From NCBI GenBank assembly GCA_949297785.1, contig CASFTW010000002.1, positions 1 to 64,000 on the forward strand: DNA of 64,000 nucleotides. Direction: 5' to 3'. The notes beneath the pieces were generated by a model. The model was not told the DNA's origin. It was given only the letters and a program-made list of their open reading frames with translations, and did no database searches. Source of the stretch: an uncultured Spirochaetales bacterium. GTDB taxonomy: Bacteria; Spirochaetota; Spirochaetia; Sphaerochaetales; Sphaerochaetaceae. Within the stretch, counting starts at the first letter, position 1. Each line of letters starts with the position of its first letter. Position numbers and translations under genes: made by a program. This document shows, in pieces, positions 1 to 64,000 of this stretch.

Positions 1-1285
1 TTTGCGGGAGGAGAGCACCTTTTCTATCACCGCTCTGGTGTTCGGTCCTATCTGCCCTGCCTTAGCCATGAAATAATCAGGGGTCCAGTATGAATAGTCA
101 CTGGCAGTTCTTGGCGCGGTCTCTTCGTCATAGACCCAGCGATGTTTGTCATAGCTGCGCCTGTATTCCTTTATCTTATCCCCGGCCTTTGACCAGATGC
201 TGACGGTGAAGGCCGTTGCTCTGACCTCCACTATGGAACCGACGTGCTTCTTTGGCATAAGATAGTAGTTGCCATCAAAGCTGACTGAGAGGTCAGGCGC
301 CACTTTTGCTTCTTTTCTCTGTATGTATTCGAATCTTTGCGAGGGAAGAGGCAGAAGTGTATTCTTCTCATCACTGAGGAACTTGTCATAGCGGGAATAA
401 TCGAGGTCTTTGAAATTTTCCCTGTTCCTCTTATCGGTTCTTTGCCACAGTTCGCTGTTCAGCTCATCCAGAGAAAAGAAAGTCATGTCAGCCATCTCGA
501 CCAGTATGTCCTGAGTCACGACCTTCACCGCATTCTCGACAAGCGGTTTCCACCTAGGTTTTCTGACGGCTGCAGGAAGAATCGCAGTGCCATAATAATC
601 AGCCCAGTTCTGGAATGTCTCATTCACAGACGGATCAATCCAGTCCCTGTTGTTATTGATTGCAACCTTGCAGTTGTCAGGCGTGATGAGTGGAGTAATT
701 CCTCTGAAGTAATAGATTGCGTTGTTGCACACACGAATCCAGTTCTTCTCGTCGCAACAGGTCAGGCCTTCAGCATAGAAGTAACTGCTGTATGAAAGCG
801 TGGCAATGAAGATTGTCACCTCAATGTCATCCTCACTGAGATGTGCGCTTTTCAAGCTCAGCTTCATGCCGGCATAGTCAAGCTCAATGTTCTCTCCTGG
901 ATTGCGCAGGATGTGGCTGACCACAGAACTGCCGGTAGCTGTAAGGCTTTTTGCCGTTCACAACTCCGACCTGATTGTAAAGTCTCCACTGGCGTTTCAG
1001 TGTCTGTCCCTTCTTCTTGAGCGATGAGACTACTTTCTCATACTCCGGTTCTCGGAACTGGGAATGCTGGCCATCCTCAGTATTCGTCTTGTAAAGCAGA
1101 GTCCATATCCGCTCATTCGTGACATCCTCAGCCAAAGGATATGACAGTACATTCCTGTCACATGCCTCGAAAAGTGAGAGAAATTCCGCGATTGTCGTCT
1201 TCCCACATTTGAGGATGGCGGCAATCTCCCTTGTGCTCTTTCTTTGTCCGTACTTCAGAAAAAGCACTTTCTTGTAATCGACCAT
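1..1285 (-). pseudogene. istA: IS21-family transposase IstA, frameshifted and cut by the window edge
   Basis: The intact start (ATG at 1285) gives 133 residues with an N-terminal helix-turn-helix (STREIAAILKCGKTTI) typical of IS21 transposases. The frame then ends in TGA at 884. Shifting frame by one base near 910-920 restores homologous protein that continues to position 1, with an integrase-core-like stretch (ENIELDYAGMK) and a C-terminal DNA-binding-like region. I read this as one istA gene broken by a single-base indel. A programmed frameshift is unlikely because the junction shows no slippery run. The C-terminus lies beyond the window. Confidence 0.75.
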
Positions 1286-1420
1286 ATGTCGACCTCCTGA
1301 TAAAAGTTTCGGCTTCTCAAGAAGCCGTTATCAGGAAGTTTACATCTCTGTTTTTGCTGTCCGCCAATCTCCGCCCAGCTGTCCGCCAGTTAGCGCACAC
1401 CTGTCCCGTTTCGGACGCCA
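1..1420 (-). mobile_element. IS21-family insertion sequence, end-proximal part
   Basis: The istA-like transposase reads leftwards off the window edge, and the element's other end and any istB lie outside. The inner end is put at 1420. From about 1356 the sequence holds two CTGTCCGCC direct repeats, as IS21 ends carry repeated transposase-binding sites, and it finishes in a terminal CA at 1419-1420. The reading frame of an acyltransferase resumes at once after this point, which supports the boundary. No target duplication can be checked. Confidence 0.75.
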
Positions 1421-2025
1421 TATGCACTGTGCTTTTCATCTTATTCGGCCTGATAGGTTTTATAACTCCTTCCACTGCATATTACAGCAGGATTGCATTT
1501 GGAATATACACTGTTTTCATCGGGGATTATGTTGAATTCAATAAAGATAAGATTTCAAGTTTTCCTGTTAAGATAATCGGACTGGTATGTTTTATCATGC
1601 TCATGGGATTGCGTTATGTTTTGGATTATGTAGCAGAGTTTATTCCGGTGATCAGCGATTACGCAGGACATTTTGAAGGTAATTCCAGCCCGCTGATAAC
1701 AATCACTGCGATTTGTATTTTATTGCTGTTTTCAAATCTTTCAATTAAATCAAAGATAATTAATCTTTTGGCAAGTTCTACTTTGACGATATATTTAATC
1801 CATGACAATGGCGCGTTTAAAGAGCATGTCTGGTTTGATATCTTAAAGTTGCAGGATCATCTGGATCATGTGTATATTTATATGTTCTGCTGCATGGTTA
1901 TGATTTATCTTGGCTGTTTCATCATTGACCAGATAAGAAAGACAACAGTAGAGAAGGTATGGATTAAGGTAATATCATCTCCATGCAGTAAAGTGGATAG
2001 ATATCTTGAAAAGATTCTTATGTGA
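1421..2025 (+). pseudogene. Acyltransferase-3 family membrane protein, C-terminal half
   Basis: The reading frame is open from the insertion-sequence end to a TGA at 2023-2025 and encodes a multi-helix membrane protein. Hydrophobic segments alternate with short loops, and near the end is the acyltransferase-3 signature region (TIYLIHDNGAFKEHVW). Members O-acetylate surface polysaccharides or glycans. Only about 200 of the usual 330-370 residues remain. The N-terminal half, with the expected catalytic His, is missing, displaced by the IS21 insertion. An open frame reading in from 1231 runs across the insertion element and is not a native start. Confidence 0.7.
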
Positions 2026-2103
2026 TGACTTTAATATACATGTTATGAATAAAAATAATTCGTCATTTAAAAATACAAGAATTTTGTCTTGAGTTAGATG
2101 ATT

Positions 2104-2143
2104 ACTGTCCGTCATTTACCGAACATCTGTGCTTTTCTGTGCG
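2104..2143 (+). repeat. Relic of an IS21-type terminal repeat
   Basis: These 40 bases align with the IS21 end at 1379-1420: CTGTCCG[T/C]CA, then TTA.CG.ACA and CTGT in the same order and spacing. The orientation is the same as at the intact end. No transposase accompanies it, so it appears to be the footprint of an older copy or a deletion product just upstream of the helicase gene. Confidence 0.5.
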
Positions 2144-2176
2144 CTATATACATATAAAAATTGGGGAGTAAATAAC

Positions 2177-4330
2177 ATGGTTACGATTATTACAGGAACT
2201 ACAAATAAGCCAGTAGCAAGCGAGTCCTTATCCCGTTTTTTTAAAAGGAATGTAGATATGACAGGCTATCTATATATTGGATATCCTATTATTGGTACTG
2301 CAGAAGGAGCCTATCCGATTGATGCTCTTTGGATTTCCCCTGAGAAAGGTGTGGTAGCGTTTAACTTAATAGAAGGAAAAGATATCTCTCAATATGAAGA
2401 CAAGCAGGATGACTGTGCTAATAAAATTGAGGCAAAATTAAAGGGATACAAACAGTTGGTAAGGAAACGGAGTTTATGTGTCGAAATAAATGTTGTTACA
2501 TTTGCACCTGCTATCGCTTGCTTGCCAGGAATTAATGATGATTATCCTTTATGCATCAACGAAGAAGGGCTAAAAGTAGTCTTAGATAGTTTCTCATGGA
2601 ATGATTCTTCCTATTATGAAAAAGTCGTATCAGTACTACAAGCTATTTCTACCATTAGGAAGGGAAGAAAGAAACGAGAAATTACGAATCTTAAATCACG
2701 CGGTAACAAAATTCATTCTATTGAAGAATCAATAGCTAACCTTGACAATCAGCAAAGTAGAGCGGTTATTGAAACAGTGGATGGTGTTCAGCGAATCCGA
2801 GGCCTTGCAGGATCAGGGAAAACAATTGTCCTTGCTCTTAAAGCGGCTTATTTGCATGCACAGCACCCTGACTGGAAAATAGCAGTTACCTTTAATACAA
2901 GGTCGTTAAAAGGGCAATTTCGTCAACTTATTAATACGTTTTACATTGAACAAACCAGTGAGGAACCAGATTGGGATAATGTAAATATCATACATGCTTG
3001 GGGTGCCCCAGGTGGAGGGGACAAAAACGGAATCTATTACGCATTCTGCTCTGCAAATAATGTGGAATATTATGATTTTTTAACCGCCCAAAATAAATAT
3101 GGACGTACAGATCCATTTGGAGAAATATGTGCTAAAGCTTTGCGTGATGCCAAAATCTTTGAACCAATATATGATGTCATATTGATAGACGAAGCTCAGG
3201 ATTTTTCTCCCGCATTTCTCCGGCTATGCTATGAAATGTTAAAAGAACCGAGAAGGTTGGTATATGCGTATGACGAATTGCAAAATCTTCGTTCACAATC
3301 GTTACCTTCACCAGATGTTATTTTTGGAAAGTTTCATGATGGAACTCCAAGAGTGAAATTCGAGCCTTATATTGAAGGGTATCCGCAACAAGACATCATC
3401 TTGGAAAAATGTTATCGTAATTCCAGGCCAGCTCTGGTAGCTGCGCATGCATTAGGATTTGGGATATACAGGAGCCCTGAAAGCAGCGGATCTGGCCTTG
3501 TGCAGATGTTCGATCAAAGTAGCCTATGGAAAGATATTGGATATGAAGTTGCTGATGGATTGCTTGAAGATGGAAAAAGAGTGGTTCTGCAAAGAACCTC
3601 TCGAACCAGCCCAGAATTTTTGGAGAAGCATTCCGAGATTGATGATCTAATTATTTTTAAAGCATTCGACTCGCAAGAGGAACAAGATCACTGGGTTGCA
3701 CAGGAAATTAAACACAATCTAGAAGAAGATGAGTTGCGTCCTGACGATATCATCGTGATCAATCCTAACCCGTTGACAACTAAAGAAATTGTTGCACCTA
3801 TTCGTTCTTTGCTTTTTCAGTATGGTATTGCTTCGCATACTGCTGGAGTTGATACTGCTCCAGATATTTTCTTTGCAAATGACAACGATTCAATAGCGTT
3901 TTCTGGAATATACAGGGCCAAGGGGAATGAAGCCGCTATGGTTTATATAGTTAATGCTCAAGTCTGCTTTGACTCTTCGTTTGATCTTGCAAAATTGCGA
4001 AATCAACTTTTTACAGCAATTACTCGTAGTAAGGCTTGGGTACGTGTCCTTGGAGTAGGAAAATCTATGGAAGGATTAATCGCAGAATACGAACAGGTTA
4101 AGGCACATAATTTCAAATTAGATTTTACTTACCCGACTCGAAGCCAACGTGAACACATGAATATTGTAAATCGAGACATGAGCGAATCAGAAAAATCTCG
4201 TATAAAGAAAAACCAAGGAAGCATGGCTGCCTTAGTAGAAGATTTGGAAAGTAGACGAATTTTTCCTGAAGATTTAGGGGAGGATCTGGTGTCCCGCCTT
4301 CGTTCCCTCCTTAATGGTAAGGAGGAATAG
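2177..4330 (+). CDS. NERD-like nuclease-helicase fusion (superfamily 1, UvrD type)
   Basis: The protein has 717 residues. Residues 1-110 resemble a NERD/PD-(D/E)XK nuclease: Asp49 in YPIDALWI and Glu66-Gly-Lys68 in NLIEGK have the D…ExK spacing. Residues about 205-680 are a UvrD-like helicase with Walker A GLAGSGKT (about 209-216), Walker B LIDEAQDF (about 335-342) and motif VI FTAITRSKAWVRV. Start 2177 is preferred over the longer frame from 2129 because GGGGAG lies just before it. It overlaps no upstream gene, and the next gene starts one base after its stop, so the two form an operon. Such helicases act on DNA or RNA and often sit in antiviral loci; a defence role here is inferred. Confidence 0.85.
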   Translation: MVTIITGTTNKPVASESLSRFFKRNVDMTGYLYIGYPIIGTAEGAYPIDALWISPEKGVVAFNLIEGKDISQYEDKQDDCANKIEAKLKGYKQLVRKRSLCVEINVVTFAPAIACLPGINDDYPLCINEEGLKVVLDSFSWNDSSYYEKVVSVLQAISTIRKGRKKREITNLKSRGNKIHSIEESIANLDNQQSRAVIETVDGVQRIRGLAGSGKTIVLALKAAYLHAQHPDWKIAVTFNTRSLKGQFRQLINTFYIEQTSEEPDWDNVNIIHAWGAPGGGDKNGIYYAFCSANNVEYYDFLTAQNKYGRTDPFGEICAKALRDAKIFEPIYDVILIDEAQDFSPAFLRLCYEMLKEPRRLVYAYDELQNLRSQSLPSPDVIFGKFHDGTPRVKFEPYIEGYPQQDIILEKCYRNSRPALVAAHALGFGIYRSPESSGSGLVQMFDQSSLWKDIGYEVADGLLEDGKRVVLQRTSRTSPEFLEKHSEIDDLIIFKAFDSQEEQDHWVAQEIKHNLEEDELRPDDIIVINPNPLTTKEIVAPIRSLLFQYGIASHTAGVDTAPDIFFANDNDSIAFSGIYRAKGNEAAMVYIVNAQVCFDSSFDLAKLRNQLFTAITRSKAWVRVLGVGKSMEGLIAEYEQVKAHNFKLDFTYPTRSQREHMNIVNRDMSESEKSRIKKNQGSMAALVEDLESRRIFPEDLGEDLVSRLRSLLNGKEE

Positions 4331-4331
4331 C

Positions 4332-4997
4332 ATGCTAACCCCCAAAAGTATATGTGGTCAAATTAAGAGTTTAACTAATGATTTAATCATCTCCAGCCTG
4401 TGCGAAGCACAAAATTTCCCGTCAATTAAGAAGTTGTCTAAAAAAATAACAGAAATAGGAATTACTCACAGCGATAATTCAGTTTTTTTGAAAAGCATCT
4501 CATACGCTGAAATGTATCAAGAAGTTTTAAATCGGAACGCATACAATATCAAAATGATAGACGGTGCGTTATTAACACTTTTGTATAGATTCAAGAATGA
4601 TAAAATAGTTGCGCATCGCCTATCCTATTTTCCCGCACCAGACTTAGTGGCTTTTCAGAATGAGCCAGAATTATACATGACAGACGAAATATATATGGAT
4701 ATACTGGATAAGCGAATTGTGACTGTTCCTCTTCGATTTGATTTTGATAACGAAAAGGCTTACAAACCTATAGAGCATCCAATTTCCCATTTGACTCTTG
4801 GCCAATATGAAAATTGCCGGATACCAGTTTCATCGGCTTTGACTCCATATCAGTTTATAACTTTTATAACAGTTAATTTCTATCATACTGCACACAACAA
4901 AAACCATTTTAATATCTATAAAGAGAAATTTGAAGATAGCATATTCCCTGAAGAACGAGAATATCTACACATCAATGCACCAATATATCGGAATTAG
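4332..4997 (+). CDS. DUF2290 family protein, partner of the helicase
   Basis: The protein has 221 residues from ATG 4332, which has AAGGAGG seven bases upstream. The frame could extend to 4314 but would lose that site. The sequence (ICGQIKSLTNDLIISSLC, then the conserved YNIKMIDGALL and PISHLTLGQYENCRIPVS segments) matches my memory of the DUF2290 family. The family has no assigned reaction. No catalytic motif or membrane segment is visible and the fold looks soluble. The tight spacing to the helicase implies co-translation and a shared task, plausibly a two-component defence module. Confidence 0.75.
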   Translation: MLTPKSICGQIKSLTNDLIISSLCEAQNFPSIKKLSKKITEIGITHSDNSVFLKSISYAEMYQEVLNRNAYNIKMIDGALLTLLYRFKNDKIVAHRLSYFPAPDLVAFQNEPELYMTDEIYMDILDKRIVTVPLRFDFDNEKAYKPIEHPISHLTLGQYENCRIPVSSALTPYQFITFITVNFYHTAHNKNHFNIYKEKFEDSIFPEEREYLHINAPIYRN

Positions 4998-5015
4998 CTA
5001 AGTTGGATTTTAGGC

Positions 5016-5795
5016 TCATGCACAATTTTGTTGGGATTTATACTTTCTTGTCTTAGGAGTCTGCCTTGAAGCATCCCAGATCTTAAGAAAAAAGTAGTGA
5101 GTATCTCTGAAACCATAGGCCTGCCTACGCAATGTCTTGATCATGTTGTTTGTACCTTCAAGTGGACCATTAGAGATGGGATGCATTGCTCTTGAAGTTA
5201 TGCCATCCATCCTTCTCTCAATCATCTGACAGATGTCATCCAGTTCTTCAATGCCGGTTTTCCTTGCAGCCGCAATGAAGAGCTTCAATCCATCTTTCAT
5301 TTTTTTTGAATCAGTACAGCAGAGATAAGACTGGAGCATCATTCTGAATGTGTATGCTGTCTGTAGCTTCTCATTTGAGGCAAGGATTGTCTCCTGTCTC
5401 TTTGCAGATGCAGTGCCCCATTTATGCTGACCTCCCGGAATAGGAAGTCCTCTGGATTCATACATCTCATACAGCTGTCTGTTGTGAGCTCTTGCAGCCT
5501 TGTCCCTGGCTTCTAGTGTGGCTTTATTTGCAAGGATGAGATAGTTGCTTTTCTTGAGTGTGTTGTAAGAGATATCCAGGAGTCTGTACTCATCACTTTT
5601 CTTGTCAGTGATTGCATTCATTTCTTCAATAAGCCTGTTCTGCTCAGCCCTGCGTATTGTAGTAAGTACTCTGTCATTGTAATTCTTAATGATATGGAAC
5701 CCGTCGTAGACTATGTTCACCTTCGGACACAGTCTCCTGAATGCCTTACAGTACTGAGCATTCATGTCCATGGCAACAGCTTTGACGTTCCTCAT
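5016..5795 (-). pseudogene. ISL3-family transposase, N-terminally truncated
   Basis: The 259 residues match the C-terminal part of an ISL3 DDE transposase: a first Asp in VAMDMNAQY, a second in VYDGFHIIKNYN, and the catalytic Glu in SNGPLEGTNNMIKTLRR followed by AYGFRDTHYFFLK. Full ISL3 transposases have about 400-430 residues, so the zinc-finger/HTH N-terminus is missing. The frame extends a little upstream of the first ATG (…ILRAGEVF), which shows this is a fragment rather than a short gene. It converges on the DUF2290 gene, with 18 bases between them. Confidence 0.8.
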
Positions 5796-5899
5796 GAATA
5801 CTTCTCCTGCTCTTAAAATGAAATGTTCTGCCGTAAAATGCAGAGTTATAATATCTTGAGGTTAGTTTGCAATCTTAGTGATAGTGACTCCCTTTGCTT

Positions 5900-6091
5900 T
5901 TAGATTCTGTTTATCTGTTTCTGTTGCCGAAGAAAACCCTTGTCGTTAATAAGTCTTTTGATGTAAGATTTATTATAGACAAATGGTAAAATTATCCAGC
6001 CGATACCGGCAGTAATAATATCGGTAATAAGCCAAATGAGGAATCCCTTCCAGTAGTGTCGAACCATTGGTACAAAAGTACCAAAAAACAT
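5900..6091 (-). CDS. Small membrane protein, TM2-like
   Basis: The protein has 63 residues from the first ATG. One long or two short hydrophobic segments (LIWLITDIITAGIGWIILPFVY) are followed by a basic tail (KSYIKRLINDKGF), resembling TM2-domain proteins. The frame stays open further upstream with protein-like sequence (SRPKSPYPTFG), running into the end of the KAP gene. The real start may therefore be earlier, or this may be the tail of a truncated gene. No ribosome-binding site is clear. Function unknown. Confidence 0.4.
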   Translation of the reverse strand: MFFGTFVPMVRHYWKGFLIWLITDIITAGIGWIILPFVYNKSYIKRLINDKGFLRQQKQINRI

Positions 6092-6141
6092 ACCAAAGGT
6101 AGGATAGGGGCTTTTAGGCCGACTCCAAACATAATTATGCT

Positions 6142-8064
6142 TTAATGAAGCATATACATCTTTGAAGCAAGGACTTGATCAATGATGTCAAGAAGAGAAG
6201 CTCGTAGGTAATAATTTAATCCAGCTTTGATTTCATAGATGTCAAGTTTATTTGATAAATTCTTACGTAACTCTTCCAGTGGCTTTATAACTTGAGGTAC
6301 TTGAGCAATTGGATCTGGCAGATTAGCGATTTCGTTTTTTAGATTATATATACCTCTGTTGTTCATATTACACGCATTTTCTATTAATCCGAACTTATGA
6401 ATTGAAATAATAGTTTGTACAGATTTTTCTTTGTCTGAATCATTCACATATAGAATCGATTTTTGTATATCTTCAAGATACTGCTGTATTTTAAGTTTAG
6501 ATGTTTTTTCCCAGAATAAATCGATTTGTTCATTCATTTCTTTTAAGGCTTCTTTATAAAAACCTGTTGCCACCTGTATGGGTGTTATATGTTTATGATT
6601 GTTTATCATGAAATTACTTCTACCAGGATATGAAGTATCTTTGATTGCATTGAGAATATCCTTTCTGTAAATTTGATCATTCAAGACTGTTGATATTTTT
6701 TCAACTTCACTAAGGAATCCGGAGGCTTTTAATATACGCCCAAATGGTAATGTCTTATTGTTTATAGATTCAATGATTTTTGAAATGATGATATCGAGTT
6801 CTTGCTCTTCCATAGCTTTCGCTGGAAGTATATTTCTGAGAGCCTTTTCAATATCGTTGAAATTTTGGTAATAAGTCTGGATAAAGTTGGATATCTTACT
6901 TTTCTCTACATATCCATTATGCAAATATTCCAGAATAACATCCTGATATGCAAATGCAATGAAATTCTTGGTTTGGGTGGCATTCCCATCATTGTTATAA
7001 TATGCATTTGGGGTGTCAACTGAATATCCTTTATCTGATAGATATTCAGAAAAAGATTTTGAAATTTGATTCTTTTGGGCAGAAGGTTCATACTTACCTT
7101 TTTTTTCATAATCATTGATAACCAATATATTCATGAAAAGATGAATTTGCAGTAAGGGATCACTGATTTTTTGGGAACTGATAAAATAATCAAAACAATC
7201 TATGCTAGACATGAGTGTTCTTAAATTTGTGAGTCTAAATTTATGTAATTCATCATTGATTAATCTTTTATTTGATGAGTTTAAATATAGTTTTCTGAAT
7301 TGACTATCAGTGAATTTTGTATGTTCATTAATGACATTTTCAATGATATGTCTGTCTACTGCAGGAAAATATATAGTATAACGGATAAATTTTTCTTTCA
7401 TCTCTTTGTATGGTGTTTTTTTTCTTGGAATATGAATATCATCTGGAATGCATATATAAAGTTCGCTTGTGTTTTTGTTTATCAATGGTATTCCTTTAAT
7501 TAAAGATCCTGTTTCATCTTCCGAATCTGGAATTGCTTTCTCATTAGCTATATAGATAAGATGTATTCCTCTTAAAACATAATTATTATGCATAAAAGCA
7601 AATAGTTCATGTATATCACCTGCGTATCTTTCAAGATCGTCAATTACTAACAGTATTTCTCTTCTAAGTTCAATTTCAGATCCCATATATGTCCTTTTAT
7701 AAAGAGTGTCAATAATAATTGAAGCTATATCGATTGTTGTATTTATTTTTTCATTTTTTAGAGCTTCAATAATTTTAAATATGGGATTTCGTTTTTTTAC
7801 TTTTTTAAGATTTTGTAGAAAATTTTTATCGGCTTTTTCCAAAATGCTCATTGTTATTTGGGATTTAATATCAGAAATTGAAGTTGTTCCTGAAATAGGT
7901 ATATATATTAAGTAGCAGTTTTTATTTCCGATTTTTTCTGCAGTATCGATATGATTTTTTATAAAATAAGTTTTACCACAACCCCATTCACCGTTTATCA
8001 TCACAGCGAAATCGTTTTCTTGCGATGAAAAATACCTTATAATTGTGTCATATATATTATCCAT
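6142..8064 (-). CDS. KAP-family P-loop NTPase
   Basis: The protein has 640 residues from ATG 8064. Walker A is GEWGCGKT (25-32) and Walker B ILLVIDDLERY (137-147), in the arrangement of KAP ATPases, whose members couple NTP hydrolysis to membrane or anti-phage functions. The rest (about 200-640) is helical with no recognised domain, and no convincing membrane segment is seen. An upstream ATG at 8082 would add six residues, but it overlaps a -10-like hexamer, and there is no Shine-Dalgarno at either start, so 8064 as a leaderless start fits better. Base composition is very AT-rich, consistent with horizontal acquisition. A defence role is inferred from family and neighbourhood. Confidence 0.75.
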   Translation of the reverse strand: MDNIYDTIIRYFSSQENDFAVMINGEWGCGKTYFIKNHIDTAEKIGNKNCYLIYIPISGTTSISDIKSQITMSILEKADKNFLQNLKKVKKRNPIFKIIEALKNEKINTTIDIASIIIDTLYKRTYMGSEIELRREILLVIDDLERYAGDIHELFAFMHNNYVLRGIHLIYIANEKAIPDSEDETGSLIKGIPLINKNTSELYICIPDDIHIPRKKTPYKEMKEKFIRYTIYFPAVDRHIIENVINEHTKFTDSQFRKLYLNSSNKRLINDELHKFRLTNLRTLMSSIDCFDYFISSQKISDPLLQIHLFMNILVINDYEKKGKYEPSAQKNQISKSFSEYLSDKGYSVDTPNAYYNNDGNATQTKNFIAFAYQDVILEYLHNGYVEKSKISNFIQTYYQNFNDIEKALRNILPAKAMEEQELDIIISKIIESINNKTLPFGRILKASGFLSEVEKISTVLNDQIYRKDILNAIKDTSYPGRSNFMINNHKHITPIQVATGFYKEALKEMNEQIDLFWEKTSKLKIQQYLEDIQKSILYVNDSDKEKSVQTIISIHKFGLIENACNMNNRGIYNLKNEIANLPDPIAQVPQVIKPLEELRKNLSNKLDIYEIKAGLNYYLRASLLDIIDQVLASKMYMLH

Positions 8065-8072
8065 GTATCGGT

Positions 8073-8078
8073 AGTATA
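8073..8078 (-). promoter_or_regulatory. -10 element (TATACT) of the KAP gene
   Basis: Reading leftwards, TATACT with an extended TG motif two bases upstream (TGC) lies eight bases before ATG 8064. This would place transcription initiation at or within a base or two of the start codon. The -35 region is poor (TTACAA at 17 bases). Confidence 0.45.
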
Positions 8079-8129
8079 GCATTTTGATTCACAAGTTGTA
8101 ATTCTTATATCTTGAATATGGTTTATTTA

Positions 8130-8420
8130 TTATATAGACATGTTTTGTTTATACACAATCTGTGGAAGATCCTCATGATCCCTGTTATAACCGAACTCAA
8201 CAAGCTCGTTCTCTCTTGAATAGGATGAGATGGATGTTATGTCATTGAAGCATGCTTTGCCAGTGGACGCCTCTTTTCTCCATCTTTTAAGAAACTCCTT
8301 ACGGTCTTCTTCTTTCATCGATTTGAAAAGTGTTGAGATGTCCCCGCCATTGAGATCGAGTGATCCTAAAGGCGTTTCATGATCCTCTTTCCACCCCTCA
8401 AACAGATATGTAGCATTCCT
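8130..8420 (-). pseudogene. IS4/IS1634-type transposase fragment
   Basis: The open frame encodes about 96 residues. The diagnostic stretch is FNDITSISSYSRENE followed by FGYNRDHEDLPQI, which matches the region around the first catalytic Asp of IS1634/IS4-like DDE transposases (D.TS.S..S and GY.RDH..DLPQ). Both ends are missing: there is a stop just above 8420 and the frame ends soon after DLPQI. It lies between the KAP and YobI-like genes and may have brought them together. Confidence 0.65.
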
Positions 8421-8476
8421 TCACTTGGCACGTTGTAGAGATCTTATTGAGGTTTCAGCACAGCCTTCAGGCCTTT

Positions 8477-11404
8477 TCAGCTTAATGGATAATTCGCTCT
8501 GATAAAAGCCATATTGTCTTCATTTTGTTTAATATAGTCTAAATTTATAATCATTTTAATGATGTCATTACGCAACATTTTTTTCCTGAAATTATTTATA
8601 TTTATATCTTTATACATACTAATAAAACGCTGTTCAACTAACAGATTTATATTTTCATTAGAGATGAAATCAAGATAAAAATTTTTAAAGCGCTCAGAAT
8701 TAATGTAATCAATATTGTTTTCCAATTCCATCGGATTACTTCCGTTGATGAACTCTATCAACTCTGTTGAAAATTTGTTTCGCTGAATATACAAAGTGAA
8801 AATATTTTTTACTGTAAAAGAGAGTTTATTGTTAGATAGGAGAGCCCTTTGAATTACTTTGTTTTTAATTTCTGATATGTCTTTTAATGTTATATTGATA
8901 AGTCTAATATACATGTTTTTAATACCTAACTGTAGTTTATTCAAATTCAAAATCTTGATGACAACACTTTCATCATCCTGTAGTTTATAAGAACCGTTTT
9001 GGGCATAAATTTTTAGAAAAGAATCAAAAGAATCTATCACATATTTATACATATAGGAGTTATTATATTTCAGAATAGTCGTAAGTAATTTGTTGTTGTT
9101 TAATTCATTGCTTTTTTTATCATAAATTTTTTTCAGCATAAAACGGATATTTTGAATATTAAGTGTGTACAAATTATACTTTAAAATCAATTCTAATCGT
9201 TTTACACTTATATCATCAGATAAAGTATTGGATTTTACTCCAAATGTTGATAGTAAATAAGTTACATTTTCTTCATTAATATCACTCCAGTTGTATACGA
9301 AAAAATCATCCTTTGCGGATATATATTTAACCAAGGAATTTTTTTCATTCATTTCCTGCAATACCTTTTTGTTACAAAAAGATAAACTATAAACGACATA
9401 TTTGTGTTTTATTTCATTTGAAAATAAATCATCGCGCAACAATACAGTTCTGCAAAAATAGGATGGGTCTTTGTTGTTGATTTCCGTTGTGCATTCTTTG
9501 AAATTACGTCCTTCATTGAGAAATGCTGATAGAAAGCTGCTGCCATCTTTATCTAAAAGCAATACGCACATAAGCGAGTTTTTCTTTTCTTCATATCTGT
9601 GATCTGTGAGTAATAGGGCAAAGATGTCAAAATTGAAAATTCTTTTTTTTAGAAACAGGGAAGCAGGTAGCTTATCTATGACATTTTGTATATTGTCTAG
9701 TTTGTATTGATACTTTACGTTTCTGCCTTCAAAGATACTGCAGATGTAATTCTTATCATTTTTAGATAATGCCTTTCCATAAAAATATGTAATATAATCA
9801 GGATAATTCTCATCAAGATATCCATTTACCAATAAGAAAACAAGAAGGTCGAAATATTCATTTCGCTTGATAGATTTTGTTCCCGAATAAATTGTGGATA
9901 CTTCATCAAAAAAAAGATTAGAATTGTCAATGCATTGCAACAAGGAGCTGAGACTGTCTGATGAGATAATATTATTTTTCTGGTTGTCCAGTTCATTAAT
10001 GTCATGATAAAGATTTTGTTTTATTTTAAGTACCTCATCGCTTATCAGAGCTTCATTTTTACTGTCTGGTAATTGATTTTCAGTATCAGACGAATATTCA
10101 AAGAGAGCAATGTTTTTTTGTATTTCATTTATTCTGCTATCGATTTTACCTAAGAGTTTTCCAGAAAAATCGTTTTTATATTTAAAACATGTATATACAA
10201 AACCAGAGTGATACTGTAATTTAATAAAATCATCGGGAAATAAATTTTTATAGGTGACAATTGCAAACAGTTTGTTTAAGTCAAGTTTGATATCTGCAAG
10301 TTGTTCATTATAAATGATAAATTCATTAACAATATTTGTAAGCATTCGCATGTCATCAATATAAACTGATAACCCTTTTAGAAAATCGTTATTGATTTTT
10401 TTATCATATGGAAAGTTTTCCAAGCGTTCCAGAATTTTATCGTATGAGTTGGAACTGTCAACAACAGGAATAATTGGGATAATAACATCAAAAAATTTTG
10501 TTCTTTCTTTTGCATTATTGAATATATCGTCTCGTAAAAGAAAGAAAAACTTCAGTTTATTCGCCCCTGCATTTATTCTTTTGGTGTTAGCAAGATAAAT
10601 AATTTCTTTGATACGTTCGAATATTTTTACAGAGTCAAATCTATCTATATCTTCAAATACGATGGCATCTGCATTGCAGTTGTCAAACAAATAAAGTATT
10701 TCATCCAGATATTTATCGAAAAAAGGAAGCTTGTCATTATCTACAATCAGTTGATTGCCGTTTACGGAAATTCCCTTTACAGGGTGTTTGATTGTGATAA
10801 AGCATACCAGTTTGTGTATCAGATAATATCCAAGAAAAATAGAACCAATAAATGAAGAAAATCTTAATAGAGAAACTATAGAATTATTCAGCCATTCATT
10901 AATATTTGTATAGCCACTTCGGAAGATATCCAAAATGTATTTTGGGAAAAATGCGAAAGACATCAATAGGATTGAAAAAATTAGCAGAAGAATATTTTTT
11001 GTATACTCATTGTGGTGTAGGAATTGTTTTATCTTGAATCCAGATTGAGGAATATTAGATGGGGCAATTTGATGGAGCAGTTGATTTACTATTTTCCTTT
11101 CAAGCAAATCTTCAATTTCCTCTTTGTTTTTATTTTCTTCAGCATAAGAAAAATGACTTAATGAAATATGTATAAACTTTTTTGATATATATTTTTTTTC
11201 GTAAGTCAGCAAAACGCTGCTCTTACCGGAGCCGTAGGAACCAGATAGTGCAATAATGTTAATATCATCATCATTAAATACATCGTTTAAATGGCTTTCA
11301 TAATTTTTAAGATCAATATCGCAACATGGAGAAAGTTTTTTCAGTTTTACCGAAACGTTACTTGTATCATTCTTTTTTTCATTGTGATTTTCTGTTTTGC
11401 ACAT
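8477..11404 (-). CDS. YobI-like P-loop NTPase with two membrane helices
   Basis: The protein has 975 residues. Walker A SGSYGSGKSS is at 54-63 and Walker B DAIVFEDIDRFD at 246-257. Two hydrophobic helices (about 137-154 and 183-205) lie between them, the layout of the YobI-like P-loop NTPase family. The C-terminal 600 residues are Asn/Lys-rich and helical and probably act as sensor or effector. Start 11404 has AAGGGG seven bases upstream. It is likely an inner-membrane NTPase. Related STAND/KAP-like ATPases are common in phage-defence loci, but no biochemistry is implied here. A palindrome upstream may be its operator. Confidence 0.75.
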   Translation of the reverse strand: MCKTENHNEKKNDTSNVSVKLKKLSPCCDIDLKNYESHLNDVFNDDDINIIALSGSYGSGKSSVLLTYEKKYISKKFIHISLSHFSYAEENKNKEEIEDLLERKIVNQLLHQIAPSNIPQSGFKIKQFLHHNEYTKNILLLIFSILLMSFAFFPKYILDIFRSGYTNINEWLNNSIVSLLRFSSFIGSIFLGYYLIHKLVCFITIKHPVKGISVNGNQLIVDNDKLPFFDKYLDEILYLFDNCNADAIVFEDIDRFDSVKIFERIKEIIYLANTKRINAGANKLKFFFLLRDDIFNNAKERTKFFDVIIPIIPVVDSSNSYDKILERLENFPYDKKINNDFLKGLSVYIDDMRMLTNIVNEFIIYNEQLADIKLDLNKLFAIVTYKNLFPDDFIKLQYHSGFVYTCFKYKNDFSGKLLGKIDSRINEIQKNIALFEYSSDTENQLPDSKNEALISDEVLKIKQNLYHDINELDNQKNNIISSDSLSSLLQCIDNSNLFFDEVSTIYSGTKSIKRNEYFDLLVFLLVNGYLDENYPDYITYFYGKALSKNDKNYICSIFEGRNVKYQYKLDNIQNVIDKLPASLFLKKRIFNFDIFALLLTDHRYEEKKNSLMCVLLLDKDGSSFLSAFLNEGRNFKECTTEINNKDPSYFCRTVLLRDDLFSNEIKHKYVVYSLSFCNKKVLQEMNEKNSLVKYISAKDDFFVYNWSDINEENVTYLLSTFGVKSNTLSDDISVKRLELILKYNLYTLNIQNIRFMLKKIYDKKSNELNNNKLLTTILKYNNSYMYKYVIDSFDSFLKIYAQNGSYKLQDDESVVIKILNLNKLQLGIKNMYIRLINITLKDISEIKNKVIQRALLSNNKLSFTVKNIFTLYIQRNKFSTELIEFINGSNPMELENNIDYINSERFKNFYLDFISNENINLLVEQRFISMYKDININNFRKKMLRNDIIKMIINLDYIKQNEDNMAFIRANYPLS

Positions 11405-11438
11405 GTTTTATCCCCTTGCATTAAACTACCATAAAATT

Positions 11439-11469
11439 AATTGACATTCACTATAAATGAATGTCAATT
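11439..11469. promoter_or_regulatory. 12-bp perfect palindrome upstream of the YobI-like gene
   Basis: AATTGACATTCA (11439-11450) and its exact reverse complement (11458-11469) flank seven bases. Each arm contains TTGACA reading outward, so it could be an operator overlapping -35 elements. It lies 35-65 bp upstream of the YobI-like start. No T-run typical of a strong terminator follows on the coding strand of that gene. Confidence 0.5.
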
Positions 11470-11646
11470 TTCGAAAAACTTGATGAAACATTCCGGCAGC
11501 AGTGTTATCAATAGAATGAAATCATTGAGCTATTATTGTAGTTTGTTGCATTAGGTGATAGTTATTACCTTGGTCTTGTTCCTGTTGCATATATCGTCCC
11601 AAATGGGATAGATGTGCGTCAAATGACGGATACTAGTGCGAAGATA

Positions 11647-11760
11647 TTAATTTATACCTGTTTGTCTTGAAATCTCTGCCAAATTGACCTTCCTATCAGG
11701 CTCACGTGTTTATTCGGGCATACTCGCTAGAATCTCTTCAAGGGCATTTTTATTGACCAT
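11647..11760 (-). pseudogene. Remnant of a helix-turn-helix protein start
   Basis: A strong ribosome-binding site (AGGAGG) precedes ATG 11760. Sixteen residues follow (NKNALEEILASMPE), then an in-frame TAA, and the same frame resumes as REPDRKVNLAEISRQTGI before a second stop. The VNLAEISRQTG segment looks like the first half of a helix-turn-helix, as at the N-terminus of some transposases or regulators. Parent gene not identified. Confidence 0.4.
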
Positions 11761-11923
11761 TATTAAACCTCCTATACCATCTGGCTTTTACTGTCTGCCT
11801 TCGATAACCATAACCAGATTAACTATTTTTAGTTTAGCTGTATTTATCTATTCAATTAAGGGAAATTCAATTCTCACTCCATTGTTTTGAAATAAGATTG
11901 CATCCATGTGATGGATATATATG

Positions 11924-11986
11924 AACACCAAGCAGTATCAAAGACTTTTTCACGCTTTTGATACTTACTTGGTGTTTTTTGTTTTC
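11924..11986. terminator. Long hairpin with T-tail, rho-independent terminator
   Basis: AACACCAAG.AGTATCAAAG (from 11924) pairs with CTTTTGATACTTACTTGGTGTT (ending about 11976) around a short loop. It is followed by TTTTTTGTTTT on the + strand. The stem is nearly perfect over about 20 bp. No gene on the + strand immediately precedes it, so it may belong to a lost gene. Confidence 0.6.
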
Positions 11987-11999
11987 AAAGTTGCTGTTG

Positions 12000-12167
12000 C
12001 TAATACATAGGACAATAGACCGATATCAGTGAAATCTGAAAGGATTGTCCTTCTGGCCCCACAAATAGATTGACCGTTAGTATGATGATTAAAGTAACGA
12101 CAAATCCAATAGGAGCAATATAGTTTTTTATTTTACACCAGAACCTTGAATCGCTTTTTTTCCCCAT
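12000..12167 (-). CDS. Small single-pass membrane protein (55 residues)
   Basis: ATG 12167 has GGAGGG seven bases upstream, one of the best ribosome-binding sites in this region. The product is 55 residues: a basic head (MGKKSDSRFWCKIKNY), one hydrophobic helix (IGFVVTLIIILTVNLFV) and a short tail (GPEGQSFQIS…). Basic-inside topology suggests an inner-membrane peptide with the C-terminus outside. No family recognised. It stands alone between a terminator and a decayed gene, and could be a small toxin-like peptide or a leftover of a larger locus. Confidence 0.5.
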   Translation of the reverse strand: MGKKSDSRFWCKIKNYIAPIGFVVTLIIILTVNLFVGPEGQSFQISLISVYCPMY

Positions 12168-12652
12168 TTTGTTCCCTCCTTATGAAAGATATGAGACTTT
12201 AATAGTAATCTTCTTCTTCCTGCCAATATTCCGCGATATTCAGAGCCCGCAAAAGAGTACAGCATCACGAGCAAGGTTGCTTGCTGACAGTCATAAAAAT
12301 ATGCAAAAAGTGATGTTATACAGTATGCAGAATCTTCACCCGCGAATAATTGTTCTCAATCTTTTCTTATCACAAGGAATATTCTGAAATGGGTTTTTGA
12401 ATTGATACGTTTAATCACTTTATTCATTTCCCTCCTTGAAAAAAGAAAGAGTCATTGATGGGTCTTTTCTGTTTTTTTTCACGATACAAGGAATACCTTG
12501 TAAGCCTTCTCCGTTGGCATTATACCATAGCTGTCTTATTTGTAAAGATAATTTTAGAAAAATAATTTTTAGTTTCTTTAATTTATTAGTGTACAAGAAA
12601 ATAAAGTGTTAAAAATATTTTAGAAAATTGAGTATTGTACTTATGCGGCGAT
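12168..12652. other. AT-rich stretch without a supported gene
   Basis: I see no ORF with plausible codons and ribosome-binding site. A short perfect inverted repeat (TACAAGG, four bases, CCTTGTA) lies near 12484-12501. The remainder is low-complexity AT-rich sequence. Confidence 0.4.
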
Positions 12653-13267
12653 ATGTCTTCAGACAATGATTTTCTTGATGAAATAAAGAACAGAATTATC
12701 CGGAATATGAAAGAAACCGGAAATAAATTCCGGGTTGCGGCAGGGCGTGAAATTGAGAATTATTCAGCATTAGACTGTGGTCAGTATCTCTGGCTGGAAA
12801 GGATAAAATCTCTTTTGCGAAGGAGCATTCACTTGATATTGACTCTGATAGATGGGATTTGAAAGAGCGTATTACTGAATTGGCTACAGAAATTGATAAA
12901 TGGAACATGTAATGGTATGCTCAGGATGGTAACAGGGTGACAGCCAGATGTTTGAAGATTTCGAGATAAATGCCGTCAATGACAGTTTGAGGGAATATGA
13001 GAAAAGATATTCTCCTGACAGTTTCATACGTTTTCTTTCAACCACTAAAAGGTATAAATGTTCTGTCACGGGACAGTACCTTAAAGTTCCTGAGGAGAAT
13101 GTCGTACAATAAATGAGTGGAGAAATCCTGCATGCGATTGTGGCGATATTCATGATATAGATATCAAGCTGGCAGATGTGTCAGGTGATGATTACTACCA
13201 CGGGCTTGCTCCGGCTTTTACTGTCGAGGCTATGAAACTCCTTATTCAGATATCGTTTATGATATAG
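12653..13267 (+). pseudogene. Decayed gene of unknown family
   Basis: Protein-like segments follow one another in different frames: SSDNDFLDEIKNRIIRNMKE, then KEHSLDIDSDRWDLKERI, then SLREYEKRYSPDSFIRFLS, then DIKLADVSGDDYYHGLAP. They are separated by stops and shifts. The consistent charge pattern and order suggest one ancestral gene of about 190 residues broken by at least three frameshifts. I do not recognise the family. Confidence 0.4.
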
Positions 13268-13356
13268 CGAATTTGTTCTTACATTTTTGGTGTCTGACTA
13301 GACAATAGTTCATTTTATAATGTTTAATTCATTTGTAATAACAAGAGGGGAGCACA

Positions 13357-14115
13357 ATGGGCCTTAATACAAGTGATGAGTATCATTCATTGCGAAATGA
13401 GATAATTGCACGTATAGAAATAATGAATAATCAAGCTTTCAGTTCATTAAGTACTGTGATAACAACGTGGGCTGCTGGATTCAGCCTTATGGGTATATAT
13501 GTTGTGAATATGAATAAGTTCTCGGCAATTTCAGCTTTTATTATCTCGTTGGGAAGCATATTTTCTTTTTTTATATCAGTATGTCTTTTACTCCCTCTGG
13601 CAGTTAAAAGCGGTGAGAATATTAAACAAATTAATGGTATATCTGCATATATAAGAGTTTTTTTTGAATTCAGGAATCCTGATTCTCAGTTTCATGCATG
13701 GGAACATGCCAATTCTTTGATATCATCTGCAACATCAAAAAAAGGAAGTAGAGCATTAGTCAGGTTTCATAATTCAGAATATTTTTTCCTTTCACTTACT
13801 TCTGTTATCTTTCTTGGCGGAAGCGGTGTTCTGATGCTACTGATTTTAAAACGAAATTATAATTCTTCAATATTTGAAAGTGTTTTATTTGCTTGTATTT
13901 TATCTGCATTCCTTTTGATTAGTATTTATCTTACCAGGCAGATAAATATTATTTCATCTGTGAAATATAATATGATGGATATAAATAAGGATATGACGAT
14001 GAATTATATAAAATATGCAGAGAAAATAGGGTATTTTACACATGAAGAATCAGAAAATGCAAAAATCAAAATGAATCCAGATCAGACTCTTGAGCAATTT
14101 GAAAATAAAGTTTGA
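13357..14115 (+). CDS. Four-helix membrane protein of unknown function
   Basis: The protein has 252 residues, with GGGGAG upstream of ATG 13357. Four hydrophobic segments are visible in two pairs: about 30-55 (TWAAGFSLMGIYVV), 62-85, 143-165 (FFLSLTSVIFLGGSGVLMLLI) and 172-192. The soluble N-terminal helix (EYHSLRNEIIARIEIMNNQAF) and acidic C-terminal tail face the same side. The architecture (short helix, paired membrane hairpins, cytosolic tail) resembles membrane effectors of conflict systems, but no family could be named. It stands alone, with decayed genes on both sides. Confidence 0.65.
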   Translation: MGLNTSDEYHSLRNEIIARIEIMNNQAFSSLSTVITTWAAGFSLMGIYVVNMNKFSAISAFIISLGSIFSFFISVCLLLPLAVKSGENIKQINGISAYIRVFFEFRNPDSQFHAWEHANSLISSATSKKGSRALVRFHNSEYFFLSLTSVIFLGGSGVLMLLILKRNYNSSIFESVLFACILSAFLLISIYLTRQINIISSVKYNMMDINKDMTMNYIKYAEKIGYFTHEESENAKIKMNPDQTLEQFENKV

Positions 14116-14333
14116 AGTTGTGGTTATTGCCGTCACTAATAATATCCTTTCAACTTATTTACTTTTGTTTTGACGTAACTATAACTTATATGATGGCTGG
14201 TTTATTATCGCTGAAAGCATTTTAATATTCCCTAGGTTTTTTGGAATTTATGTACATAATGATAATGCCAGTATTAAATGTAATGATTCAGTTATATTAT
14301 TGTAAGCATGTTTTTGAAGTTAAGATCCTTAGT

Positions 14334-14392
14334 GCTGTCCGTCATATTGTCGGCCTATTATCCACCATTTGACGCGCACTTGTGCTGTATTG
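14334..14392 (+). repeat. Relic of an IS21-type terminal repeat (second footprint)
   Basis: This segment aligns with the IS21 end near 1356-1420 over about 58 bases: GCTGTCCG.CA, then CCA.TT..GCGCAC and TTGTGCTGT in the same order, with two one-base gaps. No transposase is nearby. The rest of 14116-14591 holds no supported gene. Confidence 0.5.
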
Positions 14393-14591
14393 AAAATTAT
14401 ATATAACAATGGAAGAAAAATCTCAAAAACTATAAATAGCAAAAATCCTCATTCCTGTGTGTTGGAATGGAGTGTTTTACATGAGAAACTGTTTTTGAGT
14501 GTAATAATCCTAGTGTTCTACGTGTTGTGTCGTGTCGTGTTTGACTTTTGAATACTTTGTCGATTATCTTTAGATTATATTAGAGGGCTAA

Positions 14592-14804
14592 ATGTGGCAT
14601 GATATAGAGACAGAGGACGATTACCTGAACTTTGGAATGCTGGTTGACAGTGTATATGATACCATCGTTGAACAATACGATGATGCTCCTCTTTCTTTTG
14701 GAATTTCTGGTAGTTGGGGATCAGGAAAGTCATCGTTTGCTAAACAGCTCAAAAAGAGATTTGATGGCAATAGCGATTCAGGTTATCAACAAAAAAACTA
14801 TTGA
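14592..14804 (+). pseudogene. KAP-type P-loop NTPase, N-terminal fragment
   Basis: The frame encodes 70 residues ending just after Walker A (GISGSWGSGKSSFAKQL), preceded by DYLNFGMLVDSVYDTIVEQ, as at the N-terminus of KAP ATPases. It stops at 14802-14804 where hundreds more residues are expected. A short homologous-looking segment continues in another frame (SRFNYIKVEKILVW). The gene was truncated, and the next cassette begins 57 bases later. Confidence 0.7.
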
Positions 14805-14860
14805 TAAGTAGATTTAATTATATTAAAGTGGAAAAAATCTTGGTTTGGTAATGAAAATAA

Positions 14861-15910
14861 ATGCGATGGAAAAAGCAAATAAGTAAGAAGCACCATCCTA
14901 CTAGGTATCTGAAATTCAAGGGTTGTTTTGGAGGAAAAGGTTATTGGAATCCCAATTTAGGAGATAAGCCCATTAGATTTCCAAGTGTTTTAAAACTCAA
15001 TGACGATAGGATTGCAAAACGTTTTTTGAAGTTGATCCAGAATAGTCTGGATAATGGAGAAAAAGCTGTTGACTTTTCAAAATTGCAAGAAGTCGAAATT
15101 TCATGTGGGATTATTTTAAGAGCATATGCGGATGAATTTCAGATGCTTTATGGATATCCCATAAAGGTTATCAAACCGAAAAATAAAAAGGCGGAGGCTA
15201 TTTTAAGGTATCTTTGTGTAATGCCACCAAATGAGTCTTACAAAAAATACCCAGATCTAGAATGTTGGAATATTCTTGCGTTTGATAATTTGGATGAAAA
15301 AAGTAAAAATACTATTATTGGAAAGCAACTTATAGATGAATTTATACCTAAGTGTTGGAAGAATCATATTTTTGCTGATGATGAATCCCAGGCCGTTGCT
15401 TCTGCTGTTTCTGAAATATATTTTAATTGTGCAGAACATGCTTATGCTGGATTTGATAATGAGAGTTTTCAGAAATGGTATATAGGTGCAGGTGAGTATC
15501 CTGATTCAAAGAAATTTGAGTTTTGTATATTTGATAGAGGCCAAGGATTTAAAAAAAGCATGCAAAAAAATGTTACGTTATGGGGGATTTTTAAAAGTAA
15601 AAAAGATTCTTTCTACTTAAAACGTGCAGCTCAGGGAATTTCCGGGCTTGACGAAGCTGCTAAACAAGGCAGAGGAAAAGGGATTTCTACATCAATTAAA
15701 AGAATAAAAGAAGTGAAAGGAGATATAGTTATAATTAGTGGAAATGGTGAATATTCTTCTGCAGGTACTTCTCAAATACAAGATAGAAAGTTATATTTAA
15801 GAGGCTCGCTGGTATCATTCTTCGTTCCTATAGAACGACGTAGTATGGATTATCTCATGGGTAAGAAAAATAATGGAAGAGAGAATTTGCAAATTGACAA
15901 TAGCAACTGA
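14861..15910 (+). CDS. GHKL-fold ATPase with N-terminal STAS-like half
   Basis: The protein has 349 residues. The C-terminal half carries the three GHKL/HATPase boxes: N-box SEIYFNCAEHAYAG, G1 box FDRGQGF and G2 box GRGKGIS. About residues 45-110 (KAVDFSKLQEVEISCGIILRAY) have the β-α pattern of a STAS-like domain. Proteins of this layout are usually encoded next to a DUF4325 STAS-like protein, as here, recalling anti-sigma/anti-anti-sigma switches. No phospho-acceptor His domain is seen, so it is not a classical sensor kinase. ATG 14861 has a weak ribosome-binding site and an earlier non-ATG start cannot be excluded. It overlaps the next gene by 38 bases. Confidence 0.75.
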   Translation: MRWKKQISKKHHPTRYLKFKGCFGGKGYWNPNLGDKPIRFPSVLKLNDDRIAKRFLKLIQNSLDNGEKAVDFSKLQEVEISCGIILRAYADEFQMLYGYPIKVIKPKNKKAEAILRYLCVMPPNESYKKYPDLECWNILAFDNLDEKSKNTIIGKQLIDEFIPKCWKNHIFADDESQAVASAVSEIYFNCAEHAYAGFDNESFQKWYIGAGEYPDSKKFEFCIFDRGQGFKKSMQKNVTLWGIFKSKKDSFYLKRAAQGISGLDEAAKQGRGKGISTSIKRIKEVKGDIVIISGNGEYSSAGTSQIQDRKLYLRGSLVSFFVPIERRSMDYLMGKKNNGRENLQIDNSN

Positions 15911-16214
15911 CGCGAAAGATTTTATTTATCAAGGGCCTCGGTTTGAACGATTAGGGCCTAATTCTGGTGAAATTTTTAGAGAGAAGATACTTATTCCATT
16001 TCTGAATAGTATTAGAAATGACCAAAGTGCTATAATTGATTTTGAAGGAACAAGAATTTATTCTCCTTCATTTCTCGAAGAAAGTTTTGGTGGTGCAGTT
16101 AGGGCAGGATATTCTGTTCCTATAAAGAAACTTAAGTTTGAGAATATCCCAGATGAATGGAGAATTGCGCTTGAATCCTATATTGATAATGCTATCAAAA
16201 ACTATAGAAGATAG
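15873..16214 (+). CDS. STAS-like DUF4325 protein
   Basis: The protein has 113 residues and matches the DUF4325 STAS-like pattern: an N-terminal strand, then GPRFERLGPNSGEIFREK, then IIDFEGTRIYSPSFLEESFGG, where the family has D(F/L)(D/E)G….SFLEE.FGG. STAS-like proteins usually bind a partner kinase or ATPase. The gene begins inside the GHKL ATPase gene and ends inside the next one, so all three are probably translationally coupled. The start could be the downstream TTG at codon 8 rather than the ATG. Function of the cassette is not established. Confidence 0.75.
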   Translation: MEERICKLTIATDAKDFIYQGPRFERLGPNSGEIFREKILIPFLNSIRNDQSAIIDFEGTRIYSPSFLEESFGGAVRAGYSVPIKKLKFENIPDEWRIALESYIDNAIKNYRR

Positions 16215-16674
16215 TTTGTTTACGCAATTTGTTATCCCGTTCTTTTCTGATATTATATCTGCGATTATTGTCGCTATATTGACAATTTTTATTACGAGAT
16301 TCTTTAACAAACGTGATGAGTGGTTGGAAATAAGAAGTGGATTACTTGATTATCACAATAGTCTTAGGAAAATGATAGTGGATTTAGCTGATAACCCATC
16401 TTGCTATAATCACCAACATTTTATCGCATATTTTTCAAACGAATTAAATTACATCCGCAATCTCTCTGATAAAACTAATGATCGTCATAGGAAAAAAGTA
16501 TTAAGGAGAATTTTTGAGTATATTTCGATCGAATATAAGGAAATTCTTTTAAATGATGATAATGAGGCCGTTCTAAATGTTGATGGAAAAAATAAAGCTG
16601 ATAAATATGGTGCATTTATTATTGGTGTTGATGCTTTTTTGCTTAAAGTAAATGAAATGATATTGGAAAATTGA
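16189..16674 (+). CDS. Membrane-anchored protein, third gene of the GHKL-STAS cassette
   Basis: The protein has 161 residues from ATG 16189 (the frame is open to 16138). One N-terminal transmembrane helix (about 17-38, IPFFSDIISAIIVAILTIFI) leads into a charged helical cytosolic domain (RDEWLEIRSGLLDYHNSLRK…). No enzyme motif is visible. The 26-base overlap with the STAS gene implies it belongs to the same unit. By analogy with other membrane-effector cassettes it may be the output component, but that is inference. Confidence 0.6.
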   Translation: MLSKTIEDSLFTQFVIPFFSDIISAIIVAILTIFITRFFNKRDEWLEIRSGLLDYHNSLRKMIVDLADNPSCYNHQHFIAYFSNELNYIRNLSDKTNDRHRKKVLRRIFEYISIEYKEILLNDDNEAVLNVDGKNKADKYGAFIIGVDAFLLKVNEMILEN

Positions 16675-16849
16675 ACTTATGAAACGATATTATTTTTAAA
16701 AAATATTTTTCAGTATTGCATATTTTATGAATGAGTTAATTTTGGACCTTCATAGAAAAAGAACCTCATTCGAAATTGAATTCCGAAGAAAAGTTGTATT
16801 TTGTTTTTATTTGAACTTATATTCGCAAATATTAGTTTTTATGTTAAAA

Positions 16850-17075
16850 CTAAACGAGGCACTGGCAATTCGTTTTTCTAAGGGTGCACTATTCGTCGGT
16901 AAGAGCTTATTTGATAAGGGATTTCGCGATCTGAATAAAGTTTAAAGCCAACGGGAGGGCATCCAAATGAGAGAGTTTTATTGTATTTTAACAGTTGTCA
17001 TCGGAATTATAGGTTTGGTTATATCTGCTTTTACGGCTGGTTTAACTATATGACTTATAATGTAATGATAGCTGG
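16850..17075 (+). repeat. Direct repeat flanking the Hxs cluster, copy A
   Basis: This segment is similar at DNA level to 23540-23765. Shared blocks in the same order are CTGGCAATT, GG.GCAC.ATTCGT, a conserved CTGA, a ribosome-binding site, the tiny-peptide gene, and ACTTATAA after its stop. Identity continues outside the coding part, so the copies arose by duplication rather than by convergence of two short peptides. Confidence 0.6.
16967..17053 (+). CDS. Tiny hydrophobic peptide, copy A (28 residues)
   Basis: ATG 16967 follows GGGAGGG. The product is a 28-residue single helix: MREFYCIL, then TVVIGIIGLVISAFTAGLTI. It is nearly identical in core (VIGIIGLVISAF.AGL.I) to the peptide at 23652. 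It is too hydrophobic and short for an enzyme, and resembles type I toxin-like or small regulatory membrane peptides. Conservation of the reading frame between two copies with many synonymous differences (GTC/GTT, GGT/GGG, TTG/TTA) argues that it is translated. Confidence 0.6.
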   Translation: MREFYCILTVVIGIIGLVISAFTAGLTI

Positions 17076-17208
17076 AATATGGTAGTCTGCTTGCCAGTGC
17101 CGTTTTATTGTTATTAAGAAAAGATCGTACCGGACATTTTTTATTATCATATTAGTTGTTGGAATATTTGTTTAAGCATATTAAGATATAAAGCATAAGA
17201 GGAAACGA

Positions 17209-18036
17209 ATGGGGCTCCGATTTAGAAAAAGTGTAAAACTTCCGCTGGGATTCAGGATAAACTTCAGTAAATCAGGAGTCGGATACAGCTGGGGTGTGAA
17301 AGGATACAGAAAGACATATACTGCAGATGGTAGGGAAAGAACTACGTATTCCATACCGGGCACAGGTATTTCGTATGTTGAAGAAAGCACAAAGAATTCT
17401 TCAAAGAAGGATAATTATGATGTTTCTACTGTTGAATATCTGCATGGAGGGAATGCTGCGAATATGAAAAAAATTTCTGTGTTTAAGATCGTTGCAATTG
17501 CAGTAGTTTTGGTTGTTTTGCTTTTGGCTGGGGTTTCGATTATTGGCAACAATGATGAGAAAACTTTACCGCCATCTACATTTGTTGATGATGATGGAGA
17601 TGCTGAGCTTCATATAACCGAAGAAACGACAGACAACGTTGCTCATGCCATGTTTGCGCTTACAGATAATGGGGAATCAAATATATCAATTGAGGATTCT
17701 GTCATTCATCAAGATTTATCGAAATTGTCGGCTTCTATTTCCGATAAAGAAGAAACATACAACAGTAACGCTCTTTCAAATTACTCAGATGATGCTTCTT
17801 TTATCGCTGCCATCAGTGCAGCTGATAATGCCGATGGTGATTTTCAAAATGCTTCTGCAACCGCATCGAATAGTTTTATGACCGATAGCGGGGAAACTTC
17901 AGCTACATATACCTCCTTAACAGAAGAAGAGAAGTTGATTATAAATAATGTAAAAGAGTTGATTTCATCTGGAAATACTGCAGATGTATATGAATATCTG
18001 TTAAGACTTGGAGATAGTATTGATGCAAGAATCTGA
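17209..18036 (+). CDS. DUF4236 membrane protein, first gene of the Hxs cluster
   Basis: The protein has 275 residues. Residues 1-58 are a DUF4236 domain (MGLRFRKSVKLPLGFRINFS…GYSWGVKGYRKT…YSIPGTGISY). One transmembrane helix lies at about 88-110 (KIVAIAVVLVVLLLAGVSII), and the remaining 160 residues are acidic and Ser/Asn-rich, probably outside the cytoplasm. Start 17209 has AGAGGAAAC before it. Its 3' end overlaps hxsD by 14 bases, placing it in the Hxs operon. DUF4236 has no assigned function. It might anchor or scaffold the modification machinery, which is a guess. Confidence 0.7.
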   Translation: MGLRFRKSVKLPLGFRINFSKSGVGYSWGVKGYRKTYTADGRERTTYSIPGTGISYVEESTKNSSKKDNYDVSTVEYLHGGNAANMKKISVFKIVAIAVVLVVLLLAGVSIIGNNDEKTLPPSTFVDDDGDAELHITEETTDNVAHAMFALTDNGESNISIEDSVIHQDLSKLSASISDKEETYNSNALSNYSDDASFIAAISAADNADGDFQNASATASNSFMTDSGETSATYTSLTEEEKLIINNVKELISSGNTADVYEYLLRLGDSIDARI

Positions 18037-18397
18037 ACCGATTGTCTTTTCCTTTTCATCTAAAATATATTCAAGAGAAGCTGTTTTAATGACTGCAAGT
18101 GAATTTTCTTCGGATTTTGATTTTCAGTTGTCATATGCAGATGATGAATTTAATATCAGATGTGTTCCGCTTGGTAATACTTTAATTAACAATCTCATCT
18201 TTGAAAGGAGGCTTATCGAGAATTCAATACGTTGTGATATACTTTCCAAAACCCAGGATATCAGGAAACTTATTCTTGCAAGAGCTTTCGCTTCAACAAT
18301 TATTGATCTTGGTGAAAATGTTTCAAGTTCTGCTCAAGAAGAATGGAATGAAAATGAAATATTGAAAGATTGGTTCTGTAGTGACAGCAATGAGTAA
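18023..18397 (+). CDS. hxsD: His-Xaa-Ser system protein HxsD
   Basis: The protein has 124 residues from ATG 18023 (GGAG nine bases upstream). The pattern fits HxsD, the small partner of the two radical-SAM maturases: an N-terminal Y..EAVLMTASEF segment, a middle strand-rich part, and a C-terminal FERRLIENSIRCDILSKTQDIRKLILARAF helix. HxsD has no known catalytic residues and probably helps present the precursor peptide. Assignment rests on the neighbouring HxsB/HxsC/HxsA-like genes as much as on sequence. It overlaps its neighbours at both ends. Confidence 0.7.
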   Translation: MQESEPIVFSFSSKIYSREAVLMTASEFSSDFDFQLSYADDEFNIRCVPLGNTLINNLIFERRLIENSIRCDILSKTQDIRKLILARAFASTIIDLGENVSSSAQEEWNENEILKDWFCSDSNE

Positions 18398-19415
18398 TGC
18401 GATTTTGCTGGTTCTCCCGTTTGCTGTTTTATGTGTCTGTGCATATCTTACTGTAATTGATCATAAAACAGGAATAGTTCCTAATAAGTATATTTTAGTT
18501 CTGCTGTGTATAGATGTTGTCATGCAGTTTGCTTTCTGGCTGTTAATTGGAAACCGGTCCTCGACAATAGCAGTCGTTGTTGTGCTTGTCTTTTTATCGG
18601 CGGCTCTTTATTTTTTGGATATCTGGGGGGCCGGAGACAGCAAGCTGATTTCTGTCATAATTCTTTCTTATCCATTTCCTTTATGGAATCATATATCAGT
18701 TGCAATTTTAATTGCGCTTCCCGTTCTTGCTTTTATTTCTGGTTATATTCATAGCATTGCAATAATGATTGTTTCCCTGGTGAAAGGAAGATATAAAGCC
18801 CAAGATGTCTTAAAAAACCTGAATCTGAATGATATCTTTCTGAATCTTGATCTTTCTGGATTTGTTTCAATAATTATTTTTTTGCTTTTGAGTAAGTTTG
18901 TTAATCCAGATTTTTCTTTACAGTTGTTAATTGTTTTTTTTACCACATTTGCTGTCAGAAAATTTATTCAACCTAAAATTAATTTTGTTTTGATGGGAAA
19001 ACTAAAAACAATTTTTTTTATGTATTTTCTTGTTTCATTTGCCCAGTATATTTTGGGCATAAACATTCTGTCTTTTTTTCTTATATCATTTCTGCAATTG
19101 GTGTTGAATATTCTTCAACATGACAATTACAAGACAGTTGAGGTATCACAATTAGAAAAAGGCATGATACTTTCAATGTCTTCTAGAATGCTTCTTGAAG
19201 GGGCAGGGGTATTACCACAGAATGGCAGATACGAATATGTTGCTGACAAATTGAATGAAACAACTATTTCACGAATCATGAAATGGAGTGCTAAAAACAA
19301 TTTGATATTAACAGTAACTATTGTGAATACTGTTCCATTTGTTTCTTATATATTTGTTGCTGACCTGTTTATATTTATTTTGGTGTCATATGAGTTTTTT
19401 TGTATTTTGCAATAG
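18390..19415 (+). CDS. Prepilin-peptidase-like (A24 family) membrane protein
   Basis: The protein has 341 residues from ATG 18390 (an in-frame GTG lies at 18381). It carries the two aspartates of A24 peptidases: Asp24 in TVIDHKTGIVPNKYI and the GxGD motif in DIWGAGDSKLIS. Several hydrophobic helices follow. After about residue 190 comes an extra multi-helix region (to about 225) and a soluble tail not seen in minimal A24 enzymes. A24 enzymes cleave short basic leaders from pilin-like precursors at the membrane. Its place between hxsD and hxsC suggests it processes a product of this cluster, and no pilus genes are near. It overlaps hxsD by eight bases. Confidence 0.7.
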   Translation: MSNAILLVLPFAVLCVCAYLTVIDHKTGIVPNKYILVLLCIDVVMQFAFWLLIGNRSSTIAVVVVLVFLSAALYFLDIWGAGDSKLISVIILSYPFPLWNHISVAILIALPVLAFISGYIHSIAIMIVSLVKGRYKAQDVLKNLNLNDIFLNLDLSGFVSIIIFLLLSKFVNPDFSLQLLIVFFTTFAVRKFIQPKINFVLMGKLKTIFFMYFLVSFAQYILGINILSFFLISFLQLVLNILQHDNYKTVEVSQLEKGMILSMSSRMLLEGAGVLPQNGRYEYVADKLNETTISRIMKWSAKNNLILTVTIVNTVPFVSYIFVADLFIFILVSYEFFCILQ

Positions 19416-20442
19416 TGATACGATGATTCAACGTTGTATTGCCGGTAATTTAAATTATTTCGATTCTGGGAAATTAGCATTGTTTTCTGCGCAAAGCGGA
19501 AAATCTGATGAACTTATGAGTAGTGGCTTACATGATGGCGATGTTCTGGCTGAAGGTAGTAATGGCTTGAAAAAAATATTTTCAGTTTCAGATGATGAAA
19601 CCTTTATCTATGTAACGAATAAATGTAATTCCAATTGCATCATGTGTCCAAGTTCTCAGTGGGAGCGCAGAAATGGTTCACATATGTCGGTAGATGAGAT
19701 AATAGAAAGTATCCGCTATTATCCAGATTCAATTAATTATGTGACGATAACTGGTGGAGAACCACTCCTGCTTAAAGAAGATTTATTCAGGATACTTAAT
19801 TTCCTTAAAAACAAGAAACCTCAAGCAGGATATCTGTTACTGACCAATGGCAGAGGGTTTGCCATAAATAAATATGCTCAACTATTGAGAAATAGTGCGC
19901 CGAAGAATACATTGGTAGGCGTCCCACTTCATTCTGCTGATGCGCAGAAACATGATTATATTTCAGGATGTCCCCAAAGTTTTGACCAGACTATGTCTGG
20001 ACTCAGAAACTTACTTAATAATTACTGTCATGTGGAAATAAGAATTGTCATAAACAGATTAAATTATGAAGAAATCCCGCAGCTTATGAGATTGATTTCC
20101 CGACTCCGCCCGAAAATTGAGGTTGTTACTTTTATTTTAATGGAAATGAGTGGGAATGCAGCCGTTAATCGGAATGATTTATGGATACCAATTCGTGAGT
20201 GTTTTTTGTATATAGAAAGAGGATTATGTTATTTGCTTGATAATGAGATTGATTTTCGTTTCTATAATTTCCCATTATGCGTTCTTCCTGTTCAGTACTG
20301 GGCGACTGCCAGAAAAAGCATATCAAAAGAAAAAATCTGTTATCTTGATAAATGTGATGCGTGTACAATGAAGAATGAATGCGGGGGTTTTTTTAAATCA
20401 TCCAGAAGGTACTTGGAAAGTGAAATCAAAGCTTACGTATAA
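19390..20442 (+). CDS. hxsC: His-Xaa-Ser system radical SAM maturase HxsC
   Basis: The protein has about 350 residues from ATG 19390; the frame is open to 19339 and 19423 is also possible, and none has a clear ribosome-binding site. The radical-SAM cluster motif CNSNCIMC (CX3CX2C) is followed by the SAM-binding TGGEPLL and a barrel. A C-terminal Cys set (CYLDKCDACTMKNECGG) fits an auxiliary cluster. Members install post-translational modifications on ribosomal peptides. It overlaps hxsB by 68 bases, the paired-maturase arrangement expected for HxsC-HxsB. Confidence 0.75.
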   Translation: MSFFVFCNSDTMIQRCIAGNLNYFDSGKLALFSAQSGKSDELMSSGLHDGDVLAEGSNGLKKIFSVSDDETFIYVTNKCNSNCIMCPSSQWERRNGSHMSVDEIIESIRYYPDSINYVTITGGEPLLLKEDLFRILNFLKNKKPQAGYLLLTNGRGFAINKYAQLLRNSAPKNTLVGVPLHSADAQKHDYISGCPQSFDQTMSGLRNLLNNYCHVEIRIVINRLNYEEIPQLMRLISRLRPKIEVVTFILMEMSGNAAVNRNDLWIPIRECFLYIERGLCYLLDNEIDFRFYNFPLCVLPVQYWATARKSISKEKICYLDKCDACTMKNECGGFFKSSRRYLESEIKAYV

Positions 20443-21838
20443 TTATTTCAATTTTAAACAACTTGGTGACAAAATACTTCTGACTAATGATTGTGGCGGC
20501 TGGTTATTTCTGAGTTTAAATGATTTCAATAAATTTATTTCTCATCCAGAAATGCTTGATTTCGAGTTGCTTTCATTGCTGAAGGAAAATTATTTTTTCA
20601 CGCGTGAAAAATTATATTGTCTTACAGAAGGGCAGGTTGAAAAAACGCGCATAAGCAAATCTCATTTATTTCATCCCACATCTTTGTTTATAATTGTTAT
20701 AAATGAGAACTGTAATTGCGATTGTATTTATTGTCAGGCATCAAGCAATATCTCCTCATGCCGGAACAAAAGAGAAATGGACAGGAAGACAATAAAAGGA
20801 ATTCTTGATTTTATTATTGCATCCGAAATAAAAAATATTTCTATTGAGTTTCAGGGCGGAGAGCCTTTATTGTCATTCCATTTAATAAAGCATGCTGTAA
20901 ATTATATAAACAGCATTGATATTGGTGATAGAAAAATATCCTTTTCCGTTGTATCAAATTTATCGTTGCTTACGGAGGATATGACAGATTTTTTCAAAGC
21001 CAACAATATTTCTGTTTCATTCTCTTTGGATGGAGATGAGCATATTCACAATTTCAACAGAAGAATAGGTTCTCAAAATAAAAGTTTTGAATTGACAAAA
21101 CAAGGTTTGAAACTGCTGAATGATTATGCGGTTAATTATGGAGCAATACAGACTACCACTAGAATGGCATTGTCCCATGCACATAATATAGTTGATACTT
21201 ACAGAGAAATAGGTTTGAAAGAAATTTTTGTCAGGCCCTTAACCCGACTTGGAGCTGCTTCTGACAGATGGGAGAATATAGGATATACAGCAGAGGAATT
21301 TTTATCATTTTATAATGATGTATTGGAGTATATTCTTGAATTGGAAGAGAACGGGACTGAAATAAGAGAAACTACAGCAAGTATTTTCCTATCGAAGATT
21401 TATAATAATATGGCAATTGATTATATGGATTTAAGATCTCCATGTGGGGCCTGTATCGGTCAGATGGCATTTGATCCTGATGGCAATATTTATTCATGTG
21501 ATGAGGGTCGTATGCTCTCATATATGGGAGATAATATGTTTATGCTTGGCAATGTTCATACACATGAATATGCAGATATTATCAAATGTGATAAATGTAA
21601 ACAGATATGTGCTGCAAGTGTAATGGAAAGTTCTCCTTACTGTTCCACATGTGTTTATCTCCCTTACTGCGGAATATGTCCTGTGTTAAATTATCATATG
21701 AATGGCAATATGTTTTCTGTACAACGTGATGACTACAGATGTAAAATATACAAAGGTATGCTCGATAAAATATTTTCAATAATCTCATCAGGAGATGATG
21801 CAAAAGTGAAGGTCTTAAAAAAATGGGTAGAAAATTAA
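20375..21838 (+). CDS. hxsB: His-Xaa-Ser system radical SAM/SPASM maturase HxsB
   Basis: The protein has 487 residues. An N-terminal recognition region (LTYNYFNFKQLGDKILLTND) precedes the radical-SAM motif CNCDCIYC and FQGGEPLL. A SPASM domain follows with many cysteines (CGACIGQMAFDPDGNIYSC, then CDKCKQIC, CSTCVYLPYCGICP). SPASM clusters hold extra Fe-S centres for peptide modification. Start 20375 lies inside hxsC; a GTG near 20420 would remove most of the overlap. Its end overlaps the lipoprotein gene by 16 bases. Confidence 0.8.
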   Translation: MNAGVFLNHPEGTWKVKSKLTYNYFNFKQLGDKILLTNDCGGWLFLSLNDFNKFISHPEMLDFELLSLLKENYFFTREKLYCLTEGQVEKTRISKSHLFHPTSLFIIVINENCNCDCIYCQASSNISSCRNKREMDRKTIKGILDFIIASEIKNISIEFQGGEPLLSFHLIKHAVNYINSIDIGDRKISFSVVSNLSLLTEDMTDFFKANNISVSFSLDGDEHIHNFNRRIGSQNKSFELTKQGLKLLNDYAVNYGAIQTTTRMALSHAHNIVDTYREIGLKEIFVRPLTRLGAASDRWENIGYTAEEFLSFYNDVLEYILELEENGTEIRETTASIFLSKIYNNMAIDYMDLRSPCGACIGQMAFDPDGNIYSCDEGRMLSYMGDNMFMLGNVHTHEYADIIKCDKCKQICAASVMESSPYCSTCVYLPYCGICPVLNYHMNGNMFSVQRDDYRCKIYKGMLDKIFSIISSGDDAKVKVLKKWVEN

Positions 21839-22836
21839 TTTCGGTTTTAACTGTCTTTTTCATTTTTGTTATTATTTCATGTACTACTACTGGTCCTGCG
21901 GATGGAAATATTTTTGATTCTTCTGGTACACTGACTGATAATGATAATCTTTACGATTCAGAATCGGTTATTAAACAAGATGTTTTGCAAGCACCTGTTC
22001 AGGGGATCGTGGAAGAAGATTCTGATTTATCAAAAGGTGAAACAGACATCAATTTCGATACCGTCTCAGCTGAAGTTATTAATACATCTGCATTTGTTTT
22101 ATCTGCTGATATATCTCTTGATCAAATTCAGGATGAGTTTAATGAAATTATTGAAAATCGAAATCGTTCCCGCAATTACTTGAAAACTGCAGTTGAAAAG
22201 CTGGATTCCTTGTTTGAAGTATCAGAAGATATGATTTTGATCGGTTTAGAATGGGATAAGATTGCATCTGTGTCAAAACTTGATAATGGGAATATGTATT
22301 TTGGGCAGGTTGAAGCTGTTAATAGTTTTATTCCCGATGGTATGGGGATACTTATTTTCCCTGATGACCGGACTTATATTGGTAGTTTTAAAAATTCTAA
22401 AAGAAATGGTAGTGGCGTAATGATCTGGAGTACAAAAGAAAAGTACATAGGACAGTGGGTTGAGGACAATATAAGTGGTGCAGGAATTGCCTATCTTTCT
22501 TCTGATGATATTTGGAGAGGATTGTTTTTATTAGGAACATTCTGGCGTGGAATAAATAGAATAGAAAATAATGGGAATGTTTACTATATTGAATATGATT
22601 CTAATATAAATACTGGTCGAGTTTTTGTCGTTTATAGCAATGGGACTTATTATTTAGGGAATTATAATTCCTCAGGCTCATTGAGTGGAACAGGCATCAT
22701 GCTTTATTCGAATGGGGATATCTATTCAGGTCAGTTTAGATCCGGACTTAAGTCTGGCAAAGGCGTGTACACATATTCTAACGGTGATGAATTAAATGGA
22801 AACTGGCTTAATGATTCATTTATTGGAGAAAATTAA
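21823..22836 (+). CDS. MORN-repeat lipoprotein in the Hxs cluster
   Basis: The protein has 337 residues. A lipoprotein signal ends in the lipobox-like FVIISC (Cys20). A linker of about 140 residues with acidic and helical stretches follows, then several MORN-type repeats from about 170 (TYIGSFKNSKRNGSGVMIW, YIGQWVEDNISGAGIAYL, DIYSGQFRSGLKSGKGVYTY). MORN repeats bind membranes or proteins. The gene starts inside hxsB and ends three bases before the hxsA-like gene, so it is part of the operon and presumably works outside the inner membrane with the modified peptide. Confidence 0.75.
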   Translation: MGRKLISVLTVFFIFVIISCTTTGPADGNIFDSSGTLTDNDNLYDSESVIKQDVLQAPVQGIVEEDSDLSKGETDINFDTVSAEVINTSAFVLSADISLDQIQDEFNEIIENRNRSRNYLKTAVEKLDSLFEVSEDMILIGLEWDKIASVSKLDNGNMYFGQVEAVNSFIPDGMGILIFPDDRTYIGSFKNSKRNGSGVMIWSTKEKYIGQWVEDNISGAGIAYLSSDDIWRGLFLLGTFWRGINRIENNGNVYYIEYDSNINTGRVFVVYSNGTYYLGNYNSSGSLSGTGIMLYSNGDIYSGQFRSGLKSGKGVYTYSNGDELNGNWLNDSFIGEN

Positions 22837-22839
22837 AAT

Positions 22840-23232
22840 ATGAAATTCAGCGATAGAATAAAAGATTATATTAACGAGGAAGAAGGTACAATATCTCATT
22901 CGAAATTAGTGGCAGTTGGGACGCTTCTGATGATTTTTGGAGTAGTTTTTGCCCCAGAACTTTTTGCAGCTCATCGTTCTCATTCTTCGCATCGTTCCCA
23001 TTCTTCACATTCTTCTCACTCATCCCATTCATCTCATTCTTCAGGTAGATATGTTTCTTCTCATAGTTCTCATTCAAGTGGTTATACTTCGTCTTATGTT
23101 CCAATACTTTCTGCAGATAATTCGGCAAGTGATTTAATTGATTTAAATACGGCAAGCGTCCAGTCAAATGAATTTGTAGAAACAGTTCCTATTTCGAAAT
23201 TTAGCCTTCCTGATGTTGGGACTAGTGTATAG
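22840..23232 (+). CDS. hxsA: His-Xaa-Ser repeat precursor HxsA-like
   Basis: The protein has 130 residues. After a charged head (DRIKDYINEEEGTISHSK) and one hydrophobic helix (about 23-38, LVAVGTLLMIFGVVFA) comes a run of His-Xaa-Ser triplets. His falls every third residue from 45 to 66 (HRS HSS HRS HSS…), with a second block HSSHSS at 75-80, then a low-complexity tail with no HxS. This is the hallmark of the HxsA substrate of the HxsB/HxsC radical-SAM system. The helix suggests membrane insertion or secretion. Gly16 just before the helix could be an A24-peptidase cleavage point, but that is speculative. Last gene of the cluster. Confidence 0.8.
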   Translation: MKFSDRIKDYINEEEGTISHSKLVAVGTLLMIFGVVFAPELFAAHRSHSSHRSHSSHSSHSSHSSHSSGRYVSSHSSHSSGYTSSYVPILSADNSASDLIDLNTASVQSNEFVETVPISKFSLPDVGTSV

Positions 23233-23539
23233 AGCTTTTATAAATTGGGGTTGCTTTCTTTTGACATCTTAATTTTAAAACATTTTGTAGATTATTGTCT
23301 GGCAATAATTGCTTTCATCTTACATATCTTGGGGTGCTTTAGCTTTTACCATTAATAAGTTTTATTATTCTCTGGATTTGGCTTTTCCGTGATATAGGCA
23401 TCTGGTGATTATTAACGTTCTGCATCTTTATTTGGCCTTTATATACCGATGTCCTTGTGTCCCTTTCAAATCGACCCCAACATTCTTGACAACGCGTCTG
23501 GGTAGTTACATTTTTTTTTCTATTTTGTAGTATTATTTT
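23233..23539 (+). other. Intergenic stretch after the Hxs cluster
   Basis: I see no supported gene here. The sequence is AT-rich with T-runs, one long one just before the repeat copy. No clear hairpin terminator was found directly after hxsA. Confidence 0.4.
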
Positions 23540-23765
23540 AATAAGACTCTGGCAATTGAATAGGAGTTTTTATATCGGAGCACCATTCGTGAGCGGGAAA
23601 CTGGAAAAAGGTTTTGTATTAGCCTGATTCCTGAACTTTGGAGGTGCGAAGATGAGGAAAGATTTTTATTACATAGTCTCTATTGTTATTGGAATTATAG
23701 GGTTAGTAATATCTGCCTTTGCGGCAGGATTATCTATTTAACTTATAAGATGTAACAGTCGAAAA
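23540..23765 (+). repeat. Direct repeat flanking the Hxs cluster, copy B
   Basis: This is the second copy of the repeat at 16850-17075, in the same orientation and about 6.7 kb away. It shares CTGGCAATT, GGAGCACCATTCGT, the tiny-peptide gene and the ACTTATAA following it. The upstream part also reads as a short ORF-like peptide (APFVSGKLEKGFVLA) resembling copy A (ALFVGKSLFDKGFRDL), but without a convincing start. Confidence 0.6.
23652..23741 (+). CDS. Tiny hydrophobic peptide, copy B (29 residues)
   Basis: ATG 23652 follows TTTGGAGG. The product is 29 residues: MRKDFYYI, then VSIVIGIIGLVISAFAAGLSI. The helix core matches copy A and the aromatic/basic head (FYYI versus FYCI) is kept. The gene lies in the second flanking repeat. 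Its role is unknown; candidates are a membrane-active toxin-like peptide or a small accessory subunit. Confidence 0.6.
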   Translation: MRKDFYYIVSIVIGIIGLVISAFAAGLSI

Positions 23766-23982
23766 AGTAATGATCTTTTGTCAGAGTCTCTTTCTTATAT
23801 TTACTAATTTAATGATTTTAGTATTTCCATGGTTACTTAGATTTTAGCTTTATTTTGATCTCAAGTTCACAGCTATCATGTTTTATTCTTTTGGCCGTTG
23901 CTGGTTATGTAATTTTTGACTGAATAATTTTTCCGCTTATTGTGACAAAATATTCAATCCTTGATATAAGGAAGAGGCCGTG

Positions 23983-24198
23983 ATGAGAAAGAAAACATAT
24001 GAGCCAATTCAATCTGCATGTAAAGATTGCGGTGAAGATTTTGTGATTAGTGTTGAAGAACAAAAATATTTTGCTTCAATTGGTTTGGTATTACCTAAAA
24101 GATGTAAGGATTGCAGGAAAAGGCGTAAAGAAATAAAAAAAAGTTATAACGGAAAAACAGAAAGCTGGAGCACAGCAGAAAAGATGGGAAAAAGATGA
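23983..24198 (+). CDS. Zinc-ribbon protein next to AbiH
   Basis: The protein has 71 residues from ATG 23983 (GGAAGAGG upstream; an in-frame GTG lies at 23980). CKDCGEDFVISVEEQKYF…LPKRCKDCRKRRK is the CxxCGxxF…EQ.(F/Y)F…P.RC..CR pattern of small treble-clef zinc-ribbon proteins. The stop is one base before the AbiH start, so the two are probably co-translated. Such ribbons may bind RNA or partner proteins. Confidence 0.75.
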   Translation: MRKKTYEPIQSACKDCGEDFVISVEEQKYFASIGLVLPKRCKDCRKRRKEIKKSYNGKTESWSTAEKMGKR

Positions 24199-24199
24199 A

Positions 24200-25177
24200 A
24201 TGGAAATAAATGAGATTTTAAAAGAGTTTCCTTTTCCACAGATAACGCTCAATGAAATAGTACTTGAAAATCCATCAAGATCTCTTGTGATTATCGGCAA
24301 TGGATTTGATCTGATGCATGGGGTAAAGTCTTCATACCGGGATTTTCAGAAGACTATAGGGAGAAACAGTCCTTTGCGGTTTTATATGGAGACTTATCTT
24401 GATACTTCAGATCTATGGTCTGATCTTGAAGACTCGTTAGGACGATTTGATTACAGCCGGTTTCTCACCTCGGATATTACTGATATGTGGCTTGATGGTT
24501 TTGGCGCATATGATCAGGATGCACAGGCAGCTGATTATTTTGCTGCTGTGGAAACAGCGATTGCACCGGCTTTTGAGATACCTGGAGAATTAAAGCAACG
24601 GCTCATGAAATGGGTAAAAACATTGACTGTAGAAGGTGATGCCAGGCCGTTTCAGATGTTTCATGGTGATTACAGAGTGTTGTCTTTCAATTATACCGAG
24701 TTTATTGAAAGTCTGTACGGTGCAGATCCTGATCGTATCTGCTATATTCATGGCTGCCGGAAAAACAATAACCCCGATGAGCTGATTCTTGGACACAAAG
24801 CTGGTATGGAGGATGAACAGTGGGACAAGGTAAATCTCAAACCATTCAAGTTCAAGGATCCATATAAAAGATATATTATGGAATCAGCATTGGAAACCGC
24901 TGCTGTGGAAGCTTCATGGTATGATGAGGCGACAACAAAGAAGTGCAGTGAGATCATAAAATCGCATCATGAGTTTTTTGATTGTCTGTCCGATGTCGAA
25001 GAAATCTTTGTGATCGGACATTCTCTTGCAGAGGTTGATTATCCATACTTTGAAGAAATATGCAGGAAAACAAATGCAAGTTGGTACATTGGCTATCATT
25101 CTTCAGCTGATTTAAACAGACTGCTTGTTTTTGCAGATAGGATGAATTTGAGAAAAATCACAGTATTCAGAATTTGA
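24200..25177 (+). CDS. abiH: AbiH-family abortive-infection protein
   Basis: The protein has 325 residues. The AbiH signature IIGNGFDLMHGVKSSYRDF spans 31-49, and further family features are FNYTEFIESLYG, ICYIHGCRK and the C-terminal IGHSLAEVDYPYF. AbiH was named for phage abortive infection in Lactococcus; its biochemical action is unclear. The ATG follows the zinc-ribbon stop by one base. A partner zinc-ribbon is not a fixed part of AbiH systems that I know of. Confidence 0.85.
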   Translation: MEINEILKEFPFPQITLNEIVLENPSRSLVIIGNGFDLMHGVKSSYRDFQKTIGRNSPLRFYMETYLDTSDLWSDLEDSLGRFDYSRFLTSDITDMWLDGFGAYDQDAQAADYFAAVETAIAPAFEIPGELKQRLMKWVKTLTVEGDARPFQMFHGDYRVLSFNYTEFIESLYGADPDRICYIHGCRKNNNPDELILGHKAGMEDEQWDKVNLKPFKFKDPYKRYIMESALETAAVEASWYDEATTKKCSEIIKSHHEFFDCLSDVEEIFVIGHSLAEVDYPYFEEICRKTNASWYIGYHSSADLNRLLVFADRMNLRKITVFRI

Positions 25178-25449
25178 ATGAGATAGTCATAGAACGAGCT
25201 ATACAGAATACCATGCAAGCATGAATTGCTTTGTATGCTTATGTATTCAATCATGCAGAAAATGAAGTTCATTGTCCTTAGTATTTAGAGTTTTGAGGAC
25301 AGAGTACAAAAAGTCATATGTTTATTGATACTTAAATTATTTTAAGTAAACAGTTGTTTTCTTTTCTTTGTTATGTTGGAAAATCGAACATGAATAGTTT
25401 TATAAATTTTGATTTTGATAATAATATATGGATGAGAGGAAAGGAAAAA

Positions 25450-25773
25450 ATGAGCAACAATAGACTTCGTAATGCAAGGGAACGATTATCACTGTCACAG
25501 GAATATGTTGCAAAGTATTTAGGTGTGACACGTACCGCTGTTACTCAGATGGAAAACGGGAATAGGAAAATTTCAGGCGATGAGCTTGAAAAACTTTGCA
25601 GGCTATATGGGATTTCTGCTGATTATGCTTTGGGAATTAAATCTGAAATGACATCTTCTGAAATATTCACCCGTAGTTTTGAATCTCTTCCTGATAACGA
25701 TAAAAAGGAAATTCTGAATCTGATTGAATTCAAAAAACAGATGGCTTTAAAAAATAAGTTGGTTTCAAAGTGA
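25450..25773 (+). CDS. XRE-family transcriptional regulator
   Basis: The protein has 107 residues from ATG 25450 (GAGAGGAAAGG upstream). An HTH_3 domain (RLRNARERLSLSQEYVAKYLGVTRTAVTQMENGNRKI) covers residues 4-62, and the C-terminal helix (LPDNDKKEILNLIEFKKQM) may dimerise or bind a partner. Regulators of this layout often pair with an ImmA/IrrE-type peptidase; none follows here, only antitoxin debris. The longer frame from 25354 has no ribosome-binding site. Confidence 0.8.
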   Translation: MSNNRLRNARERLSLSQEYVAKYLGVTRTAVTQMENGNRKISGDELEKLCRLYGISADYALGIKSEMTSSEIFTRSFESLPDNDKKEILNLIEFKKQMALKNKLVSK

Positions 25774-25842
25774 TTATTGATGTAGTTTTCCTGTACTTTT
25801 CCTTTACTTATATTTCAGAAAAAGTATTTTCTTTGTAACAGC

Positions 25843-25918
25843 TCATACATAGATCTTCTGATAAGATTTCCAGTAGTCCTTCAGTTCCTCAATTGAAGAA
25901 TCGATATCCAACATATAA
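25843..25918 (-). pseudogene. Relic of a Phd/YefM-type antitoxin tail
   Basis: On the minus strand the frame LDIDSSIEELKDYWKSYQKI parallels the C-terminus of the intact antitoxin at 35714-36055 (PDIDSKIEDLKECRKN). It ends in TGA at 25843-25845 and nothing upstream encodes the rest. The remaining 25774-26060 shows no other gene. Confidence 0.45.
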
Positions 25919-26060
25919 GGTTGCGATGATGGGAGTAATAAGCTGAAAACTTATGCGATGGATGGTTAATTCAAAGCTTGTGGAAATGCCGCTAATGCTG
26001 TTACGAACATTACTGCAGATTTGAATTGTCAGAAGTATTCATGAAATTATGTTTTAAGAG

Positions 26061-26088
26061 TTGACAATTTTAAACACTCGATTAAACT
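26061..26088 (+). promoter_or_regulatory. Leaderless-type promoter of the dprA-like gene
   Basis: TTGACA (26061-26066), 16 bases, TAAACT (26083-26088), then seven bases to ATG 26096. Transcription would start at or next to the start codon. There is no Shine-Dalgarno. Confidence 0.55.
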
Positions 26089-26095
26089 TGTAACT

Positions 26096-27331
26096 ATGGA
26101 TGAATGGGATCTGTTCAAAGACAAGTTATATTTTGCAAAGGAGGCTGCTGCCTATCTTGGTATCAGTGTACAGCGGCTCGCTAAGCTTACAAAAGAAGGC
26201 AAGGTTCTTCCTCTGAAGAAGAATTCTTCAGGTACGGTGTATCATTTGGATGAACTTGAAAAGCGCAAAAGAGAATTATCCATTTTTGATAGTCTTGATA
26301 AAAATATTAAGGATGCTGGGATGTTTAAAATAAACACTGCTGTCCGGCAGGAAGCTTTGAATTTTGCTGTGACAATGAATATCCTCAAAGCAAGTGAAAA
26401 GAAAGCCAACAGTCTGTTCAATGGACTTCCACTTGAATTAATCTGCACACCAATGAATGAAGAACTATCTAAATGGAGTTCTATTCTGAACTGCAGCGTA
26501 ACAGATATTGCGGGTTCATATTCGAGAGCAGCAGCTGCATTCAGTAATCTGAAAGAAGATGATTGTATAATCAAGTTTGGCGATGATGAATATCCTGAGC
26601 TTCTGGCAAGAACAGAAGAGGCTCCACGGTTTTTATATTTACGCGGAAGGACTGAACTTTTACAGAATATAAGAACTGTTGCTCTTGTCGGCAGCCGGCA
26701 GGCGGGAGATGATGGTAAAAGGAATACGGAAAGAGTTGCAAGGGTTCTTGGCCAGAATGGAATAATAATAGTATCAGGACTTGCAAAAGGCATAGATGTG
26801 ACTGCACACCGAAGCGCTCTTGCAAACGGTTTTGATACTATTGCGGTAATCGGTACCAATTTGAATCAGTATTATCCAAGTGAAAACATGGAAGTTCAGA
26901 AACAGATTGAAAAAGAAGGACTTGTCATATCTCAGTTTTCCCCAGCAACAAAGACAGAAAGATGGTTCTTCCCGCTTCGTGATGGTGTAATGAGCGGTTT
27001 ATCTCAGGCTACTGTGATTATGGAAGCTGGTGAGACTTCCGGTGCATTGAAGCAAGCAGCTTTTGCACTGAAACAAGGCCGTCTTGTTCTTATTCCGCAA
27101 AATGCTTTTATGCTGAAAACAATTTCCTGGCCTGCGAGACTGGAGAAAAGGGGAGCTCTGCGTGTCAGGTCTCCAAAAGAGATTATTCAGAAATTATCAG
27201 AATATAAAGTTTATAAAAATAATATACCGAAAATGGATGATTATTCACTTTTTATAAATTTGGAAAATGATCAGATGGTTGTCGCAGATACAGAGGGGAA
27301 TTATTGTGCAGACAGATCAAAGAAAGACTGA
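26096..27331 (+). CDS. DprA-like Rossmann protein with N-terminal HTH
   Basis: The protein has 411 residues. Residues 10-60 form a MerR/excisionase-type HTH (FAKEAAAYLGISVQRLAKL…HLDELEKRK). A middle helical part leads to a DprA/Smf Rossmann domain from about 190: VALVGSRQAG, SGLAKGIDVTAHRSAL, and the late FPLRDGVMSGLSQATVIMEAGETSGA. True DprA loads RecA on transforming DNA. This copy has extra N-terminal domains and is coupled to a phosphoribosyltransferase-like gene, so it is probably a specialised paralogue, possibly for defence. The leaderless start is supported by a promoter placed right before the ATG. Confidence 0.8.
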   Translation: MDEWDLFKDKLYFAKEAAAYLGISVQRLAKLTKEGKVLPLKKNSSGTVYHLDELEKRKRELSIFDSLDKNIKDAGMFKINTAVRQEALNFAVTMNILKASEKKANSLFNGLPLELICTPMNEELSKWSSILNCSVTDIAGSYSRAAAAFSNLKEDDCIIKFGDDEYPELLARTEEAPRFLYLRGRTELLQNIRTVALVGSRQAGDDGKRNTERVARVLGQNGIIIVSGLAKGIDVTAHRSALANGFDTIAVIGTNLNQYYPSENMEVQKQIEKEGLVISQFSPATKTERWFFPLRDGVMSGLSQATVIMEAGETSGALKQAAFALKQGRLVLIPQNAFMLKTISWPARLEKRGALRVRSPKEIIQKLSEYKVYKNNIPKMDDYSLFINLENDQMVVADTEGNYCADRSKKD

Positions 27332-28565
27332 GTTGTTTGTTTTCTGCATAGACAGCTATCTTGACGGCTTATCCGGGAAAGACTGGCAGGAGAATTTGGC
27401 AGTTTTTTGCAGGGAGCTCAGATATGTCATAATTACCCAGAAAGATAATGTGTGGCAAAAAAAGTATCCTGATTTGCGAATACAGGTCTTACCATACAAA
27501 ATTATTGGATTATCTTTGTTGAATTATCTTGTAGTGAATTTTTCTGTGGAAATTCAAAACATAGTGTTGATATCTGATGATTTCTGGTTTTTGGATAATG
27601 AAAGCTATCTTTTTTCAAAGAGAATTTTCATCAACCGTGAAGGAATTGATTTCTCATATGGAAAATATCCGGATGAAGTGTATAATTCTCTGTCTGATTT
27701 TTTTAATAATTTCAATTCTGACAGTGCTGCATATTTAGGAGAGAGAATTATTTCTTCTGAAACATCGGTCAGCGGCAAACTGATTAGAACAGCATTGAGA
27801 TATAAAGACAAACAATTACCGGTATTTGCTGGAGGCAGATATTACTCTCATTCTCATATTTACTCTTTGTTTGACTTATATTCGTATGCACTAATTGCCA
27901 ACAAAAATGAGAAAAGCAAGCTGAAATGTTCTTTTGATAGATTTTTCATTCGTATTCTGGAAGCTGAAATAAGGGATTATATGCGACTTGGTTTTGATAT
28001 TGACGGCATATGCTGTGTTCCTGATTTTAATTCAAATGAAGAGAAAAACAAATTTTCAGAAATACTCAAAACTGTTTCGACTGAACTTGGAATTGATGAC
28101 TTGAGTCCGTATCTGAAAAAAGTAAGAGAGACACAGCCTCAAAAGACCAAGGGAAGTAAAACAGACAGGGAAATGAATGTCAAAGGAGCATTCAAGTGTG
28201 ATGTTTCAATGCGCGGAAAGAGAATTGTTATTTTTGATGACATCATGACCAGTGGCTCAACCATGAATGAGTGTGCACATATTTTATTCACGCAGGGTGC
28301 ATCAGAAATTTTCTGTGCGGTTCTTGCACTTAACCAATTTGAGAGACAAAGTGATTTTGCTCCTATTATCAGCAGGTTTAAAGACAATTATGTCTTACGT
28401 ATGAGGAGTTCTGACTGGTGTCCATTTTTTACAGCAAAGGATGAAAATAAGACAATAAGTTACAAAAATGTCATGGATGAATTATACGCAGATCTGAATG
28501 AGTATGTATTGAAAATGAACAATGCATCGGACTTTGATGAAGATGATTTTTCAGATGTCTTTTGA
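27306..28565 (+). CDS. Phosphoribosyltransferase-like partner of the DprA-like protein
   Basis: The protein has 419 residues from GTG 27306 (AGGGG eight bases upstream). It overlaps the DprA-like gene by 26 bases, and a longer frame from 27267 lacks a better site. The C-terminal third carries a type I PRTase loop (VIFDDIMTSGSTMNECAHIL, about 307-326), which in the family binds phosphoribosyl pyrophosphate. The N-terminal 200 residues are unassigned. PRTase-like folds joined with DprA-like proteins have been noted in predicted defence contexts; I cannot name the system with certainty. The product or ligand is unknown. Confidence 0.7.
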   Translation: MQTDQRKTELFVFCIDSYLDGLSGKDWQENLAVFCRELRYVIITQKDNVWQKKYPDLRIQVLPYKIIGLSLLNYLVVNFSVEIQNIVLISDDFWFLDNESYLFSKRIFINREGIDFSYGKYPDEVYNSLSDFFNNFNSDSAAYLGERIISSETSVSGKLIRTALRYKDKQLPVFAGGRYYSHSHIYSLFDLYSYALIANKNEKSKLKCSFDRFFIRILEAEIRDYMRLGFDIDGICCVPDFNSNEEKNKFSEILKTVSTELGIDDLSPYLKKVRETQPQKTKGSKTDREMNVKGAFKCDVSMRGKRIVIFDDIMTSGSTMNECAHILFTQGASEIFCAVLALNQFERQSDFAPIISRFKDNYVLRMRSSDWCPFFTAKDENKTISYKNVMDELYADLNEYVLKMNNASDFDEDDFSDVF

Positions 28566-28726
28566 TTAGAACTTATAGATAATTTTAAAAAGAATAGGTT
28601 GAGAATATCATGAGAGATATAAGAAATCGGGTGCCGCAGATAGCAATCACATTCCCTCTGCAATTCAGTTTTCTTCTCATATGGCGACAATCTTGTGGCC
28701 TTTGCAGCCTGTTATTTTGTAGACAA

Positions 28727-28764
28727 ACAGAGGTGCATCATTGACCTCTGTCTGTGATATTTTT
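28727..28764. terminator. Hairpin between convergent genes
   Basis: ACAGAGGT (28727-28734) pairs with ACCTCTGT (28744-28751). It is followed by a TTTTT run near 28760 on the + strand. It sits between the ends of the PRTase-like gene and the sugar permease gene, so it could serve both. Confidence 0.45.
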
Positions 28765-28769
28765 CCCTT

Positions 28770-29615
28770 TTATGATTTCACTGCACCAGAGGTCATGCCT
28801 GCCATGAAGTATTTCTGGAAGAACATGAAGATGATCACAATTGGGATTGCACCCAGAACGCTCATTGCCATCATTTCGTTCCACTCGTATGTGTGCTGTC
28901 CCATCAGCAGCTGTATACCGACAGGAACAGTTCTCATATCCTGGGTTTTTGTAAGAGTCAGTGCATACAGGTATTCATTCCAGCACTGTAGGAATGTATA
29001 TATTCCCGTGGAGACCATTCCCGGCATTGAGATCGGCACGAGTATTCTCCATAAGACAGTTCTGTGAGATCCTCCGTCTATCTGTACAGCTTCATCAAGC
29101 GCCCTTGGCAGTGTGTTGAAGTATCCAGTCATCATTGTTATTGCATATGGCAGGGTGAAAACAAGATATGTCAGGATAAGTGCATAATATGAGTTATACA
29201 GATTGAGTGTTACAACCATGCCGAAGTAGGGGATTATCAAGGTGATTGGCGGGACTGCTTGCGTACTCATGATAAACATATTGAGTGCCTTCTTTCCTTT
29301 AAAGCTGAAACGGCTGAAAGCATACCCTGCGAGTATTGCAACTATTAAAGTGAGTATCGTCACGGCACTGGAGACTATAAGACTGTTTATGAAATATCTT
29401 ATCTTCTCCGGATCAGAGAAAATATTGATATATGCACTTGTGTCGATTTTATCAATGAGCTTCGGCTCAAGTGAGAAGATGTCACTGTTGGATTTGAATG
29501 AGCATGAAATCATCCATATTATAGGCAGTATTGCGAAAAGAAGTCCTATAATCAGACAGAAATATAGAAAAACTTTGAGAGCCAGTCTTCTTTTATGTGA
29601 TCCTGTTACCATCAT
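28770..29615 (-). CDS. Sugar ABC transporter permease, MalG type
   Basis: The protein has 281 residues with six hydrophobic helices. The EAA loop that contacts the ATPase is present (ALDEAVQIDGGSHRTVLWRILVPISMPG). It belongs to the carbohydrate ABC permease family (CUT1) and pairs with the permease gene five bases upstream in the operon. AGAGGATT precedes the start. No ATP-binding subunit is encoded nearby, as is common when a shared MsmX-like ATPase is used. The exact sugar is unknown. Confidence 0.85.
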   Translation of the reverse strand: MMVTGSHKRRLALKVFLYFCLIIGLLFAILPIIWMISCSFKSNSDIFSLEPKLIDKIDTSAYINIFSDPEKIRYFINSLIVSSAVTILTLIVAILAGYAFSRFSFKGKKALNMFIMSTQAVPPITLIIPYFGMVVTLNLYNSYYALILTYLVFTLPYAITMMTGYFNTLPRALDEAVQIDGGSHRTVLWRILVPISMPGMVSTGIYTFLQCWNEYLYALTLTKTQDMRTVPVGIQLLMGQHTYEWNEMMAMSVLGAIPIVIIFMFFQKYFMAGMTSGAVKS

Positions 29616-29619
29616 AGTT

Positions 29620-30492
29620 TCAATCCTCTCTTTGGCTTTGTAATTTAAGATAGAAGAAGCAGAGAATCATGCAGATGACCAGTATGATTACTGCACTGGC
29701 ACTTGCTCTTGAGAATCGCATGTTTTCAAATGCCAGTTTATAAGTATATGTTCCCATAACTTCACTTGCATGTATCGGGCCACCACCCGTGGTCATCCAT
29801 ACCAGAGACATCTGCTGCATGGTCCAGATGAAATCAAGTGTGAAAAGGCTCAGTATTACGGGTTTAAGTTGTGGAAGTGTTATTGCAGTGAATTGTCTGA
29901 ATGCTCCGGCCCCATCAATAGTCGCAGCTTCATACAGATCTCTCGATATCCCCTGCATTCCGGCCAGAAAACTTACCATATAGAATGGATAGCCGCACCA
30001 GATGTTGACGAATATCACTGCCGCAAGTGCAGTTGATGAGCTTCCGAACCAGTCTATAGGTGAATTTTCAAAAAGCAGCTGATTTAAAACTCCGCTGGAA
30101 TTCAGTATCAGACGCCAGAGTATTGCTACGATTGTGACTGTGAGTGTCCATGGCAGAATGAATAAAGCTCTGAATATATTTCTTATTGTCACATTTATAT
30201 TCTCGCTGTTTATAATGAGGGCAAAAGCCATACCGAGACAGATGTGGGCAACAACTGATACAATCGTGAATATCAGACTGTTGAACAATGCGGTCCAGAA
30301 CGTATCATCTGTCAATACATATTTATAGTTTTCCAGTCCGGCGAATGCTGGGTTTTTACTTGTAATAGCTTTATCCAGCAGGGAGTAATGAATGATTTCC
30401 ACCATTGGATATAGCAGAAGAATTGCAAATAATGCTATGACAGGCAACAGATACAGGTATGGTGTAAATTGACGCCCTCTGATTTTCTGCAT
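29620..30492 (-). CDS. Sugar ABC transporter permease, MalF type
   Basis: The protein has 290 residues and about six membrane helices. The EAA loop reads ISRDLYEAATIDGAGAFRQF, followed by LPQLKPV. AGGAGG is centred about ten bases before ATG 30492. It forms the membrane channel with the MalG-type protein downstream. It is separated from the binding-protein gene by a hairpin that may lower its expression relative to that gene, as is typical for such operons. Confidence 0.85.
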   Translation of the reverse strand: MQKIRGRQFTPYLYLLPVIALFAILLLYPMVEIIHYSLLDKAITSKNPAFAGLENYKYVLTDDTFWTALFNSLIFTIVSVVAHICLGMAFALIINSENINVTIRNIFRALFILPWTLTVTIVAILWRLILNSSGVLNQLLFENSPIDWFGSSSTALAAVIFVNIWCGYPFYMVSFLAGMQGISRDLYEAATIDGAGAFRQFTAITLPQLKPVILSLFTLDFIWTMQQMSLVWMTTGGGPIHASEVMGTYTYKLAFENMRFSRASASAVIILVICMILCFFYLKLQSQRED

Positions 30493-30518
30493 GTTTGATA
30501 TACCTCCTTTAAAAGAAA

Positions 30519-30546
30519 GGGAGTGCAGAGTGAAATCTGCTCCCCC
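30519..30546 (-). terminator. Intra-operon hairpin after the binding-protein gene
   Basis: On the minus strand GGGAGCAGA pairs with TCTGCACTCCC (two-base bulge) around TTTCAC, followed by a T-rich stretch. This could attenuate transcription between the binding-protein and permease genes. Confidence 0.45.
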
Positions 30547-30569
30547 TTGCTTATTAAACTTACATTCCT

Positions 30570-31832
30570 TTACAGGCCCAATGTATCATTCCATTGATCC
30601 TGAACATTCTGGAGAGTTTCTCCGATACTTTGTCCCTGCTCAATCATTGCCTGAACTTCTTCACCGAAAATTCTCTGCAGTTCACTTGCTACAGGCATCC
30701 CGATGAACTCATTGATAAGTTCACAGTTCTGGAAAATTGCCTGTCCCTGCTGGAATGCGGGATCATCGCTTTCTGCCACAGCAGTCTTATTGCCAGGAAG
30801 TCCTGATGCAAGCTCTGCAATCTGTGCATTGACTTCCGGTGACATAAGATATTCAACGAGCCTCCATGCTTCATCAGGATGTTCGCTGCTTGCACTGACA
30901 CCGACTCCCCACGGAGCATACATGAGTCCGGAGGTTCCTGTGAAATCATCTGCAACCGGCATTGGAGCCACAGAGAAGTTAAGATCAGGATTCCTGTCAC
31001 GCAGAGTGGAGACGAGCGAAAGCCCGTTTACCATGAATGCGGCACGTTCTGTTGCAAATTCATCTGTCATATCCTGTGACTGTTTAGACAGCACGCCAGG
31101 TGACATGATTCCGGCATTGTAGCAATCCAGAATGAACTGAAGCACATCGATAATCTCCTGGTTTCCGACAAGATCCGGGTTGCCGTTTTCATCAAGCATT
31201 CTGCCGCCGCTTGCCCATACCCATGTCATCAGCTGATCCTGGCTTGCAGAAGGGTAGAGGAGCGAGAACGGGAAGATCCATGAATACACATTCTCATCTG
31301 GATTCGTGATTTTTTTGCCAGCTTCAAGGAACTCACTTCTTGTTGCCGGAATTTCAACACCTGCTTCTTCAAGGATATCATTGTTGACGAACAGGTAATA
31401 TACGAAGGTTGTTATTGCCATCATATATGTGTCTCCGTTCACTGATACCGGAGCCGCAATGTCTTCTCTTGGAAGATTACCGGAATCGATGTAGTCATCA
31501 AGTGGTAAAAGAGCTCCCTGATCCACAAGTTCAGAAACCCATGCACCGTCAAGTCCGACAACATCACTCAGAGTACCTGTTGCCGCACCTGTGACCAGCT
31601 GATCATGAGTACTTGAAAAAGGTCCGCTAACAAGGTTAACTTTAATGTCAGGATTCTGTGCCTCGAATTCATCCATTATTGCACGAAGGGATCCTTCCGG
31701 AAGTTCCGGCTCCCACCACTGGATAAATTCAATTGTCACAGGCCCGTCGCTGTTCGTTTCCTGAGCACCGTTAGCAAAGCAAAGTGAAACGGACAGCATT
31801 ACTAATACCATAATGGAAAGAATTTTTTTCAT
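30570..31832 (-). CDS. Sugar ABC transporter substrate-binding protein
   Basis: The protein has 420 residues. The signal peptide ends around LCFANGAQE, a leader typical of spirochaete binding proteins; it may be lipid-modified at Cys18 or simply cleaved after FA. The mature part is a family 1 extracellular solute-binding fold (IEFIQWWEPELPEGSLRAIM; later WGVGVSASSEHPDEAWRLVEYL). GGGAGG precedes ATG 31832. It captures a sugar outside the inner membrane for the two permeases. ROK regulation upstream supports a carbohydrate ligand. Confidence 0.85.
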   Translation of the reverse strand: MKKILSIMVLVMLSVSLCFANGAQETNSDGPVTIEFIQWWEPELPEGSLRAIMDEFEAQNPDIKVNLVSGPFSSTHDQLVTGAATGTLSDVVGLDGAWVSELVDQGALLPLDDYIDSGNLPREDIAAPVSVNGDTYMMAITTFVYYLFVNNDILEEAGVEIPATRSEFLEAGKKITNPDENVYSWIFPFSLLYPSASQDQLMTWVWASGGRMLDENGNPDLVGNQEIIDVLQFILDCYNAGIMSPGVLSKQSQDMTDEFATERAAFMVNGLSLVSTLRDRNPDLNFSVAPMPVADDFTGTSGLMYAPWGVGVSASSEHPDEAWRLVEYLMSPEVNAQIAELASGLPGNKTAVAESDDPAFQQGQAIFQNCELINEFIGMPVASELQRIFGEEVQAMIEQGQSIGETLQNVQDQWNDTLGL

Positions 31833-31852
31833 CTTCCACCTCCCTTTGATTT

Positions 31853-33058
31853 TTATTTGTCATCAGTTTCTATCATTACATATGGAAACTGCTGCTTCAT
31901 GAAAATGTCTTCTGCCATTTTGGCACCGCCCAGCAGTCCTGCAATCGGACCGGAAGGGGAGAAGCAGATAGATACATTTGAAAACCTCAGTTTGTGATAT
32001 TTCTCAACAACCTTTTTCAGGAAAAGCTCTTCTGAATAAGGTATTGTGCATATTTCTCCGCTGATTACTATTGCTGCAGGATTAAGCAGCGGATCAATCT
32101 TGTTTATCAGCAAGCTGATTTCTTCTGTAAACTGATCAATTACTGCCGTTGCCTTCATGTCTCCGTTATGAGCAGCTCTGAATGCTTCGTCTATTATTGG
32201 AATGCATTTTTCTCTGCAACTGAATTCATTGAAATCTGCATTTCCGTTTTCTTCTTCTTCTTTTAACATGTATGCCAGTTTTCTGAGTGTACTTGAATGT
32301 CCGTTCAGTTTTTTTGCCCCATTGGATGCATCTGCATAGAACCCAATTTCACCGGCTATATAATTTTCACCACGATACACAGAACCGTTTATCATTATTC
32401 CGGCACCGATCTCCATACCAATATCCATTGCAACTATATTGCTGTATTTGTCACCCAGTTCTGCTTTATTCTGAAGAACTGCAAGTTTTACAACGTTGTC
32501 AATGAAAACAGTACATGAATATTTTCCTTCAAGTACTTTGACAATAGGGTAGTTTTCAAATTGCGGGTGGTATATTGCTTTTTCAACAACACCTTTGTCT
32601 GGATTCACTATTCCCGGAAATGCGATGCAGATAGCCTTTATCATATCTGTGGATTTGTGAAGCGTGTTTATGACAAAGTCATCAATTATAGCTGTAAAGC
32701 TTTCTGCGATGTCAGCATCAGAGTCCATATCGAACTTTATAATTGAATTCGATTTGTCAGCTGTAATCAGATTATTGTAGGCATCTATTGATATCAATAT
32801 GAAGTCATCAAGGTTTGATTCATAAAACTGGACACGTCTTTTCTGTGTGTTCATTTTGTATTCGGAAGGAATTACAAATTTCTTTTCAACAAGTTCATCC
32901 AGTGCCCGGCCTACAGCTGGCAGACTTATATTCAGGTCAAGGGAAATCTGTGCTCTATATGAAGAACCATGTTCCTTCAGGTAATGAAAAACCAGTGACT
33001 GGTTGATTACCGACTGGAGGTTTGGTGTTGCTGTCTGATGCATTGTTATGTAGTCCAT
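31853..33058 (-). CDS. ROK-family transcriptional regulator
   Basis: The protein has 401 residues. An N-terminal winged helix (HYLKEHGSSYRAQISLDLNISLPAVGRALDELVEKKFVI) precedes a ROK kinase-like fold (MDIGMEIGAGIMINGSVYRGENYIAGEIGFY). The second zinc-site region is divergent: no C.CG.CGC cluster is seen. It is probably a sugar-responsive repressor rather than a kinase. It heads the transporter genes on the minus strand and diverges from the kinase-aldolase pair, with a 7-bp inverted repeat between them as likely operator. Confidence 0.8.
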   Translation of the reverse strand: MDYITMHQTATPNLQSVINQSLVFHYLKEHGSSYRAQISLDLNISLPAVGRALDELVEKKFVIPSEYKMNTQKRRVQFYESNLDDFILISIDAYNNLITADKSNSIIKFDMDSDADIAESFTAIIDDFVINTLHKSTDMIKAICIAFPGIVNPDKGVVEKAIYHPQFENYPIVKVLEGKYSCTVFIDNVVKLAVLQNKAELGDKYSNIVAMDIGMEIGAGIMINGSVYRGENYIAGEIGFYADASNGAKKLNGHSSTLRKLAYMLKEEEENGNADFNEFSCREKCIPIIDEAFRAAHNGDMKATAVIDQFTEEISLLINKIDPLLNPAAIVISGEICTIPYSEELFLKKVVEKYHKLRFSNVSICFSPSGPIAGLLGGAKMAEDIFMKQQFPYVMIETDDK

Positions 33059-33074
33059 ACTTTTTTTCCTTGAC

Positions 33075-33095
33075 TTACTAACTTAACATTAGTAA
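33075..33095. promoter_or_regulatory. Inverted repeat operator between divergent sugar genes
   Basis: TTACTAA (33075-33081) and TTAGTAA (33089-33095) are perfect inverted repeats seven bases apart, in the 118-bp gap between the ROK gene and the kinase gene. This is the natural site for ROK binding. Binding itself is inferred. Confidence 0.5.
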
Positions 33096-33176
33096 CATAC
33101 TCAGTGTAAGGTTGGTGCCAGAAGCTGTCAAGAAAATTTTCAAACAATTTTTGAGATGGAGCAGGGAGGATTACTG

Positions 33177-34367
33177 ATGAAAAAAAGTAAAGTCGCACTT
33201 GGATTCACGGATACAGTGGATTATGAGCTTGACTGGGACAGTGTGAATCTGAACAGCTTGATACAACAACTGGGAATCAGTTCTGATGATATAAAATACT
33301 ATTCATCGGTTTCTTCTCTGAAAGATCTTGTTTCTTTCATGATATATTTCATGCAAAAGAATGAAGGGTGTGGTCTGTTTATTGATAACGGCGCTCCTGT
33401 TTTCGAGCTATTGAAAAAATGTGAATACACTGTTTCTCTTGGAGGCACAGCCGTAAGGGCTTCTTCTGTTCTGACAGATGCCAGTATTGAGTGCAATCTG
33501 TCACTTTCCTCAATCAACGATATAGTTAAAAAGAAACTTTCACCGTTATGCAGAACATGGTGTGCCTTGGACTATGATTATGATTCCCCTCATATTGTTC
33601 TGCAGTATCCTGCCAGTGAAGAAATTCATGGCAGCGATTTCCGTTTTACAACTTCGCGTGCAAACAGGCTTATTTTCACATGTGATACATCTAATTCAAA
33701 TCTGACTGTTCATCAGGGCTTCCTTGACAGTCTTGGAGACTGTGATGTATTTGTCATTTCCTCCTTTGAATTGATTGAAGATGAGAATCTCCTGCTGTCA
33801 ATACTGTCAGCGGTTGATAAGGCACTTGATGAGTATAATGGTATCGTATTTTATGAAGATGCCTGTTTCAAAATAAGAAAACATGCCTTGATTGTAAATG
33901 ATTTGCTCTCAAAGCATACACATATACATAGCATGAATGAAGATGAGTTTGCCTTTTATCTTGGTCAGAAACCGGATCTTCTTGATAGTGATTATATGGA
34001 AAACGCACTTCATGCTGTCTATAAAAAAACAAAATCTCATATTCTTCTACTTCATACAAGTAAATATTGTCTTTTATACGGAAATGGATGTGAGGAATTA
34101 AAAAGCTCTCTTGAAAGCGGTGTTCTTTATTCAAGTGCAAGATTCGGTTACGGAGATAATGTGACGAATAACATTATCGAAAAAATACGAAACAGTGAAA
34201 AATATGATCCTGAAGGTAGCTGTTTTGCTGCTGAAATTAGAAAAAAATGTGGATGCATATGTATTCCTTCTTATGATGTTCACACTGAAAAGCCTACAAC
34301 AATCGGACTTGGCGATACCTTTGTCGGAGGTTTTGTCCTTGGACTGATAGAAAATATGAAAAGCTGA
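33177..34367 (+). CDS. ADP-dependent phosphofructokinase/glucokinase family protein
   Basis: The protein has 396 residues from ATG 33177 (GGGAGGA upstream; an in-frame ATG at 33156 is weaker). The C-terminal TTIGLGDTFVGGFVLGL holds the GxGD catalytic motif of the ribokinase-like fold. The internal sequence (VSLGGTAVRASSVL, GDCDVFVISSFELI) fits the ADP-specific PFK/GK family rather than PfkB. It would phosphorylate a hexose or hexose phosphate using ADP as donor. The aldolase gene follows 14 bases later, so the pair probably converts the imported sugar to triose phosphates. Substrate unknown. Confidence 0.7.
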   Translation: MKKSKVALGFTDTVDYELDWDSVNLNSLIQQLGISSDDIKYYSSVSSLKDLVSFMIYFMQKNEGCGLFIDNGAPVFELLKKCEYTVSLGGTAVRASSVLTDASIECNLSLSSINDIVKKKLSPLCRTWCALDYDYDSPHIVLQYPASEEIHGSDFRFTTSRANRLIFTCDTSNSNLTVHQGFLDSLGDCDVFVISSFELIEDENLLLSILSAVDKALDEYNGIVFYEDACFKIRKHALIVNDLLSKHTHIHSMNEDEFAFYLGQKPDLLDSDYMENALHAVYKKTKSHILLLHTSKYCLLYGNGCEELKSSLESGVLYSSARFGYGDNVTNNIIEKIRNSEKYDPEGSCFAAEIRKKCGCICIPSYDVHTEKPTTIGLGDTFVGGFVLGLIENMKS

Positions 34368-34381
34368 TAGGAGGTAAAGTC

Positions 34382-35320
34382 ATGCTTGTCACAATGAAGT
34401 ATCTGCTTGATATTGCAAACGAAGGGAATTTTGCAGTTCCTGCCCCGAATATTCAGAATGAACTGACAGCCAGAGGTGTTATCAAAGCTGCAGAGAGATG
34501 CAATTCCCCTCTGATTATCGATATTGCTTATCCAATCCACCCAGATATTGATTTTCTGGGCCGTCAGACAAAGATACTTGCAGAACAGTCTCCTATGCCT
34601 ATTGCAATCAATCTTGACCATGGCGGAAGTAATTACAAAGAGTTTGCACCTTGTCTGGAAGAAGTAATGACTTGCATAAGGGCCGGTTTTTCTTCAGTCA
34701 TGGTTGACCGGTCAAGCCTTTCTTATGAAGATAATGTCTCACAGGTGAAACAGGTTGTGGCTTTGGCTCATGCCTTAGGAGTGACAGTTGAAGCCGAGTT
34801 AGGACATGTCGGGTCTGGTGATCATTATGATGATAAGAGTGACATGGTTCTCACAGATCCTGCAATGGCGATGAAATTCATCAGAGAAACCGGTGTAGAT
34901 TGTCTTGCTGTTTCAATCGGAACAGCTCATGGACAGTATAAAGGTACACCTCATCTTGATTTTGACAGACTTGAGGCTATAAAAAAGGCAACAGATAATT
35001 TTCCTCTGGTTCTTCATGGTGGCAGCGGAACTGGAGAGGAAAACCTCCGCAGGGCATGTTCTTCAGGGATAAACAAAGTGAATATTGGCACAGATTTGTT
35101 CAAAGCAGGACTTGCTGCTGTAAGGACAGCAGATCTTGACGGTGGTAAAATCTATGATATATGGGATGTCATTCAGGATGCATGGACAGATGAACTTTGT
35201 ACGTGGATTGATATTCTCGGCAGTGGTGATAAAGCAGGGCTTTATTATGATAATCCATACACATACAGAAAAAATGTGCATGGTTCATATCTGAAGGAAA
35301 CTGCAACTAAATTTGAATAG
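34382..35320 (+). CDS. Class II ketose-bisphosphate aldolase
   Basis: The protein has 312 residues. Family features are VPAPNIQNELTARGVIKAAE, the zinc ligand in INLDHGG, AELGHVGSGD, the second ligand in VLHGGSGTG, and VNIGTDLFKAG. It has the layout of GatY/FbaA-type aldolases that split fructose- or tagatose-1,6-bisphosphate. AGGAGGT lies before the ATG. It is encoded with the ADP-dependent kinase and ends at a hairpin terminator. Confidence 0.85.
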   Translation: MLVTMKYLLDIANEGNFAVPAPNIQNELTARGVIKAAERCNSPLIIDIAYPIHPDIDFLGRQTKILAEQSPMPIAINLDHGGSNYKEFAPCLEEVMTCIRAGFSSVMVDRSSLSYEDNVSQVKQVVALAHALGVTVEAELGHVGSGDHYDDKSDMVLTDPAMAMKFIRETGVDCLAVSIGTAHGQYKGTPHLDFDRLEAIKKATDNFPLVLHGGSGTGEENLRRACSSGINKVNIGTDLFKAGLAAVRTADLDGGKIYDIWDVIQDAWTDELCTWIDILGSGDKAGLYYDNPYTYRKNVHGSYLKETATKFE

Positions 35321-35354
35321 TTTTGCAGTTTTCCAATTCCTCATATATTTGTTA

Positions 35355-35393
35355 GTGCCGGAAGGTATCAACTCTCACCTCCGGTACATTTTA
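35355..35393 (+). terminator. Rho-independent terminator of the kinase-aldolase operon
   Basis: GTGCCGGAAGGT (35355-35366) pairs with ACCTCCGGTAC (35377-35387) with one bulged A, followed by ATTTTAT. Confidence 0.65.
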
Positions 35394-35487
35394 TAAGATG
35401 AAATATATGCTGAATATATATTACAAATTGATACTGTTAATGTTGAAAATACATTAGTTATTTGCATAGCATTCATATTGATTTTTG

Positions 35488-35724
35488 TTATAGTAGTCTG
35501 CTTGTTTTCATTCTTATGACAGAATGACGTACCCAACTTGGCATTGAAATTCCGCCTCCTGGTTGAAACACAAATGGATTATCTGAAAGCTGATTGTAAC
35601 AAGATTGGATATCATCAAGAAAAGATACTGCTGCAGAATGATTGCTTAATGTATATTGAATGTATTCTACAATTGCATTGATATCTTCTGTTGCCTTGAT
35701 TGATTCAAAGAGTTTAAAGCCCAT
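35488..35724 (-). CDS. ParE/RelE-type toxin, probably truncated
   Basis: The protein has 78 residues with the ParE-like pattern FESIKATEDINAIVEYIQYTLSNHSAAVSFLDDI and SDNPFVF. The expected C-terminal strands (Y.I.Y…) are absent: after PSWVRHSVIRMK the frame runs into a stop, and no other frame restores the usual end. The gene overlaps the antitoxin by 11 bases, the normal antitoxin-first order. RelE/ParE toxins cut mRNA or poison gyrase. This one may be inactive. Confidence 0.65.
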   Translation of the reverse strand: MGFKLFESIKATEDINAIVEYIQYTLSNHSAAVSFLDDIQSCYNQLSDNPFVFQPGGGISMPSWVRHSVIRMKTSRLL

Positions 35725-36055
35725 ACTTTGCCCGTCTTTCCTTCATTGCTGTAAAAGCATCAACGACACATCCATCAGCAATATCTTTAAAACCTTCTTC
35801 GAGTTTGCGGTACAGTTCTCTATGATGCGGATTGTTTTTCCTGCATTCCTTCAGATCTTCAATTTTGGAATCAATATCCGGTAAGGTATGGTCATCTGCG
35901 TAATTTGCCAGTTTTGTTTCAAATGTATCCATACTCATGATCACCATTGCTCCATATCCGTTTTTTGTAACAAATACGGGTTCATGGACTTCTTCACACA
36001 ACTTAAGAACTTCCGTCGTATTTTTAAGGTCTCGTATTGGAATTATTTTGGGCAT
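35714..36055 (-). CDS. Phd/YefM-family antitoxin
   Basis: The protein has 113 residues. The N-terminal DNA-binding half (KIIPIRDLKNTTEVLKLCEEVHEPVFVTKNGYGAMVIMSMDTFE) is typical of Phd/YefM, which binds its own operator. The longer C-terminal tail (DIDSKIEDLKECRKNNPHHREL) wraps the toxin. Start at ATG 36055. A relic of a second copy of this tail lies near 25.9 kb. Confidence 0.8.
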   Translation of the reverse strand: MPKIIPIRDLKNTTEVLKLCEEVHEPVFVTKNGYGAMVIMSMDTFETKLANYADDHTLPDIDSKIEDLKECRKNNPHHRELYRKLEEGFKDIADGCVVDAFTAMKERRAKYGL

Positions 36056-36707
36056 CCTATATTCTCATTGTGGTATTATTATGCCATAAAAAGGCCAAAA
36101 ATAATAGATTAGAAAAGTGACTTTTGTCTGTTATAAATTCCATGCTTGAAAACCCAATATGCTTGCATATGGGAACAGTCCGTTCGTTTAGCTATATCGT
36201 ATATAGGCACAATTATCACAGTATGAGAAATTCATATTCGTCTCATAAGTATAAAATCTTATGCCTCCTTTGCATTGACTGTTTCTGTATAAGCACGTCA
36301 GCTTGATGATAATCATCCGTGTTTATGAAACGTTGAAATTATTTGCCTGTTATATTTTGCTTCATTAGAAAATTCCCGTCAGATTGCATTTGTAGAAGAG
36401 CCTGATAACTGACTTGTATTATTATCTTGTTAATCTGACACTTGAAATGAAAAAGAGTGCAGGTACAATACGTATAATTACAATTATACATAGCGACATA
36501 AGAAATCGTGAATGGATTACATTTTATTGTGTTATGGTATCGTATCCATATATTCTTTATCTCGATTTATTTTGTTGACATAGAAATAGATTTAAACGTT
36601 TGATAAGATAAAGGAAAAACAAGTAAGTTGTTTTGTTCTTTGACAAAAATAGCGTGGATCGACTCTATATATCGCATATATTATGTAGATAAACCACTTT
36701 CTGTGGG

Positions 36708-36844
36708 GTTTTCTCCACGCACGTGGAGATGTTTCGCAGGCTTATATGTCAGGTGTGATGAAAGCTTAGTTTTCTCCACGCATGTGGAGATGTTCCCGCA
36801 ACTGTTGGGACAATCTCAAGTAGTGCCAGGTTTTCTCCACGCAT
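36708..36844 (+). CRISPR. Decayed orphan CRISPR mini-array, type I-E-like repeat
   Basis: GTTTTCTCCACGCA begins at 36708, 36769 and 36830, exactly 61 bases apart. The first two repeats are 28 bases (GTTTTCTCCACG, a two-base centre, then GTGGAGATGTT) with an internal CTCCAC…GTGGAG hairpin, and they differ at one centre base. The third is cut after about 14 bases. The spacers are about 33 bases and distinct. Repeat length, hairpin and spacing fit type I-E. There are no cas genes in the window. The AT-rich 36307-36700 upstream may be leader; otherwise nothing is seen in 36056-37063. Confidence 0.75.
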
Positions 36845-37063
36845 TAAGTGACTGACCCATAAATATATGGAAGGACATAAGCAAGGGAAACAGTCTTAGA
36901 TTTATCCATGTTAATGTCCTGTCATATAATTTCAATGACGAGGAAGAACTGTTTTACTTTTGGTGCATTTATTTGAATTTAAGATGAATATAGCTGTTGA
37001 ACTCGTTGATATAGCTAACATTGTGTTGAAAATACATTATTAAATTATTATTCTGTTTCTGTG

Positions 37064-37228
37064 ATGTTCAATAAAGATTATGTTCTTGATGAGATTAGGA
37101 AGTCTGAACAGTTTGCAGATGATCAGAAATATATTCTTGATTACTGCATGAGAGTGCGGCTTGAAAATAAAGAAAGGAAAGAAAGAAATGATAAACAAAT
37201 TCCAGATGTCAGTGGAAGACAATGTTGA
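37064..37228 (+). CDS. Small ORF overlapping the Fic gene start
   Basis: The ORF has 54 residues (FNKDYVLDEIRKSEQFADDQ…). The charged helical composition looks coding up to about residue 40. It overlaps the Fic start by 41 bases, an arrangement seen for small Fic antitoxins, but it lacks the S/TxxxE(G/N) inhibitory motif. There is no clear ribosome-binding site. It could also be a truncated remnant. Confidence 0.3.
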   Translation: MFNKDYVLDEIRKSEQFADDQKYILDYCMRVRLENKERKERNDKQIPDVSGRQC

Positions 37229-37931
37229 ATTTGCAAAACGTCAGATAGTTGACTCGATTTATAAAGAAGCTCGTATAGAAGGTATAAATGTAACATTTCC
37301 TGAAACCCAGCAGATTTATGACGGCTTTCTGGTGAACAGCCTTTCTTATGAAGATACTACGAAAATAATAAATCTCAAGCATGCCTGGTTCTTTGTTTTT
37401 GACAGCCTGGACTATCCGTTTGACTTGAGATACATGAGGCATATCAATGCGATAATTGAAACAAATCTGATCAGAAATGCCGGTGTTGTGAGAAATATAA
37501 GTGTCCGCATATCCGGTACAGACTGGATACCAGAAATCCCGTCGCCGGAGAAAATAAATAGAGAAATAAACAGGATCAGACAGATTGAAAATCCTACAGA
37601 CAGAAGTCTGGAGCTGATGCTGTCTGTGATGAGAGGACAGTATTTTGAAGATGGCAACAAGAGAACGGCACAGCTTGTTGCCAATCATGAAATGATAAGC
37701 AATGGCTGCGGTATCATATCTGTGCCTGTTGGTCTTAAAACGGAATTCTCATCTCTTCTTGTGGATTACTATGAATCTGATGACAGTAAACGGATAAAAG
37801 AGTTCCTCTATGATTCCTGTATCTCCGGCTTTTCAAGGGGATACCGGCTTTCTGACGAGGAGATTGCCACACAGAGAGAGGAAGATGCAAAAGCCATTGA
37901 TGATTTTCTGAAAAAGAAAGGGGACAAGTAA
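37188..37931 (+). CDS. Fic-fold protein with altered catalytic motif
   Basis: The protein has 247 residues from ATG 37188 (GGAAAG upstream; the frame is open to 37161). The Fic core reads RGQYFEDGNKRTAQL. The usual HPFxDGNxR has Gln in place of the catalytic His, and the rest of the motif (F, D, G, N, R) is kept. Near the N-terminus KEARIEGINVTF resembles the α-inhibitory (S/T)xxxE(G/N) element. Fic enzymes transfer AMP or other groups to target proteins. The Gln variant occurs in part of the family from memory, so this may be a non-AMPylating clade rather than a dead copy. Confidence 0.7.
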   Translation: MINKFQMSVEDNVEFAKRQIVDSIYKEARIEGINVTFPETQQIYDGFLVNSLSYEDTTKIINLKHAWFFVFDSLDYPFDLRYMRHINAIIETNLIRNAGVVRNISVRISGTDWIPEIPSPEKINREINRIRQIENPTDRSLELMLSVMRGQYFEDGNKRTAQLVANHEMISNGCGIISVPVGLKTEFSSLLVDYYESDDSKRIKEFLYDSCISGFSRGYRLSDEEIATQREEDAKAIDDFLKKKGDK

Positions 37932-38060
37932 AGACTTCATGGTCCTTTCCAAGATAAGAAAAGAACCGAAAAGATAAAATTTTTCTCTGGATTGAATTCA
38001 CTTGTCCTAGGAAAGCAATGACACCTGTTCATTGGCTTCTATGAGGTGGGGAGTGTAATT

Positions 38061-39584
38061 TCATTTTAGCCTGAGCTTCTGATTCCTGCTGTTCAGTTTC
38101 CCTGGAACTGTATATTCCACCACTTCTTCTGAAATCAGTTCTCTCAGGACATCACGCAAAGAAGCACTCACGTATTTGTATCCCAGCAGTTTCGTTATCT
38201 CTGATGCAGACAGCTCTTCATGTTCTTTCAGAAAATCCAAAGCAGAATCTCTGAGATCATTTTTTGATCTGCGCATTTTGTGTTTTTCCTCTGCTGTATC
38301 TGTTATGTTATTCTGATAGCAGGCTGTAAACTTTTCATGAACAGGTAAAATTACTGTCAGATAGCTTCTTTCTGCATCTGTCTCAAAAACAGGCAGAGGG
38401 GATCCGTTTGCTTCCATCGCTTTCAGAACCGTGGGTATTCCTGTATTTCTTCCTTCCACCATATGAAGTTCTTTCAGGAAATCTCCGATTCTTCTGTTCC
38501 TGTATCGCTTTGATACCATCTTCCTGTTTTTCAGGTCCTCATCCGTTATTGTTCTGTCTGGTCCCGGAATGCTTGTTATTTCCATCTTCTCCGGTGTGAT
38601 GGTTACTGTTATCGGCTCCCCGATCTGATATGACTTATGATATACGGCATTGGAGAGTACTTCCTCCACAGCTGCATAGGGGTAGTTGAAAAAACGATCT
38701 GCCTCCGCCTTGTTTCCGACTTTGTAGATCCTTTCTTTGATAATATAGTTTTTGATATAGCTGAGTGCATCTCTCAGCTGTTTATCAAGCGGCCCTGTAA
38801 ATATCTGTTCGGTCATTCCTTCTCCAGTCGGATCCGGCTTGTCCACTACTTCAATTCTTGCATAACGGAAAAAAATATCCGGATGCTCATTAAAGAACAT
38901 TAGTCCGACATTCAATGGTTTCATCATTTCAGAAGGGCCTCCGACAAGATGCATGTCAACTGCTGTCTCCAATGTGCTCCTGAACAGGGAAGCCTGATAT
39001 AAATCGCTTTCCACCGCATGCAGATATTCTGACATAAGACTCGGGCGCATATCTGCGATATCTGCTCTCATGTTTATGCGGTCATCGAACGGAATATCTC
39101 CTGCAAGCATGAAAAGCTCTTTTTCCTCTGCAGCGCTGGCTTTCACGGTGCTTGCAAATTTTCTTATATAATATGCCTTATCTCCCTTTTTTTCTGTTTT
39201 GTTTGCGGGAAAATGTACCGGACATTTGTATGGTCTGTTTTCTCCGCCAGGTACCCAGATCACCATGATTTCTTTTCCGTCAAATTGTGTCTGTTCTGCA
39301 ACCGGCAGATATCTGGGTTCAATCAGATTGCATTTTTCCAGCAACTCTTTGTTGATCCGGTCAACAGATGATTTATCAAGACCTGTTATCGGAAATACAG
39401 GCATTCCGTTTTCTTCCTCTATACCGATGATGATATATCCGCCGCCCCAGTTGTCTATGTCATTTGCAAACGCACAGATTGTGTGGAGAATTGGCTGTGG
39501 ATTCCAGTCTTTCTTATATTCCACTCTTGCATTTTCCACGACTTTTCTGCGGATAAGATCTTCAATGTTAATTGGCAGGGCCAT
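38061..39584 (-). CDS. AlbA_2/HATPase-like DNA-binding protein
   Basis: The protein has 507 residues. The N-terminal AlbA_2 domain includes VEYKKDW, then ICAFANDIDNWGGGYIIIGIEEENG. A HATPase_c_4-like domain contains VEEVLSNAVYHKSYQIGEPITVTI, and a C-terminal winged helix follows (HEELSASEITKLLGYKYVSASLRDVLRELI). Proteins of this layout are often misnamed RecG-like helicases and are thought to be transcriptional regulators. AGGAGA precedes ATG 39584. A perfect inverted repeat right upstream suggests autoregulation. Confidence 0.8.
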   Translation of the reverse strand: MALPINIEDLIRRKVVENARVEYKKDWNPQPILHTICAFANDIDNWGGGYIIIGIEEENGMPVFPITGLDKSSVDRINKELLEKCNLIEPRYLPVAEQTQFDGKEIMVIWVPGGENRPYKCPVHFPANKTEKKGDKAYYIRKFASTVKASAAEEKELFMLAGDIPFDDRINMRADIADMRPSLMSEYLHAVESDLYQASLFRSTLETAVDMHLVGGPSEMMKPLNVGLMFFNEHPDIFFRYARIEVVDKPDPTGEGMTEQIFTGPLDKQLRDALSYIKNYIIKERIYKVGNKAEADRFFNYPYAAVEEVLSNAVYHKSYQIGEPITVTITPEKMEITSIPGPDRTITDEDLKNRKMVSKRYRNRRIGDFLKELHMVEGRNTGIPTVLKAMEANGSPLPVFETDAERSYLTVILPVHEKFTACYQNNITDTAEEKHKMRRSKNDLRDSALDFLKEHEELSASEITKLLGYKYVSASLRDVLRELISEEVVEYTVPGKLNSRNQKLRLK

Positions 39585-39600
39585 AGTTCTTTCTCCTCTG

Positions 39601-39666
39601 ACTTGAGATTTAACTTGATATTTATTTTAGTAAATCGCAAGTTAAGTATCAAGTTAAATCTCAAGT
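39601..39666. promoter_or_regulatory. 20-bp perfect inverted repeat, likely operator
   Basis: ACTTGAGATTTAACTTGATA (39601-39620) is repeated as its exact reverse complement at 39647-39666 with 26 bases between. The half-site AACTTGA occurs more than once inside the arms. It lies 17-82 bp upstream of the AlbA_2/HATPase gene. It could equally be a structured DNA or transcript element. Confidence 0.6.
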
Positions 39667-39718
39667 TAAATATGGTTTTGCGTGAAAAAGTAAATACGGA
39701 TGCTGTTGTCTGTAACAT

Positions 39719-40092
39719 TTGAATTTGAAAAGTATTCCTGATCCTGAATACCTTCTTAGAAAAGCGTCTCCCGTCAAATACAAGGAACTTGTTGACAGGG
39801 AATCATGCATGCCAAGTCTCCGCCTTTTCAGTTATGCTGTTTTTGTAAGAATAGCCGTCCAGAATCTGAGAAAAGCGGCATGGAGTCTGTTTAATGAAGA
39901 TAAGATACCTTCTGTGCATATGAATACAGGAATATAGATTGGGTAAATGTGTATGAGACAGAACTGAATTTGTTTTTCCACTCAGAAACCGTATATGTTC
40001 TGAATACACTTATTTTCTGTATGGTTGATTATAATCCACTGGATTTCTTCTCAAAGATTCACCGGCATTCACAAAAATATGATGTGATTTGA
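39719..40092 (+). pseudogene. Decayed gene of unknown family
   Basis: A frame with protein-like composition (NLKSIPDPEYLLRKASPVKY…RIAVQNLRKAAWSLFN) stops at 39935-39937. Similar quality sequence resumes in another frame (VYETELNLFFHSETVYVLNTL) and ends at 40092. There is no convincing start or ribosome-binding site. It marks the right edge of the AT-rich part. Confidence 0.35.
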
Positions 40093-40158
40093 ATAAAAAC
40101 ACTATGTCTAAGCTACTTTGAAAGTCAGTGCACGATATGATTTCCGCCTGTCCTGCAG

Positions 40159-40188
40159 TTGGTTTTTATCTTCTCTTGGTGCTATAGT
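40159..40188 (+). promoter_or_regulatory. Leaderless-type promoter of yqeC
   Basis: TTGGTT (40159-40164), 18 bases, TATAGT (40183-40188), then six bases to ATG 40195. There is no Shine-Dalgarno. Confidence 0.5.
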
Positions 40189-40194
40189 TAATCC

Positions 40195-40893
40195 ATGAGT
40201 CTGATAAAAACAATCGGAGATTATCTTATTGGTGACAACGGTGGTGTTGTCTCCATTACAGGGGCCGGAGGCAAAACCAGTACACTCAAGGCATTGGGTC
40301 AGTATTACAGGAAAAAAGGACTGAGTGTCCTTCTTACAACTACGACAAAGATACAGAGTCCAAAGACTTTTGATTATGATGCTGATTATGCTTTCACCGA
40401 TGAAGGCGATGCCTTGCTGCATGAGCCGGAAAAAGGGCAGTCCGTCTTTTATGCACAGCGTGCGCTGATGGATCCGAAGAAACTTGTCTCTCCGCGTCCT
40501 GATGTGCTTTCGCTTCTCATCAAGCGTTATGATGTCACAATAATAGAAGCAGACGGTGCAAAAGGACTGCCTCTTAAATACCACAGCGACAGGGATCCCG
40601 TGATTGTGGATGAAACCACAGCCGTTCTTGCCATCATGGGAGCATCTTCTTACGGCGATATTGTGGACAACAGCTGTTTCGGCTATGAAAGCACAGCACC
40701 TGTTGATATGAAATTCATCAACTATCTCTTAAAAGATGATCAGGGTGCGCTTAAGGGGATGAGAGGACGCTCTTTGCTTTTCATCAATCAGGCGGATGAG
40801 AAAACGCTCCCGCTTGATGAATTTATCTCTCCGGTTCCCATCATGATGGGATCCGTGAAAGAAGACAGGATCTATGGAAGAAAGGATATTTGA
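40195..40893 (+). CDS. yqeC: Selenium cofactor biosynthesis protein YqeC
   Basis: The protein has 232 residues. The P-loop-like VSITGAGGKTSTLKALGQY (19-37), TTTTKIQSP and IIEADGAKGLPLKYH are the YqeC signatures. It belongs to the gene set for selenium-dependent molybdenum hydroxylases. It overlaps the XdhC-YqeB gene by 20 bases, so the two act together in cofactor maturation. The hydroxylase itself is not in the window. Confidence 0.85.
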   Translation: MSLIKTIGDYLIGDNGGVVSITGAGGKTSTLKALGQYYRKKGLSVLLTTTTKIQSPKTFDYDADYAFTDEGDALLHEPEKGQSVFYAQRALMDPKKLVSPRPDVLSLLIKRYDVTIIEADGAKGLPLKYHSDRDPVIVDETTAVLAIMGASSYGDIVDNSCFGYESTAPVDMKFINYLLKDDQGALKGMRGRSLLFINQADEKTLPLDEFISPVPIMMGSVKEDRIYGRKDI

Positions 40894-42385
40894 GAAAGCT
40901 GCCTCATATGAGAAGAAGAACATGGCTTTCGCACTTGTCACGATAGCGGGAGTGAAGGGAACCGTACCGCGTAAGAGAGGACGCATGCTTGTTGATGAAA
41001 AAGGAAATACGGTATCAACGATAGGCGGCTATGAAATAGAGAGAAGATGTGCTGAAGCTGCACTGCAATGCATTGCGGATGGTAAAAGCCGTATGGTTGC
41101 CATCCCGGTCAGGGATAAAGGAGAGATGAGTGTCATGATAGATGTCGTGAACAGAATCAAAAAAGCTTATATAATCGGTTTCGGCCATGTGGGGCAGGCT
41201 GTTGCCGGCTGTCTTTACAGACTCGGCTATGCCATATACATCTATGATGACAGCCCCGATACGGTTTATGAGAATGCGGTTGAAGTGAACATCGGCTATG
41301 AGAAACTTTCCTCTCTCTGCCTTGACGAGCACTCGTGTCTCATCATCACAACATCAGAAAAGGATTATGCACTTGAAAGCATTGACTGGTCACGTGCCTT
41401 CTATGTCGGTGCGATCAGTTCAAGAAGCCGGATTGTTGCAAAACGTTCAGATGCATCTTCTCCATTGTGTATTCCGATGGGTTATGACACAGGTGCCGAG
41501 ACACCTGAGGAGATCGCGGTTTCGGTTGCCGCCGAAGTGATGAAGTTTTATAACAGGGCAGGGGGCCTTTCCATTTATGAAAGACGCCGCCGGCTGGTTG
41601 TTGTGCGCGGTGCGGGAGACCTTGCAACCGGAACAATCATACGTCTGACAAGAGCGGGCTATGATGTGCTCTGCCTTGAAATTGACAAGCCGACGCAGGT
41701 CAGACGCAATGTAAGTTTTGCAGAGGCCGTGTATGAGGGGGAGTGGACTGTTGACGGTCTTAAATGCCGTCTCATCGATTCCTGGAGGGATTGCTTCAGG
41801 GCTTTTGATGAAGGAGTTGTTCCGCTTCTGACAGATGAAAGCGGAGAGTGCATAAAACAGCTTGAGCCTTCTGTCGTGATTGATGCCGTGATAGCAAAGA
41901 AGAATCTCGGTACGCATATTGACATGGCGCCTCTCACAATGGCACTGGGCCCCGGTTTTGAAGCCGGACGTGATGTTGATGTTGTAATTGAGACGAAGAG
42001 GGGACACAATCTTGGAAAAATAATCACCAGAGGATGTGCCGAAGCAAATACCGGTGTGCCGGGAATCATCGGAGGTTATGGCAAAGAGAGAGTCATAAGA
42101 AGTTCCGCAAGCGGAGTTTTCAAAGGAATGAAGACATTCGGCGATATCGTCGAAGCAGGTGACGTCGTCGCCTATGTCGGTGATGTGCCGCAGCATACGC
42201 TTATAAGCGGGATGGTCAGGGGCATGCTTCATGACGGTCTTGAGGTGAGTGAAGGTTTCAAGATCGCCGATGTGGATCCGCGCGGCAGCGGGGTGGACTA
42301 TACCTCTGTCTCCGACAAGGCCCGCTGTATTGCAGGCAGTGTCCTTGAAGTTGTTGATTCTTATTTTGCAAAGGGATTATTCTAG
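40874..42385 (+). CDS. yqeB: XdhC-YqeB fusion, selenium-dependent molybdenum hydroxylase maturation
   Basis: The protein has 503 residues. Residues 1-235 are an XdhC/CoxI unit: SxPR-like segment GTVPRKRGRMLV, TIGGYEIERR, and a Rossmann YIIGFGHVGQAVAG. From about 238 begins YqeB/EF2563: VVVRGAGDLATGTIIRLTRAGY, RRNVSFAEAVYEGE and a long C-terminal region. XdhC-type proteins bind and sulphurate or select the molybdenum cofactor; YqeB handles the selenium step. They are usually separate proteins. The fusion is directly readable: one frame, no stop. Confidence 0.8.
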   Translation: MEERIFEKAASYEKKNMAFALVTIAGVKGTVPRKRGRMLVDEKGNTVSTIGGYEIERRCAEAALQCIADGKSRMVAIPVRDKGEMSVMIDVVNRIKKAYIIGFGHVGQAVAGCLYRLGYAIYIYDDSPDTVYENAVEVNIGYEKLSSLCLDEHSCLIITTSEKDYALESIDWSRAFYVGAISSRSRIVAKRSDASSPLCIPMGYDTGAETPEEIAVSVAAEVMKFYNRAGGLSIYERRRRLVVVRGAGDLATGTIIRLTRAGYDVLCLEIDKPTQVRRNVSFAEAVYEGEWTVDGLKCRLIDSWRDCFRAFDEGVVPLLTDESGECIKQLEPSVVIDAVIAKKNLGTHIDMAPLTMALGPGFEAGRDVDVVIETKRGHNLGKIITRGCAEANTGVPGIIGGYGKERVIRSSASGVFKGMKTFGDIVEAGDVVAYVGDVPQHTLISGMVRGMLHDGLEVSEGFKIADVDPRGSGVDYTSVSDKARCIAGSVLEVVDSYFAKGLF

Positions 42386-42399
42386 GTGAAAGGTGTTTT

Positions 42400-43689
42400 A
42401 TGGATAAGGAAGCTGAATTCAGAAATGTAAGAAGTGCTGCCGTGAGGCTTGCGTCCATCTCCGATGAAGAGAGATCTGCCATGCTTTTGAAAATGGCCGC
42501 GGCTTTTGAAGATAATAGAGAGAGAATATTCAGGGCGAACAGGGAAGACATTGAAAAAGCTGGGAAAGAGGGTATCAGTGATGCGCTTCTGCACCGGCTT
42601 GTGCTTGATGAGTCAAAGCTTGCATCGGCAATAGAAGGAGTGAAGTCTGTCGCCGCACAGAAATGTCCTCTTCATGAAGTAAAGGAGAAAAGACTGCTTG
42701 ACGAAGGTCTTGTCCTTGAAAAGGTGACGTTTCCCCTCGGTGTCATAGGAATGGTTTTTGAAGCGCGTCCTGATGCGCTGATCCAGATCGTCTCTCTTGC
42801 CATCAAGTCCGCAAACGGAATAATCCTCAAGGGAGGAAGGGAGGCATCATCAACCAACAGCACGCTTTATGAAATCATACGGGAAAGCCTTGACGGGGCT
42901 GACTTCTTGATGCTGCTTTCAAGCCACAGTGATGTTGATGCGATGCTGAAGATGGAAGGTTATATCGACCTTATCATACCGCGCGGATCAAATAAGTTCG
43001 TCCGCTACTGCATGGACAACACCCATATACCGGTGATGGGGCATGCGGATGGCATCTGCACTGTTTATGTTGACTCTTGTGCCGATATCTGTACTGCCGT
43101 CAATGTGTGCACCGACAGCAAGGTTCAGTACCCAGCGGCATGCAATGCTGCCGAGACCATACTTGTTCACAAGGACGTAGCAGAGAGATTCATTCCGCTT
43201 TTTGCCTCATCGCTTGAGCAGTACGGTGTCACAATACATGCGGATGAGTTTTCTTTGCCGCTTTTAAAGGATTATGGCGGAAAGGTTGTGAAGGCATGTG
43301 AAGATGATTTCCACACGGAATTCCTTTCCCTTGAACTTGCCCTGAAAGTCGTAAACAGCATTGATGAAGCCATCTCCCATATCGCAGAGCATTCTTCCCA
43401 CCATACCGATGCAATAATAACCTCTGATGACTCAAACCGTGAGAGGTTCTTCAATGAAGTGGATTCAGCCGATGTGTTCTGTAACTGCTCGACCCGCTTT
43501 GCAGACGGCTACCGTTTCGGCCTCGGCGCGGAGGTTGGAATTTCAACCAGCAAGCTTCATGCCCGCGGTCCTGTAGGGCTTGAAGGTCTTACGACCACGA
43601 AGTGGCTGCTTTCAGGAAGCGGACAGATCGTCAGGTCTTACACAGGCAGGGATGCCCGCCACTTCATTCATAAGGATCTTCTGCCATGA
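42400..43689 (+). CDS. proA: Glutamate-5-semialdehyde dehydrogenase (ProA)
   Basis: The protein has 429 residues. It reduces γ-glutamyl phosphate to glutamate semialdehyde in proline synthesis using NADPH. Visible features are FEARPDALIQIVSLAIKSAN, GREASSTNS, and the catalytic Cys in QYPAACNAAE. The length is normal. It lies 14 bases after the YqeB gene with AAAGGTG upstream, and overlaps proB by four bases (ATGA), so flux enzymes are translated together. The usual order is proB-proA; here it is reversed. Confidence 0.95.
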   Translation: MDKEAEFRNVRSAAVRLASISDEERSAMLLKMAAAFEDNRERIFRANREDIEKAGKEGISDALLHRLVLDESKLASAIEGVKSVAAQKCPLHEVKEKRLLDEGLVLEKVTFPLGVIGMVFEARPDALIQIVSLAIKSANGIILKGGREASSTNSTLYEIIRESLDGADFLMLLSSHSDVDAMLKMEGYIDLIIPRGSNKFVRYCMDNTHIPVMGHADGICTVYVDSCADICTAVNVCTDSKVQYPAACNAAETILVHKDVAERFIPLFASSLEQYGVTIHADEFSLPLLKDYGGKVVKACEDDFHTEFLSLELALKVVNSIDEAISHIAEHSSHHTDAIITSDDSNRERFFNEVDSADVFCNCSTRFADGYRFGLGAEVGISTSKLHARGPVGLEGLTTTKWLLSGSGQIVRSYTGRDARHFIHKDLLP

Positions 43690-44801
43690 GGGATTTTTCA
43701 GCTGTCAGACGTATCGTGATAAAAGTCGGAACCAACCTGCTTTCAGACGGTCAGGGAATAGATGCCGCACGCATAAGAACAATCTGTGCGCAGATAAGCG
43801 AACTGAAGAACATGGGCTATCAGGTGATACTTGTCACGAGCGGTGCAATAGGACTGGGTGCGAAGGAGCTGGGACATAAGAACAAGGTGGTTCATATTCC
43901 GATGCGGCAGGCCTGTGCCGCAATCGGGCAGCCGGTTCTGATGAGCTATTACCGTGAAGCTTTCAGCGAGTTCGGTATAATTCCCGCCCAGGTTCTCCTC
44001 ACACGCAATGACATGAACAACAGGAAAACCTATAACAATCTGCGCTCTTCAGTTGCGACACTTCTGTCGATGGGAGTCGTTCCCGTATTCAATGAAAACG
44101 ACACAGTATCAACTGCGGAAATCGGAACAGCATTCGGCGATAACGACAGAATGAGCGCAATGGTCGCATCCAAGATGGATGCATCCCTCCTCATCCTCCT
44201 GACTGACATAGACGGGCTATATACCGGCAATCCGAAAAAGGACAAGAATGCTGTTCTCATCGGTGAAGTTGATGAGATCACGGACTCCATCATGTCCTTT
44301 GCAAAAGGTGCTGGCAGCACTTTCTCCACAGGGGGGATGAAGACAAAACTGCTTGCGGCACGGATCGCTTCTGTTGCCAACTGCGCGACAGTGATCGCAT
44401 CCGGCTACAGGGACAATGTCCTTGTCGATATACTGAAAGGCTGTGATGTCGGTACATATATCCATCCCTCGATAAGACTGACACAGAGGCAGAGATGGAT
44501 CCTCAACAATTCACATCAGGGTGCGGTCATTATCGATGACGGGGCTGCCGAGGCGCTGAAAAAACACAGAAGTCTGTTACCAAGCGGCGTCACAGGTGTT
44601 TCTGGAGTATTCGAAGAAGGGGATGTCATACAGGTGTTGAGGAGCGACGGATCTCTCTTCGGCAAGGCTGTAAGCGCATTTGACAGCACAGCCATTGCCC
44701 TCATGATGGGCAAGCGTACCGGCGAGATCAGTCCTGAGCACAGAGACTACTGTATATTCCGTCCTGAAGACTTGGTGGTTAATGATGATAGCACATTATA
44801 A
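43686..44801 (+). CDS. proB: Glutamate 5-kinase (ProB) with PUA domain
   Basis: The protein has 371 residues. The amino-acid kinase domain (1-255: IVIKVGTNLL, LVTSGAIGLGAKELG, NENDTVSTAEIGTAFGDND, GGMKTKLLAARIA) is followed by a C-terminal PUA domain (270-365). It catalyses the first, proline-inhibited step of proline synthesis. ATG 43686 overlaps the proA stop. proC is absent from the window. Confidence 0.95.
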   Translation: MRDFSAVRRIVIKVGTNLLSDGQGIDAARIRTICAQISELKNMGYQVILVTSGAIGLGAKELGHKNKVVHIPMRQACAAIGQPVLMSYYREAFSEFGIIPAQVLLTRNDMNNRKTYNNLRSSVATLLSMGVVPVFNENDTVSTAEIGTAFGDNDRMSAMVASKMDASLLILLTDIDGLYTGNPKKDKNAVLIGEVDEITDSIMSFAKGAGSTFSTGGMKTKLLAARIASVANCATVIASGYRDNVLVDILKGCDVGTYIHPSIRLTQRQRWILNNSHQGAVIIDDGAAEALKKHRSLLPSGVTGVSGVFEEGDVIQVLRSDGSLFGKAVSAFDSTAIALMMGKRTGEISPEHRDYCIFRPEDLVVNDDSTL

Positions 44802-45720
44802 AGTGGTACAGAGAAGACAGGATGTGGGAATGAGGATTTCCTCCCTGTACAGACAGCAGCAGCTGTCAATAGGAATACTTGATTCAGGCAGTATCGATGA
44901 GCTTAAAGGTGCCCTTGACTGGTACAGCGCCAACATGAACTGCACCCTGCATGTCATAACGCTTGAAGATACATTTGAAGATGAAGGGCTCGGTGATTCA
45001 TATCCCGACATAACATTCATCTGCTTCAAATCCCTTGTTCCCCTGGGGGAGATGATAAATGCCTTCGCGGCAGAGTGCTATGCCTCATATTTCCTTGTCG
45101 TGAGAAGTGACATGCAGATACTCGGCTTTGACGGCAGCGCACTGCTTCATATAATGGCGGACAAAACACATCCGGCAATGCTGACACCTGTCATGCTCAA
45201 CAGCGATATGGAAGTGCTTCCGACATTAAGGGCTCCGTTTCTGAAAGGAAAGGAGCTTGATCCGCTTTCATTCATGCCTGATATAACACCGGGGACGCTG
45301 AGCGCGAATCTTTATCCGGTCATGGGGCTGGGGCTTTATGACAGGGCACTTTTCCAGAGACTCAGGGGATACGATGAGGAAGTCGGCAGTGAATTCTTCC
45401 AGCTCATGGATTTCGGCAACAGGACGCATCTTTACGGTTTCCCGATTTTCACATGCAGTGATTTTGCGATCCGCTTTCTCAACAAGCATTCCATCATCGA
45501 GGACAGATCGGAATGCGAAGGCATGAACAGAGTGTATACAAAAGCGCTTTCCGTTCACCGCATCGCAGGAAAAAACGTGATTGAGAAATATAAGCCGTAT
45601 GTCGACAAACAGCTGCTGAAGAGTGAGGTGAAGACAAAGCAGATTATCCTTCAGAAAACTGATTACTTCACGCTCATAAAGGAGTGGAAGAGTGGCGCAG
45701 ACGGGGAAGCAAAGCAGTGA
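44782..45720 (+). CDS. Glycosyltransferase-like protein
   Basis: The protein has 312 residues. The Rossmann-like N-terminal half (LSIGILDSGSIDELKGALDWYS…DITFICFKSL) and the middle LVVRSDMQILGFD, with an acidic motif, recall GT-A glycosyltransferases (GT2 type), and GYDEEVGSEFFQLMDFGNRTHLYGF fits their acceptor region. No signal peptide. It overlaps proB by 20 bases and the amidase by four, placing it in a cell-envelope run. Family assignment is tentative. Confidence 0.5.
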   Translation: MMIAHYKVVQRRQDVGMRISSLYRQQQLSIGILDSGSIDELKGALDWYSANMNCTLHVITLEDTFEDEGLGDSYPDITFICFKSLVPLGEMINAFAAECYASYFLVVRSDMQILGFDGSALLHIMADKTHPAMLTPVMLNSDMEVLPTLRAPFLKGKELDPLSFMPDITPGTLSANLYPVMGLGLYDRALFQRLRGYDEEVGSEFFQLMDFGNRTHLYGFPIFTCSDFAIRFLNKHSIIEDRSECEGMNRVYTKALSVHRIAGKNVIEKYKPYVDKQLLKSEVKTKQIILQKTDYFTLIKEWKSGADGEAKQ

Positions 45721-46430
45721 AAAGGACCGTTCTTTTTCTCCTTATCCTCATCCTGTGCCTGCTTGAGGCTGCCGCTGATCCTTTCAGCACGCATGTCTCG
45801 GCTGTGATACTTGATGCCGGGCACGGTGGAAAGGATCCCGGTGCTTCGGCAAACGGTCTGGAAGAAAAAGAACTGACTCTTGAGATTGTCATGAAACTGA
45901 AAGATGAGCTTGAGAAGAGAGGCTATGATGTGACGCTTACCCGAAGTGATGACTCATATCTTGAACTCGGGGAGCGGAGTGATATTGCGAATTCTGCGGA
46001 TTTCGATATAAGCGGCTTTCCCGTGTTCATCTCCATACACATAAACTCGGCTGCATCTGCCTCCGCTTCGGGTTTTGAGGTCTATGTAAAGAGAAGTGAT
46101 CATGATGTTGCAATGCTCTCCGCTTCTTCCGGCGACAAGCTTATGTTCAAATACTCAGACTATGACAACGACAGTCTCAATGATCTTCTCAACAGTGCGA
46201 ATCTCCGTCTTGCATCCCTCATCTGCTCCAGATTCAAAGAGGAATTTCCATCTCTCAGCATGCGGGGTGTGAAAAGCGAGGATTTCTACGTACTGAATAC
46301 AGCCTGGATGCCGGCAGTGCTTGTCGAGGTGCTCTTCATTTCCAATAAGGATGATGCACGCATGATGTCGGACGATGATTTCCAGAGGTCGCTTTCCTCT
46401 GTCATCGCAGACGCGGTTGACAATCTCTGA
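45717..46430 (+). CDS. N-acetylmuramoyl-L-alanine amidase
   Basis: The protein has 237 residues from GTG 45717, chosen because a signal peptide follows directly (KRTVLFLLILILCLLEAAA). The Amidase_3 domain shows the zinc ligands in ILDAGHGGKDPG, the Glu in LEEKELTLEIV, HINS (FISIHINSAASAS) and the C-terminal catalytic Glu in PAVLVEVLFISN. It cleaves the amide bond between sugar and peptide in peptidoglycan, outside the inner membrane. The GTGA start overlaps the preceding stop. Confidence 0.9.
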   Translation: MKRTVLFLLILILCLLEAAADPFSTHVSAVILDAGHGGKDPGASANGLEEKELTLEIVMKLKDELEKRGYDVTLTRSDDSYLELGERSDIANSADFDISGFPVFISIHINSAASASASGFEVYVKRSDHDVAMLSASSGDKLMFKYSDYDNDSLNDLLNSANLRLASLICSRFKEEFPSLSMRGVKSEDFYVLNTAWMPAVLVEVLFISNKDDARMMSDDDFQRSLSSVIADAVDNL

Positions 46431-46473
46431 TACCGCTATTTCCTAAACTCTTCTTATAGGCTATCCTTTCACT

Positions 46474-47493
46474 ATGAGCAGCAGATATCTTGTGCTTCCC
46501 ATGGGGGAAGCTGCGGGAATAAGTCCCGAGCTTATACTAAAAGCCCTGAATGATGAAAAACGCAGGGCTTTCGGCCGTGTGATAGTCGTCGGTGACAAGA
46601 TGCTTTTCAGAAAAGTGTCGAAGGATCTCGATATTCCGCTTCCGTTCACGAGTTTTGTCGAAAGTGATGAGGAGCTTGTCTCCAGCATAGCAGAGGGGGA
46701 GGAAACGATATTCTACAATCTCAGGTGCATTGATCTGGAGAAATTCCGTTACGGACAGCTTTCTGCCGATACCGGCCTTGCCTGTTATGCTGTGACTGCA
46801 AAGGCGGTCAATCTGATACAGAATTCATACGGAAGCGTGCTGGTGACGCCGCCTCTTGATGCGCGTTCCCTTGCCATGGCGGGAGTCGAAACCACAAACT
46901 ACGAATCAATGATATCAACATTAGCCGAGTGCAACAGGGGCATGGCGATGCTTGATGCGGGAGGCGTGAAGATATTCAGCCATACACATCACATGAGCAT
47001 AAGGGATTCCCTTGAGACCATCAGGTTCGAACTGATCCTTGACACAATAATAAGAGTTGACTCCCTGACTCAGGACAAATCCGTATTCGATCTGGACAAA
47101 CCGCTTGCGATCGCCAGTGCGAATCCCATACATGCGGACACGCTTGAGTATGAGAAGGAGGAACTTGAGGCCATAATGCCCGCGGTTGCGAAAGCTTGCG
47201 AGATCGGAATAAACATCATAGGCCCGGTCAGTGCGGATCATCTGATGCACCGTGCCAGCAAAGGTCTTTACCGTGCTGTCATCGCGCTGTTCCATGATCA
47301 GGCCCATATAGCTGCAATGTCTCTGGACTTTGAACATACGGTTACCGTGAACTGGGGATGGCCGTTCCTGGCTGTACGTGTTGACAGAGGATCGATGATA
47401 GAAAGGGCGGGAAAGGGAATCATGAAACCTTATTCCCTTGTTCAGGCGCTGACAGTCGCCCGTCAGTATATAAGCCAGGGAGTGATAAGTTGA
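46474..47493 (+). CDS. pdxA: PdxA-family 4-hydroxythreonine-4-phosphate dehydrogenase homologue
   Basis: The protein has 339 residues. Family motifs: MGEAAGISPELILKAL (usual GDPAGIGPE, here altered), HTHHMSIRDSLETI, GPVSADHLMHRA and HDQAHIAAMSLDF. It would oxidise a phosphorylated hydroxy acid; the motif changes suggest a PdxA2-like paralogue rather than the vitamin B6 enzyme. No ribosome-binding site; TATCCT lies six bases before the ATG, as in other leaderless genes here. The next gene begins at its stop (TTGA). Confidence 0.7.
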   Translation: MSSRYLVLPMGEAAGISPELILKALNDEKRRAFGRVIVVGDKMLFRKVSKDLDIPLPFTSFVESDEELVSSIAEGEETIFYNLRCIDLEKFRYGQLSADTGLACYAVTAKAVNLIQNSYGSVLVTPPLDARSLAMAGVETTNYESMISTLAECNRGMAMLDAGGVKIFSHTHHMSIRDSLETIRFELILDTIIRVDSLTQDKSVFDLDKPLAIASANPIHADTLEYEKEELEAIMPAVAKACEIGINIIGPVSADHLMHRASKGLYRAVIALFHDQAHIAAMSLDFEHTVTVNWGWPFLAVRVDRGSMIERAGKGIMKPYSLVQALTVARQYISQGVIS

Positions 47494-48614
47494 GGAAAAA
47501 GTATCTGATTGTCATCATTGTTCTCATAAGTCTTCTGCTGACTGCCTGCTCGACAAGTGTGCGTGTCGGCTACAACAGACCCAGTGAAATCGATATGGGA
47601 CGCTATAGAAACATAGCTGTCGCATCAGCTGTCCCTTTCAAGGGATTTCAGTCCCCCGGTTTTTATGTGCGCTCTGTTGATGATGTCGCGGCAAGCCATA
47701 CCCACGTGAGAAGTTCTTATGACAGGAGCCTTGCCGATGAGGTTGCTTCTTATGCCACAGGTTCATTTCTGAGAAGTCTTTCCTCAACCGGGTTTTTCAA
47801 CATAACTCCTCCTGAGAAGGCAGACAGGATGATCAGTAAAAACCGCCTTGGCTATTCTATACAGGACGACGTTGAGTATTACGGTATTGATGCCTTTATC
47901 ATCCCTCGTATCGTATCAATGGATGTCAATGAATACCTGTCGTCGGAAAGATACTACTATTACGATTATTCAAGAATTGACGAGAACGGAAAGCCTCTGC
48001 GTCTTGTGGATTACCGGTATTATCTTACGCAGAGTGCCAGCATTGTTTATTCATATACGGTGATTGATGCCCGTACGATGACGGTTTATGTCACGAAGAA
48101 TTTTTCCGACAAGACAGAGGAGACAACTGAAGTCGGCCGTTACGGTTTCAATGCACCTGATCCTGTACTCTACTTCGAGAAGATGATCGACAACATAAGC
48201 CGGATTGCCGCATTCCAGCTTGCTCCGAGCCGTGCCGCTGCCGAGATCGAGCTTATGAGCAACAAGCCTGACAACAAGAGTGCGGATGCTGCATATGATT
48301 ACGTAAAGGACGGCAATATTGCTGCTGCGCAGAAGATATTCCGTGATGTGTGGAGGCAGAGCAGCCACCTGCCTTCGGGCTACAACTATGCTCTTCTTCT
48401 TGCTGTTGAAGGCAATATTGATTCTGCCATCGGTGTTCTTGAAGAGATACAGTCGTCGTATGCGGGAAACGGGGATGTCCTGCACCTGCTGTCTGAACTT
48501 GAGGAAATGAAGAGAAACAATGCGGCGGCTCAGGCCCAGATTGACGGAACTGCCCCGTATGTGAACTACACAGACAGTTCATCAAGCATATTTGCGCTGG
48601 TAATGGGAGACTGA
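47490..48614 (+). CDS. Lipoprotein with TPR-like C-terminus
   Basis: The protein has 374 residues from an unusual TTG at 47490 (GGGAG eight bases upstream; no nearby ATG). The signal peptide has lipobox LLTAC (Cys20). The middle domain (YRNIAVASAVPFKGF…, YYGIDAFIIPRIVSMDV) resembles lipoproteins that report on envelope state. Residues about 265-340 form TPR-like helices (AYDYVKDGNIAAAQKIFRDVW, YNYALLLAVEGNIDSAIGVLEEI). It is membrane-anchored and its function is unknown. Confidence 0.7.
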   Translation: MRKKYLIVIIVLISLLLTACSTSVRVGYNRPSEIDMGRYRNIAVASAVPFKGFQSPGFYVRSVDDVAASHTHVRSSYDRSLADEVASYATGSFLRSLSSTGFFNITPPEKADRMISKNRLGYSIQDDVEYYGIDAFIIPRIVSMDVNEYLSSERYYYYDYSRIDENGKPLRLVDYRYYLTQSASIVYSYTVIDARTMTVYVTKNFSDKTEETTEVGRYGFNAPDPVLYFEKMIDNISRIAAFQLAPSRAAAEIELMSNKPDNKSADAAYDYVKDGNIAAAQKIFRDVWRQSSHLPSGYNYALLLAVEGNIDSAIGVLEEIQSSYAGNGDVLHLLSELEEMKRNNAAAQAQIDGTAPYVNYTDSSSSIFALVMGD

Positions 48615-48617
48615 CTT

Positions 48618-48935
48618 ATGATCATAACAACCATGGATGACGGACTTGAGTTCGTGAAAGACAGAAAATATGCCCACCTTGTATGCGGCGCCTCTCCTGT
48701 GTTCACAGCGAAGCCAAAGAGGTTCAGGGAAGGAGAGGGTGCAAAGCTTTTCGAAACACTCAAGCGGTTTGTGTCATCTTCTGCGTTTGATGCGATTCTG
48801 GTCACGAATGCGGACAAGATGCTTTGCGATGCGGGAAGCGATGCCCTCACATGGATACTTGATCATGCTGAAAATGATGATTCCCTGACACTTGTGCTGA
48901 GCGGAATTGATGAAAACTTAATAAAAATTAAGTAG
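48618..48935 (+). CDS. Conserved-looking protein of unknown function
   Basis: The protein has 105 residues, with GGGAG ten bases upstream of ATG 48618. Alternating β-α pattern (LFETLKRFVSSSAFDAILVTNADKML…SLTLVLSGIDENL) without membrane segments or known motifs. It follows the lipoprotein by three bases and ends before a strong terminator, closing the operon. I do not recognise a family. Confidence 0.6.
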   Translation: MIITTMDDGLEFVKDRKYAHLVCGASPVFTAKPKRFREGEGAKLFETLKRFVSSSAFDAILVTNADKMLCDAGSDALTWILDHAENDDSLTLVLSGIDENLIKIK

Positions 48936-48985
48936 TTTTAAGAAAAAAAATATTAATAATAGCCTGAAATAGGAAATGAAAACAG

Positions 48986-49027
48986 AAAATGAAGGTAAAA
49001 TGCGCTGATTTACCTTCATTTTTCATT
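48986..49027 (+). terminator. Rho-independent terminator
   Basis: AAAATGAAGGTAAA (48986-48999) and TTTACCTTCATTTT (49009-49022) form a perfect 14-bp stem with a nine-base loop, followed by T-rich sequence. It closes the operon ending at 48935. Confidence 0.85.
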
Positions 49028-49083
49028 ATTTCCTGTACTTTTCAGGCTCTTCTTTGGCCTGTCGGCACATGTGATATTTTTTC

Positions 49084-49113
49084 TTGCTTTTTTATGCAGG
49101 CAGAAATTAAACT
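49084..49113 (+). promoter_or_regulatory. Leaderless-type promoter of the PHP phosphatase gene
   Basis: TTGCTT (49084-49089), 18 bases, TAAACT (49108-49113), then six bases to ATG 49120. There is no Shine-Dalgarno. Confidence 0.5.
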
Positions 49114-49119
49114 GGTTTT

Positions 49120-49770
49120 ATGACCGTGATAGACATCCATACGCATCTGTTGCCGAAAGTCGATGACAGCAGAATGAAGAAACACAAGTTCTCATCGATG
49201 ATGGCCAGATACAAGGAAGCAGGAATAGACAGAATAGTCTTTTCTCCGCATATTGATGATCCATATGTGGATACGAAAAGGGATAAGATAGAGAGCACTT
49301 TCGAATGGGCAAGGGACAAGGCCGCGAGGGCCGGCATTGAATGCACTCTGGGCAGTGAATTCTACATCCGGGACCAGAAGGAACTCGGCTTCATACCTCA
49401 TTTCGGCACGCATGTGCTGTGCGAGACCGATCCGACATTCGCTCCCCCTTCCTATCTTGATACGGTAAGAAAGATCAGGGAGAAAGGCTATACTGTCATA
49501 CTTGCACATGTGGAGCGCTATAAATTCCTCACTCCGGAATGCGATCTTTTTCAGATCCTCCATGAGGAACTCTGCTGCATGGTACAGGTGAATGCAAGGG
49601 GAGCCAGAACTGAAAACGGACGTCTCTGGATGAAAAGCGGTCTTGTCGATTTTCTGGCGACGGATAATCACGGAGAGGAATCTCTTCCCCTTGAACTCTA
49701 CGAGATACTCGGCCAGTATCCGTATGTCGCAAGAAAGATGGATGCGTTCGTCCGGAACAATCTGGACTGA
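49120..49770 (+). CDS. PHP-type tyrosine phosphatase, CpsB/CapC family
   Basis: The protein has 216 residues. PHP metal-binding motifs: DIHTHLLPKVDDS, VFSPHIDDPY, GSEFYI, ILAHVERY and FLATDNHGEE. The family dephosphorylates tyrosine kinases of capsule or exopolysaccharide assembly; here no kinase is adjacent. It is a single-gene unit with a leaderless start and its own hairpin terminator. Confidence 0.8.
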   Translation: MTVIDIHTHLLPKVDDSRMKKHKFSSMMARYKEAGIDRIVFSPHIDDPYVDTKRDKIESTFEWARDKAARAGIECTLGSEFYIRDQKELGFIPHFGTHVLCETDPTFAPPSYLDTVRKIREKGYTVILAHVERYKFLTPECDLFQILHEELCCMVQVNARGARTENGRLWMKSGLVDFLATDNHGEESLPLELYEILGQYPYVARKMDAFVRNNLD

Positions 49771-49785
49771 CAGATAAAGTAAATT

Positions 49786-49806
49786 AAATGGGTGCGGCCC
49801 ATTTTT
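49786..49806 (+). terminator. Short hairpin terminator
   Basis: AAATGGG (49786-49792) and CCCATTT (49798-49804) around TGCGG, followed by TTT. It lies just before the ribosome-binding site of the rloA-like gene, so it could also act as an attenuator. Confidence 0.55.
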
Positions 49807-49819
49807 AGGAGGTAAGCAT

Positions 49820-51061
49820 ATGCTGCTGAATATGACTATTGCGAACTTCAAGTCCGTAAAGTCCCCTCAGAAAATCAGTTTTGAGGCACTGAGGGATAAC
49901 CGCCTTCCTGAAAGCAAGGTTGTTGTCATCAACGACAAGCTGAAGGCAATCAAGACAAGCGCGATCATCGGTCCCAACGGTGCAGGAAAAAGCTCATTTG
50001 TCCGTGCGCTTGAAGTACTGAACAGAGTTGTGACCAGTCCTGATGAGAATGAGAATCCTCTGGCAGGTGCTCTCTCCGGCACGGTTTTCGCATACGGTGT
50101 CGAGAAGACGAAGCCGGCAGAGATTGAAATCGAGGTCCTGCTTTCGAAGGGCGACTACAGTGAGGAGAATCCGACCGTCATCGCACGTTACCGCTTCGTC
50201 GCAAACAAGGACAGGATCTATGAAGAGACTCTCTACCATATAGTCAACGGTTCAAAGAAACTCATGTTTGAACGCAAGTATGTGGAAGAAGAGAACGCCT
50301 ATGCTTACCGCTACGGCAAGATGTACAGAGGCGAGAAGAAGCGCCTTGCCGGCAAGATTGCCGATACGGCAAGCTTCCTCGGAATGGCTGCCAGAAAGGG
50401 AGGAGAGACCTGTTCAATGCTCTATTCCTGGTTCACTGACAGTCTGCATATCCTGCCGATGGGCGTGTCCTCTGCAACGGAAAACTATATCGCACAGATG
50501 CTCACAATGCATCCGAGCTGGAGGGAGCAGCTTTCCAACTTCTTCTGGGCTGTCGATATCACGGATATACGCCGCGTGGGTGTCAGGGAAGACGGAAAGG
50601 TCGTATTCACACACGTCTACATCAATGACAAGAAGGCTGACGGTTATTCAAACCTCTTCACTCTTGAATCCCTTTCCCTCAGACGTCTGACGGCTCTGGC
50701 GGTTGCTTTCTTTGAATGCTTCACAAGTCACAAGACGCTTGTTGTTGATGACTTCGGCATGCTGCTTCATCCGGATGTACTCTGTCATATCGTTGAGATT
50801 TTCGAAGCCTGCAACAAGGAAAGCCAGATGCTTGTCGTCGACTGCAATCCGTCCCTGCTCAAGGAAGGCCTGCTCCGCCGTGACGGTATCTGGTTCGCAC
50901 AGAAGAACCATGAGTCAAGCACCGAGTACTACTCGCTTGCCGATTTCAAGGCTTCACGCGGCAAGGCCAATACGAGAGAGAAGTATCTGCAGGGTGCATA
51001 CGGTTCTCTGCCTATTACCAGCGAGTTCTATTTCGTTAATGATGAAAAGGAGGCTGACTGA
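49820..51061 (+). CDS. RloA-like AAA15 ATPase
   Basis: The protein has 413 residues. ABC/SMC-like ATPase: N-terminal MTIANFKSVKSPQKISFEAL, Walker A IIGPNGAGKSSF (50-60), and the late Walker B/D-loop LVVDDFGMLLHPDVLCHI. This is the RloA/OLD-like AAA15 family, which pairs with RloB or TOPRIM proteins in abortive infection. GGAGG precedes the ATG. It overlaps the RloB-like gene by one base (ATGA). The GC level matches the core genes around it, so it is an old resident rather than a recent arrival. Confidence 0.8.
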   Translation: MLLNMTIANFKSVKSPQKISFEALRDNRLPESKVVVINDKLKAIKTSAIIGPNGAGKSSFVRALEVLNRVVTSPDENENPLAGALSGTVFAYGVEKTKPAEIEIEVLLSKGDYSEENPTVIARYRFVANKDRIYEETLYHIVNGSKKLMFERKYVEEENAYAYRYGKMYRGEKKRLAGKIADTASFLGMAARKGGETCSMLYSWFTDSLHILPMGVSSATENYIAQMLTMHPSWREQLSNFFWAVDITDIRRVGVREDGKVVFTHVYINDKKADGYSNLFTLESLSLRRLTALAVAFFECFTSHKTLVVDDFGMLLHPDVLCHIVEIFEACNKESQMLVVDCNPSLLKEGLLRRDGIWFAQKNHESSTEYYSLADFKASRGKANTREKYLQGAYGSLPITSEFYFVNDEKEAD

Positions 51062-51690
51062 TGGCTACACGCAAAAGAAACAGTACGGAATCAAGAAGGA
51101 CATTGCTCCTTGTTACAGCCACTGAAGCTGAAGCTCTCTTCTTTTCCCAGATGAGAAAGGACTGCCGCTACGGCAATCTTACCGTCGTATGTGCAGGCGC
51201 GAAGGACCTCAAGCATCTGATAAGTTTCACCTCAAAGGAAAAGAACAGGAAGAAATATGATGTTGCATTCGCACTTTTCGGTTTTGACGATGTGAATACA
51301 AACGCAGAAGAAGTCAGGGCCGCAGAGGAGATGTGCACAGGAAAGAGAATCCAGCTCTGCTATTTCAATCCTGGCTTCTCGCTCTGGCTTTACATGCACC
51401 TTGGAAAGCCTCAGCAGTTCATAGCTGATGCATCTGTATTCGAAAATGAAGTCAGGAAGGCGATCCCCGGTCTGGAATGGACTCCGGAATACCTTCTCAC
51501 GGACGGGCTGAATCTTCATATGAAGCTTTTCCCGCGTCATTCGCTTGCCGACCAGAATGCAAGAGACTACAACAAGCTTGCGATTCAGGCGACAGGAGAG
51601 AAGGCAACGACCATGCCGGAGCTTAACAAAATGATTACTGAAGTATGCGGACAGGCTGACATGTCTCACAATACAAAGGTATTCAAGTAA
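51061..51690 (+). CDS. rloB: RloB-like TOPRIM-fold protein
   Basis: The protein has 209 residues. The family pattern is an N-terminal basic stretch, then LLLVTATEAEALFFSQM (acidic site with Glu) and VAFALFGFDDVN (paired Asp), followed by CYFNPGFSLWLYMHL, the typical NP.FE.WL-like element. RloB-type proteins are the proposed nuclease partner of RloA-like ATPases. The tight coupling to the ATPase gene supports a two-gene system of the AbiL/RloAB kind. Confidence 0.8.
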   Translation: MATRKRNSTESRRTLLLVTATEAEALFFSQMRKDCRYGNLTVVCAGAKDLKHLISFTSKEKNRKKYDVAFALFGFDDVNTNAEEVRAAEEMCTGKRIQLCYFNPGFSLWLYMHLGKPQQFIADASVFENEVRKAIPGLEWTPEYLLTDGLNLHMKLFPRHSLADQNARDYNKLAIQATGEKATTMPELNKMITEVCGQADMSHNTKVFK

Positions 51691-51693
51691 GGT

Positions 51694-52605
51694 ATGGAAG
51701 CCAGCATTGCACTGCTTACTGAAAGCTTGGCCCTATGCATCATAAGCATTGACTTAGGGCTGAGCATTGTTTACAGGAAGCTCATCCGTCATACGCGCTC
51801 GGCGGCGATGATAGTGTTCTGCGCGACCAGCCTGGGGCTCATTTTCTTTCAGCTTATGGATTCCTGGTCCGCTCTGTCATTCTCGCCGCCGGTATACAGC
51901 ATCCTGCGATACATATGGATGGCAATAGTCATTGCGGACGGGGCATTCCTGCTGTCCTTCGTACCTTATTTCACCACATGGATCATTGCCCATCCGTGGA
52001 GAAATCCCTATAAGACGATTTTCTTCATATGTTCTCTTGTTTTCGTAGGGGTAAGCATTGCAGACCTTGTCGTTGACAGTGTCATCCTGAGCTCTCTGAG
52101 CTTCCTGATCTGCCTGTTCGTGATAACTTTCTGTTTGTTTGTCATGCTCAGGAACCGGAAGGGAATAGAGGACAGGGATGTCCGGCACATGATCCTCACG
52201 ATTGTGATAGTCGGTCTGAGCCTGCTTCCCTTCATAATGGCAAGTTTCTTCGTTGACTATATAAGGAGCATCGCATCTCAGGTCATCATACTTGCATATT
52301 CCATAGTCATCCTTGTATTCCTGTTTCTCTCGATCAGCAGGAAACTCAGCGAGGAGAAGGAAATCGTGGACAAGGAAGAGGAGAAGAACGGTTCTGCCGT
52401 TGATCTTTCTCTCTATCATATTACTGACAGGGAGGAGGAAATAATAGGGCTTATCTGCGAAGGCAACACCAATAAGGAGATTGCGCAGAAGCTGTCGCTC
52501 AGCGTGAATACGGTGAGCAATCATATTACGAACATATTCGACAAGACGGGAGTGCGGAGCAGAATCGACCTGCTGAATCTTGTGAGGAGGGGGATCTGGA
52601 ACTGA
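51694..52605 (+). CDS. Membrane-spanning LuxR-type regulator
   Basis: The protein has 303 residues. Seven hydrophobic segments (about 10-230) are followed by a cytosolic linker and a LuxR/GerE HTH (LTDREEEIIGLICEGNTNKEIAQKLSLSVNTVSNHI, then VRSRIDLLNLV). It is probably a membrane sensor whose HTH acts directly on promoters. It follows the RloB-like gene by three bases, so it might be in the same operon, though its targets are unknown. Confidence 0.8.
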   Translation: MEASIALLTESLALCIISIDLGLSIVYRKLIRHTRSAAMIVFCATSLGLIFFQLMDSWSALSFSPPVYSILRYIWMAIVIADGAFLLSFVPYFTTWIIAHPWRNPYKTIFFICSLVFVGVSIADLVVDSVILSSLSFLICLFVITFCLFVMLRNRKGIEDRDVRHMILTIVIVGLSLLPFIMASFFVDYIRSIASQVIILAYSIVILVFLFLSISRKLSEEKEIVDKEEEKNGSAVDLSLYHITDREEEIIGLICEGNTNKEIAQKLSLSVNTVSNHITNIFDKTGVRSRIDLLNLVRRGIWN

Positions 52606-52699
52606 AACGGCTCTCTTTCCCTTTTCAAAGGAGAGTCCCGTCTGTATTTGTTCAATAAAAGGAGGAACTGCCGGGGATTTGCTCACCGGCGGCATTCAG

Positions 52700-53524
52700 A
52701 TGATCATATTCGATTCTTTCGCCTATGCATATGAAGGTCTTTATACTGATAAGGCGCCTGTAATAAATGCGGCACGTTCATTTGTGATGCGGCATGACAG
52801 GAAGGCAAAGGAATGCGTACTGTGCATTCACGGCTATGCAGGATACCCCGGAGAACTCGCTTCTCCCGCACAGGCTCTTTATGATGAGGGATATGATGTC
52901 TTTGTCCCCCGTCTTCCCGGCATGGGTACAAGCGGCAGGGATTTCATGAACACGACACGTTTTGACTGGATGATATTCATCACGAAGATCATTGAACGCA
53001 TCAAGAAGGATTACAACCGGATAAACATCCTCGCTCATTCAATGGGCTGTCTGATTGCCGTGATTTCGTCCTTTGACGATTATGTTGGCAAGCTTGTGCT
53101 TGCAATGCCTGCTTTCAGCATTCCGTCCCTGGACAAGGATGAACTCAGACAGGCATTGAAGACAGGCAGGGATTATCCTGTACAGTGGCACAGTGATCCG
53201 CGCTACCATCTGCATTATGAGAATGCCCCATGTGACGATGAACTTCTGGGAAAGGAATATTATTCACATCTGTATCCGGCGCAGCTCCTTGAAATGGAAG
53301 CCCTGCGCTGTAATGCCGTCAGACAGTTCGCCTTTCTTGAGAAACCGGCTCTTGTCCTGGCATCCGAATCTGATACGGTCGTCAGCTATTCATGGATTGA
53401 ACAGTACCCTGACGTTGCCGAGATAAGGTGGATAAAGGATGCGACTCACTACGTCTTCTATGACATAAAACCGGAGTGCGAGGCCGAGGCCGTTTCGGCA
53501 TCGATCGAATTCTTCAGATGGTGA
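52700..53524 (+). CDS. Alpha/beta hydrolase
   Basis: The protein has 274 residues. The nucleophile elbow LAHSMGC holds the Ser, CIHGYAGYPGE the oxyanion region, PRLPGMGTSG the lid region, and late ATHYVFYD the His. It resembles monoacylglycerol lipase/carboxylesterases. The frame reaches a TTG at 52679, nearer to the AGGAGG at 52660-52665, so the start could be there; ATG 52700 is kept as conservative. Confidence 0.75.
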   Translation: MIIFDSFAYAYEGLYTDKAPVINAARSFVMRHDRKAKECVLCIHGYAGYPGELASPAQALYDEGYDVFVPRLPGMGTSGRDFMNTTRFDWMIFITKIIERIKKDYNRINILAHSMGCLIAVISSFDDYVGKLVLAMPAFSIPSLDKDELRQALKTGRDYPVQWHSDPRYHLHYENAPCDDELLGKEYYSHLYPAQLLEMEALRCNAVRQFAFLEKPALVLASESDTVVSYSWIEQYPDVAEIRWIKDATHYVFYDIKPECEAEAVSASIEFFRW

Positions 53525-53567
53525 GGCGCATTGAGTTCTTTTTTCGTTACTTTTCTTTCATTGTCGG

Positions 53568-53596
53568 TTGTGCAATATTTGTTAAAACAATAAGAT
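53568..53596 (+). promoter_or_regulatory. Promoter of the tRNA-synthetase operon
   Basis: TTGTGC (53568-53573), 17 bases, TAAGAT (53591-53596). The gltX start is 34 bases further, with CGGAGA as ribosome-binding site, so this transcript has a leader. Confidence 0.5.
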
Positions 53597-53629
53597 GAAC
53601 TAACTATTTTTGCTTAACGGAGAATAAAA

Positions 53630-55111
53630 ATGGAAGTTCGAGTACGCTATGCCCCGTCGCCAACTGGGTTACAGCATATCGGAGGAGTGCGCACAGCACT
53701 TTACAATTATTTTTTTGCAAAGAGTCAGGGAGGAAAATTCATCCTCCGCATCGAGGATACCGACAGGGAGCGTTACAGTGATGAATCTCTTCAGGATCTT
53801 TATGACACTCTCGACTGGCTCGGTATCAGATGGGACGAAGGTCCTGTCGTAGGCGGACCGTGCGGTCCCTACATCCAGTCCGAGAGACTGGAGCTTTACC
53901 AGAAGTATGCAAAGCAGCTTGTGGATGAAGGCAAAGCATATTACTGCTACTGCACACCTGAACGTCTTGAGGAAGTGAGAAAGCAGCAGGCAGCTTCAAA
54001 AAGCCAGTATCAGGGATATGACAGGCACTGTGCCAACCTGAGCGAGGAGGAAAGAAAAGCTGCCGAGGCAAGCGGTATCAAGCCGGTAATCAGGCTTCGT
54101 GTTCCCACAGAAGGCAAAACAACTTTCCATGATGTGCTCATGGGGGATATCACACGCCGCAACCGTGATGTGTCTCCGGATCCGATTCTTCTGAAATCCG
54201 ACGGCTATCCCACATACCACCTTGCAAATGTCATTGATGACCATCTCATGGGCATCACTCATATAATGAGGGCACAGGAGTGGATTCCTTCCGGCCCGCT
54301 TCATATACTGCTTTACCAGGCATTCGGCTGGCAGCCTCCTGTATACTGCCATCTTCCGATGGTCTGCGGAAAGGACGGACAGAAACTCAGCAAGAGACAT
54401 GGAGATACCGCAGTACGCGATTTCAGGGCGAAAGGATATCTTCCCGAAGCCATCATAAACTATGTCACTCTTGTCGGCTGGTCTCTTGACGGACAGACGG
54501 AGTTCTTCACGAAAGAGGAGCTTGAGAAATGTTTTGTGCTTGAGAACATCCACGTCTCATCCGGCACATTTGACTACAAGAAGCTTGACTGGTTCAACGG
54601 ACAGTACATAAGGAAAAAAAGTGATGATGAAATAGTGTCTCTCATCACGCCTTATCTCCAGCAGGCAGGCTTCATCAGCAGCGAAGTGAGTGCAGATGAG
54701 AAAGAGAAACTCTATAAGCTTGCCCCGCCGCTTAGAGAGAGAATGAAGGTTCTCTCGGACTGCGTTCCTCTTTCAGCCTTCCTTTTCAGGGATGAGCCGT
54801 GCACCGACATTGGTCAGTATATAGCAAAGGGAATGGATGAGAGCAGCGCAAAAGAAGCATTCCTGAAAGGCAGCAGCATCGTGATTGCCAATGAAAAGGC
54901 AGGCAAGAGCTTTGCTGAAACCGAAGAGGACATAAGGAAGCTTTCAGAAGAAATGGGCGTGAAGCTGAACGGCGTATTCCAGCCGATCAGGGTCGCCATC
55001 ACCAACAGTACGGTATCACTTCCTCTGCATGACTCGATCTCGCTGCTCGGGCTTGAAGAGACGGAGAGAAGAATTGAAAGGGCAAAGGCTCTTTTCACAC
55101 AGGAGGATTAA
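53630..55111 (+). CDS. gltX: Glutamyl-tRNA synthetase
   Basis: The protein has 493 residues. Class I features: YAPSPTGLQHIGGVRTALYN (HIGH equivalent) and KLSKRHGDTAV (KMSKS equivalent), followed by the anticodon-binding C-terminal domain. Start 53630 has GGAGAAT upstream. The next synthetase gene starts two bases after its stop, forming a gltX-glyS-tyrS operon. Confidence 0.95.
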   Translation: MEVRVRYAPSPTGLQHIGGVRTALYNYFFAKSQGGKFILRIEDTDRERYSDESLQDLYDTLDWLGIRWDEGPVVGGPCGPYIQSERLELYQKYAKQLVDEGKAYYCYCTPERLEEVRKQQAASKSQYQGYDRHCANLSEEERKAAEASGIKPVIRLRVPTEGKTTFHDVLMGDITRRNRDVSPDPILLKSDGYPTYHLANVIDDHLMGITHIMRAQEWIPSGPLHILLYQAFGWQPPVYCHLPMVCGKDGQKLSKRHGDTAVRDFRAKGYLPEAIINYVTLVGWSLDGQTEFFTKEELEKCFVLENIHVSSGTFDYKKLDWFNGQYIRKKSDDEIVSLITPYLQQAGFISSEVSADEKEKLYKLAPPLRERMKVLSDCVPLSAFLFRDEPCTDIGQYIAKGMDESSAKEAFLKGSSIVIANEKAGKSFAETEEDIRKLSEEMGVKLNGVFQPIRVAITNSTVSLPLHDSISLLGLEETERRIERAKALFTQED

Positions 55112-55113
55112 CT

Positions 55114-56457
55114 ATGGCAGAAGAAAAACAGGTTGTAACAATGGATAAAATCATTTCGCTTTGCAGGAGAAGAGGCTTCATCTTCCAGTCAAGCGAGATA
55201 TACGGCGGTCTCAACGGTGCATATGACTACGGTCCGCTCGGCGTTGACCTCAAGAACAACATCCGCGATTTCTGGTGGAAGGAAATGACCCAGATGCATG
55301 ACAATATAGTCGGTCTTGACGCTTCCATCCTCATGCATCCGCGTGTATGGGAGGCATCCGGTCATGTATCCAATTTCTCGGACCCGATGGTTGACTGCAA
55401 GGTCTGCAAATCACGTTTCCGTGCCGATCAGATCGATCTCAATGCACCATGTCCGGTTTGCGGAAACCGGGACAGCTTCACCGAACCGAGAAACTTCAAT
55501 CTCATGTTCGAAACCCATATCGGTGCAAACAAGGACAATGCATCCGTCGTTTATCTCCGTCCGGAAACCGCACAGGGCATATATGTCGATTTCAAGAATG
55601 TGCTCCAGTCATCACGCGTGAAGATTCCATTCGGCATCGCACAGGTCGGCAAGTCTTTCAGAAACGAGATCACAACCAAGAATTTCATATTCCGTTCCTG
55701 TGAATTCGAGCAGATGGAGATGCAGTTCTTCTGCAAGCCGGGCACAGAGGACCGGTGGTTCCCGTACTGGAGAGAGCAGAGAATGGAGTTCTATCACAAG
55801 ATGGGCATTCATCCCGAGCACCTCAGATGGCATCAGCACGGCCCGGATGAACTGGCATTCTATGCAAAAGATGCATATGACATCCAGTTCCTCTTCCCGA
55901 TGGGCTGGCAGGAACTTGAAGGAGTCCATTCCAGAACCGATTATGATCTCACTCAGCATCAGAAGTTCAGCGGAAAGGATCTTACCTATCTTGATCCCGA
56001 GACAAATGAGCGCTATATCCCGTATGTCGTTGAAACCTCAGCTGGTCTTACACGCAATGTGCTGATGGCACTCAGTGATGCATATGATGAGGAAATGACT
56101 CCTGAAGGAGATGTCAGAACTGTTCTTCATTTCCATCCTGTCATTGCTCCTGTCAAGGTTGCTGTCCTTCCTCTTGTCAAGAAGGACGGGCTTGGAGAGT
56201 ATGCATCAAAACTTGAACATGAACTCAGGAATGATTTCGTTACTTTCTATGACCAGAGCGGAGCAATCGGCAGAAGATACAGGAGAATGGATGAGATCGG
56301 CACTCCTTACTGTGTCACTGTTGACTACCAGACACTCGATGATCAGACTGTCACGGTACGTTTCCGCGACAGCATGAGGCAGGAGAGAGTTAGTGTCTCT
56401 TCACTCGTGTCCTTCATCAGGGATGCCATGAAATCCTACAAGAGAGTTGAGGGCTGA
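55114..56457 (+). CDS. glyS: Glycyl-tRNA synthetase, dimeric type
   Basis: The protein has 447 residues. The single-chain α2 type is recognised by the N-terminal SLCRRRGFIFQSSEIYGGLN, the zinc-like CKVCKSRFRAD…CPVCGN, class II motif 2 FRNEITTKNFIFRSCEFEQME, and the C-terminal anticodon-binding domain (IAPVKVAVLPLV). It charges tRNA-Gly. It lies in the synthetase operon. Confidence 0.95.
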   Translation: MAEEKQVVTMDKIISLCRRRGFIFQSSEIYGGLNGAYDYGPLGVDLKNNIRDFWWKEMTQMHDNIVGLDASILMHPRVWEASGHVSNFSDPMVDCKVCKSRFRADQIDLNAPCPVCGNRDSFTEPRNFNLMFETHIGANKDNASVVYLRPETAQGIYVDFKNVLQSSRVKIPFGIAQVGKSFRNEITTKNFIFRSCEFEQMEMQFFCKPGTEDRWFPYWREQRMEFYHKMGIHPEHLRWHQHGPDELAFYAKDAYDIQFLFPMGWQELEGVHSRTDYDLTQHQKFSGKDLTYLDPETNERYIPYVVETSAGLTRNVLMALSDAYDEEMTPEGDVRTVLHFHPVIAPVKVAVLPLVKKDGLGEYASKLEHELRNDFVTFYDQSGAIGRRYRRMDEIGTPYCVTVDYQTLDDQTVTVRFRDSMRQERVSVSSLVSFIRDAMKSYKRVEG

Positions 56458-56460
56458 TTT

Positions 56461-57711
56461 ATGAACAAGGCTTTACAGGTATTATTCGACAGAGGTTTTG
56501 TAAAGGACTGCACTGATCTTGACCAGCTTTCCGATCTCATGGATCAGGGACCGGTCACATTCTACCTCGGGGTGGATCCTTCCGGTGCATCGATGCACAT
56601 CGGACATACAGTTCCTGTATATGCGATGAGGCATCTTCAGGAGTATGGCAATAATCCCATTGCACTGGTAGGAGGGGGAACCGGGCTTATCGGAGATCCT
56701 TCAGGCAAGACCGAGATGAGGAAGCTTCTGACGCTTGAGCAGGTTCAGGCAAATGCGGAAGCTCTCAGGAACCAGTTTGCCAGGATTGTGGATTTCTCGG
56801 ACAATGTTCCTTCCGGTTACGGTCATGCGATCATGAGGAACAATGCTGACTGGCTCGTGGGTCTCAACTACATTGAATTCCTGCGTGACATCGGAAGGTA
56901 TTTCTCTGTAAACCGCATGCTCACTTTTGAAGGAACCAAGCAGCGTCTTGAAAGAGGCCTCAGTTTCATTGAATTCAATTATCAGCTGCTGCAGTCCTAT
57001 GACTTCTACATGCTCAACAAGAATGAAGGCTGCCGCCTTCAGATCGGCGGAGCCGACCAGTGGGGAAACATCGTAAGCGGTATTGATCTCATCAACAGGA
57101 TGGACGGCCCGCAGTGCTTCGGTCTTACTTTCAACCTCATCATGAGGGCAGACGGAAAGAAGATGGGCAAGAGCGAGAAGGGTGCTATCTTCCTCGATAA
57201 GAATCTGTGCTCAGTTTATGATTTCTATCAGTACTGGAGAAACGTTCCTGATGCTGATGTCATAAAGTTCATGAAACTCTTCACCTTCATGTCCCTTGAT
57301 GAAATCCGTGAATACGAAGATCCTGCAAGAAACATCAATGATGCAAAGGAACGCCTTGCATTTGAACAGACGAAGATCATTCATGGAGAAGAGGAAGCTC
57401 TCAGGGCAAGGGAAGCTGCAAAAGCGCTTTTCAGCGGAGCCTCCACAAACAGGGACGGTATTCCGACTGTCAGTGTTGAGAAGAGTGAACTTGAAGCCGG
57501 ACTCGGTCTGCTTTCCGCAATGGTAAGGGCAGGGCTGTGCAAATCGAACAGCGAAGCCCGCACAATCGTGGTGCAGGGCGGTGCCGAGGTTAATGGCGTG
57601 AAGGTTTCAGATTCACGCTGCCAGCTTACCCTGAATGATCTTGATGACAAGGGTGAGATCATGCTCAAGTGCGGAAAGAAGAAATTCTGCCGCCTTGTCA
57701 TCGCATCCTGA
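56461..57711 (+). CDS. tyrS: Tyrosyl-tRNA synthetase
   Basis: The protein has 416 residues. HIGH motif in GVDPSGASMHIGHT, KMSKS variant KMGKSEKGAIF, and C-terminal S4-like RNA-binding segment (SNSEARTIVVQGGAEVNGVKV). It is the last gene of the gltX-glyS-tyrS operon and is followed by a strong terminator. Confidence 0.95.
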   Translation: MNKALQVLFDRGFVKDCTDLDQLSDLMDQGPVTFYLGVDPSGASMHIGHTVPVYAMRHLQEYGNNPIALVGGGTGLIGDPSGKTEMRKLLTLEQVQANAEALRNQFARIVDFSDNVPSGYGHAIMRNNADWLVGLNYIEFLRDIGRYFSVNRMLTFEGTKQRLERGLSFIEFNYQLLQSYDFYMLNKNEGCRLQIGGADQWGNIVSGIDLINRMDGPQCFGLTFNLIMRADGKKMGKSEKGAIFLDKNLCSVYDFYQYWRNVPDADVIKFMKLFTFMSLDEIREYEDPARNINDAKERLAFEQTKIIHGEEEALRAREAAKALFSGASTNRDGIPTVSVEKSELEAGLGLLSAMVRAGLCKSNSEARTIVVQGGAEVNGVKVSDSRCQLTLNDLDDKGEIMLKCGKKKFCRLVIAS

Positions 57712-57736
57712 AGTTTTTCAGAAGATTATTATCATG

Positions 57737-57768
57737 AAATGCGCTCCGGTTTTCCGGGGCGCATTTTT
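57737..57768 (+). terminator. Rho-independent terminator of the synthetase operon
   Basis: AAATGCGCTCCGG (57737-57749) pairs with CCGGGGCGCATTT (57754-57766) around TTTT, with one G·U pair, then TT. Confidence 0.9.
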
Positions 57769-57835
57769 GCAGTGAGAACGTGAAATGTCTTTTTCTCACA
57801 AAACCGCAGCGCGACTTTATGCTAAGCTTACTGTC

Positions 57836-58498
57836 ATGAAGAAAAGAATTGTGCAGATTGCTGCGGTCATAGTAATCATTGCCGTACTTGCAGTCATATA
57901 TATCGTGAAACAGAACAATGTCAGTGAGGCATTGAGTGAACCTGTCGTGAATCTGGATATAAGTGAAGGTTCTGCCGGCAGCATTGAAACTGTGGCTGAG
58001 GCTGTACCTGTTTCTGCCGATGCTTCCGTTTCAGATATTGCGGCAGCTGATGATGAAAGTTCATCTGAGGGCCTTCAGGATACTGCCGCTCAGGCTGAAC
58101 CTCTGTTCGTTACGGAAATTGACGAGGAAGCCCTGCGGAGTTCGGGCCTTCCCGTGATGATCCAGTTCTTCTCCACCACATGCATTCCATGCATGTCCAT
58201 GATGGATGATCTGAGAGCTTTCTATGCCGAGAACTACGGACGCGTGAAAGTCATCGCGCTTAATGTCAATGAGTATCCTGAAGCGGCAATGCTGTATCCT
58301 GTATCTGTGGTGCCGACTCAGCTGTTTTTCACTGCGCAGGGAGAGAATTACATTCCTTCCGACAGAATCCGTGCTTCGGTCGGCAACTTCGCAGCATATA
58401 CATACAAAGATACAGGTGAAATCGCGTATGTTGTGCATCAGGGCATTCTGACACAGTCTCAGATGAAAAGAATAACCGATGATGCGGGAGCAATGTGA
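57836..58498 (+). CDS. Membrane-anchored thioredoxin-like protein
   Basis: The protein has 220 residues. An N-terminal helix (RIVQIAAVIVIIAVLAVIYIV) anchors it. After an acidic linker the thioredoxin fold has STTCIPCMSMMDDL (CxxC) and the cis-Pro in VVPTQLFF. The next gene is a CcdA-like electron carrier overlapping by one base (TGATG), so this protein probably receives electrons across the membrane to reduce extracytoplasmic disulfides. The first plausible ATG 57836 has no ribosome-binding site; TAAGCT is seven bases upstream. Confidence 0.8.
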   Translation: MKKRIVQIAAVIVIIAVLAVIYIVKQNNVSEALSEPVVNLDISEGSAGSIETVAEAVPVSADASVSDIAAADDESSSEGLQDTAAQAEPLFVTEIDEEALRSSGLPVMIQFFSTTCIPCMSMMDDLRAFYAENYGRVKVIALNVNEYPEAAMLYPVSVVPTQLFFTAQGENYIPSDRIRASVGNFAAYTYKDTGEIAYVVHQGILTQSQMKRITDDAGAM

Positions 58499-59187
58499 TG
58501 TTTGAAAGTTTTCTCGGTGATTTCAGCCGCCTGATCAATCCTGAAAGTCCATTCGTGTATCTGATTGTCTTTGCCGGAGGACTTCTTTCATCATTCCTTC
58601 CCTGTTCGCTTTCATCCCTGCCTCTTGTCATAAGCTACGTGTCGGCAGGCAAAAGGGATACGAAAAGTTCATTCGCTCTTTCGCTTGTATTCGCACTGGG
58701 GCTCACGCTGACATTCACATTTTTATCAGTGCTTGCTCTTGCTCTCGGTGAGCTGATAGGAAATGCGGGACGTCTGTGGTATCTGATACTCGCGCTTCTG
58801 ATGCTGCTGATGAGCCTGCAGATGCTGGGAATTTTCACATTCATCCCTGCAAGCTATCTGCAGACCAGGAATATAAGAAAAGGGTACATGGGTGCGCTTC
58901 TTTCAGGCATTCTGTCAGGAGTGTTCTCATCTCCGTGTTCCACTCCGGTACTTGTTGCGATACTTTCAGTTGCAAGCATGTCAGGCAGCCTTGTTTTTGC
59001 AACCATGCTGCTTTTATGCTATTCCGCCGGATACAGCATTCTTTCGATAGCGGCCGGAACTTTCGTAGGCTTTGTGTCAAAACTCAGTGAAAGCAGCTCT
59101 TACAGAAAACTGAGCCGGATCATTGAGATGATGCTCGGCTCGGCAATTCTTGTTCTTGCTTTCTATCTTTTCTATCAGGCGTTCTGA
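58498..59187 (+). CDS. CcdA/DsbD-type membrane electron transporter
   Basis: The protein has 229 residues and about six membrane helices. The two redox Cys of CcdA are visible: FLPCSLSSLPLVISYV and SSPCSTPVLVAIL. It transfers reducing equivalents from cytoplasmic thioredoxin to the outside. It partners with the thioredoxin-like protein encoded before it. Its end overlaps the convergent mtnA gene by 13 bases. Confidence 0.8.
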   Translation: MFESFLGDFSRLINPESPFVYLIVFAGGLLSSFLPCSLSSLPLVISYVSAGKRDTKSSFALSLVFALGLTLTFTFLSVLALALGELIGNAGRLWYLILALLMLLMSLQMLGIFTFIPASYLQTRNIRKGYMGALLSGILSGVFSSPCSTPVLVAILSVASMSGSLVFATMLLLCYSAGYSILSIAAGTFVGFVSKLSESSSYRKLSRIIEMMLGSAILVLAFYLFYQAF

Positions 59188-60215
59188 CGGCCCAGTGTGC
59201 GGCGCAGAATCTCAAGATTCATGTCATAGGGTTCCCTTATTATTCCGCACTCCGTTATTATGCCGGTTATGTTCTGATGAGGGGTGACGTCAAAGCTCGG
59301 ATTGTATACTCCGATTTCATCCGGTGCGACTTTCGTCCCGTTTACCATTGTGACTTCACTCCTGTCTCTCTCCTCAATCGGGATGAGATCACCGCTTGGG
59401 GTGCTGAAGTCGATGGTTGTGGTCGGGGCTGCAGAGTAGAAAGGGACACCGTAGTGCTTACAGATGACTGAAAGAGCAAAAGTACCGAGTTTGTTTGCGA
59501 CATCGCCGTTTGCCGTTATTCTGTCCGCACCGAGGATCACCAGATCTATTTTTCCGTCTCTTATCAGAGTTGCCGCAGCACTGTCAGGAATGAGGGCCGC
59601 AGGAATTTCAGCCCTGACGAGCTCCCATGCCGTCAGACGGGCACCCTGGAAACGGGGGCGCGTCTCATCTGCATACACGAATATGTCCTTGCCTTCATAG
59701 AATGCGGTTTTTATGACACCGAGAGCCGTGCCCCAGCCGCATGTCGCAAGTGCACCTGTGTTGCAGTGTGTGAGTATTGTCGCATGCGGAGGAATGACAG
59801 AGCTTCCTATCTCTCCGATTTTTCTGTTCATGGCAATATCTTCACTTACTATGTTCTGTGCATCTTTTCTTATGGCATCAGGATCCAATCCTGATTCCTC
59901 GGCGGTTTTCCTCACTCTGTTGACAGCCCATGCGAGATTCACGGCAGTGGGGCGCGCCTGAATCAGATAGTCGCACAGCCTGTTGAATTCATCCATGTCG
60001 CCGGAAGCTTCCCTTGCTGCGAAATACACACCGTATCCTGCAACGCCTCCTATTGCAGGAGCTCCGCGCACAACCATGTCCTTTATGGCGAAGAACACAT
60101 CCTCGACACTCCTGCAGATGAATTCCTTTTCTTCACATGGCAGAAGACGCTGGTCAAGCAGAACGAGCTCATCTTCCCTCATTTCCAGTGCCTTGAAATT
60201 TTCCTCAATCATCAT
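59175..60215 (-). CDS. mtnA: Methylthioribose-1-phosphate isomerase
   Basis: The protein has 346 residues from ATG 60215 (AAGGAG upstream). Family motifs are RGAPAIGGVAGYGVYFAA, the catalytic Cys region THCNTGALATCGWGTALGVIK, ETRPRFQGARLTAWEL, and the catalytic Asp in LGADRITANGDVANKLGT. It isomerises 5-methylthioribose-1-phosphate in the methionine salvage pathway. The ATG lies six bases after the mtaD stop in the same operon. Confidence 0.9.
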   Translation of the reverse strand: MMIEENFKALEMREDELVLLDQRLLPCEEKEFICRSVEDVFFAIKDMVVRGAPAIGGVAGYGVYFAAREASGDMDEFNRLCDYLIQARPTAVNLAWAVNRVRKTAEESGLDPDAIRKDAQNIVSEDIAMNRKIGEIGSSVIPPHATILTHCNTGALATCGWGTALGVIKTAFYEGKDIFVYADETRPRFQGARLTAWELVRAEIPAALIPDSAAATLIRDGKIDLVILGADRITANGDVANKLGTFALSVICKHYGVPFYSAAPTTTIDFSTPSGDLIPIEERDRSEVTMVNGTKVAPDEIGVYNPSFDVTPHQNITGIITECGIIREPYDMNLEILRRTLGRQNA

Positions 60216-60220
60216 AAGCC

Positions 60221-61486
60221 TTACTCCTTCCTGAGTTTTTCCCATCTCCTGTAAACCTGGGAAATTATGTACTCTTCATCAAGCGTGGTGAGTTTGCCGT
60301 TCTCTAGCAGGCATTTCCCGTTCACGTATACCGAGTCGATATTAGCTGAATCGAGCGAGAACACGAGAGCCGAGAAAATATCATTTACGGGACACATGTT
60401 GCAACTTTGTACATTGACAAGCGTGATGTCTGCCTTTTTCCCTTCTTCAAGTGTTCCGATGTACTTGTCGGCCTTGAGAGCTTTCGCGCTGTTCACCGTA
60501 GCCATCTTCAACACCTCGTATGGCGGAAGCGCGGCGACATCCAGCGTGCTTGCCGTACTGATCATTGCCGCAAGTCTCATCTCCTTTATCATTGAAAGGT
60601 TGTTGTTGGAGCTTGCCCCGTCAGTGCCGAGAGCGACATTTGCACCAAGCGAGCGGAAATGACTTACCGGAGCTATGCCGGAAGCAAGCTTGCAGTTGGA
60701 AGATGGATTGTGGACTATTGACACATCTTTTCCGGCAAGCAGTTTCACTTCCTCATCCTGCAGCCATACGCCGTGTGCCACATAGCATGGAACATCAAAA
60801 AAGCCGAGCCGGTCCAGATAGAATGCAGGTAGGCACTCATTATCATTAAGGCAGTCCTCCATTTCCTTACGTGTCTCGCTCAGATGCGTGTTGACGACTG
60901 CATTGTGTTCCTTTGCCCAGGCGGCTGCATACCTGTACGTTCCTGCGCTGCAGGTGTATATTGCGTGCACAGCGACATCACGTCTCAAAAGGTTCTCATC
61001 AATTTCACTGTCCAGCCGTATGTTTGAAAGTCTGCGCCGGGTTTCATCCTCATCTCCGAAAAGGGTGAGCGAGAGGAAGCCCCTGACTCCGGCTTCCTTG
61101 CAGGCCCTTGCCGTCATCCACTGGTGGAAGTACATATCCGCAAAGGCTGTGCAGCCGGAGCGGATAAGCTCGCACAGGCCCAGCAGGGAACCGTAATAGA
61201 TATCTTCATCGTCCATTCTGTCTTCAATCGGGAAAATCTGGCTGAGCCATTCCTGAAGATTGGAGCATGTATCCTTGTAGTTTCTCATGTATGTCATGGA
61301 CAGGTGCGTATGTGCGTTTATGAGACCGGGAATTGCAGTCAGGCTGCTGCAGTCCTTTTCGATATCGCCATGGAGGCCGGGTGCGATTTTCCTGATTATT
61401 CCGTCTTCAATCAGAATATCGGATCTGAAGATTTTTTTCTCTTCTGTCATCGGTATGACTGTGAGGTTCTTGAGTACTGTATTCAT
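60221..61486 (-). CDS. mtaD: 5-Methylthioadenosine/S-adenosylhomocysteine deaminase
   Basis: The protein has 421 residues from ATG 61486. It is an amidohydrolase: metal-binding NAHTHLSMTYMRNYKD, VVNTHLSETRKE, and LGTDGASSNNNLSMIKEM. It would deaminate methylthioadenosine to methylthioinosine, feeding MtnA after phosphorolysis; the phosphorylase is not in the window. A longer frame starts at 61561, but TATCAT lies seven bases before 61486 with no Shine-Dalgarno, so a leaderless start there is likelier. Confidence 0.85.
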   Translation of the reverse strand: MNTVLKNLTVIPMTEEKKIFRSDILIEDGIIRKIAPGLHGDIEKDCSSLTAIPGLINAHTHLSMTYMRNYKDTCSNLQEWLSQIFPIEDRMDDEDIYYGSLLGLCELIRSGCTAFADMYFHQWMTARACKEAGVRGFLSLTLFGDEDETRRRLSNIRLDSEIDENLLRRDVAVHAIYTCSAGTYRYAAAWAKEHNAVVNTHLSETRKEMEDCLNDNECLPAFYLDRLGFFDVPCYVAHGVWLQDEEVKLLAGKDVSIVHNPSSNCKLASGIAPVSHFRSLGANVALGTDGASSNNNLSMIKEMRLAAMISTASTLDVAALPPYEVLKMATVNSAKALKADKYIGTLEEGKKADITLVNVQSCNMCPVNDIFSALVFSLDSANIDSVYVNGKCLLENGKLTTLDEEYIISQVYRRWEKLRKE

Positions 61487-61619
61487 AGCAGGAATGATAG
61501 CACAGATGAGAGTGCAATTGGAGATTAAAAAAGGAATACGGGAAATTATTTCTTCCCGCATTGAAAAAAAGACCGGGGGAACGTATGCTCCCCCGAAAGA
61601 AAAAGTTTTGAGAAAAATA

Positions 61620-63332
61620 TTATTTTGCGACTGTGTTTCGCTTTATTTTCTTCGTTGTCGTCATATCCATGGGCTTGTCGAGGATTGTGATCTTCTCAAT
61701 CTTCTTGTAGCCTACAAGAGAACGGTTGACCTGCGTGACAGTCTCTTCGATATCTTTTCTGATATCGTCACTGCTCATGTTCTTTTCTTTGTAATAATCG
61801 GCATTGGGATATATGACAGCCTCGATTGCCTCACAGGGGACATCCTTTTTCTGCTGATAGCCGCGGACAAGAATCTGTTCGACATTCTCGAAAGTCTGGA
61901 AGGCATCTTCGATCTCTTCAGGATAAACATTCTTTCCGCCTTCAGTTACGATGATGTTCTTGGCTCTTCCCTTGAGGATGAAGTATCCGTCCTTGTCTTT
62001 GATTGCAAGATCTCCTGTCTTGAGGTATCCGTTTTCATCAAAGAGTGCCTTTGTGTTTTCCTCATCCTTGTAGTAGCCGGCAGTCACATTAGGTCCTTTG
62101 ACCCTGATCTCGCCGATTCCTTCCTCATTCTGCTCCGCAATGATGATATCCATCATCGGAAGGGCGACGCCGATTGACTCCACCTTGAATTTTTTCACCG
62201 GATTGAGTGTGAGAACAGGTGCGGTTTCAGTCAGGCCGTAACCCTGGAGGAAGTCCAGGCCCATCTGCTGGTACTGTTTGAACACATCAGGTGAAAGGGG
62301 ACCTGCACCGCAGATAAGGAATTTGTTATTGTCCATTCCGATTGCAGAGAGGATTTTCTTGTTGAAAAATCCTTTCAATGGGACAATGCCGAAGTTTTTC
62401 TTGAACCACCCGTTTACTGTCATGGCTGCCCTTACCACTGCATATGTCAGCTTGCCTTTTGCCTTCACCTGCTTCATGATGCCTGACAGAAGCTTGTTGT
62501 AAAGAAGCGGAATGCCCATGAATATGGTCACATGCCCCTGCTTCATGTCATTTACCATGCGTGAGACGATGATACCGTGGCCGAATACGCATTCAGCGCC
62601 GAACTTCACGGTCTCAAGCAGGACTGTTGTACAGGAATAGGAGTGGTGAAGGGGAAGGAGTGCGTAAAGAACGTCATTCTCTGTGACATCCATGTTCGCA
62701 GCAGCCGCCCACACATCGGACACGATGTTCTTGTTGCTCATCATGGCGCCTTTCTCGTTTCCCGTGGTGCCGGAAGTGAAGAGAATGGCTGCAAGTGCCT
62801 CGCAATCAGTTGATGCACAGGGATAGACTTTGCTGCTCTCGGCTTCAAGCACGTTTTCCGTTCCTTCGATGTGGCCTTTAAGAGTCATCATTCCCTTGAT
62901 TCCCTTGAACCATTCATTGTCTGCCGGAATTTTTGTTATGACATCGAAGTCCGCGATTATATAGACGGCATCGGCGAACTGTGCAAGAGCGCAGACCCTT
63001 TCGGTCTTGAGCTGGTTGTCAATCGGAACCACTACGGCGCCGATATAGTTCACGGCAAGGTAGGACATGCCCCACTGCACGGAGTTCTTACCGTTGATGA
63101 CGACTTTATCGCCAGGTTTAACTCCGGCTTCTATGAGTTTTGCCGCGATTGCCTTGATGTGCTTGTCTACATCTGAATATGTATATGTCTTCCTGTTCGG
63201 CTCGAATACCGTGAAGCACGGCCTTGAAGGAAAACGGGAAAGAGAGATGGCGAACATCTGATAGATTGTCGGCCATTCCCCCTCGAAATACCTGCCTCTG
63301 TAAGCATTGAGTTCACTCTGAATGTCAGTCAT
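61620..63332 (-). CDS. AMP-forming long-chain acyl-CoA ligase-like protein
   Basis: The protein has 570 residues. ANL superfamily motifs: ILFTSGTTGNEKGAMMSNKN (phosphate loop), GYGLTETAPVL, and GYLKTGDLAIKDKDGYFILKGRAKNII. The substrate, a fatty or aryl acid, cannot be told. GAGGG precedes the ATG, and a canonical TTGACA…CATATT promoter lies upstream. A single-gene unit. Confidence 0.85.
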   Translation of the reverse strand: MTDIQSELNAYRGRYFEGEWPTIYQMFAISLSRFPSRPCFTVFEPNRKTYTYSDVDKHIKAIAAKLIEAGVKPGDKVVINGKNSVQWGMSYLAVNYIGAVVVPIDNQLKTERVCALAQFADAVYIIADFDVITKIPADNEWFKGIKGMMTLKGHIEGTENVLEAESSKVYPCASTDCEALAAILFTSGTTGNEKGAMMSNKNIVSDVWAAAANMDVTENDVLYALLPLHHSYSCTTVLLETVKFGAECVFGHGIIVSRMVNDMKQGHVTIFMGIPLLYNKLLSGIMKQVKAKGKLTYAVVRAAMTVNGWFKKNFGIVPLKGFFNKKILSAIGMDNNKFLICGAGPLSPDVFKQYQQMGLDFLQGYGLTETAPVLTLNPVKKFKVESIGVALPMMDIIIAEQNEEGIGEIRVKGPNVTAGYYKDEENTKALFDENGYLKTGDLAIKDKDGYFILKGRAKNIIVTEGGKNVYPEEIEDAFQTFENVEQILVRGYQQKKDVPCEAIEAVIYPNADYYKEKNMSSDDIRKDIEETVTQVNRSLVGYKKIEKITILDKPMDMTTTKKIKRNTVAK

Positions 63333-63381
63333 AAATGATAAACCCTCGAAATAATAGTTAGCATATTATTGCTATGGGCTT

Positions 63382-63410
63382 AATATGACAAAATAGACAT
63401 GTTTTGTCAA
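63382..63410 (-). promoter_or_regulatory. Promoter of the acyl-CoA ligase gene
   Basis: Reading leftwards, TTGACA (63410-63405), 17 bases, CATATT (63387-63382). The gene's ATG is at 63332, so this transcript has a leader with ribosome-binding site, unlike the leaderless genes here. Confidence 0.65.
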
Positions 63411-63528
63411 TAAAAAGTCTATTTATTATTCAATAAGGAATTAAAGAATGGCTAAAAATTACTAGTCATCAAATTTTTTTTGAAATTGTGTCCATTTATG
63501 ATATATTCAGATCAGTGAGGTTAATTAT

Positions 63529-64000
63529 ATGATTCATGAATCACTTCTTTCTCTGATCGGACACACTCCGCATGTCAGGATAAACAGGATAGATACGAAA
63601 AATGCCGTGATATACGCAAAATGCGAACGCTTCAATCCTCTCGGTTCAAGCAAGGACAGAGCTGCTTTGTACATGATCGAGATGGCGGAGGAGAGAGGTG
63701 TGCTGAAAAAAGGATCCGTGATAATAGAACCGACAAGCGGCAATACAGGCATAGCTCTTTCCTATATTGCTGCGATAAAGGGATATGAATGCATAATCGT
63801 CATGCCCGACACCATGAGCGCGGAGAGGGTTCGCATGATCAAGGCACTTGGAAGCCGGATCGTACTCAGTGACGGAAAGCTCGGCATGAAAGGGGCGATA
63901 GCAAAGGCAGAAGAGCTTGCTTCAACAACAGAAGGGGCTTTCATGCCGATGCAGTTCGAAAACAGTGACAATGCGCTTGCACATTACAGGACGACTGCAG
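63529..64000 (+). CDS. cysK: Cysteine synthase, N-terminal part
   Basis: 157 residues before the window edge. Start ATG 63529 with GTGAGG upstream. The PLP-binding Lys lies in CERFNPLGSSKDRAAL, and the phosphate loop is EPTSGNTGIALSYIAAIKGY. It is a β-replacement PLP enzyme making cysteine from O-acetylserine and sulfide. CysM or cystathionine β-synthase cannot be excluded without the C-terminus. Confidence 0.85.
   Translation, partial: MIHESLLSLIGHTPHVRINRIDTKNAVIYAKCERFNPLGSSKDRAALYMIEMAEERGVLKKGSVIIEPTSGNTGIALSYIAAIKGYECIIVMPDTMSAERVRMIKALGSRIVLSDGKLGMKGAIAKAEELASTTEGAFMPMQFENSDNALAHYRTTA

Follow-up and report, generated by a model that had tools for sequence, protein, structure and literature searches.

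A prepilin-peptidase-like enzyme as the probable leader protease of a laterally acquired Hxs radical-SAM system in a spirochaete

The Hxs cluster

The window analysed here is a stretch of 64,000 nucleotides (positions 1 to 64,000 of contig CASFTW010000002.1, assembly GCA_949297785.1) from an uncultured Spirochaetales bacterium. At 17209-23232 it contains seven head-to-tail genes on the + strand, each overlapping the next or lying 3 nt from it. Their order is DUF4236 protein, HxsD, A24 peptidase, HxsC, HxsB, MORN lipoprotein and HxsA3 precursor. The 3 nt gap lies between the MORN gene and hxsA3, and all other junctions overlap. Likely starts were chosen from reading-frame overlap and from relatives (ATG 18023 for HxsD, ATG 18390 for A24, ATG 19390 for HxsC and GTG 20420 for HxsB). 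In the list, and throughout, an arrow (↓) marks a proposed cut.

17209..18036, + strand: DUF4236 protein, first gene of the run; 275 aa with an N-terminal DUF4236 domain and one hydrophobic segment (PF14020, E 1e-20)
3' end of the DUF4236 gene, + strand: overlap of 14 nt with hxsD, read from the sequence
18023..18397, + strand: HxsD-like protein (TIGR03976, E 8e-11; 42 bits against a cut-off of 50 bits)
18390..19415, + strand: A24 (GxGD-type) membrane peptidase, 341 aa (PF01478, E 1.7e-8; 35 bits against a cut-off of 26.5)
18459-18461 and 18636-18638, + strand: codons of the predicted catalytic residues of A24, Asp24 and Asp83 (of GAGD), respectively
19390..20442, + strand: HxsC radical-SAM maturase with CNSNCIMC (TIGR03977, 285 bits; cut-off 268)
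20420..21838, + strand: HxsB radical-SAM/SPASM maturase with CNCDCIYC and SPASM cysteines (TIGR03978, 474 bits; cut-off 370)
21823..22836, + strand: MORN-repeat protein with a putative lipobox, VIIS↓C, read from the sequence (PF02493, E 4e-18)
22840..23232, + strand: HxsA3 precursor, 130 aa (NF038309, 78 bits; cut-off 65)
22840..22887, + strand: prepilin-like leader of HxsA3, MKFSDRIKDYINEEEG, ending at the proposed A24 cut EEG↓TIS (consensus of 25 precursors from 19 genomes)
22972..23043, + strand: His-Xaa-Ser repeat stretch of HxsA3, eight uninterrupted HxS units, read from the sequence

Family scans were judged against the curated NCBIfam cut-offs for Hxs proteins and the Pfam cut-offs for A24, DUF4236 and MORN. 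The Pfam cut-offs were exceeded by all three proteins concerned, and HxsD fell just below its NCBIfam cut-off. The first-pass annotation had described a seven-gene Hxs cluster, and all of its genes were recovered on the + strand at this position with the corresponding family matches. It had also named the precursor HxsA. The protein is indeed an HxS-repeat protein, but NCBIfam assigns it to HxsA3, and the leader differs from ordinary Sec signal peptides.

The Hxs radical-SAM system (HxsA-D; TIGR03976-03979) was reportedly described by Haft and Basu in 2011. PMC9062424 cites these authors for the system. The window resembles the classic arrangement in having HxsB and HxsC above the curated cut-offs, an HxsD homologue and an HxS-repeat precursor within the operon. 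It differs in that the precursor is an HxsA3 with a prepilin-like leader in place of a Sec signal peptide, and in that an A24 peptidase and a MORN protein are built into the operon. Variants of Hxs are known to curators, since models for HxsA2, HxsA3, HxsA4 and an HxsD-like family are already in NCBIfam (NF038309, NF038313 and NF038315 for the last three). Relatives in the clade of the window match HxsA3, as the window precursor does, or HxsA4. Many of them also have the HxsD-like gene, whereas it is missing in the window and in locus L127. No NCBIfam model covers these A24 or MORN proteins.

Precursor types and the descent of the cluster

We gathered Hxs neighbourhoods from 80 HxsB loci in named genomes and by targeted searches of about 1,300 genomes. 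Gene content, conserved gene order, genome-level co-occurrence, conserved catalytic residues and the absence of a pilus platform were computed directly. In a tree of HxsB the loci fall into two deep clades, which differ in the type of precursor. In precursors of the first kind the repeats follow an N-terminal Sec signal peptide and a linker. Those of the second kind, to which the window belongs, possess a hydrophilic leader, mostly of 16-30 residues, before a hydrophobic segment. This leader ends in [FY]-[LFI]-x-x-E-[ED]-[GA], followed by K/N/T/S-I and the hydrophobic segment, after which A-x-H mostly occurs ahead of the repeats. The HxsA3 of the window conforms to this layout: its hydrophilic leader of 16 residues ends in EEG, and the hydrophobic segment and an HxS-repeat core follow. 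When open frames were picked without regard to the leader, the E-E/D-G/A motif was present in 23/23 HxS-rich precursors of the second clade. The motif, in a short leader, was originally spotted by eye. Five loci of this clade (L008, L013, L015, L052 and L095) contain A24 and no recognisable precursor.

The window genome (2.22 Mb in 50 contigs, 95% complete) encodes one HxsB above the cut-off. HxsB was not found in any of 15 same-genus genomes, which makes it probable that the segment was acquired as a block. Two genomes of the same family do encode HxsB, and their precursors have ordinary signal peptides. The HxsB of the window groups instead with Lachnospiraceae and other Clostridia in an eight-member clade (SH-aLRT 99), far from the HxsB of its own family, which argues for lateral transfer. 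Its end branch is long and its exact place inside the eight-member clade is unsure. Tree and gene distribution indicate that the cluster was acquired horizontally by a gut-type, Sphaerochaetaceae-type spirochaete.

Pairing of the leader with an A24 peptidase

Prepilin peptidases are usually regarded as enzymes of pili, competence and secretion. They cut after Gly or Ala directly ahead of a hydrophobic stretch; small Flp pilins are cut in this way by TadV, a truncated prepilin peptidase (PMC3244431). Tested at the level of sequence, HxsA3 has this feature of A24-type substrates, its leader ending EEG↓TIS before the hydrophobic segment.

We compared the distribution of leader and peptidase. A24 lay within the fetched locus in 10/18 EEG/EEA-type loci vs 0/61 signal-peptide-type loci (Fisher p 3e-8, which overstates the association and is not relied on here, because one evolutionary split lies behind the two types). 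Counting locus L094, which has both leader and A24 and had been missed by the filter, brings the EEG/EEA type to 11/19. A profile of these A24 proteins then detected a full-length homologue elsewhere (E <= 1e-37) in all eight EEG/EEA genomes without a local A24; among 14 signal-peptide-type genomes it detected no full-length homologue. Thus 19/19 leader-bearing genomes encode a full-length member of one A24 family, 11 of them within the locus. One of the 14 signal-peptide-type genomes gave a partial, stop-broken A24 match (4e-4). Two further members of the second clade, L040 and L129, had no A24 in the fetched stretch, in a search made at the locus only. On the HxsB tree a single change separates the signal-peptide type from the EEG/EEA type, so the association reflects one old event and not repeated independent gains. 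It has persisted ever since, across phyla and lateral transfer.

The A24 gene of the window is the sole PF01478 match in its genome. No A24 was found in 10 same-genus genomes, nor in the two same-family genomes with signal-peptide HxsA. Furthermore, the platform protein of type IV pili and type II secretion (T2SSF/PilC, PF00482) had no match in the window genome, which is 95% complete. With a single A24 and no pilus platform in the genome, HxsA3 becomes the obvious substrate. From these comparisons, A24 is not a chance neighbour of the Hxs genes, and it appears to be a dedicated leader peptidase for HxsA3; the cut itself is strongly suggested by the sequences. The earlier proposal that the A24 protein adds leader processing to the system is therefore well supported by comparison. 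We consider it probable that the locus encodes a laterally acquired HxsA3/HxsA4-type Hxs system whose precursor loses its leader to a dedicated aspartic membrane peptidase of family A24.

Both predicted catalytic residues, Asp24 and Asp83, are invariant among 14 Hxs-associated A24 homologues. The enzymes share with TadV/CpaA truncated prepilin peptidases and archaeal FlaK (A24, GxGD) the A24 domain, both catalytic Asp residues, the lack of an N-terminal PilD-type domain and a substrate leader that ends in Gly/Ala before a hydrophobic stretch. They differ in being longer than the usual TadV (about 340-400 aa), with a conserved C-terminal part (KGMILS ... P), and in being tied to a radical-SAM peptide and occurring where no pilus platform exists. 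AlphaFold models of A24 were of middling confidence (pLDDT 63-67), and a fold search with two of them returned FlaK as the most probable, non-significant match (E 1.3-2.5). Searched by sequence, A24 had no match among solved structures.

Alternatively, the hydrophobic segment might be a signal peptide whose N-region is long and which signal peptidase I cuts ahead of the HxS core; A24 would then have a different substrate or dispose of remnants. The segment usually ends in [VLA]-x-A↓[AGQ], which resembles a signal peptidase I site, as in ELFA↓AHRSH and EVYA↓GHSSH. This reading leaves unexplained, however, the strict EE(G/A) motif, the pairing of leader and A24 at the genome level and the presence of a sole-copy A24 in a platform-free genome. 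Moreover, HxsA of the signal-peptide type has the A-x-H junction as well, at a long distance from its signal peptide, so that the junction may be a core-boundary motif. We consider a signal peptidase I route unlikely.

Less likely still is that HxsA3 is a true pilin-like subunit, cut by A24 and then assembled into a filament displaying HxS repeats, like Flp pilins in Tad systems. Its leader and hydrophobic segment do resemble those of Flp prepilins, and type II/IV platform genes are present in several relatives. However, besides the window genome, three other genomes carrying the Hxs/A24 system (G1166, G198 and G487) have no PF00482 platform gene, and Glu is not found at mature position +5. 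The residue at this position is Ser in the window HxsA3 and acidic in 1/25 precursors, with charged residues at +4 to +6. The A-x-H junction conserved behind the hydrophobic segment is instead a hint of a further cleavage. None of six HxsA3/HxsA4 precursors scanned against Pfam matched a pilin family.

Envelope neighbours and a proposed route

Removal of the leader by A24 is our preferred reading. In the HxsB clade closest to the window, A24 was present in 7/7 loci with a readable operon. A MORN gene adjoins HxsA3 in five of these seven (window, L117, L119, L127 and L128). In four of the five (window, L117, L119 and L128) it lies exactly between HxsB and HxsA3, in the order D-A24-C-B-MORN-A3. 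The window genome has a single MORN match, and MORN was absent from the 15 same-genus genomes. As read from the sequences, the MORN protein of the window carries a lipobox and its clostridial counterparts carry membrane-anchor segments; in both cases the repeats would lie outside the membrane. We infer that it is an extracytoplasmic partner of the Hxs product, in agreement with the envelope role previously proposed for it.

DUF4236 is found beside the Hxs operon in two of the seven loci, the window and the clostridial L128, and is the sole copy in both genomes. It also occurs in 2/15 same-genus genomes without Hxs, which weakens the claim that it extends the system; it is possibly an occasional accessory and not a core part. 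As for whether the three neighbours accompany the same maturases elsewhere, they are not absent: in L128 all of them surround the Hxs operon, and three other genomes share A24 and MORN.

That A24, MORN and DUF4236 are unrelated neighbours, brought together by chance as cargo of a gene island, would suit a probably acquired block and the scarcity of DUF4236, but is very improbable given the same gene order across phyla, the overlapping frames and the frequency of A24 and MORN in the closest clade, and for these two their conserved place largely refutes it.

Known leader proteases of RiPPs, as listed in a 2023 review, comprise Cys, Ser and metallo types, CgnD, MftE and AgrB/MroQ (PMC10885120). 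The A24 enzymes resemble them in being dedicated leader-removing proteases encoded with the pathway, and AgrB/MroQ are likewise membrane proteases. The difference is one of type, in that the review names no prepilin, aspartic or A24 peptidase (PMC10885120). A search of the open literature for Hxs in connection with class III signal peptides or a prepilin peptidase found nothing relevant. The families Hxs, HxsA3 and HxsA4 are already known, and the link to A24 is nowhere described in that literature. We think it rather likely, with somewhat less confidence than in leader removal itself, that the GxGD aspartic (A24) peptidase represents a new kind of RiPP leader protease. A branch of Hxs systems (Bacillota, Spirochaetota, Elusimicrobiota and archaeal-labelled genomes) would then process a radical-SAM-modified peptide by means of a pilin-type leader and a prepilin peptidase of its own, independently of pili, with an extracytoplasmic MORN partner in the clostridial and spirochaete branch.

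If so, the RiPP leader proteases would gain a catalytic class, in the form of a prepilin peptidase dedicated to a modified repeat peptide. Its cut site would be testable, so that the Hxs product would be easier to obtain and characterise. An EE(G/A)↓K-I leader together with A24 would also serve as a rule for finding such systems. The cluster brings a protease that would cut pilin-type leaders into a pilus-free cell, which points to an undescribed route for trimming modified peptides.

The proposed route, whose order of steps, modification chemistry and MORN role we infer, would begin with synthesis of HxsA3 as leader, hydrophobic segment and core. The core would be modified by HxsB, HxsC and HxsD, which need the cytoplasm, before the hydrophobic segment inserts the precursor into the membrane. 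A24 would then cut after EEG/EEA at the cytosolic face and strip the leader. The core would come to lie on the outer side of the membrane, where the hydrophobic segment would keep it anchored unless a further cut, at the conserved A↓xH junction, freed it. Finally, the MORN protein, through a lipid anchor here and a membrane anchor in Clostridia, would hold or organise the product in the envelope. Metal binding by this product is suggested by its histidines only.

Genes flanking the Hxs operon

The Hxs operon of the window is bracketed by two paralogous membrane micro-ORFs, which form direct repeats that are 76% identical and 6.7 kb apart. No third copy turned up in the genome, and the other Hxs loci showed none. 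A plausible ribosome-binding site precedes each.

14861-16214: histidine-kinase-like ATPase (weak match), then an overlapping STAS-like DUF4325 protein
16967-17053: membrane micro-ORF, 28 amino acids, MREFYCILTVVIGIIGLVISAFTAGLTI
23652-23741: membrane micro-ORF, 29 amino acids, MRKDFYYIVSIVIGIIGLVISAFAAGLSI
24200-25177: AbiH-family abortive-infection protein (PF14253, E 2e-49; AbiH by PADLOC)

The overlapping gene pair with DUF4325 is situated upstream of the operon. The AbiH gene lies closely downstream, and the gene after it encodes a helix-turn-helix regulator. In the clostridial locus L117, the stretch 11448-14652 past the end of the Hxs operon encodes an XpaC-like protein (PF10112) and, farther along, a predicted protein that resembles TelA by eye.

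Other precursors and A24-containing clusters

Three further loci (L007, L014 and L016) each encode three tandem precursors of about 270 amino acids, every one bearing an EEA leader and widely spaced histidine repeats. Those of L007, the locus tested among the three, matched no NCBIfam family. At the HxsB-like locus L129 (genome G908), two precursors (14536-15255) possess a different leader type (MKKLNEIITKAIMDEDFRKEFLTNP...) and terminate in His/Ser-rich tails; the HxsB-like protein of this locus falls within the same clade of the HxsB tree.

The Elusimicrobiota clusters L013, L015 and L052 combine HxsB with an A24 protein (prepilin-peptidase family) of the same family as that of the window. 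No HxS precursor was recognisable in these three clusters, and many MoaA-like radical-SAM genes are present in L013 and L052.

A diacylglyceryl transferase beside HxsB

In two spirochaete genomes of the same class (G395 and G466), a membrane protein directly adjoins HxsB.

L099 5301-6044: prolipoprotein diacylglyceryl transferase (PF01790, E 2e-38)
L100 7045-7794: membrane protein, apparently of the same kind judging by its sequence

These two loci may represent a further Hxs variant having a private envelope-processing enzyme.

Follow-up and report, generated by a model that had tools for sequence, protein, structure and literature searches.

The 64,000-nucleotide stretch of DNA analysed here (the window) carries a short array which, by its repeat and leader, is a genuine CRISPR mini-array of type I-E and which, judged from the cas genes of its host, is an orphan. 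The reading that we favor, and consider rather probable, is that of a two-spacer I-E mini-array, equipped with a leader of its own, that now stands without Cas proteins and would lie dormant. Orphan CRISPR arrays are reported to be frequent and are often read as remnants.

Repeats, spacers and leader of the array

The array runs along the forward strand, with its leader on the left and a broken repeat at the far end, and is made up of the following features.

36600-36707, + strand: leader, related to the leaders of G013 arrays a and b and to the cas-linked leaders of G044 and G067
36708-36735, + strand: repeat 1, 28 nt, 7-bp stem
36736-36768, + strand: spacer 1, 33 nt, first base G, convincing target not found
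36769-36796, + strand: repeat 2, 28 nt, 7-bp stem
36797-36829, + strand: spacer 2, 33 nt, convincing target not found
36830-36844, + strand: terminal repeat, first 15 nt only

Repeat starts at 36708, 36769 and 36830 give the exact spacing described in the earlier note (61 and 61 nt). No other exact 14-mer recurs three times at an equal interval (20-100 nt) within the 64-kb window, and an equally spaced triple occurred in none of 30 first-order Markov sequences. The single-base difference previously reported between the two full copies holds over 26 positions (C/T at repeat base 15), and inclusion of the final two bases adds a second (T/C at base 27), giving two differences over 28. The third copy is indeed truncated, matching copy 2 for 15 nt (36830-36844) and diverging beyond. 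Folded as RNA, either full repeat yields the internal hairpin that had been noticed, a 7-bp stem closed by a 4-nt loop at -10.7 kcal/mol, with z values of -3.36 and -3.83. Both the palindromic repeat of about 28-29 nt and the unit of about 61 nt are those of a type I-E array. No Rfam family reached its gathering score anywhere in the window, and the matches obtained at the array with a loose threshold were all sub-threshold and were set aside. In the host genome (G000; 2,219,725 bases in 50 contigs, 95.28% complete), the repeat occurs twice with up to three mismatches allowed, both times at the window site; the dispersed copies that would characterize an interspersed repeat, and longer arrays with this repeat, were both absent.

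The same repeat was found, within three mismatches, in eight of 139 genomes of the family, the host's own included. In G044, a complete I-E operon running from cas3 to cas2 has an array on either side, with repeats one to three bases different from the window type. The array after cas2 consists of about 40 units, with a repeat one base off each full window copy, and the array on the other side of the operon has 9 units, one to two bases off the search pattern. The first two genes of this operon were named Cas3e and Cas8e by PADLOC, cas7e and cas6e were named by Pfam, and the remaining ones by their order and homology to other operons. G067 and G077 likewise have all eight cas genes, with repeats one and two mismatches from the pattern. 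Because near-identical repeats accompany I-E operons in relatives, the window array is assigned to type I-E by its repeat. An exact search of named species genomes, a set that may omit the window's own genome, returned two records, an uncultured Spirochaetaceae MAG and an uncultured Spirochaetales MAG, and the repeat was not found in viral contigs.

The leader points to the same type. Over 108 nt it shares 92.6% identity with the leader of array a in the sister genome G013 and 78.9% with that of array b. When searched with a sequence model built from these three orphan leaders (the window's own included) plus the first repeat, the cas-linked arrays scored 40.9 bits in G067 and 38.8 bits in G044 at their first repeat, against mostly 12-20 bits and once 26 at internal repeats. 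Matches of about 24 bits can be due to chance, since G032 gave a spurious-looking match of 24.2 bits with no repeat seen in the stretch examined. Thus, a leader related to those of I-E loci lies directly upstream of the first repeat. A promoter scan scored no sigma-70-like site in this leader; a TTGACA read by eye as a promoter was discarded, the scan giving nothing there.

The window array accordingly shares with the I-E arrays of G044 and G067 the 28-nt repeat (one base from that of G044 after cas2), the 61-nt unit, the orientation and a related leader, and the earlier description of the repeats as CRISPR and I-E-like is supported. It differs from them in its number of spacers, two as compared with the 10 counted in G067 and the 48 in the examined part of G044, and in that cas7e or cas6e of type I-E was not detected in its genome. 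On plasmids, orphan arrays have been reported to be shorter than cas-linked arrays by an average of 39% (PMC9071438).

Cas genes of the host and of its relatives

The same 14 of the 139 family genomes gave matches to both Cas7e (PF09344) and Cas6e (PF08798). With these Pfam models, both were absent from all 16 genomes of the genus, the host's own included. Two of 14 control genomes gave a signal in this search and the E. coli control genome did not, so that a divergent I-E system could be missed. A tblastn search with the eight G044 Cas proteins yielded no match at E<=1 in the window, in agreement with the earlier statement that no cas genes lie within 25 kb on either side. The cas7e and cas6e pair that marks a type I-E system was thus not found in an assembly that is 95.28% complete; with 50 contigs and this completeness, a lost contig bearing I-E cas genes is possible.

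The sole Cas1 found in the host genome belongs to a type II locus on contig C7 (L055 8369-14172), together with a 1171-aa Cas9 and an ORF at the position where Cas2 is normally encoded; PADLOC matched Cas1_II and Cas9 there, and the associated repeat, about 36 nt long by eye, is present in 13 copies at 66-nt spacing. Because I-E cas7e and cas6e were not found and the host's CRISPR system is of type II, the window array appears to be an orphan, as had been proposed.

Spacers of orphan arrays and their matches to cas7e

Searches with the two window spacers found no convincing target. Among phages, only chance-level matches of 17-22 nt at E 4 were obtained; among plasmids, spacer 1 had no match and spacer 2 one at E 3; viral contigs gave none for six patterns; and within three mismatches the 139 family genomes returned the array itself only. 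The six spacers of G000 and G013 all differ though their leaders are related, which suggests past spacer turnover.

The array belongs to a wider set of 12 orphan arrays with 23 spacers (one to four per array) in six genomes without detected cas7e or cas6e: one array each in G000, G002, G052 and G080, two in G013 and six in G045, a solitary repeat in G045 being left out. The G045 arrays are small, partly degenerate and scattered over contigs (L068, L069, L070, L071, L072, L116), in contexts that vary among those listed. A leader shared among them was suspected from a motif read by eye and was not retained, BLAST giving nothing below E 0.03 and the model only weak matches, the best at E 2.5e-4. 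One G045 orphan spacer, on contig C28 at about 26958-26990 (L116), starts with CCGACCGGGG and is palindromic and G+C-rich, unlike an ordinary spacer. Among 21 orphan spacers, no pair agreed at 24 or more positions, nor did any of them agree to that extent with the 221 control spacers described below.

The window array might serve as a barrier, its spacers targeting I-E cas genes and thereby turning an incoming I-E system on itself and blocking its establishment. Such a role has a counterpart in the orphan I-F CRISPR4 arrays of E. coli, which carry anti-cas spacers (Almendros et al. 2016, as related in the excerpts of PMC8616872 and PMC12814883). Orphan spacers were compared with 24 loci bearing Cas7e (190,902 nt of cas span), of which 15 came from 14 family genomes and nine from other families of the class; some loci were cut by contig ends, and in some the Cas7e was only 33-41% identical to that of G044. 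Each spacer was set against 100 single-base shuffles, and 221 spacers from cas-linked arrays, drawn from seven of the 15 family loci, served as controls. Cas matches were not expected in these control arrays, because such spacers would be self-harming.

Two orphan spacers stood out. One from G002 matched cas7e of G067 at 28 of 33 positions and one from G080 matched cas7e of G077 at 28 of 32; none of 100 shuffles reached either value (the best shuffles of the two spacers being 23 and 24). Matching positions numbered 20-23 for the remaining 21 orphan spacers, 20-24 for the controls and at most 26 for the shuffles of all spacers. Cas matches were thus seen for two of 23 orphan spacers against none of 221 controls (Fisher p 0.0085, spacers of the same array not being independent). 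Both cas7e protospacers are immediately preceded by AA and begin with T or C. T or C is likewise the first base of every one of the 86 spacers in the arrays of G044, G067 and G077, as well as of 20 of 21 orphan spacers, spacer 1 of the window with its G being the sole exception; the two orphan spacers beyond these 21 begin with T and C, and in the divergent array of G100 the base is G in 32 of 34 spacers. Together, these observations suggest an AAY motif for G044-like systems. The G080 repeat is the same as that of G077, and the G002 repeat is closest to the G067 type, with three differences against four from the G044 type. Both matches fall in a conserved part of cas7e, where a diverged match is easiest to see, so that anti-cas spacers directed elsewhere could be missed. 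The one-spacer arrays concerned lie at about 9499-9587 of L114 in G002 and at 458-545 of L074 in G080.

The window's own spacers do not share this property. Against the cas span of the 24 loci they reached 22 of 33 positions (21 of 100 shuffles as good) and 20 of 33 (98 of 100), and with 600 nt added on each side of every span, 22 and 21 (20 and 60 of 100), all at chance level; a peptide-level test was also null. Across the set, the 14 spacers of G045 and the four of G013 matched at no more than 23 positions, where three to four of 100 shuffles do as well, leaving G002 and G080 as the only genomes with anti-cas spacers. Two further candidates were rejected. G045 spacers gave peptide-level scores of 43 against Cas3 and 32 against Cas8e, reached by none of 40 shuffles each, but the 221 controls reach 45. 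A spacer of G013 array a matched 24 of 33 positions (none of 100 shuffles), but the site lies after cas2 in the leader of the divergent I-E arrays of G099 and G100, without AA upstream, and within the cas span the spacer attained 20 of 33. That site (L124 11680-11712 in G099, also L125 in G100) may be a chance match in A+T-rich DNA.

The likeness to the E. coli arrays, as far as the excerpts describe them, lies in a small array within a genome without the matching cas genes and, in G002 and G080, in spacers that match a cas gene of such a system; the differences are that the window array is of type I-E and that its spacers match no cas gene tested. In the titles and abstract openings of the open-licence papers surveyed, cas-targeting spacers were not described for spirochaetes or for orphan arrays of type I-E. 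We regard a barrier function of the window array as unlikely, and it is slightly less likely again that family members lacking I-E cas genes keep small I-E arrays for this purpose, the spacers of the window array being aimed at an unsequenced I-E variant. The model is worth testing because the wider set holds two clear anti-cas spacers, the window's own lending it no support.

Genomic site, origin and present state

The array sits in a block that is absent from the related genome G014, whose match to the window runs on the left up to 35463 (94.9% over 9.4 kb) and resumes at 37020 (89.5% over 10.6 kb). The edges of this block and the gene beyond it are as follows.

35441-35456, + strand: 16-bp exact direct repeat, left copy, bordering the block that G014 lacks
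37024-37039, + strand: 16-bp exact direct repeat, right copy, at the other border of this block
37161-37931, + strand: gene for a Fic-domain protein, downstream of the array, also present in G013 and G014

The direct repeat, of which G014 has one copy with two mismatches, was the only candidate trace of a mobile element found around the block, which holds a gene for a Phd-type antitoxin in addition to the array. G013 has the same right flank as the window (92.4% over 10.8 kb), and its site reads DUF4062, AbiH, leader-array a, IetA, IetS, leader-array b and the Fic gene; the array adjoins an antitoxin-like gene in G000, and the arrays of G013 adjoin defence genes. The IetA and IetS defence operon of G013 (L053 10882-14291) lies between two related leader-arrays. 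Elsewhere in the window, 24121-25225, about 11 kb from the window array, is 91.5% identical to the AbiH-bearing stretch beside array a of G013, and a stretch of 46-50 bases at 36129-36178 recurs at G000:C2:67175-67220 and G014:C57:5588-5637 with 93-94% identity.

This arrangement raises the idea that leader-array units act as homology blocks for swapping defence cassettes at the site. G013 has two arrays around IetAS, and the leader of G000 is nearer to a while its downstream tail is nearer to b (78.2%, or 87.2% without gaps, against 50.6%, or 82.9% without gaps, to a), as would be expected from a single crossover deleting IetAS. The pattern is seen at one locus only, however; the 100 nt upstream of the G000 leader resemble a and b to much the same degree (69.2% and 64.1%), and the pattern can equally be accounted for by a duplicative insertion in G013. 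We deem such a role improbable.

A regulatory role of the CreTA kind, in which the array RNA would guide Cascade to repress a nearby toxin such as the downstream Fic gene, is suggested by the position of the array upstream of that gene on the same strand and by the similar position of array a upstream of IetAS in G013. According to the excerpt of PMC9458426, CreTA (CRISPR-regulated toxin-antitoxin) needs Cascade and a spacer matching the toxin promoter. The window array resembles the systems in that excerpt in having one or two repeats that stand apart from a main array and adjoin toxin-like genes, and differs from them in that Cascade was not found, a match to a local promoter was not seen, and its full repeats are little degenerated. 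By total matches, no spacer exceeded its 20 shuffles against the local 64 kb of G000 or 20 kb of G013, a result that does not support local regulation by the spacers. One G013 spacer has a 10-nt seed run (shuffles reaching at most 9), but the site is 3.4 kb from the nearest array. Moreover, the spacers are not common to both species, and G014 has the Fic gene without the array. Such regulation is, in our estimate, very improbable.

That the unit could be a chance repeat, or a dispersed repeat family foreign to CRISPR, as its mere two to three copies in the window and the scattered copies in G045 might hint, deserves practically no credence in view of its single site in the host genome, the random sequences devoid of such triples and the related cas-linked leaders, and is already refuted by its one-base distance from the repeat of the G044 I-E array.

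The earlier note had further called the array decayed and ascribed it to an ancestral I-E system. Decay is weakly supported: the third repeat is broken, but the leader is well kept with respect to array a of G013, both full repeats fold, and cas-linked arrays also end in a degenerate leader-distal repeat (seven mismatches in G044, four in G067), which makes the broken copy weak evidence of decay. An ancestral remnant is possible; arrival by transfer is just as open, because cas7e and cas6e were found in none of the 16 genomes of the genus and the block is absent from G014.

Under the dormant-orphan reading that we favor, the array would once have been filled by an I-E adaptation module (Cas1-Cas2), and would have been either left behind upon loss of the cas genes or gained by transfer. 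As Cas6e was not found, any transcript from the leader would stay uncut, and dormancy is the most likely present state of the array. Renewed activity would require that a compatible I-E Cascade enter the cell and take up the guides of the array. The first base of spacer 1, the protospacers that were not found and the promoter that was not scored in the leader are counterpoints to this reading.

The related set of orphan arrays can now be compared, within one bacterial family, with intact systems of near-identical repeat, GTTTTCTCCACGCAYGTGGAGATGTTYC being the array's repeat to look for beside I-E operons. The cas7e-matching spacers of two orphan arrays would extend to type I-E the pattern described for the I-F arrays of E. 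coli, and a model in which such arrays stand guard gives a testable reason why the genus may lack I-E systems.
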